DNA of 44,633 nucleotides. Source: Candidatus Acetothermia bacterium. Its GTDB lineage: Bacteria > Bipolaricaulota > Bipolaricaulia > RBG-16-55-9 > JANLFV01. Under the pieces are notes generated by a model. The model saw nothing but the letters and a program-made list of their open reading frames with translations, did not search any database and was not told where the DNA came from. Both the position numbers and the translations under genes were made by a program. Position 1 is the stretch's first letter, and each line of letters starts with the position of its first letter. Where the stretch lies: contig JANLFV010000013.1 in the NCBI GenBank assembly GCA_024653345.1, positions 1-44,633 on the forward strand. The letters are read 5' to 3'. Positions 1-44,633 of the stretch are shown piece after piece.

Positions 1-546
1 GCCCATCCCTCCGCCACCATCATAGCTCCCCGGCCCCACTTGCTCAACACAGCAATGATCAGGATATTGCTTGATCTCCCAGGTAATCGGATCGCCGTCC
101 CGATCATCAGCTTTAAGGGGAAGGATAGCGGTCTTGCGCCAATGGGTTAGAAGAGTTGGAGGGACAGTAATCACGGGCGGGCAGTTAACAATAACCTCGA
201 CTGAACCCTTTCCCGTCGCGCCCCTGCAGTCGGTGCAGGCTGCGGTAACGATATCATGATAACAAGAGGTCCAGGCGAAATATTGGACGGAGAAGGGATA
301 CCACTCCTCCGGTTCAGGGCCGGGAACGCTTACGAATCTGGTCAAGAGGAAACCCCGTAGATCGGTGTTAGTAATGCTGCAAGTGATCGGATAATCGCCC
401 TCCTTATCGCGAACCCGGAAGTTAATAGTGGTTAAGGCTCCTGCCCGGGCTCTAACTAGTCCTGCTTGTTCAGCGTTCAAACTGAATGAGAGAGCAAATA
501 CGACTAGGCTTAATATTACCTTCACTACCAAGTTCAGCCTTAGCAT
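1..546 (-). CDS. Secreted protein with cadherin/PKD-like repeat, 3' end beyond window
   Basis: The frame is open from an ATG at 546 down to base 1, so 182 codons are visible and the C-terminus is cut by the window edge. A hydrophobic N-terminal segment of about 20 residues (VILSLVVFALSFSL) reads as a signal peptide. The mature part has scattered Cys (TDC, HCC) and, near residues 145-160, an Asp-rich ADDRDGDPITWEI stretch typical of cadherin-like or PKD-like Ig folds that bind calcium. The gene overlaps the end of the 56-residue ORF upstream by a few bases, and its GGAGG lies inside that ORF, so translation is probably coupled. It is the last visible gene of a secreted-protein operon starting at 4291. 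Sequence and family motif support a surface or secreted role; the ligand is unknown. Confidence 0.7.
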   Translation of the reverse strand, partial: MLRLNLVVKVILSLVVFALSFSLNAEQAGLVRARAGALTTINFRVRDKEGDYPITCSITNTDLRGFLLTRFVSVPGPEPEEWYPFSVQYFAWTSCYHDIVTAACTDCRGATGKGSVEVIVNCPPVITVPPTLLTHWRKTAILPLKADDRDGDPITWEIKQYPDHCCVEQVGPGSYDGGGGMG

Positions 547-710
547 TTCCTATCGCCTCCTTCAATGTTCGCCACAGAGTTCATGGGCTCACCTCTGGTG
601 CATCGTCCATAACCGCAGCTACACTGGCTCCAAGCTGCAAAATTCACGGCACCAACGGCGATAGCCACTGTTGCCAGGATGAATGAAGCTCTCCCCCTCA
701 GCGGACCCAT
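540..710 (-). CDS. 56-residue secreted Cys-rich mini-protein
   Basis: An ATG at 710 opens a 56-codon frame ending in TAA at 540-542. It has a hydrophobic signal sequence (FILATVAIAVGAV) followed by SQCSCGYGRC. This matches the mature N-terminus of the 423-residue neighbour (GQCRCDLGDC) in both spacing and Cys placement, so the two are probably paralogous there. The ribosome site AAGGAGGTGA lies 10 bases before this ATG. Another ATG at 714 has better spacing but gives a 31-residue frame with no signal peptide. The stop overlaps the start of the next gene. It may be a genuine small secreted protein or a 5' fragment left by decay of a longer paralogue. Confidence 0.5.
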   Translation of the reverse strand: MGPLRGRASFILATVAIAVGAVNFAAWSQCSCGYGRCTRGEPMNSVANIEGGDRKC

Positions 711-745
711 TCATGAATCACCTCCTTCCTTTAGAGCTCTGGAGT

Positions 746-2017
746 TTAGCCTCCTCGGCTCACTGAAGGGGGCTCATTCCTGAGAACATGGATGGCTACG
801 CGGCCCCTAGCCCAAAGTGGGGGTGTGCCCGTATCCCAAACGACATAGTTGGCTTCATAATTCCCTTCTTTCGCGAACCTAGGATCACATTGGACCACCA
901 TGTAAAGCCTCTCTCTTTCTATCATGCTCGCATCAAAGCAAAATTGCGGTAGAGCCCTTTGCCATGAGAGTCCCCATAGAGAGTCACCATCAGGGTCCTG
1001 GACGACGCAATGGAACTGCTCAGGGTATGGCGACCCTAAATAGATGGTCGCATCAATATCACAAGCTTGCGGCGGCCTATTCGTTGTGAAAACAAGAGGG
1101 ATTAAAGCGAAGACTTCATGATAATATTGATCGCGTGAAGCTGGAGGCCCAGTTGCCCCTGGTTTCAGATCATAAACCGTTACCACCGCCTTGGCCCTCT
1201 CGCTCATCTCCACGCCCGGAGGGATTGTGATCTCTCCATGCCCTGTCTGATCGATGGTCACTATGCCAGCTACACCTTGAAGCCCGGCTTCAAACCAGAG
1301 CCGGTCATGCTCGGGATCTTCTGCCCTAGCTTGAAACTCTGCCCTCCCCTCGGCGATAGGAATGATAACCTGTGTTGGGACGGAGAGGGCCGGCATCTGG
1401 TTAATAGGAGGGTGAGTTGTGCCATGGCCGCAGCCGCACCCGACTTGCCAGTAAGCTTTAATGTCTCCTGTCCCCCGGCCAGTGACCGGCACGGTTATGC
1501 CCCCTGGAAGGACGAGGTCTACAGATATCCCGCCGATTGAGATGCTAAAGTTTGTGCCGACACGACATATACGGGATACTTGATCTTGCAAATCGTTATC
1601 CTTGACCTTTTTCACCCTCTTGAATCCAGTCACCTCTACAGAAGAAGGAGGCCAAGAGTCTAGCTCGGCCTGTCCCTGAAGATAGGCATATATGTCAACA
1701 GACAGCGCTCCACTGCCACAGCAGCCATCAGGGCAGGCAACGCTTGTTTCGCCCTCCAGTGCACGATTGAGGGTGATCTTAATGTCTGGGATCAGCACTC
1801 CTGCAGCGGGGATTTCGCACCCAAAAGCTGCGCACACGAAAGAAGCAATGTCACCTAATGGGATAGTAAAGGAAGCCTCTGAAAATCCCACAGGAGTTCT
1901 GGCATCGCAATCTCCGAGGTCGCACCTACACTGGCCCCATGCTGAGGAGTTCATGGCCAAGATGATCGCAGTGACCGTCACTAACAATGATAACCCTCGC
2001 CATCTTGCTTTGCTCAT
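746..2017 (-). CDS. Secreted Cys-rich protein with cadherin-like repeats
   Basis: The 423-residue product begins with a clear signal peptide (LSLLVTVTAIILAM) ending near AWGQC, followed by a CxCxxxxC motif. The first half has further Cys pairs (CPDGCCGSG, CGCGHG). The second half carries two Ig-like segments marked by ARAEDPEHDRLWFEA (about 230-245) and VQDPDGDSLWGLSW (about 340-352), the pattern of cadherin-like or PKD-like calcium-binding repeats. The ATG at 2017 has GGAGGT six bases upstream, inside the last codons of the FG-GAP gene, so the two are translationally coupled. It is likely exported and disulfide-rich. No enzyme motif is visible and the function is unknown. Confidence 0.75.
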   Translation of the reverse strand: MSKARWRGLSLLVTVTAIILAMNSSAWGQCRCDLGDCDARTPVGFSEASFTIPLGDIASFVCAAFGCEIPAAGVLIPDIKITLNRALEGETSVACPDGCCGSGALSVDIYAYLQGQAELDSWPPSSVEVTGFKRVKKVKDNDLQDQVSRICRVGTNFSISIGGISVDLVLPGGITVPVTGRGTGDIKAYWQVGCGCGHGTTHPPINQMPALSVPTQVIIPIAEGRAEFQARAEDPEHDRLWFEAGLQGVAGIVTIDQTGHGEITIPPGVEMSERAKAVVTVYDLKPGATGPPASRDQYYHEVFALIPLVFTTNRPPQACDIDATIYLGSPYPEQFHCVVQDPDGDSLWGLSWQRALPQFCFDASMIERERLYMVVQCDPRFAKEGNYEANYVVWDTGTPPLWARGRVAIHVLRNEPPSVSRGG

Positions 2018-2020
2018 GGA

Positions 2021-4291
2021 TCACCTCCAAGCTGTCAAGCAGAGAAAGATGGGAGTGCTCAAGGTCGAGGTAGCGAACTCCACCCGGCCATCTCCATCGA
2101 AATCGCCGGTGAGGAGGCGCATCCCGGCGCAGGCCTCCACCAAGGCAAAATCCTTGAACTTGCCCCCCTTATTAGGCAGGACCACGATCCCCCCGGGAGT
2201 TCCCCCCTTCCCCGCAAGCCACATCACTGCCAGATCCTGGAGCCCGTCGCCGTTGAAGTCCCCCACAGCCAGACCTCCATAGGGGAAGGGGAGGGCATCC
2301 ACGGGCCAGTCGGGGATGGGGAAGACCTCCGGGGTAAACTTGCCATCCGCACCGCCCCAGAAGACGGCGAGAGCGACTTCGAGTGAGACCTGACCGGCGG
2401 TGCCCGTCACGCTACGCAGCCCGATGGCCACAAGGTCTTGAAGCCCGTCCCCGTCCAGGTCGGTGGAGGCCAGATCCAGGGGAGCTACCTCCGTAAGGAG
2501 CCCGGTCGGCTCCAGATTCAGCCCCTTGAGAAGCACCAACTCTGGCCGCCCAGCAGGCGGCACTTTGAATCCCGCCACCAGGCCGGGGCCTTCGCCCAGT
2601 TCCACCGCAGTAAGCGGTCCCACCGGACCACCCCAAGGGAGATGGTGCTCCACCGGCTTTCCAGCGCCTCCCTGCAGGATGATAATCTCTTCCCCCGCTG
2701 CTGTGACGACCTCGGGCCACCCATCCCCGGTCAGATCTAACACGGCCAAGAGGGGCCGGACTTCCCCCGCTATCGGCTGATGCCAACCCAGCTCTAGTGA
2801 ATCCCGCTCGCGAATCAAGGAGGTCACAGAGGCCGGATACCAGTAGCTAGATAGGAATGACCATACAACCAAGTCTTGATCGCCGTCTCCGTCTAAGTCC
2901 GCCTCTCGAGCCAGATAGGGTGTCGGTTGCTGATAACCTATGGTCGGGAGAGGAAGCCGGCGGCTTTGGAAGACCCCGAGCCCATTGTTCACCAGCACAG
3001 CTAGGCCGCCTTCAAGGTTGTCGCTGAGGAGATCAGGTGATCGATCTTGATCCCAATCTAGGGCTGCCAGGAGGAAGGCTCCGGGCACTCCTTGAAGCGA
3101 CCGTCCCATCGGAGTTGGCGTCAGCACACCCAGCGCTGCCCATGGTCCCAGCTGCACTATCAGCTCCGCCCGGCCGTCGCCTGATAGGTCTGCTGCCAAA
3201 GCTGATAGACTTTGCCTAGGGACACCGTTGAGGTCGAGGAATCCGTATCGTGCCGGGCCTGAGAGGCTACCATCCGCGTTCACTGCCAGGACTGCGATCT
3301 CACCCGAAGACGAGCCCACGACCAGTTCAGGCGTCCCCTCGCCGCGGAAGTCCGCCGCTAGCACCCATGAGATGGAGAAATCTCCCCTCCAGCGTGCGAC
3401 TTCATTGAAGTTGAAGTTCGCCCCTCCCAAACCTGCCAAGAGAACTAGGTCATCTCCCTGACCGACCGCCAAGTCGGGGTTCCCATCCCGTGTGAGGTCT
3501 GCAATGGCCAACGCCTGACCGGCGAGGTCCTCTCTCACTAACCGGCCTTCGAGTGAGGTCGGGGGGAAGAGCCAAAGGCCCTTATCGGTGAGCACGAGGA
3601 TCTCCACCCTCCCATCGCCGTAAAGGTCGTAAGCCTTCAACGCCCCTGTCTTCCCTTCGGCACCGGTCAATACTAGGCGCTGAGTGAATCCGCCTAAACC
3701 GTCCCCGAGGAGCAGGTAGGCTTGAGTGGCATCGTATCCCACCACTGCGATATCAAGCATACCATCGCCGGAGAAGTCACCGCTCACTAAAGCCTTTATG
3801 AATTGGAGTTCTTCGAGGATCAGTGGGGATTGAGAGGAAAGTTGAAAGCCACCCCTCCCGTCTCCCAGCAGGACCCACACCTTGCCCCCAAAGGCACCTA
3901 TCACCAGGTCTAGCTTCCTATCAGTATTCATATCAGCGGCTATCAGGTCCTCGATACCATCTATCTCGATCTCCGGCAGGAGTTGCTCGTCCAGCTCAGC
4001 CTCGACCCAGGCGAGGATGTGGAGCATGCTTCCAGCTGCGATCAGCTCTACCCGCTGATCTCCGTTGAAATCTCCTGCGGCCAGTGCCCGGAAGTTATCA
4101 GGATAACCAGGAACGCTTCCGGGGAGGAGCATCCGAGGTGACCACGACGGCTCCCACAAGGGCATCAGCTGCTGAAATCCCTCTTGAGCCCAATCTGCTC
4201 TTTCGAGGCCGCCAAAACTCAACAGCACCAGCAGGATCAGGCTGAGGATCGCCCTCAAACCTAAACCCCTCTTGCTAACCTCGCCCTTCAC
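2021..4291 (-). CDS. Secreted FG-GAP/VCBS repeat beta-propeller protein
   Basis: The 756-residue product starts at GTG 4291 (GGAGG six bases upstream) with a signal peptide (ILSLILLVLLSFGGL). The rest is a run of about a dozen FG-GAP/VCBS units with DxxxDGxxD calcium loops, for example GDFNGDQRVELI, ADMNTDRKLDLV, GDFSGDGMLDIA, LDLTGDGWPEVV and GDFNGDGLQDLAV. Such repeats fold as integrin-like beta-propellers exposed outside the cell. The gene is first in a four-gene secreted operon, divergent from clpC. Its promoter contains a ten-base G/C homopolymer (see promoter entry). Family knowledge gives adhesion or a structural surface role; the specific partner is not inferable. Confidence 0.8.
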   Translation of the reverse strand: MKGEVSKRGLGLRAILSLILLVLLSFGGLERADWAQEGFQQLMPLWEPSWSPRMLLPGSVPGYPDNFRALAAGDFNGDQRVELIAAGSMLHILAWVEAELDEQLLPEIEIDGIEDLIAADMNTDRKLDLVIGAFGGKVWVLLGDGRGGFQLSSQSPLILEELQFIKALVSGDFSGDGMLDIAVVGYDATQAYLLLGDGLGGFTQRLVLTGAEGKTGALKAYDLYGDGRVEILVLTDKGLWLFPPTSLEGRLVREDLAGQALAIADLTRDGNPDLAVGQGDDLVLLAGLGGANFNFNEVARWRGDFSISWVLAADFRGEGTPELVVGSSSGEIAVLAVNADGSLSGPARYGFLDLNGVPRQSLSALAADLSGDGRAELIVQLGPWAALGVLTPTPMGRSLQGVPGAFLLAALDWDQDRSPDLLSDNLEGGLAVLVNNGLGVFQSRRLPLPTIGYQQPTPYLAREADLDGDGDQDLVVWSFLSSYWYPASVTSLIRERDSLELGWHQPIAGEVRPLLAVLDLTGDGWPEVVTAAGEEIIILQGGAGKPVEHHLPWGGPVGPLTAVELGEGPGLVAGFKVPPAGRPELVLLKGLNLEPTGLLTEVAPLDLASTDLDGDGLQDLVAIGLRSVTGTAGQVSLEVALAVFWGGADGKFTPEVFPIPDWPVDALPFPYGGLAVGDFNGDGLQDLAVMWLAGKGGTPGGIVVLPNKGGKFKDFALVEACAGMRLLTGDFDGDGRVEFATSTLSTPIFLCLTAWR

Positions 4292-4314
4292 CTTCAGCCT
4301 CCTCGAGCGAGTTA

Positions 4315-4346
4315 ATTATAGCACTAGCCCCCCCCCCGCTTGTCAA
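4315..4346 (-). promoter_or_regulatory. Promoter of the secreted operon with a G10 spacer tract
   Basis: On the minus strand TTGACA (4346-4341) and TATAAT (4320-4315) are both exact consensus, and the -10 is extended (TGC before TATAAT). The spacer is 20 bases, longer than the usual 17, and contains an uninterrupted run of ten G on this strand (C at 4328-4337). Slippage in this run would change the -35/-10 spacing. Confidence 0.65.
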
Positions 4347-4412
4347 GGACTGCGGTGAGAATCAAAACGGGCAGTCAGGGCTCGTAGACATGGGGTCAGG
4401 CCTCGAGTTAAG

Positions 4413-4441
4413 TTGACAATAGGCCAGGCGATTCCTATAAT
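4413..4441 (+). promoter_or_regulatory. Consensus sigma-70 promoter of clpC operon
   Basis: TTGACA at 4413-4418 and TATAAT at 4436-4441 with a 17-base spacer, both exact consensus. The predicted start near 4448 leaves a leader of about 27 bases with GGAGG at 4461-4465. No CtsR heptad repeat (GGTCAAA type) or CIRCE-like inverted repeat is visible around it. Confidence 0.85.
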
Positions 4442-4474
4442 GCTCTCGGTAGAAGCGGGGGGAGGTGCGGGCTG

Positions 4475-6907
4475 ATGCAAGAGATGTATAGTCGCTTCTC
4501 GCGAGCAGCGCAGGAGATCATGGCCGTGACCTACGACGAGGCCAGCGCCTGGAAGCACGGCTATGTCGGGGTGGAGCACCTGCTGCTCGCTCTCCTCAAG
4601 GTCCGTGGGACCGCGGCCAACAGGTTCCTCGAGCGGAGCGGGGTGACTTATATCCAGGTCTCGCGTGAGCTGGAGGGCCAAGTCGGCCGCGGCCGGAGCG
4701 GCTTCACCCCGCGAGAGCTGAAGCCGAACGCTGACCTCAAACAGGTCATCAATCTCGCCTACGAGGAGGCGCGGAGCGAGGGCCAGAGCTTGATCAGCCC
4801 TGAGCACCTCCTTCTAGCGATCCTCGAGGAGGGGCAGAACTGGGGGAGTCAGATCCTCCACCGCTACGGGATCGACCCGCTGAAGGTCCATTCCCTGCTG
4901 CCGCTCGGCGAGCGCGGGCTGATGGGCGTCCGGGCCAGTCGGGAGGAACGGCGCTGGAAGGGGATCGAGTTCGGCCGGAGCCTCGTGGAGGAGGCCCGGG
5001 CCGGGCGGCTCGATCCCGTGATCGGCCGCGACCGGGAGATCGACCAGATCATCCAGACCCTCTCGCGAAGGAAGAAGAACAATCCCGCGCTCATCGGCGA
5101 ACCCGGGGTGGGGAAGACGGCGGTCGTCGAGGGCCTGGCCCAGAAGATCGCCGCCGGGGATGTCCCGCTCGTCCTCCAGGACAAGGAGATCGTCGAGCTG
5201 GACATGGCCTCGATGGTCGCGGGGACCAAATACCGCGGGGAGTTCGAACAGCGGCTCAAGACGCTCATCAACCAAGTGATCGAGGCCGGGAATGTCATCC
5301 TCTTTATCGACGAGCTGCACACCGTCGTGGGGGCCGGCGGGGCCGAGGGGGCCCTCGACGCCTCGGCTATTCTGAAGCCGCCGCTCGCCTCGGGCCTGAT
5401 CCAGTGCATCGGGACGGCCACCCCCGACGAATACCGGAAGTATGTCGAGCGAGACTCGGCCCTCGAGCGGCGGTTCAAGAAGATCTACATCGACGAGCCG
5501 ACGGTCGCGGAGACGGTCCAGATCCTCCGCGGCCTCCGACCGCGCTACGAGAGCCACCACGGGGTGAGGATCACCGATGAGGCGCTCAGCGCCGCGGCCA
5601 AGTTGAGCGATCGCTACATCACCGACCACTTCCTGCCGGACAAGGCGATCGATCTCATCGACGAGACGGCCTCGAAGGTGAAGCTCGCCAGCTCCTCCCC
5701 CTCTCCGGAGATCCGAGCGCTCAAGGCCGATCTTGCAGAGGTGACTGAGGAGGAGAAGCTCGCTGTCTCAGAGCAGGACTACGAGCGGGCAGCGGAGCTG
5801 CGCGATAAGCGGCGGAGCCTGCTCGAGGAGTTGAAGCGGCTCGAGACGGAGTTCCGCGAATACGAGGGCGTGGTAACGGAGATGGACATCGCCCAGATGG
5901 TCTCCTCCTGGACCGGTGTCCCCGTCGGTCACATGACGGAAGAAGAATCCAAGCGCGTGATCTACATGGAGGAGAAGGTCCACGAGAAGTATGTCGATCA
6001 GGAGGAGGCAGTGAAGGCGGTGGCCCGCGCGATCCGGCGGGCCTACGCCGGGGTGAAGGACCCCAAGCGGCCGATCGCCTCGTTCCTCTTCCTCGGGCCG
6101 ACCGGCGTGGGGAAGACCTACCTCGCCAAGGTCCTGGCCGAGTTCCTCTTCGGCGATGAGGAGGCGCTGCTCCGGATCGATATGTCCGAATACATGGAGC
6201 GATTCGCCGTCTCCCGCCTCATCGGGGCGCCCCCAGGGTATGTGGGCTACGAGGAGGCGGGGGAGTTGACCGAGGCTGTGCGGCATCGGCCCTATTCAGT
6301 AATTCTCTTCGACGAGATCGAAAAGGCCCACCGCGATGTGTTCAACATCCTCCTCCAGGTGATGGATGACGGGATCCTCACCGACAGCCAGGGGCGACGG
6401 GTGGACTTCCGCAACACCGTCCTGATCATGACGAGCAACCTGGGGAGCAAGATGATCACCGATCGGACGACCCTCGGCTTCGGGACGAGCGAAGAGGTCG
6501 ACTCGACCCTCTCCTACCAGGAGATGAAGGCCAAGGTGATGGGCGAGGTGAAGGAGACCTTCCGCCCGGAGTTCCTGAACCGGCTGGACGATGTGATCGT
6601 CTTCCACCAGCTCACCGAGGCCGAGGTCTACGCGATCGCCGACCTGATGATCGCCGAGCTGCGCGAGCGCTTGAGCGAGCGGAAGATCGAGATCGAGCTC
6701 ACGCCCGCCGCGCGGGACCTCTTGGTGAAGGAGGGCTACGATCCCAAGTATGGGGCCCGGCCCCTGAAGCGGACGATCGAGCGGCTGGTGGAGAACGCCA
6801 TCTCCGACCGGATCCTCGAGGGCGAGTTCGGGCGAGGTGACCGGATCCAGATCGACGCTGAGGAAGGGAAGATCAAGTTCCTCAAGAAGGTGCCGGCTCA
6901 CGTCTGA
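4475..6907 (+). CDS. clpC: ATP-dependent Clp protease ATP-binding subunit ClpC
   Basis: The 810-residue protein has the full class I Clp layout. A double N-terminal Clp_N repeat spans about 1-145. AAA1 has Walker A GEPGVGKTA near 208. A short UVR-type middle coiled coil (EQDYERAAELRDKRRSL, about 425-450) distinguishes ClpC from ClpB. AAA2 has Walker A GPTGVGKT near 541 and pore loop GYVGYEE near 588. LGF at 667-669 matches the hydrophobic tripeptide of the ClpP-docking loop. It unfolds substrates for ClpP in the cytosol; clpP is not in the window. Unlike in Bacillota, no ctsR, mcsA or mcsB precedes it, so regulation by McsB and CtsR is not supported here. Its stop overlaps the radA start (TGATG). 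Confidence 0.95.
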   Translation: MQEMYSRFSRAAQEIMAVTYDEASAWKHGYVGVEHLLLALLKVRGTAANRFLERSGVTYIQVSRELEGQVGRGRSGFTPRELKPNADLKQVINLAYEEARSEGQSLISPEHLLLAILEEGQNWGSQILHRYGIDPLKVHSLLPLGERGLMGVRASREERRWKGIEFGRSLVEEARAGRLDPVIGRDREIDQIIQTLSRRKKNNPALIGEPGVGKTAVVEGLAQKIAAGDVPLVLQDKEIVELDMASMVAGTKYRGEFEQRLKTLINQVIEAGNVILFIDELHTVVGAGGAEGALDASAILKPPLASGLIQCIGTATPDEYRKYVERDSALERRFKKIYIDEPTVAETVQILRGLRPRYESHHGVRITDEALSAAAKLSDRYITDHFLPDKAIDLIDETASKVKLASSSPSPEIRALKADLAEVTEEEKLAVSEQDYERAAELRDKRRSLLEELKRLETEFREYEGVVTEMDIAQMVSSWTGVPVGHMTEEESKRVIYMEEKVHEKYVDQEEAVKAVARAIRRAYAGVKDPKRPIASFLFLGPTGVGKTYLAKVLAEFLFGDEEALLRIDMSEYMERFAVSRLIGAPPGYVGYEEAGELTEAVRHRPYSVILFDEIEKAHRDVFNILLQVMDDGILTDSQGRRVDFRNTVLIMTSNLGSKMITDRTTLGFGTSEEVDSTLSYQEMKAKVMGEVKETFRPEFLNRLDDVIVFHQLTEAEVYAIADLMIAELRERLSERKIEIELTPAARDLLVKEGYDPKYGARPLKRTIERLVENAISDRILEGEFGRGDRIQIDAEEGKIKFLKKVPAHV

Positions 6908-8247
6908 TGAAGAAGCTCTACCGCTGCCGCCGCTGCGGCTACGGCTCGCTGCAGTGGCTAGGCCGCTGCCCCAATTGCGGGGAGTGGGATAGCCTCGAGC
7001 TGGTGGATCAGGGCGCCACTGAGCCGGCTCGCCCGCGGACCAAGCCCCAGCCGCTAGCGGCGATCGAGCCCCGCGAGGGCGGCCGCTGGCCGACCGGGAT
7101 CGCTGAGTTCGATCGGATCCTCGGGGGCGGGGTGATCTCCGGCTCGCTGGTCCTCATCGGGGGCGAGCCGGGGGTGGGGAAGTCGACGCTCCTCCTCCAG
7201 GTCGCTGCCAGCCTGGCCCAGGCTCACCCTCCCTTCATCTATGTCTCGGGCGAGGAATCCCCGGCCCAGGTGAAGCTCCGCGCGGCCCGGCTCGGCCTGG
7301 GTGCGAGCGAGGCCCTTCTCATCTTCAGCGAGCAGCGGCTGGAGTTGATCGCCCAGGAGGTCCGCGAGCTCCGCCCTCAGGGCCTGATAATCGACTCGAT
7401 CCAGACCATCTCCCCCTCAGCGGAGAAGGCCGGGGAGCCGGGGACCACCCGGCAGGTGGGGCTGGCGACCTTCGAGCTCTCCCAGCTTGCCAGGGAGCTT
7501 GAGATCCCGATCTTCCTCATCGGCCACATCACCAAGAGCGGGGAGTTCGCCGGGCCGAAGGCGATCGAACACCTCGTGGATGTCGTGCTCTACCTCGAGG
7601 GCGGGGCGGAGAGCGCCGTCCGCCTCCTCCGCGTAGTGAAGAACCGCTACGGCTCGACCGAGGAGCTCGGGGTCTTCCAAATGGGCGAGCACGGTCTAGA
7701 AGAGGTCACGAACCCCTCGAGGCTCTTCACCGCCCGTGCAGCGGTGGCCAAGCCGGGGTCGGTCGTCTTCCCCGCGATGGAGGGGACGCGCCCGATCCTG
7801 GTGGAGATCCAGGCCCTTGTTGCCTCCGGGCGCTACGCGGCCGCTTACCCCCAGCGGCGGGCGATCGGCCTGGACTACAACCGGATGGCCCTCCTGCTCG
7901 CGGTGATCGAGAAGCGGCTCGGGATGCACATCGGCGGGGAGGATGTCTACCTCAACACCGCTGGCGGCTTCACCATTAGGGAGACAGCTGCCGACCTGGG
8001 GATGGTCGCGGCGGTGGTCTCCTCGTTCAGGAATCGGCCGATAGATTACGGGACGGTCATCGTAGGCGAGGTGAGCCTGGCGGGAGAGGTCCGGCCGGTC
8101 AAGCGGCTCCGCGAGAGGTTGAGCGAGGCGGAGAAGCTCGGCTACCGGCGGGCGGTCGTCCCCGCGGGGGAGCGGCCGAGCGGGTTGACTCTGGAGCTCC
8201 TCCCTGCGGAAGATCTGGAGGGAGCGATGGAGGTGCTCCTCTCTTGA
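6907..8247 (+). CDS. radA: DNA repair protein RadA
   Basis: The 446-residue protein is of normal length. The N-terminal C4 zinc finger uses C7, C10, C21 and C24. The RecA-like domain has Walker A GEPGVGKST near 86-94, and the RadA signature KNRYG lies near 244-248. The C-terminal third is the Lon-like P domain (QALVASGRYAAAYPQRRAIG). RadA promotes branch migration of recombination intermediates in the cytosol. The ATG shares one base with the clpC stop, and the stop overlaps the disA start, so the three genes should be co-translated. All motifs are intact. Confidence 0.95.
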   Translation: MKKLYRCRRCGYGSLQWLGRCPNCGEWDSLELVDQGATEPARPRTKPQPLAAIEPREGGRWPTGIAEFDRILGGGVISGSLVLIGGEPGVGKSTLLLQVAASLAQAHPPFIYVSGEESPAQVKLRAARLGLGASEALLIFSEQRLELIAQEVRELRPQGLIIDSIQTISPSAEKAGEPGTTRQVGLATFELSQLARELEIPIFLIGHITKSGEFAGPKAIEHLVDVVLYLEGGAESAVRLLRVVKNRYGSTEELGVFQMGEHGLEEVTNPSRLFTARAAVAKPGSVVFPAMEGTRPILVEIQALVASGRYAAAYPQRRAIGLDYNRMALLLAVIEKRLGMHIGGEDVYLNTAGGFTIRETAADLGMVAAVVSSFRNRPIDYGTVIVGEVSLAGEVRPVKRLRERLSEAEKLGYRRAVVPAGERPSGLTLELLPAEDLEGAMEVLLS

Positions 8248-9290
8248 ACGAGGAGTTATTAGAGATTCTGAAGAAGATCGCCCCGGGGACGCCCCTCCGC
8301 GAGGCGGTCGACTCCATCAGCGAGCGGGGGAAGGGCGGGCTGATCGTGATCGCCGAGGAGGATGTGGTGAAGCCCGTCATCCAGAGCGGCTTCCGACTGA
8401 ACACCGAGTTCACCCCCCAGCGGCTGAGCGAGCTGGCGAAGATGGACCGCGCTCTGGTCGTCGATCCCGGTCTGAAGAAGATCATCTACGCCAACGCCTT
8501 TCTCATCCCCGACCCGACGATCCCCTCCGAGGAGACCGGGACGCGCCACCTCGCGGCCGAGCAGGTGGCGAAGCAGCTCGGCGTCCCGGTCATCGCCATT
8601 TCCGCGGCCCTCGCCCGCGTCACCATCTACTACGGCCAGCTCAAATACACCCTCCACGACATCTCCGCGATCATCTCCCGCGTCAACCAGGCCCTGCGGA
8701 TCCTCGAGCAGTATCGCGGGACCTTCGACGACCTGCTGAACGAGCTGACGATGCTGGAGTTCGAGGGCCGGGTCTTCCCCTTCCATGTGGCGAATGTGAT
8801 CCAGCTCATCGTCCAGATGTTGGAGATCGAGGACGAGGTCCGGCGCTGGTTCGTCGAGCTGGGGACGGAGCGGGAGCTCCTGGAGCTATTGCTGGAGTGG
8901 ATGCTGCTCAATGTCAACGAGACTTTCGCCCTGCTCGTGCGAGATTTCCAGGTGAATGCCCAGCCGAGCCAGGAGGTGATCAGCGCGATCCGGGCCCTCC
9001 CGACGGAGGAGCTCCTTTCGACAGAGAAGGTCATGGAGATCTTGGGCTATGAGAGCGGGGAGGAGACGCTCGACACCGCGATCCCCTCCCGCGGGTTCCG
9101 GGTGCTCCGGGAGATCCCCCGGCTCCCCCTATCGGTGATCGAGGAACTGGTGCAGGAGTTCGGGAGCCTGAAGAAGCTCCTGCAGGCCGAGGAGGAGGAG
9201 TTGATGCGCGTGAAGGGGATCGCCGAGGTCCGGGCAAGGGCGATCAAATCGGGCTTGGAGCGGCTGAAGCGCCGCCTGGGGATCGCCTAG
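8244..9290 (+). CDS. disA: DisA-like protein (DNA integrity scanning) with altered cyclase motifs
   Basis: The 348-residue product has DisA length and order: N-terminal DAC domain (about 1-145), helical spine, C-terminal helix-hairpin-helix (VIEELVQEFGSLKKLLQAEE, then VKGIAEVRARAIKSGL). DisA makes c-di-AMP from two ATP. The strongly conserved DGA motif reads D68-R69-A70 here, and the RHR motif reads R101-H102-L103. The metal-binding Asp and the first Arg-His remain, but the Gly is replaced by Arg and the second Arg is lost. Surrounding sequence (IPDPTIPSEETGTRH) is otherwise typical. The start is TTG at 8244, overlapping the radA TGA, with GGAGG ten bases upstream. Activity may be reduced or lost; the DNA-binding part looks normal. 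Confidence 0.88.
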   Translation: MNEELLEILKKIAPGTPLREAVDSISERGKGGLIVIAEEDVVKPVIQSGFRLNTEFTPQRLSELAKMDRALVVDPGLKKIIYANAFLIPDPTIPSEETGTRHLAAEQVAKQLGVPVIAISAALARVTIYYGQLKYTLHDISAIISRVNQALRILEQYRGTFDDLLNELTMLEFEGRVFPFHVANVIQLIVQMLEIEDEVRRWFVELGTERELLELLLEWMLLNVNETFALLVRDFQVNAQPSQEVISAIRALPTEELLSTEKVMEILGYESGEETLDTAIPSRGFRVLREIPRLPLSVIEELVQEFGSLKKLLQAEEEELMRVKGIAEVRARAIKSGLERLKRRLGIA

Positions 9291-10106
9291 ATGAGGGAGA
9301 TCGAGAAGCTCCAGGCGGCTGCGGCCCACTTGCGGCAGGAGCTTCCGGGCACGCCGGAGCTGGGGCTGATCCTCGGCTCCGGCCTCTCAGAGGCCATCGA
9401 GCTCAAGGATGAGAGGTGCCTGGGCTTCGGTGCCATTCCCCACTTCCCCAGGCCGACGATCCTGGGCCATGCTGGTCAGCTCTGCCTCGGCGAGCTCGCG
9501 GGGAAGAAGATCCTGGTCCAGAAGGGCCGAGTCCACTACTACGAGGGCCGGACGATGGCCGAGGTCGCCTTCCCTGTCCGACTGATGAAGCTCTTGGGGG
9601 TGAAGCGGCTGATCATCACCAACGCTGCTGGGGCGATCAACGAGGGCTTCTCCCCCGGCGATCTCGTCCTGATCAAGGATCACATCAACACGATCCCGGA
9701 CAACCCCCTGCGGGGGGAGAACATCGAGGAGCTTGGGCCGCGGTTCCCCAGCATGAATGAGTCCTACAGCCCGAGGCTCCGCGAGCTAGCCGTCCGGGCA
9801 GCACTGAAGGAGGGGCTCGAGCTGAAAAAGGGGGTCTACCTGGCCGCCCCGGGGCCGATGTATGAGACCCCGGCGGAGATCCAGGCCTATAAAAGGCTAG
9901 GGGCTGACTTGGTGGGGATGTCGACTGTCCCGGAGGTAATCGCCGCGGTCCATAGCGGGCTGGAGGTGCTCGGGCTTTCCTGCGTGACGAACATGGCCGC
10001 GGGGATCGGCCACTCCAAGCTGACTCACGAAGAGGTCCTGCAAGTCACGGCCGAGCGGGGGAAGGCGTTGATCAGGCTGGTCCGGGCGATCGTGCGCGAG
10101 CTTTGA
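9291..10106 (+). CDS. punA: Purine nucleoside phosphorylase (trimeric, PunA type)
   Basis: The 271-residue product matches the trimeric PNP/MTAP family. Visible motifs are the phosphate loop LGLILGSGL near 22-30, HAGQLC, GRVHYYEG, TNAAGAINEG, MSTVPEVIAA, and near the C-terminus SCVTNMAAG. The Asn in that last motif favours purine nucleoside phosphorylase over methylthioadenosine phosphorylase, which has Asp there. It splits inosine and guanosine with phosphate in cytosolic purine salvage. The ATG follows the disA TAG with no gap and no clear ribosome site, so translation probably depends on disA. It is the last gene of the clpC operon, followed by a hairpin at 10133. Confidence 0.9.
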   Translation: MREIEKLQAAAAHLRQELPGTPELGLILGSGLSEAIELKDERCLGFGAIPHFPRPTILGHAGQLCLGELAGKKILVQKGRVHYYEGRTMAEVAFPVRLMKLLGVKRLIITNAAGAINEGFSPGDLVLIKDHINTIPDNPLRGENIEELGPRFPSMNESYSPRLRELAVRAALKEGLELKKGVYLAAPGPMYETPAEIQAYKRLGADLVGMSTVPEVIAAVHSGLEVLGLSCVTNMAAGIGHSKLTHEEVLQVTAERGKALIRLVRAIVREL

Positions 10107-10132
10107 GCTAGCCCGGAGCATCTCCGATGTCG

Positions 10133-10153
10133 CCCGGCCGGCGGTCGGGTTTC
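10133..10153 (+). terminator. Rho-independent terminator after the clpC-radA-disA-PNP operon
   Basis: CCCGGC (10133-10138) pairs with GTCGGG (10144-10149, one G-U) around a five-base loop, followed by TTTCT. Confidence 0.6.
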
Positions 10154-10225
10154 TGCCCTAACTGGGACTGGGCTCCTCAGTTCCGCCTCAGTTTGCCGCT
10201 AATCTGATGCGGAGGTGATGAGCTG

Positions 10226-10603
10226 GTGAAAACACTTGATGAGATCGCGACGAACGGCCACTCGAAGCAGTGGCTCTACCGGCGGATCGTGGCCCTGGAG
10301 GAGGCCGGCCTGATGGAGGCCCGCCGTGGGCCGGCGAACACCATCCTCCTCGACCCAATCCAGGAGGGGCTTTTACAGAAGCTCATCAGTTTGGAGGCAA
10401 ACTGTAAGAGGACGAGAGTAGCCATTGAGAAGCTGCGATACGAGATCGCCCTCGCGGAGAACGCCCGCCTCCGCGCGGAGCTGAAGCAGCGCGACGAGGA
10501 GATCCAACGGCTGCACGCGCTGGTCGAGGTCCGGCGGCCCTGGTGGAGAGCGGTCCTCGGCTGGTTCGCTCGGGCCCGGCGGGGGCGAAGGCCCGGCGGC
10601 TAG
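10226..10603 (+). CDS. Small winged-helix/coiled-coil protein, function unknown
   Basis: GTG at 10226 with GGAGG ten bases upstream gives 125 residues. Residues 1-45 look like a winged-helix DNA-binding unit (HSKQWLYRRIVALEEAGLME, then a basic wing). Residues about 50-105 are a long charged helix (IALAENARLRAELKQRDEEI) predicted to coil. The C-terminus is Trp/Arg-rich (WWRAVLGWFARARRGRR) and may contact membrane or nucleic acid. It sits alone between a terminator and the serine-operon promoter. The layout suggests a MerR-like or chromosome-associated regulator, but no family is recognised. It could act on the adjacent serine operon; that is inference from position only. Confidence 0.65.
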   Translation: MKTLDEIATNGHSKQWLYRRIVALEEAGLMEARRGPANTILLDPIQEGLLQKLISLEANCKRTRVAIEKLRYEIALAENARLRAELKQRDEEIQRLHALVEVRRPWWRAVLGWFARARRGRRPGG

Positions 10604-10624
10604 CCCGGCAGGGCTGGGCTCCGT

Positions 10625-10677
10625 TTGACAATCGTCCCTTGAATCCAGGATAATCCAGCGAAGATCACGACGTGATC
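10625..10677 (+). promoter_or_regulatory. Promoter plus operator-like dyad of the serine operon
   Basis: TTGACA (10625-10630) and GATAAT (10649-10654), spacer 18. Just after the predicted transcription start lies a perfect dyad, GATCACG-A-CGTGATC (10663-10677), in front of the AAGGAGG of the aminotransferase. Its position between start site and ribosome site is that of a repressor operator. Confidence 0.65.
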
Positions 10678-10690
10678 CGAAGGAGGGAAG

Positions 10691-11770
10691 ATGCATAAGA
10701 AGCTCTTTATCCCTGGCCCGACGGAGGTCCGGCCGGAGATCCTCAAAGAGATGGCTAGGCCGATGATCGGCCACCGGATGAAGGAGTTCTCGACGCTCCT
10801 GATGGAGGTCACCGCCAAGGTCCAGAAGCTCCTCTACACCAAGAACCATCTGTTCATGTCCACCTCCAGCTCGACGGGGATGATGGAGGGCGCGGTCCGG
10901 AACTGCGTGGGCAAGCGGTGCCTCAACTGCATCTGCGGGGCCTTCTCCCAAAGGTGGCATGAGATCACCCTCGCCAACGGCAAGGAGGCCGATCCCCTCG
11001 AGGTCGAGTGGGGCAAGGCCAACCTACCCGAGGCGATCGACGAGAAGCTCAAGACCGGGAGATACGACGCGATCACCGTCGTCCACAACGAGAGCTCCAC
11101 GGGGGTGATGAACCCCCTCCCCGAGATCGCCGAGGTCATGAAGAAATACCCGGATGTGATCTTCATGGTCGACGCCGTCTCCTCGATGACCGGGGTGAAG
11201 ATCGAGGTGGACAAGCTGGGGATCGATGTGATCCTCGCCGGGGTCCAGAAGTGCTTCGCCCTCCCGCCGGGGCTGACGGTCGTGGCGGTGAGCGAGAAAG
11301 CCCTCAAGAAGGCGGAGCAGGTCAAGAACCGCGGCTACTACTTCGACTTCCTGACCTTTAAGCGCTACCTCGACGAGCGGCAGCAGACCCCCGCGACGCC
11401 CTCGATCTCCCACCTCTATGCCCTGAACAAGCAGATGGACGACATCTTCGCCGAGGGGCTGGAGAACCGGTTCGCAAGGCACAAGCGGATGGCCGATTCC
11501 GTCCGCAGGTGGGCCCGGGAGAACTTCGCCCTCTTCGCCCAGCCGGGGTATGAGTCGAACACCCTGACGGCGATCAAGAACACCAAGGGGATCAGCGTCG
11601 CCAAGCTCAATGAGGAACTGGGCAGGCGCGGGGCGGCGATCTCCAACGGCTACGGGAAGCTGAAGGAGAAGACCTTCAGGATCGCCCACATGGGCGACAT
11701 CCAGCCGGCCGATGTCGACCAGCTATTGGCCTGGATCGACGAGATCGTGGCTGCCGGCGTGCCGGCCTGA
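10691..11770 (+). CDS. Class V aminotransferase, probable phosphoserine (or serine-glyoxylate) aminotransferase
   Basis: The 359-residue product belongs to the alanine-glyoxylate/serine-pyruvate class V aminotransferases. It starts with FIPGPTEVRPEIL and has the small-residue cofactor loop STSSSTGMMEGAVRN, the Asp-containing MVDAVSSMTG strand, and the PLP Schiff-base lysine K187 in GVQKCFALPPGL. Next to serA, the likely reaction is 3-phosphohydroxypyruvate plus glutamate to phosphoserine, as proposed for the short family members used instead of SerC in several thermophiles. Serine-glyoxylate or alanine-glyoxylate transamination is the alternative. It is first gene of the operon, with AAGGAGG just before the ATG, ten bases upstream of serA. 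Confidence 0.88.
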   Translation: MHKKLFIPGPTEVRPEILKEMARPMIGHRMKEFSTLLMEVTAKVQKLLYTKNHLFMSTSSSTGMMEGAVRNCVGKRCLNCICGAFSQRWHEITLANGKEADPLEVEWGKANLPEAIDEKLKTGRYDAITVVHNESSTGVMNPLPEIAEVMKKYPDVIFMVDAVSSMTGVKIEVDKLGIDVILAGVQKCFALPPGLTVVAVSEKALKKAEQVKNRGYYFDFLTFKRYLDERQQTPATPSISHLYALNKQMDDIFAEGLENRFARHKRMADSVRRWARENFALFAQPGYESNTLTAIKNTKGISVAKLNEELGRRGAAISNGYGKLKEKTFRIAHMGDIQPADVDQLLAWIDEIVAAGVPA

Positions 11771-11780
11771 GGAGGTGGAG

Positions 11781-12689
11781 ATGAAGATCTTGGTGAGCGA
11801 CTCCATCGTGGAGGCGGGGGTCCAGCGGCTCCGCGAGGCGGGGTTCGAGGTCGAGGTCAAGACCGGCCTCAAGCCGGAGGAGCTGATCAGAGTGATCCCG
11901 GAATACGACGGCCTGATCGTCCGCTCGGCCACGAAGGTGACCCGCGAGGTGATCCAGGCGGGGAAGAACCTGAAGGCGATCGGCCGGGCGGGGATCGGGC
12001 TCGATAACATCGATACCGAGGCGGCCAAGGAGCGCGGGATCAGGGTGCTGAACACGCCCGAGGCCACCACGATCTCCGTGGCCGAGCTGACGATCGGCCA
12101 TATGCTGGCCCTCGCCCGGCACATCCCCCAGGCCACAGCCTCCCTCAAGGCCGGGAAGTGGGAGAAGAAGCTCTTCATGGGGACCGAGCTCTACGGGAAG
12201 ACCCTGGGGATCATCGGGCTCGGGCGGATCGGAAGAGAAGTAGCTAAAAGGGCGAGCGCCTTCGGGATGGACCTCGTGGCCTATGACCCCTATGTGCGCG
12301 AGGGGGACGTCCGTGACCTCGGGCTGAAGCTCCTCCCCCTGGAGGACCTCCTCCGCTACTCAGACTACATCACCATCCATGTCCCGCTCACCCCGGAGAC
12401 GAAGCACATCCTGGGGAAGCGGCAGTTCGAGCTGATGAAGCCGGGAGTGCGGATCATCAACTGCGCCCGCGGGGGTGTCATCGACGAGCAAGCGCTCTAC
12501 GAGGCCCTCGTCTCGGGGAAGGTCGCCGGGGCGGCCTTGGATGTGTTCGAGGAGGAGCCGCCGAAGGATAACCCTCTGCTGAAGCTAGATAATGTCATCG
12601 GGACCCCGCATCTCGGCGCTTCCGCCGAGGAAGGGCAGGAGCGGGCCGGGGTGGAGATCGCCGCGAAGCTGATCTCAGCCCTGAGCTAG
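11781..12689 (+). CDS. serA: D-3-phosphoglycerate dehydrogenase, short form
   Basis: The start is ATG 11781, with GGAGG about seven bases upstream, giving 302 residues. An in-frame ATG at 11712 lies inside the aminotransferase and lacks a ribosome site. The D-2-hydroxyacid dehydrogenase fold is clear: RAGIGLDNID, NAD motif GLGRIGREVA, catalytic Arg in NCARGGVIDE, Glu in the DVFEEEPPKDNP region, His in TPHLGASA. It oxidises 3-phosphoglycerate in the first step of serine synthesis. The C-terminal ASB/ACT domains that give serine feedback in the long form are absent, so allosteric control by serine is not expected. DUF1015 follows after nine bases. Confidence 0.92.
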   Translation: MKILVSDSIVEAGVQRLREAGFEVEVKTGLKPEELIRVIPEYDGLIVRSATKVTREVIQAGKNLKAIGRAGIGLDNIDTEAAKERGIRVLNTPEATTISVAELTIGHMLALARHIPQATASLKAGKWEKKLFMGTELYGKTLGIIGLGRIGREVAKRASAFGMDLVAYDPYVREGDVRDLGLKLLPLEDLLRYSDYITIHVPLTPETKHILGKRQFELMKPGVRIINCARGGVIDEQALYEALVSGKVAGAALDVFEEEPPKDNPLLKLDNVIGTPHLGASAEEGQERAGVEIAAKLISALS

Positions 12690-12698
12690 GAGGCTGGG

Positions 12699-14006
12699 AT
12701 GGCCGAGATCTTCCCCTTCCGCGGGATCAGATACAACCCCGAGCGGGTGGACCTCTCGGAGGTCGTGACCCAGCCTTACGACAAGATTAGCCCCGAGATG
12801 CAGGAGGAGTATTATCTTCGGAGCCCTCATAACTTCGTCAGGCTCAACCTCAACCGCTCGCCGGGCGAGCGGCGCTACTCCGAGGCAAAGGAGACGCTCG
12901 AACGGTGGCTGGACGAGCAGATCCTGATCCAGGACTCTCGGCCGACGGTCTATGCCTACTACCAGGACTACCGGGGAGAGAATAGAGCGAGCCTGACGCG
13001 GAAGGGGTTCATCGCGCTGTTCAAGCTCGCGGAATACGGCAAGGGGATCCTGCCCCACGAGCGGACGCTCGCCAAGCCCAAAGAGGACCGGCTCAAGCTG
13101 ATGCGGGCCACAAGGGCCAACCTCGGCCAGGTCTTCGTCCTCTACTCCGACCCGAAGCTGGTGGTCAACCACCTCTTGGATCAGGCGATCGCGGGCCGAG
13201 CCCCGCTCCGGGCCGTCGATCCCTTCGACCGCGGCACGACTCACCGCCTCTGGCCGATCCAAGACCAAGCCAGCCTGGAGGGGATCGTCGAGGCGATGCG
13301 GGATAAGACGCTGTTCATCGCCGACGGCCACCACCGCTATGAGACGGCCCTCGCCTTCCGCAAGGAGATGGAAGCGGTGGGTGCGGAGTGCTCCTGCCCC
13401 GAGTGCTATCACAATGTGATGCTCACCTTCGTGAACATGGACGACCGCGGGCTCGTGATCTTCCCGACTCACCGGCTGATCCACGAGCTCGGCGAGCAGG
13501 AGCCCGCACGGCTGAAGAGAGAGCTCGCCCGCTACTTCAGGGTGGAGAAGCTCGGGGTCGGGGAGCGCGAGCAGCTCTTGGCAGGCCTCCGCCGGGCCGC
13601 CGAAGGAGGACGGCATGCCTTCGGGCTCGCCCTCCGCGGGCTCGAGGACTACTACCTCCTCGAGCTGAAGGATGAGGCCGTGATGGACAAGTTGGTCCCC
13701 GACCGCTCCCCGGAGTGGCGGCGGCTCGATGTGACGATCTGCCATTACCTCCTTCTGGACAAGGTCTTCGGGATCGGCCCGGACGCCGTCGAGGGGAAGG
13801 TCGACTACAAGCGGAGCGCCCAGGAGGCGCTCGAGCTCGTCGCGGCGGGGAAGGAGGCCGGGGCGATCCTCCTGAATCCGACGAAGGTGGAGGAGGTCCG
13901 AGCGATCGCGCGGAACGGCGAGCGGATGCCCCAGAAGTCGACGGACTTCTACCCCAAGATGCTGAGCGGCCTGGTGCTCAATAGGCTCTGCAGCCCTGAG
14001 AGCTGA
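12699..14006 (+). CDS. DUF1015 family protein, serine-operon member
   Basis: The 435-residue protein carries the DUF1015 signatures FPFRGIRYNPERV and VVTQPYDKISPEMQ at the N-terminus, a central DGHHRYETAL motif near 208, and the C-terminal MPQKSTDFYPKMLSGLV. It is full length. DUF1015 genes frequently sit beside serA and a class V aminotransferase, and I recall the family as distantly related to the ParB/serine-kinase fold. A role in handling serine or phosphoserine would complete this pathway, because no SerB phosphatase is encoded in the window. That is inference; the biochemical activity is not shown by the sequence. Confidence 0.85.
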   Translation: MAEIFPFRGIRYNPERVDLSEVVTQPYDKISPEMQEEYYLRSPHNFVRLNLNRSPGERRYSEAKETLERWLDEQILIQDSRPTVYAYYQDYRGENRASLTRKGFIALFKLAEYGKGILPHERTLAKPKEDRLKLMRATRANLGQVFVLYSDPKLVVNHLLDQAIAGRAPLRAVDPFDRGTTHRLWPIQDQASLEGIVEAMRDKTLFIADGHHRYETALAFRKEMEAVGAECSCPECYHNVMLTFVNMDDRGLVIFPTHRLIHELGEQEPARLKRELARYFRVEKLGVGEREQLLAGLRRAAEGGRHAFGLALRGLEDYYLLELKDEAVMDKLVPDRSPEWRRLDVTICHYLLLDKVFGIGPDAVEGKVDYKRSAQEALELVAAGKEAGAILLNPTKVEEVRAIARNGERMPQKSTDFYPKMLSGLVLNRLCSPES

Positions 14007-14061
14007 GCGTGGCGAGTGCCTCGATCGCGCGAGGGTTAGCGTGTCCGCCTGTTAGGAGATC

Positions 14062-14181
14062 ATGGGCCCATTGAACACCCCCTGGCTGACCTTTCTCGCC
14101 TGGATCGTCACCGCAGGGAGCGTCCTTGGGGCAGTCGTCTGGGCGATCTGGCTCTTCAAGCCCGGGGAAGGCGAGCGATGA
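14062..14181 (+). CDS. 39-residue single-helix symporter accessory protein
   Basis: ATG 14062 (AGGAG six bases upstream) gives 39 residues: a short polar start, one transmembrane helix (LTFLAWIVTAGSVLGAVVWA) and a charged tail (FKPGEGER). Its TGA overlaps the ATG of the sodium:solute symporter by four bases (ATGA). Tiny one-helix proteins directly before such symporters are known as symporter small accessory proteins. Placement, length and topology fit. Confidence 0.7.
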   Translation: MGPLNTPWLTFLAWIVTAGSVLGAVVWAIWLFKPGEGER

Positions 14182-15626
14182 GCGAGCGGGCGATCTACTC
14201 TATCGTGCTGGCCCTCTACCTCAGCCTGCTCTTGCTCGTCGGGCTCTTCACCTCCCGCCGACTCCGCCATGTCGGGGACTTCTATCTCGGCGGGCGGAGG
14301 ATCGGCCCCTGGGTCACGGCCTTCTCCTATGTCGCGGCCTACTTCTCCTCGGTGGTGATCATCGGCGGGGGCGGGTTCGGCTATAAGTATGGGATGGCCA
14401 CCCTGTGGATCGGGGCGATCAATGTCCTCTTGGGGTGCACCCTTGCCTGGATCGTCCTGGGGAAGAGGGTGCGGGAGTTCACCACCCGCCTGGGGACGAT
14501 GACTATCCCGGGGTTCGTGGCCGAGCGCTTCCGGGCCAGGGAGGCGAGGCTCTTCCTCGCCGCGGTCATCACCGTCTTCTTGATCGTCTACAATGTGAGC
14601 ATTCTCAAGGGGATGGGCCATACCTTCGAGGTGCTCATGGGGCTCCCCTACACCTGGGGTGTGCTCCTCTCTGGGGCGATCATCGTCCTCTATGTCGCCT
14701 GGGGCGGGTATCTCGCGGTCGTCTGGACCGGCTTCTTCCAGGCCTGGGTGATGGGCGCGGGCCTGATCTTGCTCGCCTTCGGGGCCGTGAAGGCCGTGGG
14801 CGGGCTTGCGGAAGCGAACCTGAAGCTCATGGCCATCGACCCCGGGCTGGTCGAGACCCCCGGGACTTGGGGCTGGGCCGGGCTCGTCTCCTACTGCCTG
14901 ATCGTCTCCTTCGGCGTCTGGGGGATGCCCCAGATGGTGATCCGCTTCTACTCGATCAAGGATGTGAGGATGCTCCGGATCGGGGCGGTCGTGGCCTCCC
15001 TCGGGGGGAGCATGGCCCTCTTGCCTTACCTCTGCGGGGCGATCGCGCGGGTCCTCCATCCCGGCCTGGCCAGCCCCGACTTGGCGATCCCGACCTTGAC
15101 CAAGGCCGTGCTCTCGCCCTGGGGCGGGGCGGTCTTCTTCGCCGGGGTCCTCGCCGCGGGGATGTCTACTTTCTCCTCGGTCTTGATCATCACCTCGAGT
15201 GCGCTCGTCCGGGACTTCCTCGAGGAGGGCTTGAACCGCAGGCTCTCGGAGCGCCAGGCCCTCCGCTTGAGCCGAATCAGCAGCCTGATCGTCGGCCTGG
15301 TCGCGCTCCTGATCGCGCTCCGTCCTCCGGGACTGATCCTGGTCCTTACGGCCTTTGCCTGGGCCGTGATCGCCTCGACGACCCTCTGGCCGCTCCTCTT
15401 CGGGATCTACTGGAAGGGCGCGACCCGCTTAGGCGCGCTCTTCTCCATGGTCGGAGGCTTTCTTATAGCACTGATCTGGATGGCGATCGGGAGTCCATTC
15501 GGGGTCCACGGCTTTATCCCGGGGCTCGGAGTGGGGCTGATCTTGCTTGTCCTGGTAAGCCGGTTCACCGAGAAGCTCCCCGAGGGCCACCTCGCGCGGC
15601 TTTGGGGCGAGCGAGAGCCCGGATAG
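14178..15626 (+). CDS. Sodium:solute symporter family (SSS) transporter
   Basis: The 482-residue protein has about 13 hydrophobic helices and SSS hallmarks: N-terminal GLFTSRRLRHVGDFYLGGR, the early YVAAYFSSVVIIGGGGFGY stretch, and late AAGMSTFSSVLIITSSALV, which resembles the SSS signature and its Na+-site Ser/Thr residues. It is an inner-membrane Na+-coupled importer. The substrate is not readable from sequence; proline, pantothenate, sugars and carboxylates are all known in the family. Its position after the serine genes is suggestive only. It is coupled to the 39-residue helix protein by an ATGA overlap and ends about 50 bases from a convergent gene. Confidence 0.88.
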   Translation: MSERAIYSIVLALYLSLLLLVGLFTSRRLRHVGDFYLGGRRIGPWVTAFSYVAAYFSSVVIIGGGGFGYKYGMATLWIGAINVLLGCTLAWIVLGKRVREFTTRLGTMTIPGFVAERFRAREARLFLAAVITVFLIVYNVSILKGMGHTFEVLMGLPYTWGVLLSGAIIVLYVAWGGYLAVVWTGFFQAWVMGAGLILLAFGAVKAVGGLAEANLKLMAIDPGLVETPGTWGWAGLVSYCLIVSFGVWGMPQMVIRFYSIKDVRMLRIGAVVASLGGSMALLPYLCGAIARVLHPGLASPDLAIPTLTKAVLSPWGGAVFFAGVLAAGMSTFSSVLIITSSALVRDFLEEGLNRRLSERQALRLSRISSLIVGLVALLIALRPPGLILVLTAFAWAVIASTTLWPLLFGIYWKGATRLGALFSMVGGFLIALIWMAIGSPFGVHGFIPGLGVGLILLVLVSRFTEKLPEGHLARLWGEREPG

Positions 15627-15677
15627 CGCGAGCTGACGCCTAGGCCACTGATCCTCGCCGCGCTCATCTGAGCCGAT

Positions 15678-16163
15678 CTAGCCCAGCTCGAAGATCTCAG
15701 CCCGGAGCCCCTCGAGGTCCACGATCGCCGCGGTCGGACGGCCGGTCAGCCAGCCCCCGCCCTCCCCGGGGTTCAGGACCAGTGGTGAGCCCTCTCGCAG
15801 CTCGAGCTCGTGCGTGTGGCCGTAGACGATCAGGTCGTATCTCGCCGAGGCGATGAGCGCCTCCAGGAGGTCGGGCTTGTGCAGCAGTGCGATCCGCCGG
15901 CCCCCGAGCTCGAGCTCGCGCTGGCCGTCGTAGAGCTCTCCAATGCCTGCATAGCGCTTGAGCAGATAGGGCTTGTCTCCGTCGTTGTTCCCGAAGACCC
16001 CCACGAGCTTGGCCTGGAGCTTGCCGAACTCTCTAGCGGTAAACGGAGAGACGAAGTCCCCGGCGTGCAGGACCAGCTCGACGCCAGCGCGGTTGAATAG
16101 CTCCACAGCCCGTGCGATCTTGGGCAGGTTGTCATGCGTGTCGGCGATGACCCCGATCTTCAT
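15678..16163 (-). CDS. YfcE/MJ0936-type metallophosphoesterase
   Basis: The 161-residue product carries the calcineurin-like di-metal motifs in order: DTHDN near 8-12, HAGDFVSPF near 35, GNNDGDK near 57, and YGHTHELE near 115. These are the Asp, His, Asn and GHTH metal ligands. Length is normal for the YfcE/MJ0936 family, whose members hydrolyse phosphodiesters in vitro with physiological substrates mostly unknown. GGAGG lies just before the ATG at 16163. It is the last gene of the def-yggS-phosphoesterase group, 12 bases after yggS. Confidence 0.88.
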   Translation of the reverse strand: MKIGVIADTHDNLPKIARAVELFNRAGVELVLHAGDFVSPFTAREFGKLQAKLVGVFGNNDGDKPYLLKRYAGIGELYDGQRELELGGRRIALLHKPDLLEALIASARYDLIVYGHTHELELREGSPLVLNPGEGGGWLTGRPTAAIVDLEGLRAEIFELG

Positions 16164-16175
16164 CTCTTCCCTCCT

Positions 16176-16820
16176 CTAGCCGAAGATCATCGTCCCGATC
16201 CGGACGATGTTCGCCCCCTCCTCAACGGCCACCTTGTAAGTATTGCTCATCCCCATCGAGAGGAACTTCATCTCCACATTGGGGAGGGAGAGGGCTCTCA
16301 GCTCCTCGAACAGCCTCCTCGTCTCCCGGAAGTATGGCCGCGCCCCCTCGGGGTCGCCGAACCGCAGACCCATGGTCATCAGCCCCTGGACCCGGAGGTG
16401 CTCGAACCGGGCGACCTGTCTGATCAGGGCCTCGGCCTCCTCGGGGAGGACCCCGGCCTTCTGGGGCTCTCGGCCGCTGTTGATCTCGATCAGGATCGGC
16501 ATCTTCCGCCCGAGCCGGGCACACCGCTTCTCCAACTCCGCGGCTAGCGCGACAGAATCGACGGTCTCGATCAGGTCGAAGAGCTCGACCGCCCGCTTGG
16601 CCTTATTCCGCTGGAGGGGCCCGATCATGTGCCACTTGACCCTTCTGCCAATGGCAGCGAACGCCTCCTCGGCCTCCTGGACATAGTTCTCGCCGATGAT
16701 CTTGGCTCCGGCCTCGACCGCCTCCAGGAGCTCGCGGGGCGTCCGGCCTTTGCCTGCAACCACGAGCGTGACTTCGGCAGGGAGCTCAGCCAACAGCCGG
16801 CGGACGTTTTCCGCGATCAT
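16176..16820 (-). CDS. yggS: YggS/PROSC-type PLP-binding homeostasis protein
   Basis: The 214-residue product is an alanine-racemase-like TIM barrel without the second racemase domain. The PLP lysine is probably K24 in LVVAGKGRTP. Other signatures are GENYVQEAEE, WHMIGPLQRNK, LIEINSGREPQKAG, GLMTMG and the C-terminal MGMSNTYKVAVEEG followed by VRIGTMIFG. The family controls free pyridoxal phosphate and amino acid balance in the cytosol. There is no clear GGAGG before the ATG at 16820. It lies between def and the phosphoesterase. Confidence 0.9.
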   Translation of the reverse strand: MIAENVRRLLAELPAEVTLVVAGKGRTPRELLEAVEAGAKIIGENYVQEAEEAFAAIGRRVKWHMIGPLQRNKAKRAVELFDLIETVDSVALAAELEKRCARLGRKMPILIEINSGREPQKAGVLPEEAEALIRQVARFEHLRVQGLMTMGLRFGDPEGARPYFRETRRLFEELRALSLPNVEMKFLSMGMSNTYKVAVEEGANIVRIGTMIFG

Positions 16821-16865
16821 CGAAGGGAATTGGGAGCGCCTCCGCGGGCGGGCATCATCGGGGGG

Positions 16866-17390
16866 TCAGAGGCTGGGCGCGGCGCTCGGCGTCCGCTCAC
16901 TCTGTCGACCTGACCGCTCGAACTCTTTCAACAGCATCCTCCGCTTGGCTAGCCCGAGGTGGTCGATGAACAGCACGCCGTCGAGATGGTCGAGCTCATG
17001 GAGCAGGACCCGCGCGACCAGGCCATCGCGCTCGAGCTCAATCTCCTTCTCATCTAGGGTCCAGCCACGGACTAGGACCCTCGGGGGGCGCCAGATCTCC
17101 GCCTCGATCCCGGGGAGGGAGAGACAGCCCTCGTTGTAGGGGACTTCATTTTCCTCGTCTGCCTCTACGAGCTCGGGGTTGATCAGCACCTGAGAGTCTG
17201 TGTCGACGTCGATCAGGATGAGCCGGAGCGGCTCGCCGAGCTGAGGGGCCGCGAGCCCGAGGCCGCCGACGAACGCGAGTGCCTCGCGCATCTCGTCGCT
17301 CAGCTCCTTGACCCGGCCGTCGATCTTCTCGATCTCGACCGCCCGCTCGCGGAGGCGCTTGTCAGGATACCTCAAGATGGGCCGATTCAT
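16866..17390 (-). CDS. def: Peptide deformylase
   Basis: All three deformylase motifs are present: GLGLAAPQLG, EGCLSLPG and HELDHLDG, giving the Cys and two His metal ligands and the catalytic Glu. It removes the N-formyl group from nascent proteins. The open frame extends upstream to 17468, but the ATG at 17390 (NRPILRYPDKRLRE) is the family-like start, giving 174 residues. No ribosome site precedes 17390. Instead a -10-like TATGAT at 17403-17398 would place transcription start right at the ATG, so the mRNA is probably leaderless. ATGs at 17399 and 17402 are alternatives. Confidence 0.92.
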   Translation of the reverse strand: MNRPILRYPDKRLRERAVEIEKIDGRVKELSDEMREALAFVGGLGLAAPQLGEPLRLILIDVDTDSQVLINPELVEADEENEVPYNEGCLSLPGIEAEIWRPPRVLVRGWTLDEKEIELERDGLVARVLLHELDHLDGVLFIDHLGLAKRRMLLKEFERSGRQSERTPSAAPSL

Positions 17391-17397
17391 CGCTAAC

Positions 17398-17403
17398 ATC
17401 ATA
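17398..17403 (-). promoter_or_regulatory. Probable -10 box of leaderless def mRNA
   Basis: TATGAT on the minus strand ends eight bases before the def ATG at 17390. A weak -35 (TGGCAA) lies about 17 bases further upstream. Transcription would begin at or next to the start codon. Confidence 0.4.
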
Positions 17404-17484
17404 AGGAAATCGCCGCGTGATTGCCAGCTCGTTGATCCTGCAGCGCTCTCTTCGGCAGCATGCACCACGAGCCCGGACAGCGCC

Positions 17485-17514
17485 TTGTGAACTGGCCAAG
17501 GGCCCAGCTATAAT
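17485..17514 (+). promoter_or_regulatory. mutS promoter
   Basis: TTGTGA (17485-17490), 18-base spacer, exact TATAAT (17509-17514). Predicted start near 17521 leaves a leader of only about 10 bases, which is mostly the ribosome site GGGAG. Confidence 0.65.
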
Positions 17515-17530
17515 TTGCAGGGAGAGGATG

Positions 17531-20095
17531 ATGGCCAAGTTGACACCGGTGATGCGCCAGTATCTCAAGATCAAGGAGCAGTATCCCGATGCGATCCTCT
17601 TCTTCAACCTGGGGGACTTCTACGAGACCTTCTTTGAGGACGCTGAGCTGGCCTCCCGCGAGCTGGAGCTCGTCTTGACCAAACGAAATGAGGCCCCCAT
17701 GGCCGGTGTCCCCATCAAGAAGGCCGAGGTCTACATCAACCGCCTCCTCAAGAAGGGCTACAAGGTCGCGATCTGCGACCAGCTCCAGGACCCCCAGGAG
17801 GCCCGGGGGCTCGTGCTGAGGGATGTCGTCCGGGTCGTGACCCCCGGGACGGCCCTGGAGCAGGAGGTCCTCGAGCGTGGGCTGAACAACTACATCGCGG
17901 CCATTCTCCCCCAGGCCCAGGGCGAGCGGCTCGGGCTCGCCTTGGCCGACCTCTCGACCGGCGAGTTCCGGGCCACCGAGCTCTCTCAAGATGAGCTGAA
18001 GGCCGAGCTCGCCCGCCTCCAGCCGGCGGAGCTGCTCCTCCCCCAGGGTTTCAATGCCGAGGCCGAGGCGGCCCTGAAGCATTCCGACCGCCGGGTGGCC
18101 CAGACGCGGGTCGAGGAGAGTTACTTCAGGACGGAAGAGCTCCTGGAGCACTTCGGCTTGGCCTCGCTCGCGGGGCTGGGCCTGAGCGAGCTCGCGGGCC
18201 GGGCCGCCGCCGGCTTGCTCAGATACTTGAAGGAGACCCAGAAGGAGAACTTGGCCCACCTCAAGCGGCCCCAGGCCTACTCCGTCTCGGAGCAGATGCA
18301 GCTCGACCCCTTCACCCAGCGGAACCTCGAGCTGGTCCGCGATCTGGCCGGCGGGACCCAGAATACCCTCTTCAGCGTCCTCAACCGGACCATCACCGGG
18401 ATGGGCGAACGGCTGCTCCGCAGGTATTTGCTCGCCCCCCTGCTCGACCGGGAGGAGATCGAGCGCCGGCTCGACCTAGTCGAGCTCCTCTTCAATGAGG
18501 GCCTCCTGCGGGCCGAGCTCCGAGAGTTCTTGAAGGAGATTCACGACCTCGAGCGGCTGGCGGGGAGGCTCGGGGCCGGAAGGGCCAACCCTCGGGACCT
18601 GCTCTCCCTCGGGCAGTCCCTGGAGAAGCTCCCCCAGCTCCGCGAGCTGGTGGACCGGCTCCGGGCCGCGGGCCCTTCAGAGATCCTGGAGGAATTGGCT
18701 GCCACCCTGGACCGGCTGAGCCTGGAGGACCTGGCCGAGCTCCTGAAGCGGGCCCTCCGCGAGGATGCCCCCTTGGCCCTGAAGGAGGGCGGGCTGATCC
18801 GCGAGGGGTTCGACCGCGAGCTCGATGGTCTTAAGGCCCAGGAGAGGGAGTATAAGAAGAAGATCCTCGAGCTGGAGGCGAAGGAGCGCGAACGGACGGG
18901 CATCCCCAGCCTGAAGGTGGGCTACAACACCGTCTTCGGCTACTACATCGAGGTCACTAAGACCCACGCCAAGCGGGTCCCGCAAGACTACATAAGGAAG
19001 CAGACTCTGGTCAACGCTGAGCGCTACATCACCCCCGAGCTCAAGGAATACGAGGGGAAGATCACCTCCGCTGCGGAGCGGGCGGTCGAGCTGGAATACG
19101 AGATCTTCCTCCAGTTGCGCGAGCGCGTGGCCGCCAGGGTCAAGCAGATCCAGGAGCTGGCCGAGCTGATCGCCCGGCTCGACGCCTTCGCCGCACTGGC
19201 CGAGGTGGCCAAGAGCAATAACTACACCAGGCCGCACTTCACTGACCGCCCGGAGATAGAGATCCGCGACGGCCGCCACCCGGTGGTCGAGCGGCGCGAG
19301 GAGTTCGTCCCCAACGACCTGTTCTTGAAAGAGGACGAGCACCTGGTCATCCTCACCGGGCCGAACATGTCAGGGAAGTCCGTTTATATCAGGCAGATCG
19401 CCCTCATCGCCCTCATGGCCCAGCTCGGCTCGTTCGTCCCCGCGCGGGAGGCCCGGCTCCCTTTGATCGACCGAATCTTCACCCGCGTCGGGGCGAGCGA
19501 CATGCTCGCCTCGGGGTATTCGACCTTCATGGTCGAGATGCTCGAGACGGCCAATATCCTCAACAACGCCACCCCGCGGAGCTTGATCATCCTTGACGAG
19601 ATGGGCAGGGGGACCTCGACCTTCGACGGCGTCTCGATCGCCTGGGCCGTGGCCGAGCACCTAGCGACCAAAGTTAAGGCCAAGACGCTGTTTGCCACCC
19701 ACTATCACGAGCTGACCAAGCTCGCCGCCCGCATCCGCGGGGTGAAGAACATGCATGTCCGGGTCAAGGAGTTCGGGAACGAGGTGATCTTCCTCCACCG
19801 CGTGGCCGAGGGGGTCGCGGAGGGGAGCTACGGGGTCCATGTGGCCCGGCTCGCCGGCCTCCCCGAGGAGGTGACGGCCAAGGCGGCCCAAATTCTAGAC
19901 CAGATCCTTAAGAACAACCCCCTCGACGCCATGGGCGAGCTGCGGGGCCGCGAGCCCCGGTTCTTAAAGCAGCTCGCGCTCTTCGCTGCCGAGGAGCACC
20001 CGGTCATCAAGCGGCTGAAGGGCCTCGACCTGGAGAAGCTCACCCCCCTCGAGGCCCTGGAACTCCTGGCCGAGCTGAGGCGGGAGCTCGACTAA
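17531..20095 (+). CDS. mutS: DNA mismatch repair protein MutS
   Basis: The 854-residue protein (ATG 17531; ATG 17528 would add one Met) has all MutS1 parts. The mismatch-wedge motif F30-Y-E32 lies in GDFYETF. Connector, lever and clamp domains follow (SLKVGYNTVFGYYIEVTKTH near 460-475). The ATPase has Walker A GPNMSGKS near 610 and Walker B LIILDEMGRGTSTFDG near 685-700, then the C-terminal helix-turn-helix. It recognises mismatches and recruits MutL; no mutL is nearby. The frame continues upstream to 17417, but that overlaps the promoter, so the later ATG is chosen. It is divergent from def and followed by a hairpin at 20101. Confidence 0.96.
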   Translation: MAKLTPVMRQYLKIKEQYPDAILFFNLGDFYETFFEDAELASRELELVLTKRNEAPMAGVPIKKAEVYINRLLKKGYKVAICDQLQDPQEARGLVLRDVVRVVTPGTALEQEVLERGLNNYIAAILPQAQGERLGLALADLSTGEFRATELSQDELKAELARLQPAELLLPQGFNAEAEAALKHSDRRVAQTRVEESYFRTEELLEHFGLASLAGLGLSELAGRAAAGLLRYLKETQKENLAHLKRPQAYSVSEQMQLDPFTQRNLELVRDLAGGTQNTLFSVLNRTITGMGERLLRRYLLAPLLDREEIERRLDLVELLFNEGLLRAELREFLKEIHDLERLAGRLGAGRANPRDLLSLGQSLEKLPQLRELVDRLRAAGPSEILEELAATLDRLSLEDLAELLKRALREDAPLALKEGGLIREGFDRELDGLKAQEREYKKKILELEAKERERTGIPSLKVGYNTVFGYYIEVTKTHAKRVPQDYIRKQTLVNAERYITPELKEYEGKITSAAERAVELEYEIFLQLRERVAARVKQIQELAELIARLDAFAALAEVAKSNNYTRPHFTDRPEIEIRDGRHPVVERREEFVPNDLFLKEDEHLVILTGPNMSGKSVYIRQIALIALMAQLGSFVPAREARLPLIDRIFTRVGASDMLASGYSTFMVEMLETANILNNATPRSLIILDEMGRGTSTFDGVSIAWAVAEHLATKVKAKTLFATHYHELTKLAARIRGVKNMHVRVKEFGNEVIFLHRVAEGVAEGSYGVHVARLAGLPEEVTAKAAQILDQILKNNPLDAMGELRGREPRFLKQLALFAAEEHPVIKRLKGLDLEKLTPLEALELLAELRRELD

Positions 20096-20100
20096 TATAC

Positions 20101-20119
20101 AAGGGCGCTTAAGGCCCTT
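20101..20119. terminator. Bidirectional hairpin between mutS and the beta-helix gene
   Basis: AAGGGC (20101-20106) pairs with GCCCTT (20114-20119) around a seven-base loop. T or A tracts on both sides are short. It overlaps the TAA of the convergent gene, so it could serve both transcripts. Confidence 0.45.
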
Positions 20120-21004
20120 TCACAAACCCCTCCGGCCAGGGGTAGTCCGGAGGGCAGAGATCGGCCCCGGCGTTGCCGCTAATGTCGTTGCCTTCCCCTA
20201 CAATTGAGCCAGCAAACTCATCAGGTGTGTCATAGCAAGGCCTCTGCCAGAGAGAGACCCCTCGACCACCGTTCTCTCTTATCTCATTCCCCGAGATCTC
20301 AACTGCCGCTGCTCCGCTGAGCACAACGCCGTCATGATGATTGCCCATGATCTGGTTCCCGACGATTATGGCAGTGGAGCTACTCCCAATGGCCAAGCCA
20401 TCCCAGCCGCCAGAGATCTGGTTGCTGCGGATGTCGCACACGACCGCGCCGCCCACAACCATGGCAGTTGCTAGCCCTGTGATGGAGTTATCGCGGATCA
20501 AGAAAGGCCCCCAGCCCAGCAATAGAATCCCAACCCCTTGGCCGCTTGAGATGAGCTTATTGCCGCGGATGGTGCTCTCCTTCGCCTCAAAGCCGATCAG
20601 TTTGATCCCGACCTCGCTCGCGATGATCCTGTTATTGAGCAGGCTAACGACTGCCCCTTCTCCCTGGATGGCGATCCTCCCGCTAATGGTGATCTCGCTC
20701 ATAATCACCCCTTGGGTGTCCTTTAGAAGCACCGTGGGCTCACCTTGATCCAGGGCTGTCAGGAAAACCTCCCCCCGACTGATGCCGGTGAGGGTGACTC
20801 GCTTCCTGATCACAAGGTTCTCCCGGTAGATCCCGGCGCCGATCTGGATCGAATCGCCTTCGCTCGCAGCTTCGATTGCCTCCTGAAGCTTGGCGAATTG
20901 GCAGCCAGAGGGGCAAACTGTTAGGATCGGAGCTTGCTCAGTCCCGGCCGTTAAGCCTGTTGCAATTATGACCAGCAGCGGCCATGCTCCCGTAAAGTGC
21001 TCAT
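20109..21004 (-). CDS. Secreted right-handed beta-helix protein with disrupted 5' end
   Basis: The product is a parallel beta-helix of the NosD/pectate-lyase type with repeating I-x-x-N-x-I turns (LLNNRIIASEVGI, IRGNKLISSGQGVGI, IRDNSITGLATAM, IRSNQISGGWDGLAIG, VGNQIMGNHHDGVVL, ISGNEIRENGGRGVSL). A GTG at 20813 would cut off obvious coding sequence upstream in the same frame: a hydrophobic export segment (PLLVIIATGL) and CQFAKLQEAIEAASEGDSIQ, the classic first coil. That extended frame has no ATG, GTG or TTG before a stop at 21060-21062. The best ATG (21004, after a GGGAGG stretch) lies one frame off, so a one-base loss near 20976-20985 or a CTG start (20978 or 20975) must be assumed. The coordinates include the shift. 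Confidence 0.6.
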
Positions 21005-21024
21005 GAGCCGCAGAGCCCCTCCCT

Positions 21025-21384
21025 TCAGATTCTGGCCAATCTCCTGCTGAGCCAGGTGACTAGATGCCATACGGGCAATGTGCCTAAGGTCGCTCCGGCA
21101 ATCGACACAGTAAGTAGCACTGCATAGTTTGCTCCGATTGTGCTCAACCTGCGCTCAGACCAGAGGACATATGAGGCGACACTAGCGACTGCCAACCCGA
21201 GGATCCCCAGAGCGTTGCGCGCTTTTCCGGACCAGGTGCTCACCCATTGACGAAGCTTGCGCGCGGGGTAGAGAGCGAAGAGGAAGGAGTAGACGATGAG
21301 CAAAGCTTGATCGAAAGGGAGCAGGTAGAAAACAAGGACGCTCAGAACCGTTATCGCAAGTGCCCACCAACCACAAGACGCCAT
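21025..21384 (-). CDS. Small four-helix membrane protein, unknown
   Basis: ATG 21384 opens 119 residues with about four hydrophobic helices (ALAITVLSVLVFYLLPF, ALLIVYSFLFALY, LGILGLAVASVASYVLW, YAVLLTVSIAGATLGTLPV) and a basic C-terminus. There is only a G-run before the ATG. The promoter for this transcript is about 160 bases upstream, and two other reading frames with good ribosome sites (TTG 21517, GTG 21521) begin there. The true gene may therefore start earlier and be broken by a frameshift at the G6 run around 21386-21391. The beta-helix gene follows after about 20 bases. No family is recognised. Confidence 0.45.
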   Translation of the reverse strand: MASCGWWALAITVLSVLVFYLLPFDQALLIVYSFLFALYPARKLRQWVSTWSGKARNALGILGLAVASVASYVLWSERRLSTIGANYAVLLTVSIAGATLGTLPVWHLVTWLSRRLARI

Positions 21385-21541
21385 TCCCCCCTCTTCGAAC
21401 TTGCTCTCCCCCGATCCTGATGCTCACGCCGCAGAACACTAGGACTGCAGCCCATAGAAGGTGCGAAGAGGGCCAAGCCCACAAGAACGGTGAAGGTTCT
21501 GACTCCCCCTTCGCCAAACACCTCCACCTCCTGCCAAGTGC

Positions 21542-21571
21542 TTTATACAGCCAAGCAGCCCATCATGTCAA
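21542..21571 (-). promoter_or_regulatory. Promoter of the membrane protein/beta-helix transcript
   Basis: On the minus strand TTGACA (21571-21566, exact), 18-base spacer, TATAAA (21547-21542). Start near 21535, followed at once by AGGAGGTGGAGG. Confidence 0.65.
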
Positions 21572-21729
21572 GAGGAGCTGGTGAAAATCCTCTGGGGAAT
21601 GCCATAGGCCGCCTGAGTCCCTGCTTGACTTCGGAACTGTTGCGGGGTAAGGTTATGCCAACTGGTGTGAATCAGAGGCTGCCGCTCGCGGGTAGATGCG
21701 CCGAACCCTAGTCTAAGGAGGTCTTGACC
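21572..21729. other. Intergenic stretch before the 238-residue secreted protein
   Basis: Together with 21385-21541 this divergent region holds the minus-strand promoter above and, at 21717-21721, the GGAGG of the gene starting at 21730. I see no convincing plus-strand promoter, RNA gene or repeat in it. Confidence 0.4.
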
Positions 21730-22446
21730 ATGGGCTGGAGGGCTTCACGCTGGCTCAGAATCTCTTTAGTATTGGCACTTCTGATCGTAACCTTCTCCTT
21801 AGTCCTCTGGGCGGACAAGCTCGATACTGAAAGGCTGATCGAGCGGGCGACCCGCCACTGGCCACCGGAGTTTAGGGAAGCGAACGCTCTTGCGCTCGTC
21901 GCGGGCTACATCATCTTAGGTCGGCCGCTCGATGAGCTTGTCGCCCCGGCACAGGAGGCGATCCGCAACTACGGGACCTATGAGCTTTGGAATGCGCTTC
22001 AGGCCGGCCGCCAGGGGGAGCACATCGGGATCTGCTACCGGCCACAGGAGTTCGAGGACTACCTCGTCGGGGGGAAGCGGCTCTCCCAGATGACTATGGA
22101 GGAGTTGGAGCGGCTCACCTTCATCGAGGGGATCTCGAGCGAGGTGAGGCAGGCCGCGGCCACGCTCCTGGTGGCCCGCGCGATCGAGGCCTGGGGGATG
22201 GCCGCGAACAGCTCTTGGTATGCCTTCCGTGTGGCGCACGAGCTGGACCTCTTCGATCCCCTCAAGCTCCAGTTGCAGAAGTGGATGTTCGGGAGCCAGA
22301 GCCCCGAGCTGGTCCGGGCCACGGTCCTCCCGCTCGCCCAGATGTATCTCGCGGAGCACTTCGTCTGGTGGGAGTGGGATAACGGCAGCAGGGGCCGGTA
22401 TCATGCCATCATCCAGGGGCAGTTGGAGTGCCCTCAAGATGAATAA
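21730..22446 (+). CDS. Membrane-anchored or secreted protein, function unknown
   Basis: ATG 21730 has GGAGG eight bases upstream (an in-frame TTG at 21724 is less likely), giving 238 residues. An N-terminal hydrophobic segment (ISLVLALLIVTFSLVLWA) is a signal peptide or anchor. The rest is soluble and helical with a Trp-rich C-terminal part (HFVWWEWDNG). No known domain is recognised. The last eight bases overlap the FG-GAP gene start at 22439, so the two are co-translated and may work together at the cell surface. Confidence 0.7.
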   Translation: MGWRASRWLRISLVLALLIVTFSLVLWADKLDTERLIERATRHWPPEFREANALALVAGYIILGRPLDELVAPAQEAIRNYGTYELWNALQAGRQGEHIGICYRPQEFEDYLVGGKRLSQMTMEELERLTFIEGISSEVRQAAATLLVARAIEAWGMAANSSWYAFRVAHELDLFDPLKLQLQKWMFGSQSPELVRATVLPLAQMYLAEHFVWWEWDNGSRGRYHAIIQGQLECPQDE

Positions 22447-23713
22447 GCGGCGCATCTCAGTGCTGCTGCTGTTCACGCTGCTTCTGGGCCTGCCAGCGTT
22501 AGTGGCGGCGACGAGCGAGCAGCGCGGGGCACTGGACTGGCCGATGTTCCGCCATGATCTCCTCCGCTCCGGCTTCGCATCGGGCACGGGCCAGATCAGC
22601 TCTCCCGTCGAGCGCTGGAGATACTATGTCCGCGGCCTAGCGGAGCCCTCACCCGCGATCGGCGATCTCAACGGCGATGGGATCATGGAGATAGTCGTGG
22701 CCTCCTACGGCGGAGTCTATGCCCTCTCCGGGCCGACGGGGAGCAAGCTCTGGGAGCGCCCGCTCGCCGGGCCTTATGAGATCTCCTCACCAGCCATCGG
22801 GGACATCGACGGCGATGGGGAGGTCGAGGTCGTCCTCGGCTCCTATGACAAGAAGATCTATGCCCTGAACGGGCGGACAGGCGATGTGAAGCCGGGATGG
22901 CCCTACGAGTCAGGGGCGAAGGTCTGGTCCTCCCCAGCGCTGGCCGATGTGGACGGGGACGGGGCGGTCGAGATAGTCGTCGGCTCTGATAAGCTCTATG
23001 TCCTGAACGGCCGCGGCAGCGTGAAGTGGAGCTTCCCGTTCGAGGTCGGGACGATCTCCTCACCGGCGATCGCGGACCTCGACGGCGATGGTGACCTCGA
23101 GATCGTCATCCTCTCTAGCGAGGGAGTGGTCTACGCCGTCGACGGCCGGACCGGCCGGGAGATCTGGCGGTCCCGCACCCGCGGGAATGGCGATCTCTCC
23201 TCCCCTGCGGTCGGGGATGTCGACGGTGACGGTCGGCTCGAGGTGGCCGTGGCCATCAGCGAGCAGGGCCTCTACTTGCTCGACGGCCCGACCGGCCTGC
23301 CGAAGTGGCCTTCCCCCTTCCCCATCGCGGACCTGATCAGATCCTCCCCCGCGCTCGGGGACCTCGATGCCGACGGGAAGCTGGAGATCGTCATCGGAAG
23401 CAATGATTCGAGGGTCTATGCCGTCGACGGCCTCACGGGGAAATCGAGATGGATCTTCACTACCGGCGCGAAGGTCGAGTCCTCGCCTGCGCTGGCGGAC
23501 ATCGACGGAGACGGGCGGATAGAGGTGCTGATCGGCTCGCACGATGGGAAGCTCTACTGCCTCGACGGCCGGGCTGGGATCAGGAAGTGGCCGCCGTTCA
23601 CCAGCGGCGGGCAGGTCTTCTCCTCGCCGGCCTTGGGAGACATCGATGGCGACGGTTACCTGGAGATCGTCTTCGGGAACAACGCTGGGATGATCTATAC
23701 GCTAGGTCGCTGA
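22439..23713 (+). CDS. Secreted eight-repeat FG-GAP/PQQ-like beta-propeller protein
   Basis: The start is ATG 22439, giving 424 residues. The open frame extends upstream to 22220 only inside the previous gene. A signal peptide (ISVLLLFTLLLGLPALVA) is followed by WPMFRHDLLRSGF, a common opening of PQQ-like propellers. Then come eight near-regular units of the form SSPAxxDxDGDGxxEIVxGS-x-YxLDGRTG, each with a DxDGDG calcium loop; one has DLDADG. Eight blades suggest a closed propeller. It is likely periplasmic or surface-exposed, with unknown ligand. It is co-translated with the preceding gene and followed by a 12-bp GC-rich hairpin. Confidence 0.85.
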   Translation: MNKRRISVLLLFTLLLGLPALVAATSEQRGALDWPMFRHDLLRSGFASGTGQISSPVERWRYYVRGLAEPSPAIGDLNGDGIMEIVVASYGGVYALSGPTGSKLWERPLAGPYEISSPAIGDIDGDGEVEVVLGSYDKKIYALNGRTGDVKPGWPYESGAKVWSSPALADVDGDGAVEIVVGSDKLYVLNGRGSVKWSFPFEVGTISSPAIADLDGDGDLEIVILSSEGVVYAVDGRTGREIWRSRTRGNGDLSSPAVGDVDGDGRLEVAVAISEQGLYLLDGPTGLPKWPSPFPIADLIRSSPALGDLDADGKLEIVIGSNDSRVYAVDGLTGKSRWIFTTGAKVESSPALADIDGDGRIEVLIGSHDGKLYCLDGRAGIRKWPPFTSGGQVFSSPALGDIDGDGYLEIVFGNNAGMIYTLGR

Positions 23714-23726
23714 GGCGAAGGCAGGC

Positions 23727-23754
23727 GGGCAGGCGGGAGGGGTCCCGCCTGCCC
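23727..23754 (+). terminator. Strong hairpin after the FG-GAP gene
   Basis: GGGCAGGCGGGA (23727-23738) pairs perfectly over 12 bp with TCCCGCCTGCCC (23743-23754) around a GGGG loop. There is no T-run after it. Confidence 0.55.
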
Positions 23755-23760
23755 TGATGA

Positions 23761-23934
23761 GGTTAGCAACCACAGAAGGGGTTTAGGTTTCCCTCGCCCA
23801 TGGGGATTCGAACCCCGGCCTTATTCGGACTGGGCAAAAATCCCAGCAGAAGGAGGTTGGCAGGACTGCTGGGCAAAACCCTGGTCCATTGGGCTGTAAA
23901 CCCACTAAGGCTGGCACCGTGCCACGGACTAACC
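23761..23934 (-). ncRNA. Candidate structured RNA with a tRNA T-arm-like hairpin, family unknown
   Basis: On the minus strand the segment is closed by GGTTAGT (23934-23928) and GCTAACC (23767-23761). Inside are a hairpin TGGCA-CGG-TGCCA, a four-pair hairpin around TTTACAG, an eight-pair stem CCCAGCAG/CTGCTGGG, and a seven-pair stem TTGCCCA/TGGGCGA. That last stem encloses GGGG-TTCGAAT-CCCC, whose loop is a perfect tRNA T-loop. AACC/GGTT forms a last hairpin. Two stems contain G-U pairs only if read as minus-strand RNA; as plus-strand RNA they become C-A mismatches. It is not a normal tRNA, because no acceptor stem flanks the T-arm at the right distance. The tmRNA tag and RNase P core motifs are absent. 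Confidence 0.4.
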
Positions 23935-24156
23935 TTCGAAACTTGAGCGGTCATCGAACATGAATCTAGCTACGCGCGCGCGGCCGCCGAAGGACTGAGG
24001 TTAGCTGCCGAGCGCAACTCTGTCGCTTCCGGAGATAACCCCTGTCCCGATCTTTCTCTCAATGACCTGCAAGAGCAATTATGCCCGGTCCCTCGTGCAA
24101 AGAGAAGGGAAAGGAGGTGAAAATCAGGTGGAAGGCCCCTCCTCTCCACGATGATC
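23935..24156. other. Intergenic stretch between the candidate RNA and the response regulator
   Basis: It holds a second copy of TGAGGTTAGC (23996-24005; first copy 23758-23767) and an isolated AAAGGAGGTGA at 24110-24120 with no convincing gene behind it. It also has a CG-alternating run (CGCGCGCG, around 23974). I see no clear promoter for the candidate RNA. Confidence 0.35.
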
Positions 24157-24588
24157 TCACTCCCGCGGGAGTTCTGAGATCTCCCAGTAGTCGCGGACTG
24201 TGTTCACGACCTTGATGAACTCGCTCGAGCTCACTGGCTTATGGATATAGCCCGAGGCGCCGCTGTCGAAGGCCCTCACCATGTCCTCCTCGCTGCGGGA
24301 GACGGTGAGGACGATCACCGGGATTCGGCGCAGGCGCTCGTCCTGCTTGATCTTGGCCAAGACCTCGTGGCCGTTGACCTTGGGGAGCTTCAGGTCGAGG
24401 AAGATCAGGTCCGGCCTGGGGGCCTCGGCGTGGCTCCCCTGTCGATAGAGGAAATCGAGCGCCTCTTGACCGTCGCGGACGACGAAGAGCTCGCTCTTCA
24501 CGCTGCTCCGCTCCAGGGCTCGTTGGGTCAGCTTGATGTCGTCTAGCTCGTCCTCGACCAGGAGGATCTTCAGCTTCTTAGATCTCAT
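24157..24588 (-). CDS. Single-domain response regulator (Rcp1/CheY type)
   Basis: The 143-residue receiver domain has no output domain. The acidic pocket is E12-D13, the phospho-acceptor is D65 in FLDLKLPKVNG, the switch Thr lies in VIVLTVS, and the conserved Lys in HKP. The sequence resembles Rcp1-like partners of PAS or phytochrome kinases (LLVEDELDDIKLTQRAL). Its ATG overlaps the kinase stop by four bases (ATGA), so it is the cognate partner of the kinase upstream. The output is presumably protein-protein signalling. A palindrome ACTCCCGCGGGAGT spans its last codons and may form a terminator stem. Confidence 0.9.
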   Translation of the reverse strand: MRSKKLKILLVEDELDDIKLTQRALERSSVKSELFVVRDGQEALDFLYRQGSHAEAPRPDLIFLDLKLPKVNGHEVLAKIKQDERLRRIPVIVLTVSRSEEDMVRAFDSGASGYIHKPVSSSEFIKVVNTVRDYWEISELPRE

Positions 24589-26345
24589 CGCGGTTCACCT
24601 ACCTTCGCCCTCTTTGGAATAGTGAAGTAGAATGTCGAGCCTCTCTCGGGCTCCGACTCGACCCAGATCTTCCCGCCGTGGTTCTCCACGATCCTCTTGC
24701 AGATGGAGAGCCCGGCTCCGGTGCTCTCGTAATCGCCGTTCGGGTGGAGGACCTCGAACAGCTCGAAGATCTTGCTCCAATACTGCTTCTCGATCCCGAT
24801 CCCATTGTCCCGGACATGGAGCTTCCAGTAGCCATCTTCCTCCTCCCAGCCGATCTCGACCAACTTCCGGGGCTTGTTGTTATACTTTACCGCATTGGTG
24901 ATGAGGTTCGCTAGGAGCTGCTGCATCCTGGTCCTGTTGGCCAACACGGTGGGGAGGGCCTCTTTCACCTTCAGCTCGACCCCGCGGAGCATGTAGTCCA
25001 GCCCCTCGATCGTCTCCGTGACGACCTGCCCGAGCTGGACCTCCTCGAGCGGCTCCTCCTTGGCCCCGATGCTGGCCAGGGTGAGGAGGTCGTCGATCAG
25101 ATTGGACATGCGGAGCGCCTGGTTCTTGATCCGGGTGAGATAGTCCACCCCTTCGGCGTCGAGCTTCCCCTGGTAATCTTCCAACAAGATCTGGGCGAAG
25201 GACTCGATCCGGCGGACGGGCCCCTTCAGGTCGTGAGAGACGACATGATTGAATTCCTCAAGCCTCTTATTGCTCTCCTCGAGCCGGCGGGTCTTTTCTC
25301 GCAGGGAGGCCTCCAATCTCTTGATCTCCGTGAGGTCGATGAAGTGGTTGATCCAGCCACCTTGGTATTTCTCCGTCTCCACGGGGATGCTCACCAGTTC
25401 CAAGATCCTCTCCTCGCCTCGGCCGCGGAGGGTGAAGGTGAACCGTCCCTGGCTCCGGGGCGAGGTGACGCGGTCGAACGAGCCGGGCTCGATGAAGAAC
25501 GGCTGGCAAGGGGCCAGGGCCTTCCGTAGCTCCTTCCCCACTAGTTCGTCACGGTCGATGTAGAAGAATCGCCCGACGGTCTCGTTCGCCCAGAAGACTC
25601 GCCCGCTCTTGTCCAGGAGGATGATCCCCGAATTGAGGGTGTCGATGGCGTCTTCGATGAGGTAGCGATAGCGGGCCTCGGCCTCGTGGAGCCGCCGGCG
25701 GAGCTCCACCAACTCCCCCACCTCCTGCAGATCGAGGGCCACATGCTCGCGGTCCAGCCGGATCACCTTCAGTTCCAAGGGGAGCAGCTCTTTCTCTTGG
25801 GAGATGAGCCGGACGAGGGCCTCTCCCCCCTCGCCCCGGACTACGGCCCGCTCCATCTCTTCCCGAACCCGGGGCAGATCGTCGGGGTGGAAGATCTCGC
25901 TCAACTCCTCCACCTTCCCAGTGAGCTCCTTCGCGCGGGCATTCCGGCGGAGCAGCCGGCCGCCCAGCTCGGCGACGAGGATTAGATTGCTCGAGTGCTC
26001 GAAGACCTCTTCCAGCAAGGCATCCGCTCGCCTGGCCCGCTGCTGGCTCTGGGCGCGGCGGGCCAGGCCGAGGGCGGCGCTGATCGCGACGTAGAAGAGG
26101 GCGATCGGGAGGAGCCAGTCAAGGAAACTTATGCTGAGGAACGGGAGCCCGAGGAGGGCTGTGATGGTCCCGAGCGCGAGCCCTCCAGCGAAGCCAACCT
26201 CGAGGAGAAGGGAGGAGAGCGCGAGCGGGAGGCTGAGGAGGGCGAAGATCAGGCCGGGAGCGTGGGGCTTGAACAACAGTAGGAGGAGCAAAGCAAAAGA
26301 ATAAGACACCAGAATTGCCGCAGGTCGCCGCAGTCTCCTACCCAT
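24585..26345 (-). CDS. Membrane sensor histidine kinase with PAS domains
   Basis: The 586-residue product has about four N-terminal membrane helices (1-95), a PAS-like domain (about 110-225), a second PAS (about 235-345, IILLDKSGRVFWANETVGRFF), and a HisKA domain with phospho-acceptor H371 in VVSHDLKGPVRR. The ATPase has the N box (LITNAVKYN), G1 (DNGIGI) and G2 (GAGLSICKRIVENHGGK). It resembles phytochrome-like or bacteriophytochrome-linked kinases but has no GAF/PHY domain. It would autophosphorylate and pass phosphate to the receiver protein encoded next. The stimulus is unknown; the short membrane part has little periplasmic loop, so a membrane or cytosolic signal read by PAS is likely. 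Confidence 0.9.
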   Translation of the reverse strand: MGRRLRRPAAILVSYSFALLLLLLFKPHAPGLIFALLSLPLALSSLLLEVGFAGGLALGTITALLGLPFLSISFLDWLLPIALFYVAISAALGLARRAQSQQRARRADALLEEVFEHSSNLILVAELGGRLLRRNARAKELTGKVEELSEIFHPDDLPRVREEMERAVVRGEGGEALVRLISQEKELLPLELKVIRLDREHVALDLQEVGELVELRRRLHEAEARYRYLIEDAIDTLNSGIILLDKSGRVFWANETVGRFFYIDRDELVGKELRKALAPCQPFFIEPGSFDRVTSPRSQGRFTFTLRGRGEERILELVSIPVETEKYQGGWINHFIDLTEIKRLEASLREKTRRLEESNKRLEEFNHVVSHDLKGPVRRIESFAQILLEDYQGKLDAEGVDYLTRIKNQALRMSNLIDDLLTLASIGAKEEPLEEVQLGQVVTETIEGLDYMLRGVELKVKEALPTVLANRTRMQQLLANLITNAVKYNNKPRKLVEIGWEEEDGYWKLHVRDNGIGIEKQYWSKIFELFEVLHPNGDYESTGAGLSICKRIVENHGGKIWVESEPERGSTFYFTIPKRAKVGEPR

Positions 26346-26401
26346 CGCCCTAGCTTTCAGGCCTACCCTTTCAATCTAGCCCCTCTGATCATGAGGCTGA
26401 A

Positions 26402-26435
26402 GGACAGGTGTCCCGCTCCCAGGGAGCCTCTGTCC
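26402..26435 (-). terminator. Imperfect hairpin downstream of the Crp/Fnr gene
   Basis: GGACAG (26402-26407) pairs with CTGTCC (26430-26435), with an inner CTCCC-A-GGGAG. There is no clear T-run. Confidence 0.3.
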
Positions 26436-26439
26436 AGAG

Positions 26440-27114
26440 CTAGATGATCAGGTTGGCATCGAGGGGGATGGGGAAGGGCTCGGCCAGGGACTCCAGGCTC
26501 TTCTTATCCAGAATGGTCACCTTCCGCTCATCGACAGCGATGAAGCCCCGCTCTTCCAGCTCGCCCAGCGTCCTGATCGCCGTCTTGGAAGAGACCCCGG
26601 CGATCTCGGCCAGCTCGGTCCGTGAGAGCTCGACCCCGCTCTCGCCGACGGCCAGGATCAGCCTCGCCAAACGCTCCTTACTCCCGTTGTAGCTCCGCTC
26701 GGCCAGCTTGCACTGGAGGGCCTTGACCTCGGTGGAGAACCGCTCGAAGAGGCGGAAGATTACGGGCGTGTGCCGGGTGAGGAAGTCGAAGAAGTCGCCC
26801 CGCTCGATGAACCCGACTTCCGAATCCTCAAGGCTCTTGGCATAGGCGATATGGACGCTCTTGTCGAAGAGGGTTGTCTCTCCCACGATCTCTCCGGGGC
26901 CGAGGATCTTGAGGATCTGCTTCTTCCCCCCGAGAGTCCGCTTGACGAGCTTCACCCTTCCGGAGAAGATGAGGTAGAAGCCGAACGCGGGCGCTCCCTC
27001 CTGAAAGATGATCTCCTCGGCCCGATACTTGATCCGCTTGATCAGCCCTTCCAGTTCCTCCAGCTCGCGCGGGTTGAGGTCAGCGAAGATCCGAAAGTTC
27101 TTTAATGTGGACAT
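26440..27114 (-). CDS. Crp/Fnr family transcriptional regulator
   Basis: The 224-residue protein has a cyclic-nucleotide-binding-type jelly roll (residues 10-125, with GPGEIVGETTLFD), a long dimer helix, and a winged helix-turn-helix (LSRTELAEIAGVSSKTAIRTLGELEERGF, cited in part). The N-terminal Cys cluster of oxygen-sensing FNR is missing, and the cAMP contact Arg-Ser pair is not evident, so the effector is unknown. It is divergent from glnA. Its own promoter overlaps a dyad at 27125-27139, which suggests autoregulation, and it could also act on glnA 150 bases away. Confidence 0.9.
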   Translation of the reverse strand: MSTLKNFRIFADLNPRELEELEGLIKRIKYRAEEIIFQEGAPAFGFYLIFSGRVKLVKRTLGGKKQILKILGPGEIVGETTLFDKSVHIAYAKSLEDSEVGFIERGDFFDFLTRHTPVIFRLFERFSTEVKALQCKLAERSYNGSKERLARLILAVGESGVELSRTELAEIAGVSSKTAIRTLGELEERGFIAVDERKVTILDKKSLESLAEPFPIPLDANLII

Positions 27115-27124
27115 CTCCCACCCC

Positions 27125-27167
27125 CTACTTGAGAAGTAGTTTACATCTGGTTCCGCTGCTCTGTCAA
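27125..27167 (-). promoter_or_regulatory. Promoter and dyad upstream of the Crp/Fnr gene
   Basis: Minus strand TTGACA (27167-27162, exact), spacer 18, TAAACT (27143-27138). A perfect inverted repeat CTACTT-GAG-AAGTAG (27125-27139) lies across the predicted transcription start, where a bound regulator would block it. Confidence 0.6.
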
Positions 27168-27258
27168 GTCCGCCAAGGCACCGACTCCCCCACCGTCCGC
27201 CGTCTTAGTGTAGCAGACCATCGCCGGGCGTGACAAGACAGCCGTCACCTCAGCCGCC

Positions 27259-27287
27259 TTGCCCTCCTCAGGCCGTGGTGCTATAGT
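27259..27287 (+). promoter_or_regulatory. glnA promoter giving a near-leaderless mRNA
   Basis: TTGCCC (27259-27264), 17-base spacer, TATAGT (27282-27287) with TGC extension. The ATG at 27297 is only nine bases after the -10, and no ribosome site precedes it. Confidence 0.6.
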
Positions 27288-27296
27288 GGTCAGAAG

Positions 27297-28637
27297 ATGA
27301 GAAGGGGCGAAGATACAGAGGCATTGCTCGAGGCAGTCCGCGCCCAGAAGGTGGGGTTCATCCGGCTCCAGTTCACCGACATCCTGGGGATCCCCAAGAA
27401 TGTCGAGATCCCCAGCGCTAGGCTCGAGGAGGCCCTCGAGCGGGGGATCGCCTTCGACGGCTCCTCGATCGAGGGGTTCGTCCGGATCTCGGAGTCGGAC
27501 ATGTATCTCCGGCCCGACCCGACGAGCTTCGCCCTCTACCCCTGGAGCAAGGAGGGGAAGCGGACGGCCCGCCTGATCTGCGATGTCTACACCCCCGCGG
27601 GGGAGCCGTTCGCGGGCGATCCGCGCTACTGCCTGAAGCGAGCGGTCGGGGCCGCGGCGGAGGCGGGCTACCGGATGTGCGTCGGGCCGGAGCCGGAGTT
27701 CTTCCTCCTCCACTTGGACGAGCAGGGGCGGCCGACGCTGATGCCCCAGGACCAGGGGGACTACTTCGACCTCCTCCCGATCGACCGCGGCGAGGGGACG
27801 CGCGAGGAGATCGTCCATGCCCTCACGGCCATGGGCTTTGAGGTCGAGGCCGCTCATCATGAGGCCGCGCCGGCCCAGCACGAGATCGACTTCCGCTACA
27901 CCGATGTCCTCAAGACGGCCGACAACATCATCACCTTCAAGCAGGTGACGAAGACGATCGCCCTCTCCCAGGGGCTGTATGCCACTTTCATGCCCAAGCC
28001 GATCGTCGGGATCAACGGGAGCGGGATGCACAGCCACATCTCCCTCTTCCGCGGGGAGAAGAATGCCTTCTACGACCCCCATGACCGATATAACCTCTCC
28101 GAGGTGGCCTACCACTTCATGGGCGGGCTGATCGCCCACATCCGGGCGATCACGGCCCTGGCGAACCCCCTGATCAACTCTTACAAGCGGCTCGTCCCGG
28201 GCTTCGAGGCCCCGGTCAACATCTGCTGGGCCAGGATCAACCGCTCGGCCTTGATCAGGGTCCCGGCCTCCCAGACCCCGGAGGTCTCCACCCGGCTCGA
28301 GCTGCGGAGTCCAGACCCCTCGGCCAACCCTTATCTTGCCTACGCCGCGATTCTCGCCGCCGGGCTCGACGGGCTCAAGAGGAAGATCGAGCCCCCGCCG
28401 CCTGTGGAGGAGAATGTCTTCGAGCTGAGCCGGAAGGAGCGCCAGGAGCGGAAGATCGAGCCCCTCCCCAGGTCCCTGGAGGAGGCCCTCGCGGCCCTCA
28501 AGGAAGACGAGGTGGTCAAGCAGGCCCTCGGCCCGCACATCCTGGAGAAGTTCCTCGACGCCAAGGAGCGCGAGCTCGAGGACTACCATCGCGCGGTCAG
28601 CCAGTGGGAGATCGACCGCTATCTCCAACACTATTAG
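27297..28637 (+). CDS. glnA: Glutamine synthetase type I (GSI-alpha)
   Basis: The 446-residue product has GSI length and motifs: DGSSIEGFVRI, PEPEFFL, AAPAQHEIDFRY, GSGMHSHISLF, NPLINSYKRLVPGFEAP and RSPDPSANPYLAY. It condenses glutamate and ammonia with ATP. The adenylylation region found in GSI-beta is absent: the segment corresponding to NLY-x-LP reads NVFELS, with Phe in place of Tyr. Adenylylation control is therefore not expected; GSI-alpha enzymes are usually feedback-inhibited. Transcription appears to start within a few bases of the ATG. nadE follows after eight bases. Confidence 0.95.
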   Translation: MRRGEDTEALLEAVRAQKVGFIRLQFTDILGIPKNVEIPSARLEEALERGIAFDGSSIEGFVRISESDMYLRPDPTSFALYPWSKEGKRTARLICDVYTPAGEPFAGDPRYCLKRAVGAAAEAGYRMCVGPEPEFFLLHLDEQGRPTLMPQDQGDYFDLLPIDRGEGTREEIVHALTAMGFEVEAAHHEAAPAQHEIDFRYTDVLKTADNIITFKQVTKTIALSQGLYATFMPKPIVGINGSGMHSHISLFRGEKNAFYDPHDRYNLSEVAYHFMGGLIAHIRAITALANPLINSYKRLVPGFEAPVNICWARINRSALIRVPASQTPEVSTRLELRSPDPSANPYLAYAAILAAGLDGLKRKIEPPPPVEENVFELSRKERQERKIEPLPRSLEEALAALKEDEVVKQALGPHILEKFLDAKERELEDYHRAVSQWEIDRYLQHY

Positions 28638-28645
28638 GAGGCCGA

Positions 28646-30385
28646 ATGAAGCTCCGGATCGGGCTGGCCCAGCTCAACCCCACGGTCGGGGACCTCGAGG
28701 GGAATGCCGAGAAGATCCAGGACTACATCGGCCGGGCCGAGGCCGAAGGTGTCGAGCTCCTGGCCTTCCCTGAGCTGGCCCTCACCGGCTATCCTCCCGA
28801 GGACCTGCTCTTGAAGCCGAGCTTCATCTCCGCCAATCTCGAGGCCCTCGCGGAGCTGGCCCGCCAGGTCGGGAAGCTCACCGTGGTCCTCGGCTTCGTC
28901 GACCGGGACCAAGATATTTATAATGCCGCCGCGGTCATCTGCGAGGGGCGGGTCGTAGGGGTCCACCGGAAGGTCTTTCTCCCCAACTACTCCGTCTTCG
29001 ATGAGGACCGCTACTTCGCCCCTGGGCGGGAGGCTTGCGTCTTCCGGGCCGGCCCGCTCGCCTTCGGGGTGACCATCTGCGAGGACATCTGGTATCCCGA
29101 CGGCCCGGCCAGGCTCCAGACCCTCGTCGGGGGGGGCCAACTGGCCCTCAACATCGCCGCCTCTCCTTATTATTTGGGAAGAGGGGCCGAGCGGGAGCGG
29201 ATGCTCGCGGCCCGGGCCGCGGACCAGGTGGCGATCGTCGCCTTCTGCAACCTCGTCGGTGGGCAGGACGAGCTGGTCTTCGACGGCCGGAGCGTGATCT
29301 TCGACGAGCAGGGCCAGTTGCTCGCGCGGGGGAAGCAGTTCGAAGAGGACCTCTTGGTCGCGGACCTCGACCTCGAGAGGGTCTTCAACCGGCGGCTCCA
29401 CGACCCTCGCCGGAGGAAGGAGCGGCTCGACTATAGCCTCGAGAGGGTCGACCTCCGGGTGGTGGAGCTGGCCTTCCACCAGGAGGCGCGCCCTCGCCCG
29501 GAACGCCCCTTGGCCGGGCGGATCGAGCCGGAGCTGGCCCTCGAGGAGGAGGCCTACCGGGCCCTCGTGCTCGGGACAAGGGACTACGCGCGGAAGAACG
29601 GGTTCTCAAAGGCCGTCCTCGGCCTCTCCGGGGGGATCGATTCGGCCCTGGTGGCCGCGATTGCGGTCGACGCCCTCGGCAAGGAGAATGTAGTGGGAGT
29701 CTTCATGCCTTCGCGCTTCTCTTCCCAAGCCAGCCGGGAGGACGCCGAGGCGGTCGCAAGAAACTTGGGGATCGAGCTCCTCTCGATCGGGATCGACGAG
29801 ACCTATCGGGCCTATCTCGAGACCCTGGCCGGGCCGTTCGCCGGGACCGAGCCCGGGACGGCGGAGGAGAACATCCAGGCTCGGATCCGGGGGAACATCC
29901 TCATGGCCCTCTCCAACAAGTTCGGCTGGCTGGTCCTGAACACCGGGAACAAGAGCGAGCTCTCGCTGGGGTATACGACCCTCTACGGGGACATGGCCGG
30001 CGGGTTCGCGGTCCTCAAGGATGTCCCGAAGACGCTGGTCTACCGGCTCGCGCGCTACCGGAACTCTGTCGCGAAGGTGATCCCCGAGCGGGTCCTGGAG
30101 AAGCCCCCCTCGGCCGAGCTCCGCCCGGGCCAGCTCGACGAGGCCGATCTCCCGGCCCCGTATGCGGTCCTCGACCAGATCCTGAAGGCCTATGTCGAGG
30201 AGGACCGCGGGCTGAAGGAGATCGTCGAGCTGGGCTTCCCGGAGGGGACCGTCCGGAGGGTGATCGAGCTGGTGGACAAGAACGAATACAAGCGGCGGCA
30301 GAGCCCGCCGGGGATCAGGATCACCCCCCGGGCCTTCGGGCGGGACCGCCGGCTCCCGATCACCAACCGCTTCGCGCCGCGATGA
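28646..30385 (+). CDS. nadE: Glutamine-dependent NAD+ synthetase
   Basis: ATG 28646 has AGGAGG close upstream (an in-frame GTG or ATG at 28604 lies inside glnA), giving 579 residues. The N-terminal nitrilase-type amidase has catalytic E43 (FPELALTGY), K109 (HRKVFLPNYSVFDE) and C145 (TICEDIWYP). The C-terminal synthetase has the PP-loop LGLSGGIDSALVAA near 325-338 and NTGNKSELSLGYTTLYGD. It amidates deamido-NAD using ammonia channelled from glutamine. It directly follows glutamine synthetase, the source of that glutamine, and overlaps the next amidase gene by four bases. Confidence 0.95.
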   Translation: MKLRIGLAQLNPTVGDLEGNAEKIQDYIGRAEAEGVELLAFPELALTGYPPEDLLLKPSFISANLEALAELARQVGKLTVVLGFVDRDQDIYNAAAVICEGRVVGVHRKVFLPNYSVFDEDRYFAPGREACVFRAGPLAFGVTICEDIWYPDGPARLQTLVGGGQLALNIAASPYYLGRGAERERMLAARAADQVAIVAFCNLVGGQDELVFDGRSVIFDEQGQLLARGKQFEEDLLVADLDLERVFNRRLHDPRRRKERLDYSLERVDLRVVELAFHQEARPRPERPLAGRIEPELALEEEAYRALVLGTRDYARKNGFSKAVLGLSGGIDSALVAAIAVDALGKENVVGVFMPSRFSSQASREDAEAVARNLGIELLSIGIDETYRAYLETLAGPFAGTEPGTAEENIQARIRGNILMALSNKFGWLVLNTGNKSELSLGYTTLYGDMAGGFAVLKDVPKTLVYRLARYRNSVAKVIPERVLEKPPSAELRPGQLDEADLPAPYAVLDQILKAYVEEDRGLKEIVELGFPEGTVRRVIELVDKNEYKRRQSPPGIRITPRAFGRDRRLPITNRFAPR

Positions 30386-31146
30386 TCGAGGCCGCGCTCG
30401 TCCAGCTCGATACCACAAGAGAGCCCCGGCTGGAACGGGCACTGGAGGCGCTCGCCGAGTGCAAGGGGGCCGGGCTGGTCCTCCTCCCCGAGCTCTGGAA
30501 TGTCGATTACCTCGAGTTCGAGCGCTACCGGGAAGGGGGCGAGCCGCTCGAGGGGCCGACGCTCGCCGCGGTCGCGGCCAAGGCGAGAGAGCTTAAGGCC
30601 CACATCCTCGCGGGGAGCATCCTCGAGCAGGCCGGGGAGAGGCTCTACAACACGAGCGTGCTCTTCGGCCCACGCGGGGAGATCGTGGCCTCCTACCGGA
30701 AGATCCATCTCTTCGGCTATCGCTCGAAGGAGAAGGAATTGCTGGCTGCAGGCGAGGAACTCGTGGTCGCCCGGACCGAGCTCGGCCCACTCGGCCTCTC
30801 GCTCTGCTATGACTTGCGGTTCCCCGAGCTCTACCGCGCCCAGCTCGATTTGGGGGCTTTGGCCTTCCTCATCCCTGCCGCCTGGCCTGCGGCCCGGATC
30901 GAGCACTGGCGGCTCCTGGCCCGGGCGCGGGCCTTGGAGAACCAGTCCTTCCTTCTAGGCTGCAACGCCGCTGGGCCGAGATACGGCGGCCATAGCCTGG
31001 CGGTCTCGCCCCAGGGCGAGATCTTGGGGGAGGCCACCGAGGCTGAGGAGATCCTGTGGATTAGGCTCGACTTCGGGGAGGTCGAGCGCGTCCGGGCCGA
31101 GCTGCCCTTTTTGGAGGACCGCGTTAGGAGCCCTTGGCGAGCTTGA
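30382..31146 (+). CDS. Carbon-nitrogen hydrolase (nitrilase superfamily, omega-amidase-like)
   Basis: The 254-residue protein has the nitrilase triad E37 (LLPELW), K107 (YRKIHLF) and C142 ([13 protein letters not shown]). The FPELYR context is typical of the Nit2/omega-amidase and YafV-like branch, which deaminate alpha-ketoglutaramate or related amides. ATGA overlap with nadE means co-translation. The gene order glutamine synthetase, NAD synthetase, amidase suggests glutamine-derived amide recycling, which is inference. Its 3' end overlaps the convergent rplT by 23 bases, an unusually tight junction. Confidence 0.88.
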
Positions 31147-31471
31147 CCAGCTCGGCGAAGGCCGCCCCGTCCCGGACGGCCACCTCGGCCAGCATCTTCC
31201 GGTTCAGTTGGACCCCGGCCTCCCTCAGGCCGTGCATGAATTTGGAATAAGAGAGGCCGTGCTGCCTTGCCGCGGCGTTGATCCTGATCTGCCAGAGCCG
31301 GCGGAAGTCCCGCTTCTTGAGCCTCCGGCCGATGTAGGCGTTCTTCAGGGCCTTCATCACCGCCTGCTTCGCGATCTTGTGCGATGAATGGCGCATCCCG
31401 CGGAAGCCCTTCGCGAGCTTGAGGAACTTTCGCCGCCGCTGCAAGTGCCTGATAGCGCCCTTGATGCGCAT
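31124..31471 (-). CDS. rplT: 50S ribosomal protein L20
   Basis: The 115-residue product is a typical L20: basic N-terminus ([18 protein letters not shown]), then [25 protein letters not shown] and SYSKFMHGL (cited in part). It is an early 23S rRNA assembly protein. It is last in the infC-rpmI-rplT group. In several bacteria L20 represses this operon at the mRNA level; no such leader is obvious here. The stop lies inside the end of the convergent nitrilase gene. Confidence 0.96.
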
Positions 31472-31480
31472 CTCTCCTCC

Positions 31481-31672
31481 TTAAGCCGAGAGGAGCCGCT
31501 TGATCTTCTTCCGCTCCCCTCCGACAAGCTCCATGCCCTTGCGGGCCGCGCGCTTCTGGCTCGCCCGCTTCTTCAGCCGCTTATGCTGGTAGCCCACCCG
31601 CGAGGCGAAGACCCGGCCCGTGGCGGTCACCTTGACCCTCTTGGCTATCCCTCTATGGCTCTTCTCTTTCAT
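31481..31672 (-). CDS. rpmI: 50S ribosomal protein L35
   Basis: The 63-residue product matches L35: MKEKSHRGIAKRVKVTATG at the start, then HKRLKKRASQKR and KKIKRLLSA at the end. It starts 20 bases inside the end of infC, so it is translationally coupled. rplT follows nine bases later. Confidence 0.96.
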   Translation of the reverse strand: MKEKSHRGIAKRVKVTATGRVFASRVGYQHKRLKKRASQKRAARKGMELVGGERKKIKRLLSA

Positions 31673-32189
31673 CTCTTCTCTCCTTGCTGCCCAACGGCAC
31701 GAGGAGCATCTGGAGCGACCGCCCCTTCTCTGTCGGGGGCTGGTCGACCTTCGCCACCGTTGCCAAGGCGGCGGTCACCCGGCCGAGCAGCTCGTGCCCG
31801 CGGTCCATATGCACGATCTCCCGCCCGCGGAAGAAGACCGTGATCCGGACCTTGTAGCCGTCCTCGAGGAACTCCTTGATCCGGCGCAGCTTTGTCTCGA
31901 GGTCATGTTCATCGATCCTCGTGCTCAGCCGCATCTCCTTCAGTTGGCGGGGGCGCTGCTTCTTCTTCTCCCGCTTCTCCCGGGCATAGAGATACTTGCC
32001 GAAGTCGATGATCTTGCAGACTACCGGGTCAGCCTGAGGCGCTACCTCGACCAGGTCCAGCCCTTTCTCCCGCGCCCGCCGCAGGGCCTCCTCGATGGGG
32101 AGCACCCCCATCTGCTCCCCCCGGTCATCGATGAGCCGGACCTCCTTAACCCTGATCTCTTCGTTCTTTCGGACTCTGTGGCTTGCGAT
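31653..32189 (-). CDS. infC: Translation initiation factor IF-3, probable AUC start
   Basis: The C-terminal domain and linker (VAPQADPVVCKIIDFGKYLY, MRLSTRIDEHDLETKLRRI) are textbook IF-3. An ATG at 32111 would remove the conserved N-terminal block KNEEIRVKEVRLIDDRG, which is encoded in frame upstream. The frame upstream is closed by the obg TAA at 32193-32195. Between stop and conserved block there is no ATG, GTG or TTG. An ATC at 32189-32187 sits exactly six bases after GGAGG. Rare AUU/AUC starts in infC are a known autoregulatory device, because IF-3 rejects them. This gives 178 residues, the normal length. It is coupled to obg upstream and rpmI downstream. Confidence 0.92.
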   Translation of the reverse strand: MASHRVRKNEEIRVKEVRLIDDRGEQMGVLPIEEALRRAREKGLDLVEVAPQADPVVCKIIDFGKYLYAREKREKKKQRPRQLKEMRLSTRIDEHDLETKLRRIKEFLEDGYKVRITVFFRGREIVHMDRGHELLGRVTAALATVAKVDQPPTEKGRSLQMLLVPLGSKERRDEREEP

Positions 32190-32192
32190 CGC

Positions 32193-33515
32193 TTACCTCC
32201 CTGTGGAAGTTTCGGTCCCCAAGATATCAGCTGGGCTCTCACTTGTCAAGCGCTCCTTGTAGGTGAACTCCAGGTCGCCCAACCTGATCAGAGCGCCGCC
32301 TTGCAGGCCGTGCTGGCGGAGTTCGCGGATCACGCCCAGCCGCTCGAGCTGCTCCAAGAGGTAATCCAGTCCCGTCCAGTCCTTGATGATCAGCCGGGCG
32401 AGCCGCCGCACTTGCTCCCCGCTCACGGTGAAACTGTCCCCATCACGGGAGATCAGCAACTCCGGCTCGGCGGGAAGGCGGTAGACCCGTCGCCGCGGAG
32501 TGACTCGCGGCTGGCAGGGCTTCAGCTCCGCCAGCCTCTCGGAGCAGAGCTGGAGTAGCTCGCGCAGGCCCTGGCCGGTGAGGGCCGAGACCGGGTGCAT
32601 CTCGATCCCCTGCGCAGCGAAGCGTTCCACGACCTCCCTAACTCCCTCAGCGCTCAGCAGGTCGGCCTTGTTCCCGGCGACGACCTGGGGCCGCTCCGCC
32701 AGCGTTGGGGAGAAGGCCCGCAGTTCCTCGTTGACCTTGTGATAATCCTCGAGCGGATCGCGCCCCTCGCTTCCGGAGATGTCCACAAGATGCAACAGGA
32801 GCCTTGACCGCTCCACATGGCGGAGGAAGCGGTCGCCGAGCCCCCGCCCCGCGTGAGCCCCCTCGATCAGCCCGGGGATGTCCACGAGGGTGAACGGAGC
32901 TCGCTCGTCGAGCTGGACGACGCCGAGGCAGGGCTCGAGTGTGGTGAACGGATAGGGGGCTATTTTCGGGCGGGCGGCCGAGGCGGCGGAGATGAGCGTC
33001 GATTTCCCTGCATTGGGATAGCCGACGATCCCCACATCCGCGAGGAGCTGCAATTCCAGCTTGAGCCAGCGGCCTTCGCCCGGTGCCCCCCTCTCTGAGA
33101 ACCGCGGGGCCTGCCGCGTGGGGGTCGCAAAGTAGGCGTTCCCCCGCCCGCCCTCTCCGCCTCTGGCGGCGAGGAACTCCTCTCCCTCGGTCACAAGGTC
33201 AGCCAGCACCTCAGCAGTCTCAGCGTCCTTGATCACTGTCCCCAGAGGGACATCGATGATCAGTGGCCTCCCATCGCGACCGGTCTGGCGGTTCGGCCCT
33301 CCTGCCGCTCCGTCCTCGGCGCGGAAGTGGACCCGGTGCTTGAACTGCTGAAGGGTGTTCAGGGTCGCCGTCGCGCGGAGGAGGACCGCGCCGCCCCTCC
33401 CGCCGTCGCCCCCGTCCGGTCCGCCCTTGGGGTGCCGCCTGGTCCGATGGAAGCTGATCGCCCCGTCGCCACCCTTGCCCGACTCGACATAGATCTTAGC
33501 CTCGTCGATGAACAT
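32193..33515 (-). CDS. obg: GTPase Obg/CgtA
   Basis: The 440-residue protein has the glycine-rich OBG fold (VESGKGGDGAISFHR), the G domain (GYPNAGKST, DIPGLIEGAH, NKADL) and a C-terminal OCT domain (about 345-425). It is a ribosome-associated GTPase acting in 50S assembly and stress. ATG 33515 lacks a good GGAGG. Its gene follows rpmA, and its end carries the infC ribosome site. Confidence 0.95.
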   Translation of the reverse strand: MFIDEAKIYVESGKGGDGAISFHRTRRHPKGGPDGGDGGRGGAVLLRATATLNTLQQFKHRVHFRAEDGAAGGPNRQTGRDGRPLIIDVPLGTVIKDAETAEVLADLVTEGEEFLAARGGEGGRGNAYFATPTRQAPRFSERGAPGEGRWLKLELQLLADVGIVGYPNAGKSTLISAASAARPKIAPYPFTTLEPCLGVVQLDERAPFTLVDIPGLIEGAHAGRGLGDRFLRHVERSRLLLHLVDISGSEGRDPLEDYHKVNEELRAFSPTLAERPQVVAGNKADLLSAEGVREVVERFAAQGIEMHPVSALTGQGLRELLQLCSERLAELKPCQPRVTPRRRVYRLPAEPELLISRDGDSFTVSGEQVRRLARLIIKDWTGLDYLLEQLERLGVIRELRQHGLQGGALIRLGDLEFTYKERLTSESPADILGTETSTGR

Positions 33516-33560
33516 CTCTTGAAGAGCGGAAGGCGCAGGGGCGGTTCACCTGGTCTGGCA

Positions 33561-33803
33561 CTACCTTGTGGCCGAGACGCTGACGGAGTGTCCGCGGAAA
33601 TGGACGTAGCCCTCCTCGAGGGCGAAAAGGGTGTAGTCCCGGCCCATCCCCACGCCCGGCCCGGGATGGAAGGTGGCCCCGCGCTGGCGGACGATGATCT
33701 GTCCCGGCCGGACCCACTCCCCGCCATACTCCTTCATCCCCAGGCGCTTCCCGACCGAATCGCGCCCGTTCCTCGATGAGCCGCTACTCGACTTGTGTGC
33801 CAT
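33561..33803 (-). CDS. rpmA: 50S ribosomal protein L27, no N-terminal extension
   Basis: ATG 33803 gives 80 residues starting [20 protein letters not shown], the mature L27 N-terminus found in E. coli-type proteins. The GTG at 33831-33833 would add ten residues but has no ribosome site at proper distance and does not resemble the cleavable LNLQFF-type leader of Bacillota. L27 reaches the peptidyl-transferase centre with its N-terminus. It lies directly after the prp gene, whose usual job is to cleave that leader. Confidence 0.95.
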
Positions 33804-33813
33804 CGCACCCCCC

Positions 33814-34143
33814 TCAAACCTTGACCCCGGCACCGACGTCGCGGATCTCCAGTGACTCGGGATACTCCCGCTCCAGCGCCCGCAGGCCGAGGACCATCGT
33901 CTCGAGGATCGCGTCGATCTCCCGGTTCAGGAAGCTCTCCCTCTCCAGCCTGCACTGGAGCCAGCCCCCCTCCTCCTTCACCTCCGGCTCCAGCTTCAGA
34001 TAATCTTCTAGGCCGATGATAGCTGTCTGGACCAGCGCCTCCACGCTCACCTGCAGGGGATGCTGGGGCGCGAAGACGCCCTTCCGGCTACGGAACTCGC
34101 AGATCTTCCCCGAGCTGTCGCGATAGACCTCGACGGCAATCAT
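33814..34143 (-). CDS. Prp-like protein (YsxB family) lacking the catalytic His and Cys
   Basis: The 109-residue product sits between rplU and rpmA, the standard location of the L27-processing cysteine protease Prp. The N-terminus aligns with the family ([16 protein letters not shown]; Bacillus has a GRICSF at this place). The two motifs that hold the catalytic dyad, GHA and DIVCAxxS, read RKGVFA and PLQVSVEA here: neither the His nor the Cys is present. The rest of the fold ([15 protein letters not shown]) is kept. It overlaps rplU by four bases. It is probably a pseudoenzyme kept for structural or regulatory reasons, which agrees with L27 having no leader. Confidence 0.8.
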
Positions 34144-34454
34144 CCTTGGATCTCCTCAATCTTGGCCCTCATGTAATGCTGCCGGTGGCCGACCTTCCGC
34201 CGATAGCGGGTCTTCGACTTGTAGGTGAAGACCGGCAGCTTCTCTCCTCTCACCTCTTCGATGATCCTCCCGACCACCTCTGCCCCTTCAACATAGGGCT
34301 GGCCGATCTTGGTCTTCCCCTCAGTGCTGAGCAGCAGGACCTTCTCGAAGCGGACGGTCGCGCCGGGCGAGGCCTGGGGGAGCCGCTCGATGAGCAACTC
34401 CTCGCCCTGCTCGATGAGATACTGTTTCCCTCCGGTCTCGACTACCGCGTACAT
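34140..34454 (-). CDS. rplU: 50S ribosomal protein L21
   Basis: ATG 34454 has GGAGG five bases upstream, giving 104 residues. The start at 34478 would add MLMAEEGG, which encodes that ribosome site. Signatures are YAVVETGGKQYLIEQGEEL, VVGRIIEEVRGEKLPVFTY and KTRYRRKVGHRQHY. It is first gene of the L21-Prp-L27 group, about 90 bases after metG. Confidence 0.95.
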   Translation of the reverse strand: MYAVVETGGKQYLIEQGEELLIERLPQASPGATVRFEKVLLLSTEGKTKIGQPYVEGAEVVGRIIEEVRGEKLPVFTYKSKTRYRRKVGHRQHYMRAKIEEIQG

Positions 34455-34541
34455 CCCGCCCTCCTCGGCCATGAGCAAATTCTACCGAAGGTCCTCGCCC
34501 TCTGCAAGAACCGCGGCCTCCTCAGCCGGCGGCAGCGGAGT

Positions 34542-36179
34542 CTAGCGCGAGCTTCCATCCCCCTTCAGCGCGGCATACCGTCGCTCGATCTCCTCGACCT
34601 TGATCTTCTGCAGGAGCGGCACGGCCCTTTCCACGCGAAACTCCGGGGTGACTCGCGCGATGTCGGCGAAGGTCGGCCGCTCGAGGTTCAGCATCCGATA
34701 GACGGCCTTGGAGAAGGAGGGGACGAACGGCTCGAGGAGGATCCCCAGGGCCTTGACGAGCTGGAGCCCGCTCGCGAGCACCCCCGGCCGCTCGCCCTCC
34801 CAGGGCCGCTCCTCCTGGAAGTAGCGATTCCCGAAGAGGGCCAGCTCCGTGATCCGCCGGAGCGCACCGGCTAGCGCGCCCCCCTCGATCTCCCTCTCCA
34901 CCTCGCGTTTCGTCCTCTCGATCTCCTCCAGGACCCGGCCCTCCACGGTCGCCTCGACCCGCCCGTCGTAGAGCCGGTTGGCTAGGGCGATGACCCGATT
35001 GACCAGGTTGCTGATGTTGCCGATGAAGACACCATTCACTGCCTTCTCCAGCTCCTCCCAGGAGAAGTCCACATCCTTCTTCTCCGGACGGGCATAGAGG
35101 AGGTAGAAGCGCCAGAGGATCGGGTCGAGGAGCTTGAGGGCCTCGTCGCAGTAGATCCCAACTCCGCGGGTCTTGGAGAACTGGGCCCCGCCGATCCAGT
35201 TGAGGAACTCCGTGGCCGAGATCTGGTCCGGGAGATGGTAGCCCTCGCGCGAGGCGAGGAGCTGGGCGGGGAAGAAGATGGTGTGGAAGGGGATGTTGTC
35301 CTTTCCTTGGGTGTAGATGTGCTTGGCTTCGTCGGTGAGCCAGAACTCCTTCCAGCCCTCGGGATCGGCCCGATCGGCGAAGGATTGGATGGTAGCGGAG
35401 ACATAGCCGAGGGCGTTCTCCGCCCAGACATAGAAGACCTTCCCCGCCGCGCCGGCGAACGGCGCGGGAATCCCCCACTCCAGGTCGCGGGTGACGGCTC
35501 TCGGCCTCAGGCCCTGGGCGAGGAGCCCTTCCGTGAACCGCTGGACATTCTCGCCGAAGGCGCGTGAGGTGAGGAAGGCCCTTAGCTCCGGCTCGAGCTT
35601 CGGCAGGTCGAGATACCAGTTGCGCGTCCGCTTGAAGATGATCTCATCTTTCCCGCAGATCCGGCATTTCGGCTGGAGCAACTCCTCCGGCTCGAGGAGC
35701 GCGCCGCAGTCGTCGCACTGGTTCCCGTAGGCATTGGGCGAGCCGCAGCGCGGGCAGGTCCCCTGGATGAACCGGTCGGCAAGGAATTTCTGGCAGCTTG
35801 CGCAGTAGGCCCGCTCCTCGTCCCGGGGGAAGATGTAGCCGTTGGCCTCCATCTTCAAGTAGATCTCCTGGATGAAGCGATAGTGTGTGGGATGCTCTGT
35901 GGTGGTGTAGAACATGTCGATCTCGAAGGCCTTGAGGATCTCGAGTATCTGCTGGTGGACGGTGGTGGCGAGCTCTCGGGGGCTGATCCTCCGCTTGAAG
36001 GCCTCATACTCGATGTGCGTCCCGTGGGTATCTGAGCCGCTCACATGGAGGGCCTCATACCCCTTCAGCCGATAGTAGCGGAGGAAGACATCCCCGGAGA
36101 GGAGGGAGCCGATGAGGTTCCCCAGATGGGGGACGTTCGAGGCGTAGGGCCAAGCGCTGCAGACCAAGATCTTCTCCAC
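34542..36179 (-). CDS. metG: Methionyl-tRNA synthetase, short form
   Basis: The 545-residue product starts at GTG 36179 (GAGGTGA upstream). The HIGH-type motif is HLGN at 18-21, and the KMSKS equivalent is FSKTRG. The insertion carries four Cys pairs, C126/C129, C142/C145, C155/C158 and C172/C175, enough for two zinc knuckles as in the MetRS type with a double knuckle. The C-terminal EMAP-like tRNA-binding domain is absent, so the enzyme stops after the anticodon-binding helical bundle. It charges initiator and elongator tRNA-Met. Placement ahead of rplU makes a translation operon. Confidence 0.95.
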   Translation of the reverse strand: MEKILVCSAWPYASNVPHLGNLIGSLLSGDVFLRYYRLKGYEALHVSGSDTHGTHIEYEAFKRRISPRELATTVHQQILEILKAFEIDMFYTTTEHPTHYRFIQEIYLKMEANGYIFPRDEERAYCASCQKFLADRFIQGTCPRCGSPNAYGNQCDDCGALLEPEELLQPKCRICGKDEIIFKRTRNWYLDLPKLEPELRAFLTSRAFGENVQRFTEGLLAQGLRPRAVTRDLEWGIPAPFAGAAGKVFYVWAENALGYVSATIQSFADRADPEGWKEFWLTDEAKHIYTQGKDNIPFHTIFFPAQLLASREGYHLPDQISATEFLNWIGGAQFSKTRGVGIYCDEALKLLDPILWRFYLLYARPEKKDVDFSWEELEKAVNGVFIGNISNLVNRVIALANRLYDGRVEATVEGRVLEEIERTKREVEREIEGGALAGALRRITELALFGNRYFQEERPWEGERPGVLASGLQLVKALGILLEPFVPSFSKAVYRMLNLERPTFADIARVTPEFRVERAVPLLQKIKVEEIERRYAALKGDGSSR

Positions 36180-36200
36180 TTACCGCTCACCTCGCCGGGG

Positions 36201-36229
36201 ACTATAGCAGAAAGCGCGAGCAGGGGCAA
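36201..36229 (-). promoter_or_regulatory. metG operon promoter
   Basis: Minus strand TTGCCC (36229-36224), spacer 17, TATAGT (36206-36201) with TGC extension. Both hexamers and the spacing are identical to the glnA promoter. The leader is about 15 bases. Confidence 0.6.
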
Positions 36230-36328
36230 ACATCCCCGGCTCCGGTAACGGAAGTCCGCGGCTCGGCTGGCAGCGCTCCTTCGCCGAGGGAAGGACAAGG
36301 AGTAGAGAGTGAGGGAGAGGAGGAGCGG

Positions 36329-36811
36329 ATGAGAAGGATAACCGCGGTAGCCCTGATCTTCACGCTTTTCCCGAGCCTGGTCGCCCCCCTGGCGGGGGCG
36401 GCGGGGCTGGGGGTGGGGATGAAGGCGACGCTCTTTCCCTGGCGCGAGTTCGGCCTGGAGAGCGCCTTCGTTCATCTGCGGATGAGCGACTTCCTCGGTG
36501 TGGAGGGGCTGACGGCGATCCTCGAAGGAGGCCTCGGTCTGGACTTGAGGACGGTCAGTCTGGACACCAAGTTGCTCCTGACCAGATTCGCTCTGGACAG
36601 TGGGGCCATCACCCCCTTCACCGGGGGAGGGCTCTCTCTAGGGCTGGAGCTGGCCGAGGGGGCGCTCCGCCTCATCCCCATCCCCGAGGGGCTAGCCGGA
36701 GTTGAATACTCCCTCCCACCGCTCCTCCTCCTCGGCGAGATAAGGGTTCAGAGCCAAGTGGAAGGCCGCGGAGGGATGGTGATCCTCCTCGGCGTGGCCG
36801 TGGAGTTCTAA
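36329..36811 (+). CDS. Small exported protein, probable outer-membrane type
   Basis: ATG 36329 follows GGAGAGGAGG and gives 160 residues. A signal peptide (AVALIFTLFPSLVAPLAGAA) is followed by alternating hydrophobic/polar strands (LDLRTVSLDTKLLLTRFAL, GGGLSLGLELAEGALRL) and ends GVAVEF. A terminal Phe after a beta-strand is the sorting mark of proteins inserted by the BAM complex. Eight or so strands would fit the length. No family is recognised. It lies divergent from metG and is followed by a hairpin at 36837. Confidence 0.65.
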   Translation: MRRITAVALIFTLFPSLVAPLAGAAGLGVGMKATLFPWREFGLESAFVHLRMSDFLGVEGLTAILEGGLGLDLRTVSLDTKLLLTRFALDSGAITPFTGGGLSLGLELAEGALRLIPIPEGLAGVEYSLPPLLLLGEIRVQSQVEGRGGMVILLGVAVEF

Positions 36812-36836
36812 GGAAAGACGCTCCCTCATTCCCAGT

Positions 36837-36868
36837 GGGGGCCGCGCCTCAGCCCAAGGCCGGCCCCC
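36837..36868 (+). terminator. Terminator after the small outer-membrane-type gene
   Basis: GGGGGCCG (36837-36844) pairs with CGGCCCCC (36861-36868), followed by TTCCTCTTT. Confidence 0.5.
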
Positions 36869-36891
36869 TTCCTCTTTCCGCTCGGCCGTAA

Positions 36892-36897
36892 TATAAT
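36892..36897 (+). promoter_or_regulatory. -10 box of hutU
   Basis: Exact TATAAT 17 bases before the ATG at 36915. Predicted start near 36904 coincides with the GGAGG, so the leader is about 11 bases. No good -35 is seen. Confidence 0.5.
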
Positions 36898-36914
36898 CCG
36901 TCCGGAGGGTAAAG

Positions 36915-38582
36915 ATGAAGAGCACCGTTGAGCTGAAGGAGGTCCGCGCCCCGCGGGGGACGAGGCTCCAGTGCAAGGGCTGGTTGCAAGAGGCGGCCCT
37001 GAGGATGCTGATGAACAACCTCGACCCCGAGGTAGCCGGCGATCCGGCGAACTTGATCGTCTACGGCGGGACGGGGAAGGCCGCCCGCTCCTGGGAGGAC
37101 TTCTTTGCGATCGTCGAGACACTGAAGGAATTGGAGAATGATGAGACCCTGGTCGTCCAATCTGGGAGGCCGGTAGCCGTCTTCAAGACCCATGAGGATG
37201 CCCCGCGGGTCCTGATCGCCAACGCCCTCCTGGTCCCGGACTGGGCCACCTGGGAGAAGTTCCGGGAGCTGGAGCGGCTCGGGCTGACGATGTTTGGCCA
37301 GATGACCGCTGGCTCATGGATCTACATCGGGACTCAGGGGATCCTGCAGGGGACCTACGAGACCTTAGCCGAGCTGGCGAGGCAGCACTTCGCCGGCTCA
37401 CTGCGGGGGAAGTTCGTCCTCACCGCCGGTTTGGGGGAGATGGGCGGGGCTCAGCCGCTGGCCATCACCATGAACGAGGGGGTCGGGCTGATCGTGGAGA
37501 TCAACCCCGCCAAGATCGAGCGGCGGATTAGGACCGGCTATCTCGACCGGTGGACCGATGATCTAGATGAGGCCCTGGAGCTTGTCCTCCGGCACAAGGA
37601 GAGGAAAGAGCCCCTCTCCGTCGGCCTCTTGGGGAACGCGGCTGATGTCTACCCCGAGCTGGTCCGGCGGGGGATCGTCCCGGATGTGGTGACCGACCAG
37701 ACCGCGGCCCATGACGAGCTGAACGGCTATGTCCCTGGAGGGATGAGCTACCAGGAGGCCCTCGAGCTGCGGGAGAGCGATCCCGACTGCTACATCCGCT
37801 TGTCCTACGAGTCGATGGTCCGCCATGTCCGGGCGATGATCGAGTTCAAGCGGCGAGGGGCAGTGGTCTTCGACTACGGGAACAACATCCGCGGCCAGGC
37901 GGAGAAGGGCGGGTTAAGAGGGGCTCTCAGCGCCTTCCCAGGGTTCGTCCCGGCCTTCATCCGGCCGATGTTCTGCGAGGGGAAGGGGCCGTTCAGGTGG
38001 GCGGCCCTCTCCGGCGATCCACAGGACATTTACAGGACCGATCAAGCGATCCTCGAGCTCTTCCCCGAGGATGAGGCCCTCCAGCGGTGGATCAGGCTGG
38101 CCGAGGAGAAGGTGAAGTTCCAGGGGCTCCCGGCCCGGATCTGCTGGCTGGGATATGGCGAGCGGGCCAAGGCTGGCCTAGCCTTCAACGAGCTGGTGAG
38201 GTCCGGGGAGGTGAAGGCGCCGATCGTGATCGGCCGGGACCACCTCGATGCGGGGAGCGTGGCCTCGCCCTACCGCGAGACCGAGGGGATGCTTGACGGC
38301 TCGGACGCGATCGCGGACTGGCCGATCCTCAATGCCCTGCTGAACGCCGTGGCCGGCGCGACCTGGGTGGCGGTCCACCACGGCGGCGGGGTAGGGATCG
38401 GGAAGTCGATCCACGCGGGGATGGTGATCGTGGCCGATGGGACAAAAGAGGCGGCGCGCCGGCTCGAGCGGGTCCTGACGGTCGACCCCGGCTTGGGCGT
38501 AGTGCGGCACGCCGACGCTGGCTACGAGAAGGCGATCCGCATAGCCCGTGAGCGGGGGCTCAAGCTGCCGAGGCTGCGATGA
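36915..38582 (+). CDS. hutU: Urocanate hydratase
   Basis: The 555-residue protein has normal urocanase length and motifs: [34 protein letters not shown], the NAD-site [12 protein letters not shown], and [18 protein letters not shown] near 440. It contains tightly bound NAD+ and converts urocanate to imidazolonepropionate, step two of histidine degradation. The other hut genes (hutH, hutI, hutG or F) are absent from the window, so this is an orphan locus. Its stop overlaps the start of an outer-membrane-type gene by four bases (ATGA), an unexpected pairing. Confidence 0.95.
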
Positions 38583-39847
38583 TCGCGATGAGGCGGTCGC
38601 TCATCTTGCCGTTGCTAGTGCTGTTGGCCTTCGCCCGGCTCGGCCCGGCCCTGGCGGCGGAGGGCCCTCAAGCTGTGCTCACCAGCCCCCCAACGGAAAC
38701 TGGGCTCTCGATCAAGGTCTGGCTGGAGAAGCGAGCCTACGAGGTGGGCGAGAGGTTGGAAGTCCACTTCATCATCAGCCACGACTGCTATGTCTACATC
38801 TACGACATCTCCTCTGAAGGTAAGGTAACCCTCCTCTTCCCCAACGCCTTCCAGCCCGATAACTTCCTCCAGGCCGGGCAATACACCATCCCTGACGAGC
38901 GCTACAGCTTGGTCGTCGAGGGTAAGCCGGGGCTGGAGTATCTCCAGGCGATCGCTAGCACTAGGCCGATCGCTCCGCTCACCTTCCCTTCGAGCGCCTA
39001 TGGGGAGGCCCCCTTCCCCGAGGTCGCGGTGGAAGCCGGCCCTCAGGGGTTGAAGGCCGAGATAGAAGGACTCCCGCCCGAGGAGTGGGCGGCTGACTGG
39101 ACGAGCTTCTACCTCCTCGAGCCGGGACGGGCCTGGCTCATCGTCACCTCCGAGCCGAGCGGGGCCGAGGTCTATCTTAACGGGCGGCTGGCTGGCTCGA
39201 CCCCTCTGGCATTGAGCACCGAGCCCGGCTATGTGCGACTCCTCCTCAAGAAGGAGGGCTTTGCCACCTGGTCCGAGCGGCTTCATCTCGCGCGGAACGG
39301 GATCAAGGAGATCAACGCTCAGCTGAGCGAGGCCCCTCAGCTCCCCCCACAGGCCGCCGGGCCCTCTCTCCTCGAGTCCGTCTCACTTCCGGGCCTCGGG
39401 CTGAGCTTGGGGCTCGACTGGGAGAGCCTGGGGCTGGCGGTCGAGCTGCTCCCGCCGCTCTGGCTCGGGGTCGCCTCCCGGTTCACCGCCGAGCGGGTCC
39501 CGGACTACTACGAGGTTCCTCCGCCCGAGCAGCCCTGGCCGGGCGAGCGGGTCTACAACTCCGGCTCGGAGATGGAGGTCTACCTGAGGCTTGACCTGCC
39601 GTTGCGGGAGCGGCTGGCCTTGACCGTCGGCGGGGGCTTCGCGGTCCAAGAGAAGCTCCATCTTGCTGCCCCAACCGCGGGCGGCCTTCTGGCCCAGGAT
39701 GTCACGATCAAGCCGAACGGCTATCGGACGGCAGAGAACTACCTCACACTCCTCGTGGGCCTGATCTTCAGGGCCGAGCCGTTCTCCTGGGAGCTCGGCT
39801 TTCACAATCGCCGCGGCTGGCTCATCGGGTTAGAGATTGAGTTCTAG
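38579..39847 (+). CDS. Exported DUF4384/PEGA protein with outer-membrane-type C-terminus
   Basis: The 422-residue product has a signal peptide ([19 protein letters not shown]). A DUF4384-like domain follows at about 40-120 ([34 protein letters not shown]). A PEGA domain lies at about 190-245 ([21 protein letters not shown], cited in part: [20 protein letters not shown]). The last about 150 residues are strand-rich and end [10 protein letters not shown], with terminal Phe. This suggests a cell-envelope protein with periplasmic ligand or glycan-binding modules and a small barrel. It shares its final stop bases with the convergent M24 peptidase gene (CTAG) and is coupled to hutU upstream. Confidence 0.8.
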
Positions 39848-40944
39848 ACCGACCTTAGGTCCTTAGGTGCCTTGCTGAGGACCTCCAGGCCGCCGTCGCT
39901 GACGACCGTCAGGTCCTCGATCCGGACTCCGAACTCTCCGACGAGGTAAATCCCAGGCTCGACGGTCACGACCATCCCCGGCTCGAGGATATCCTTCTTA
40001 GGATCGGCGAGGGGCGAGAGCCGCGGCCCCTCATGGACCGCCAGTCCGACGCCATGCCCCAAGCCGTGGCCGAACTTATCTCCGAAGCCCGCTCCCTGGA
40101 TCACCTCTCGCGCTAGGCGGTCCGCCTCAATCCCGTCCATCCCAGCCTTGATCCCGCTGAGCGCGGCCTGTTGGGCCCGTAGCACTATTTCGTAGACCTC
40201 CTTCTGCCTCTTGGTCGGCTTCCCCAGCGCGATCATCCTGGTGAGGTCGGCGCAGTAGCCGCCGGATCTCGCGCCCATGTCGAGCAGGAGGAGCTCCCCT
40301 CGCCTGAGCCTTCGCTCGCCCGGCAATGCATGGGGCAGGGCGCTATTGCTCCCCGTGGCGATGATCGAGGGGAAGGCCAGCCCCTGGGAGGAGCCGTGCT
40401 CCCGCATGAACTTCTCCAGTTCCCAGGCCACCTCGAGCTCGGTCATCCCCGGCCTGACGAACTCCAGGGCATGCGCGAAGGCCCGATCGGTCAGTGCGGC
40501 CGCCTCCCTTATCTGCTCGATCTCCTCCTCATCCTTTCTCAGCCGGAGGCGCTCGACCGGCCCCTCGAGGGGGACGAGCTCGACCTCAGGGGCCTTCTCC
40601 TTGAGAAGGTTGAAGTCGAAGAGGCTGATGGTCCGGGAGTTCAGCCCGAGCCGCTTTAGCCCCAGAGCCTTCAACTCCTCTGCGAGCCGCTCGGCCCAGT
40701 TCCCTTTGATCTCGCGAACCTCGACCTGGGGCGCCTCGGCCTTGGCCCGCTCGGTGTAACGCGAATCCGTAAGCAGGAGCTGCTCGGCCTGGGTGAGGAC
40801 CAAGAGCCCGAAGGTCCCGGAGAAGCCGGTGAGGTAGACAAGATTGAGGCTATCCGAGCTCTCGAGGTTGATGATCGCAAACGCATCGAGCCCCTCGGCC
40901 TCGAGCTGCCGGCGGAGAGCGGCTCGCCGCGCGTGAAAGTCCAT
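39844..40944 (-). CDS. Xaa-Pro aminopeptidase/dipeptidase (M24B)
   Basis: ATG 40944 has GGAGG eight bases upstream and gives 366 residues; the GTG at 40953 overlaps that ribosome site. A creatinase-like N-domain (1-125) is followed by the pita-bread domain with metal ligands in order: two Asp (LLLDMGARSGGYCADLTRMI), His (HGLGHGVGLAVHEGPRL), Glu (VTVEPGIYL) and Glu (GVRIEDLTVV). It removes residues N-terminal to proline in the cytosol. The gene stands alone, convergent with the DUF4384 gene. Confidence 0.93.
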   Translation of the reverse strand: MDFHARRAALRRQLEAEGLDAFAIINLESSDSLNLVYLTGFSGTFGLLVLTQAEQLLLTDSRYTERAKAEAPQVEVREIKGNWAERLAEELKALGLKRLGLNSRTISLFDFNLLKEKAPEVELVPLEGPVERLRLRKDEEEIEQIREAAALTDRAFAHALEFVRPGMTELEVAWELEKFMREHGSSQGLAFPSIIATGSNSALPHALPGERRLRRGELLLLDMGARSGGYCADLTRMIALGKPTKRQKEVYEIVLRAQQAALSGIKAGMDGIEADRLAREVIQGAGFGDKFGHGLGHGVGLAVHEGPRLSPLADPKKDILEPGMVVTVEPGIYLVGEFGVRIEDLTVVSDGGLEVLSKAPKDLRSV

Positions 40945-40999
40945 CTCCTTCACCTCCTAGAAGGCGATGGTAGCGCTGCTCGCTCGGGCGAGTCAAATC

Positions 41000-41005
41000 G
41001 CTATA
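41000..41005 (+). promoter_or_regulatory. -10 box of the TIM-barrel gene
   Basis: Exact TATAAT ten bases before the ATG at 41016, with no ribosome site between. The mRNA should have a leader of about four bases. Confidence 0.5.
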
Positions 41006-41015
41006 ATCTAGGACC

Positions 41016-41849
41016 ATGCTTTCGCTCAGGCAGTTCGGGGGAGGGGCCACGCTCTTCCTCAACTTTCACGGCGAGTTCGAGGAGTTGGTCAGGAGCGCAG
41101 CGTCCCTCGGATTCGGCTATCTCGAGCTGATCTGCGAGCCCTACTTCCTCTATCCGCGGGAGATCTCACCGCTGCGGAGGGCCCGGCTTCGGCGGACGCT
41201 CTTGGATCACGAGCTTACCCCAACGGTCCACACGACATTCTACGACCTCAATCTAGCGAGCCCTAATCCGCTGATCCGCGAGGCCTCGACCGAGGAGCTT
41301 CTGGAATCAATCGCATTCGCCGCCGACCTCGGGGCAAGGCTAGCAGTCGTCCATGCCGGTCGGCTGCCCGGTGACTACCCGGCGAGCCTCGTCCCGACCG
41401 CCCGGCTCCAGCTGTTGGAGGGCCTCCGCGAGGCCTTGGACTTAGCTGAAGGGCTGGGAGTGACGCTTGCCCTGGAGAACAGCGCCCGGGGACATGATCG
41501 TGGACTGATCGAGTCAGCGGAGGAGCATCTAGAACTGGTGGCTGCGCTCGGCTCGCCCCACTGCAAGGCCGCCTTGGACGTCGGCCATGCCCACACCTTT
41601 GCGCTTGACCTGGTGGATTATCTACGGCAGATTCTGCCCTGCCTTGGGGAGGTGCATCTCCACGACAACGATGGGGTGCGTGATCTCCATCGCCCGCTCG
41701 GGGAGGGGACGATCGACTTCGGCGCGGTGCTGGAGGCATTGGAGAGGGAAGCTTACGCAGGGCCGCTCATCCTGGAGATGGTCTCGCTGGAGGACCTGAA
41801 ACAATCCGAGGAGAGTCTGGTCAGGCAGGGCTATGTCCGCCGGCCATGA
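41016..41849 (+). CDS. Sugar phosphate isomerase/epimerase-like TIM barrel (AP endonuclease 2 family)
   Basis: The 277-residue product fits the xylose-isomerase-like TIM barrel. Likely metal ligands are His in VVHAG, Glu in LALENS, Asp and His in ALDVGHAH, His in VHLHDNDG, and Glu in LILEMV. The family includes sugar isomerases, epimerases and endonuclease IV; the HLHDNDG context favours a sugar isomerase or epimerase. The substrate is unknown. Translation appears near-leaderless. It is convergent with the second Crp/Fnr gene. Confidence 0.85.
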   Translation: MLSLRQFGGGATLFLNFHGEFEELVRSAASLGFGYLELICEPYFLYPREISPLRRARLRRTLLDHELTPTVHTTFYDLNLASPNPLIREASTEELLESIAFAADLGARLAVVHAGRLPGDYPASLVPTARLQLLEGLREALDLAEGLGVTLALENSARGHDRGLIESAEEHLELVAALGSPHCKAALDVGHAHTFALDLVDYLRQILPCLGEVHLHDNDGVRDLHRPLGEGTIDFGAVLEALEREAYAGPLILEMVSLEDLKQSEESLVRQGYVRRP

Positions 41850-41859
41850 AGCAAATGGG

Positions 41860-42528
41860 CTAGAAGGCTCTGCTCTTCTCTCGCAGTCTCTCTTCGTCCT
41901 TGATGACGATCCGGTAGCGGCGCTTGTCGAGGATCCCCTCCCGCTCGAGGAGGTTGAGCGCGGAGGTGGTGTTCTCCCTGGCCGAGCCGATCATGTCCGC
42001 CAGCTCCTTGTGGGTGATCTTGAAGTCGATCTGGATCCCCTCGGGAGTCCGGCGGCCGTGCTCCTCGATCAGCTTGAGGAGTTGGCGCGAGAGCCGAGTG
42101 GGGATGTCCTTGAAGACCAAATCCTCTAGCTTCCGCTCGATCTCCCTGGTCCGCTGGCCGAAGAGCTCGAGGATCTTGAGGGCCAGCCAGGGCTCGCGCT
42201 GGATCAGTTCCAGGAACCGCCCCTTCTCGATCTCGTAGATCCGGGCGTCCTGGATCGCCTGGGCGAGCAGTTCCCTCCGGTGCTGGCCGACCAGGACCAT
42301 CTCCCCGAAGATCTCGCCCTCGCCGACGATCGCCAGCGTGAGCTTCCGTCCCGACTCGTCGAGGTAGGCCAGCTTGACCCGCCCCTCCTTGATATAGTAG
42401 AGGGAGTCGTCCTCGTCGCCGGGATGGTAGATGATCTCGTCCTTCTTATACAGCTTCCCGTCGTTGGTCTGCTTGCTGATCTTGGCCAGCTCCTCCGCGA
42501 TCCTCTCGCTCTCCTTCTCTATTGTCAT
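41860..42528 (-). CDS. Second Crp/Fnr family transcriptional regulator
   Basis: The 222-residue protein has an effector domain (IYHPGDEDDSLYYIKEGRVK, then GEGEIFGEMVLVG), a dimer helix, and a winged helix-turn-helix (ITHKELADMIGSARENTTSA). Like the one at 26440 it has no FNR Cys cluster. The HTH resembles regulators that use ELA-x-x-IGS-x-RE recognition helices and bind TGTGA-type half sites. GGAGTGA precedes the ATG. The effector is unknown; its targets may include the neighbouring transport genes, which is inference. Confidence 0.9.
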   Translation of the reverse strand: MTIEKESERIAEELAKISKQTNDGKLYKKDEIIYHPGDEDDSLYYIKEGRVKLAYLDESGRKLTLAIVGEGEIFGEMVLVGQHRRELLAQAIQDARIYEIEKGRFLELIQREPWLALKILELFGQRTREIERKLEDLVFKDIPTRLSRQLLKLIEEHGRRTPEGIQIDFKITHKELADMIGSARENTTSALNLLEREGILDKRRYRIVIKDEERLREKSRAF

Positions 42529-42713
42529 CGGCTGATCACTCCAACTGTGCAGGCTCTTTAGCCCACCGCAGTAGGCTCGGCCTTAATCTAGTTGGGCGAT
42601 GGGGATTCCGAAAGGACCACTGCCAAGCGAGGTGACCCGGTTCGTAAGGGCTGGGGATAACCCCGGTCAACCGGGAGGAGGAGGGTTGGGCCCTGGAAGG
42701 TGCGCGGTTGTCC
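42529..42713. other. Intergenic stretch upstream of the second Crp/Fnr gene
   Basis: It contains a small hairpin GGGG-ATAA-CCCC near 42655-42666 and no convincing promoter hexamers. I see no gene or RNA. Confidence 0.3.
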
Positions 42714-42779
42714 CTAGCCGACCCGGGTGTCCCGCAGGCGCGGGTCGAGGATGTCGCGGAAGGCGTCACCAAGGAGATC
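42714..42779 (-). pseudogene. 3' remnant of an oligopeptide ABC permease gene (DppC/OppC type)
   Basis: The minus strand reads LLGDAFRDILDPRLRDTRVG followed by TAG. The first 14 residues match the C-terminus of the intact permease at 43500 (LLGDALRDVLDPRLRGRT) at 12 positions, but codons differ and are much more GC-rich. Similarity stops abruptly at 42779; the next codon upstream is TGA in frame. It is the tail of a lost second copy. Confidence 0.65.
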
Positions 42780-42889
42780 TCAGTCCAATTATGGGAAAAG
42801 GTCCACTGAAGCCTTGCAACACCAATGGCTGGGAGAAACTTTCGGGGTTGGTAAAGACCTTGAACAGGGTTGCTCCAGCAGGTATCCCC

Positions 42890-42918
42890 TTGCGCTACCA
42901 AGAAGATTGTGCTAAATT
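42890..42918 (+). promoter_or_regulatory. Promoter of the lipoprotein gene
   Basis: TTGCGC (42890-42895), 17-base spacer, TAAATT (42913-42918) with TGC extension, then GGAGG at 42933-42937. Confidence 0.5.
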
Positions 42919-42942
42919 TGAGAGTATCTGCAGGAGGTTATG

Positions 42943-43503
42943 ATGCAGCGGCGACTTTGTCTCTGGGGATTGTTGCTTGTCGTGGCCCTGCTGACCATGT
43001 CTTGCGGAACCAGACGTCAGGTAGCTAGCGATGAGTATAAGCAACTGGTGCTGAATACCCTGGAGGGCGATCAGCTGGGTGGCGCTGGGCTGGGTCAGAT
43101 CATGGCTGAGATGGTAGGAGACCTCATTTGTGAAGGCGACAGCTGCAACCTTGCTATCCGCTTTCAGTATCTCCGGGAGCAGGCGCACGCACACCAGCCT
43201 GTGGTCGCTGACTATCGTGGAAGGCTATGTAGCGATCGCAGGGTAAGGATACCGAAGGAGCTTAGTGACCAACATCGCATCTTGTGTGAGGAGCTGACCG
43301 CGCTTTTCAGCGCCTTGGATGCCATTAGGATGAACTCAAGTGATGCGCTGAGATTGCTAATCGCATGCGACCAGGAGAGCGTATCTTGTGAGTCTTTGCT
43401 GCAGCAGTTCTCTCATCGGCTGGACCGGGAGGGACAAGAGATCCTGCACATAAGAGAGAAGCTGAGAGCGATTGAATGGCTAAGGCCGATCCTCACAGAT
43501 TAG
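42943..43503 (+). CDS. Putative lipoprotein, unknown
   Basis: ATG 42943 has GGAGG five bases upstream (ATG 42940 is too close), giving 187 residues. The N-terminus has a lipoprotein signal (LLLVVALLTMSCG), with Cys about residue 21. The mature part is helical with five more Cys (LICEGDSCN, LCSDRR, ILCEEL, IACDQES, SCESLL). No family is recognised. It lies in a stretch with less GC-rich codons than its neighbours and shares stop bases with the convergent permease (TTAG), so it may have arrived with that segment. Confidence 0.6.
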   Translation: MQRRLCLWGLLLVVALLTMSCGTRRQVASDEYKQLVLNTLEGDQLGGAGLGQIMAEMVGDLICEGDSCNLAIRFQYLREQAHAHQPVVADYRGRLCSDRRVRIPKELSDQHRILCEELTALFSALDAIRMNSSDALRLLIACDQESVSCESLLQQFSHRLDREGQEILHIREKLRAIEWLRPILTD

Positions 43504-44486
43504 GTGCGGCCTCTCAGCCGTGGATCAAGGACATCACGGAGTGCGTCTCCCAGGAGATTCCAGGCTAGCACGAACAATGTGATTGCTAGACTAGGGATAA
43601 TGATGACGTACCAGTAGTTGAACGGATTGCCATGGCTGCCCAAAATCCACTCGCGGGAATAGCTTATAATCTGGCCCCAATCAGCAAAGTCCGTTCCCGG
43701 ACCTAATCCCAGAAAGCTCAGGGCTGCTACGGAAAGGACTATGGCTCCGATATCAAGGGATGCTGCAATCAGGACGGGGTAGACTGCGTTAGGGAGAACG
43801 TGCTTGAGGATGATCCGCAGATTGCCCCCGCCAACAGCCTGTGCTGCTTGCACGAATTCCTTCTCCTTGATTGACAGCACATCACCCCGAATAAGACGGG
43901 CGTATGTGAGCCACTGAGTGAATGTGAAAGCGATGATCAGGGCTGTCAGGCGGCTGATGAAAACCTTCACACCAAAGATCTCGAAGCGCTGGTTACCTAA
44001 GATGGTGACGAGGACTATGGCCAGGACGATCGTCGGAAAGGAGAGAAGGATATCGACCAGCCGCATCAGCACTTGATCGACCCAGCCGCCGAAGTAACCT
44101 GAGAGACTACCGATAGCGATTCCAATGATAACGGCTACCCCCACAACTACTACCCCGATGCGGAAGGCGTTGCGAGCTCCCCAGATGATTCCGTAGTAGA
44201 TATCATACTGACCTTCCATAGTTCCGAATGGGTGTTTGCGCCAGTCAGGAGGAAACGTCTCCCATGCCTCCGCTTGTGGGGGGCGCGGGGTCAAAGCGAA
44301 TCCGTCGCGGGGCATGCGATACGGCTCGTGGCGGTGGAGCGGGTCAGGCGGTGCAAGCCATGGGGCAAAGACCGCAATGAGCGCGAAGAGAATGATCAAA
44401 ACAACTCCCGTGAAAGATAGAGGGTTGCTCAGGAAACGCTTGGCTTGCTTCTTGAACCCTGGCCACCATGAAAAGCGGTCTCCCAC
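43500..44486 (-). CDS. Di/oligopeptide ABC transporter permease (DppC/OppC)
   Basis: The 328-residue product starts at GTG 44486 (GGGAG upstream). The N-terminal OppC_N part (RFLSNPLSFTGVVLIILFAL) is followed by a large periplasmic loop, five further helices and the EAA loop that contacts the ATPase (EFVQAAQAVGGGNLRIILKH). It imports peptides, or nickel or sugars in related systems, across the inner membrane with a DppB partner, ATPases and a binding protein. None of these is visible in the window. The upstream side is cut by an apparent IS end at 44581. Codons are less GC-rich than in the core genes. Confidence 0.92.
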   Translation of the reverse strand: MGDRFSWWPGFKKQAKRFLSNPLSFTGVVLIILFALIAVFAPWLAPPDPLHRHEPYRMPRDGFALTPRPPQAEAWETFPPDWRKHPFGTMEGQYDIYYGIIWGARNAFRIGVVVVGVAVIIGIAIGSLSGYFGGWVDQVLMRLVDILLSFPTIVLAIVLVTILGNQRFEIFGVKVFISRLTALIIAFTFTQWLTYARLIRGDVLSIKEKEFVQAAQAVGGGNLRIILKHVLPNAVYPVLIAASLDIGAIVLSVAALSFLGLGPGTDFADWGQIISYSREWILGSHGNPFNYWYVIIIPSLAITLFVLAWNLLGDALRDVLDPRLRGRT

Positions 44487-44580
44487 AAGTCTCTCCCATG
44501 CGGAAGATGCCTGCCCGCTGGTCAGTGATGATGGCCTGACCTTCCAGCCTTTCCTAGGGGCGGGTTCGGGGACCAGCAGG

Positions 44581-44633
44581 TGAAGTGGACCCCTGGAGTT
44601 GGACAGATTTTGGCCTCTGGCTAGGGAGGTGGC
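44581..44633. mobile_element. Possible terminal end of an IS3-type insertion sequence (truncated by window)
   Basis: TGAAGTGGACCCC followed by GGAGTTGGACAGA resembles the TGAxxTGxACCCC...GTTGGACA inverted-repeat ends I recall for IS3-family elements. It starts with TG, and only 53 bases are visible, with no transposase seen. It lies about 95 bases upstream of the permease start, where the partner permease gene would be expected. Confidence 0.4.

Follow-up and report, generated by a model that had tools for sequence, protein, structure and literature searches.

The closest described relatives of the protein considered here are the Prp proteases (YsxB; PF04327; MEROPS C108) of Staphylococcus aureus and Bacillus subtilis, which process ribosomal protein L27. 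In the S. aureus enzyme (SaPrp), the C34A, C34S and H22A substitutions each abolish more than 95% of activity, Gly21, Asp31 and Ser38 are also needed, and the published motif of the L27 leader is MLxx(D/N)LQ(F/L)F'A(S/H)KK (PMC9405229). A function beyond cutting has been suggested by several observations in S. aureus: pre-cleaved L27 causes growth defects, overexpressed C34A Prp results in pre-50S particles without L16, L27 and L25, and Western blotting during C34A overexpression finds Prp/L27 complexed with the pre-50S subunit (PMC9405229). A chaperone role for Prp has been proposed already, with disuse of the protease suggested in passing, in a review which also states that a chaperone dedicated to ribosomal proteins has yet to be defined in bacteria (PMC9405229). 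Whether Prp has any activity other than cutting L27 has been a standing question since this work on C34A and pre-cleaved L27. Furthermore, Prps without a leader-bearing L27 are known from spirochaetes and Thermotoga maritima (PMC9405229).

The window, i.e. the whole stretch of 44,633 nucleotides analysed here, belongs to Candidatus Bipolaricaulota. Open reading frames and Pfam matches give the gene order rplU, prp-like gene, rpmA on the minus strand (Table 1), with metG upstream of rplU. The ATG of the prp-like gene overlaps the stop codon of rplU as ATGA, and the rpmA start (33803) lies 10 nt past the prp-like stop. Pfam matches at the locus are Peptidase_Prp (34.5 bits against a cut-off of 27), L27 and L21, while the score of the prp-like product against the NCBIfam equivalog model is 35.5 against a cut-off of 171 bits. 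The genome contains one Prp-family gene and one L27 gene, a search of it for a second copy of either finding none; nor were any relatives found in a search of viral contigs, made because Prp has been called phage-related.

Table 1. Features of the rplU-rpmA region in the window, and loci in other genomes referred to in the text
Feature	Position	Strand	Remarks
obgE, downstream of rpmA	32193..33515	-	NCBIfam ObgE, above cut-off
rpmA (L27, 80 aa)	33561..33803	-	PF01016, 114 bits; mature N-terminus MAHKSSSG, no cleavable leader
prp-like ORF (putative Prp-fold pseudoprotease)	33814..34143	-	109 aa; ORF, Pfam PF04327, AF2, structure matches
C-terminal V-x-V tail, residues 107-109	33817..33825	-	phylum-specific extension
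LNREIDA, residues 72-78, start of helix 2	33910..33930	-	L72, R74, E75, D77, A78 99-100% in the phylum, unconserved in Bacillota
R68	33940..33942	-	phylum-invariant, unconserved in Bacillota
Y48-L49, end of helix 1	33997..34002	-	phylum-invariant
Residues 21-36, covering the old active-site loop and the first part of helix 1	34036..34083	-	GHAGYDAESKDIVCAGVSA in intact relatives; from alignments
R8-D9	34117..34122	-	identical in every Prp-fold protein of Bipolaricaulota, dead and intact alike
rplU (L21)	34140..34454	-	start set at MYAVVETGGKQY by homology
Fraserbacteria locus	L119:3001-3400		same species as G005:C34:142408-142978
Leaderless, Prp-less Bacillota-side genomes	L159, L160, L166-L171, L174, L178, L179, L185

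The window protein shares its fold, length and place between rplU and rpmA with the S. aureus and B. subtilis enzymes, to which it is homologous, but it differs from them in the absence of His22, Cys34 and Asp31, in a rebuilt or shortened loop, in the lack of a leader on the neighbouring L27, and in extra residues invariant across the phylum together with a C-terminal tail. Intact enzymes have GH..(D)IVCA..S at the aligned segment; the window segment aligned to GHAGYAEEGKDIVCAGVS is without the catalytic His22 and Cys34, and there is no Cys at all among residues 16-63. H28, the only His near the old loop, is off the catalytic position. The three further residues needed by SaPrp are likewise not provided, since K21 stands in place of Gly21 (or G22, one column on), there is no Asp31, and E35 occupies the column of Ser38. 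The substrate has changed too: the only in-frame start upstream of the MAHK of L27 is a GTG, the product of which is unlike the published leader motif, so that the window offers no L27 leader ending in F'A for a Prp to recognise. Both observations from which the earlier note set out, a Prp homologue without its dyad between rplU and rpmA and an L27 gene that encodes the mature N-terminus directly, are therefore borne out, the first by Pfam, fold and alignments. Chance or sequencing error is not the explanation, because the same dyad-less state is found in a genome of the same genus (L120 = G001; 82% identity to the window protein) and in 78 of the 93 genomes of the phylum that could be compared.

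Structure prediction, as the earlier note had advised, returned the Prp fold. The AlphaFold2 model of the window protein (pLDDT 90.1, pTM 0.83, from an alignment of 20 natural sequences; confidence is low at residues 106-109) has its strands and helices in the order bb-a-bb-a-b, which is the topology of family C108 (PMC9405229). All 14 significant Foldseek matches in the PDB are Prps, with TM up to 0.83 by query length (0.81-0.83 to 2idl and 7kld), and VIA-align gives Z scores of 14.1-16.4 to seven Prp entries and below 7 to everything else. A distant dyad-less relative (L129; 32% identity) has the same predicted fold and the same matches. Hence the window protein is judged from its predicted structure to be a Prp-fold pseudoenzyme, and the dyad-less proteins amount to a branch of pseudoenzymes within a known family. 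Another cysteine standing in for the lost one can be ruled out, as 61 of 77 dyad-less proteins contain no Cys anywhere.

The survey for co-occurring dyad and leader loss that had been proposed was carried out on 93 loci from the phylum and 50 from Bacillota. The class collection holds 100 species genomes, a search at phylum level giving the same 100; L27 was found in 93 and all 93 loci were read. Because Pfam misses 11 of 28 representatives, and a whole-genome Pfam search finds PF04327 in only 17/100 genomes as against a Prp gene in 87/93 readable loci, the survey was based on gene position and tblastn. Annotation pipelines will miss these proteins, or would name them cysteine proteases. A scan of the wider collection used the intact family as query, and its named matches are confined to Bipolaricaulota and Bacillota.

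A dyad-less Prp beside a leaderless L27 is found in 78/93 genomes, belonging to families f1 (which includes the window), f2, f3, f6, f7 and f9; the L27 of these starts with MAHK, or MATK in one case, and a leaderless start of this kind is present in 84/93 genomes overall, the window included. For some f6 members the script picked a late start codon, without effect on the counts. Both His22 and Cys34 are missing from 78/78 dyad-less proteins. Asp31 is lost as well, whereas Ser38 is kept in about 20% of them and Gly21 in 79%, not clearly in the window. By contrast, an intact dyad (GHTGYAEEGKDIVCAGVS) and an L27 leader of the form FDLQLF'A (e.g. MSKFRFDLQLF'AHK) occur together in eight genomes, all of them from family f4, which belongs to the order of the window. 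In family f8 (six genomes), the space between rplU and rpmA contains no gene, and L27 starts with MAHK; five of these loci were fully read, the sixth (G026) holding a run of N between the two genes. At the f8 loci L004, L005 and L010 (G023, G029 and G032), prp is deleted and rpmA follows straight after rplU, with L27 leaderless. Wherever the prp-like gene is present in the phylum, it lies immediately upstream of rpmA.

The suggestion that the two losses belong together thus holds at the level of the phylum, with 78 genomes having neither dyad nor leader, eight both, six no gene and one a mixture. Intact relatives, which the earlier note had named as something that would refute its reading, do exist in the same order, but with dyad and leader again together, which strengthens the link. 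A sign test on independent tree pairs is powerless with one to two pairs, and no p-value is attached to linkage within the phylum. The other half of the suggestion, that loss of the substrate came first and decay of the protease followed, fares less well on account of the mixed genome, G005 (family f5; Fraserbacteria, Table 1). In this protein the His and the long loop are kept, while Cys has been replaced by Gly and Asp by Thr; the L27 frame opens with MLKFDRMMVF'AHK, a worn leader, and a good ribosome-binding site precedes that ATG. This suggests that the Cys can be lost while a worn leader is still encoded. It is possible, from this one locus, that G005 represents a lineage in transition, an exception to strict linkage, or a case in which L27 keeps an uncut leader.

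The dyad-less genes are not decaying in any visible way. All 78 copies are unbroken open reading frames, although pairwise identity among them has a median of 41% and falls as low as 25%. Over 15 genome pairs, dN/dS has a median of 0.114 for the dyad-less Prp, 0.134 for L21 and 0.09 for L27; for the intact family it is 0.056, from three pairs only. The dyad-less gene is therefore kept by purifying selection as strong as that on L21 and L27, and retention of this kind implies a second role for the Prp fold, as the earlier note had supposed. The seven residues R8, D9, Y48, L49, R68, R74 and E75 are identical in 100% of the 78 dyad-less proteins, L72, D77, A78 and G86 in 99%, and all eleven in 100% of the eight intact ones. 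Among 46 Bacillota Prps, R8 is found in 22%, D9 in 41% and Y48 in 28%, and R68, R74 and E75 do not rank with the frequent residues. V/I107 and V109 are present in 97-98% of the dyad-less proteins, at positions that are gaps in about 75-80% of Bacillota sequences. G86 and T82, being common to Bacillota too, are general to the fold. As for the dyad itself, His22 is present in 100% of the eight intact Bipolaricaulota and 46 Bacillota proteins, and Cys34 in 100% of the eight intact proteins and the eight closest Bacillota ones. By an argument from topology, R8/D9 (end of strand 1), Y48/L49, residues 72-78 and the C-terminus would be situated at the other pole of the molecule from the old active-site loop, as would R68 (after strand 4). 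Since the intact f4 enzymes carry the same invariant residues, the second function is probably older than the loss of proteolysis. These charged residues could alternatively be a network stabilising the fold, rather than a contact surface.

Taken as a whole, the explanation with slightly better than even prospects is that the pseudoprotease has been kept for a non-proteolytic role, probably in L27/50S assembly. The gene descends from the L27-processing protease Prp; in lineages other than f4, rpmA shed its leader, and Prp gave up the His and Cys of its active site along with most of the clamp loop, while keeping its fold, operon position, R8, D9, Y48, L49, R68, the L-x-R-E-x-D-A motif and the C-terminal V-x-V tail. 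The invariant residues would then be the contact surface of the second function, presumably present already in the active enzyme of the phylum. Most likely the protein would act as a dedicated factor for assembly, its translation keeping pace with that of L21 and L27, and would bind either freshly made L27 or the late pre-50S particle into which L27 is taken. We infer that L27 or the 50S subunit is the partner, although it is possible that this is L21, ObgE or an unlinked molecule instead. The nearest parallel is S. aureus C34A Prp, which has a broken dyad and is still able to bind L27 and pre-50S; that protein is an engineered mutant working alongside a leader-bearing L27, whereas the dead form in Bipolaricaulota is natural and its L27 leaderless.

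The more specific claim, that throughout the phylum the Prp fold works without proteolysis as a factor dedicated to L27 (late 50S) assembly, in a function that predates the loss of proteolysis, falls somewhat short of an even chance. If it were true, an early assembly function would explain why Prp was kept here and discarded along with the leader in Bacillota, and the working surface would consist of R8, D9, Y48, L49, R68, R74, E75, D77 and the C-terminal tail. The phylum can in any case be regarded as a natural separation of functions, in which cutting and its substrate have gone and the protein has been conserved, with f4 as the control. The open literature searched, a scope outside which the two original Prp papers fall, yielded no account of a Prp that lacks the dyad in nature, of a connection between such a lack and the loss of the leader, or of such a protein being conserved throughout a phylum.

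The strongest competitor accepts the retained pseudoenzyme, with the same evidence of retention and selection, and gives it a role not specific to L27: it would bind L21, rRNA or another ribosome factor, for example, or regulate the rplU-prp-rpmA operon by binding its own mRNA. The ATGA overlap with rplU is in keeping with such a role, and so is the behaviour of Bacillota, in which a leaderless L27 needs no helper. On the Bacillota side, 50 L27 loci were read from 119 genomes, namely the 30 with the highest scores and 20 whose L27 frames are mostly short, a choice enriched for leaderless cases, so that the 12 found among the 50 are not a frequency. A Prp with intact dyad lies immediately upstream of each of the 38 leader-bearing L27s, including five with non-ATG leader starts or outside the strict pattern, which by eye have both leader and intact dyad. 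In the 12 leaderless genomes (Table 1), searches of the locus and of the whole genome found no Prp. The gene having gone from these genomes, its retention after leader loss is not the default, and in this comparison most Bipolaricaulota appear special in keeping a dyad-less Prp, in contrast both to Bacillota and to f8, which seems to be one family within the phylum that took the Bacillota route. Nor is the pairing of dyad loss with leader loss a general rule for Prp, because Bacillota lose the gene together with the leader, and T. maritima is reported to be leaderless with its catalytic residues in place (PMC9405229).

The same comparison weighs on an assembly factor for L27: leaderless Bacillota and the six f8 genomes manage without Prp, so a chaperone for L27 is not generally needed, and the evidence for one in S. 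aureus comes from a leader-bearing or overexpressed system, which counts against the explanation favoured above. Against a role unconnected with L27, however, stand the invariable position of the gene, where present, directly upstream of rpmA, and the fact that the sole published non-catalytic role of Prp concerns L27/late 50S assembly (PMC9405229). On balance such a role is possible but rather unlikely. The contrast with Bacillota makes the question of a second role directly testable and names candidate residues.

The direction of change is a separate matter. In a tree of L21, mature L27 and ObgE (610 alignment columns), f1 splits first within the window's order, followed by the separation of f4 from f5, f2 and f3, with f6-f9 on the other side of the phylum; the intact family is thus placed inside the dyad-less ones, and a tree constrained to unite every genome that lacks an intact dyad in a single clade is disfavoured (AU p 0.031). 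Support for several branches within the order is no more than moderate (85/51, 94/95, 91/60), which makes any count of losses approximate. If enzyme and leader were never regained, there were at least three losses; parsimony allowing regain requires two changes. The latter count, one loss and one gain, is the attraction of a history in which the dyad-less state was ancestral or arose once and f4 regained both enzyme and leader by transfer. Yet in the Prp tree the f4 proteins group with other Bipolaricaulota (91/98, not starred) and they carry all the phylum-specific invariant residues, which makes regain unlikely; moreover, the f5 protein has kept its His and long loop beside a worn leader, as expected of a lineage in the course of losing them. 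Transfer into f4 is thus improbable, and it is very likely that the phylum's ancestor possessed an active Prp together with a leader-bearing L27, the state still seen in f4.

It is less probable still that the dyad-less protein remains a protease with another nucleophile or another substrate, e.g. through H28 and S33 in the window's genus, or acting on FlhB. Both genomes of that genus have H28 and S33, and Prps free of a leader substrate, such as that of T. maritima, are thought to act elsewhere (PMC9405229). The T. maritima Prp (TM1457, PDB 1s12) is the best PDB match of the window protein in phmmer (E 0.005) and, like it and the spirochaete Prps, lies beside a leaderless L27; unlike it, however, the T. 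maritima protein keeps its Cys and His in place (PMC9405229; TLCASVS), and its genome, a control in the search for FlhB, encodes this protein, on which the Prp might act. FlhB, the other substrate that has been proposed for Prp, was found in none of the 100 Bipolaricaulota genomes, four control genomes being positive, and is rejected as an alternative substrate. It is present in 8/12 of the Prp-less leaderless Bacillota genomes, which argues against FlhB strictly needing Prp. As a replacement dyad, H28/S33 is rejected because it is unconserved in the other dyad-less proteins, most of which have no Cys either. Substituting Ser for Cys34 kills the S. aureus enzyme, and the loss of Asp31 and the incomplete retention of Ser38 and Gly21 point the same way. 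From these sequences, proteolysis would appear to be wholly absent in dyad-less Prps.

That the gene is a relic decaying after leader loss would fit the six f8 and 12 Bacillota genomes without either leader or gene, and a dN/dS somewhat higher than that of the three intact pairs; it is strongly contradicted, and very improbable indeed, given 78 open frames with invariant residues at such low pairwise identity and a dN/dS as low as in the neighbouring ribosomal proteins. Least credible of all is the idea that the ORF persists solely to couple translation of rplU and rpmA or to space them apart, which the short distances and ATGA overlap might recommend, since selection acts on the protein sequence and the two ribosomal genes work in direct adjacency in f8 and Bacillota.

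Two minor observations concern the surroundings of the locus. MetG in the window (34542-36179) is a protein of 545 aa without the C-terminal tRNA-binding extension present in the f8 MetG frames (L004, L005). Beside these translation genes, in a genome of 1.7 Mb, the window also contains a full-length urocanate hydratase, HutU (36915-38582; 961 bits).
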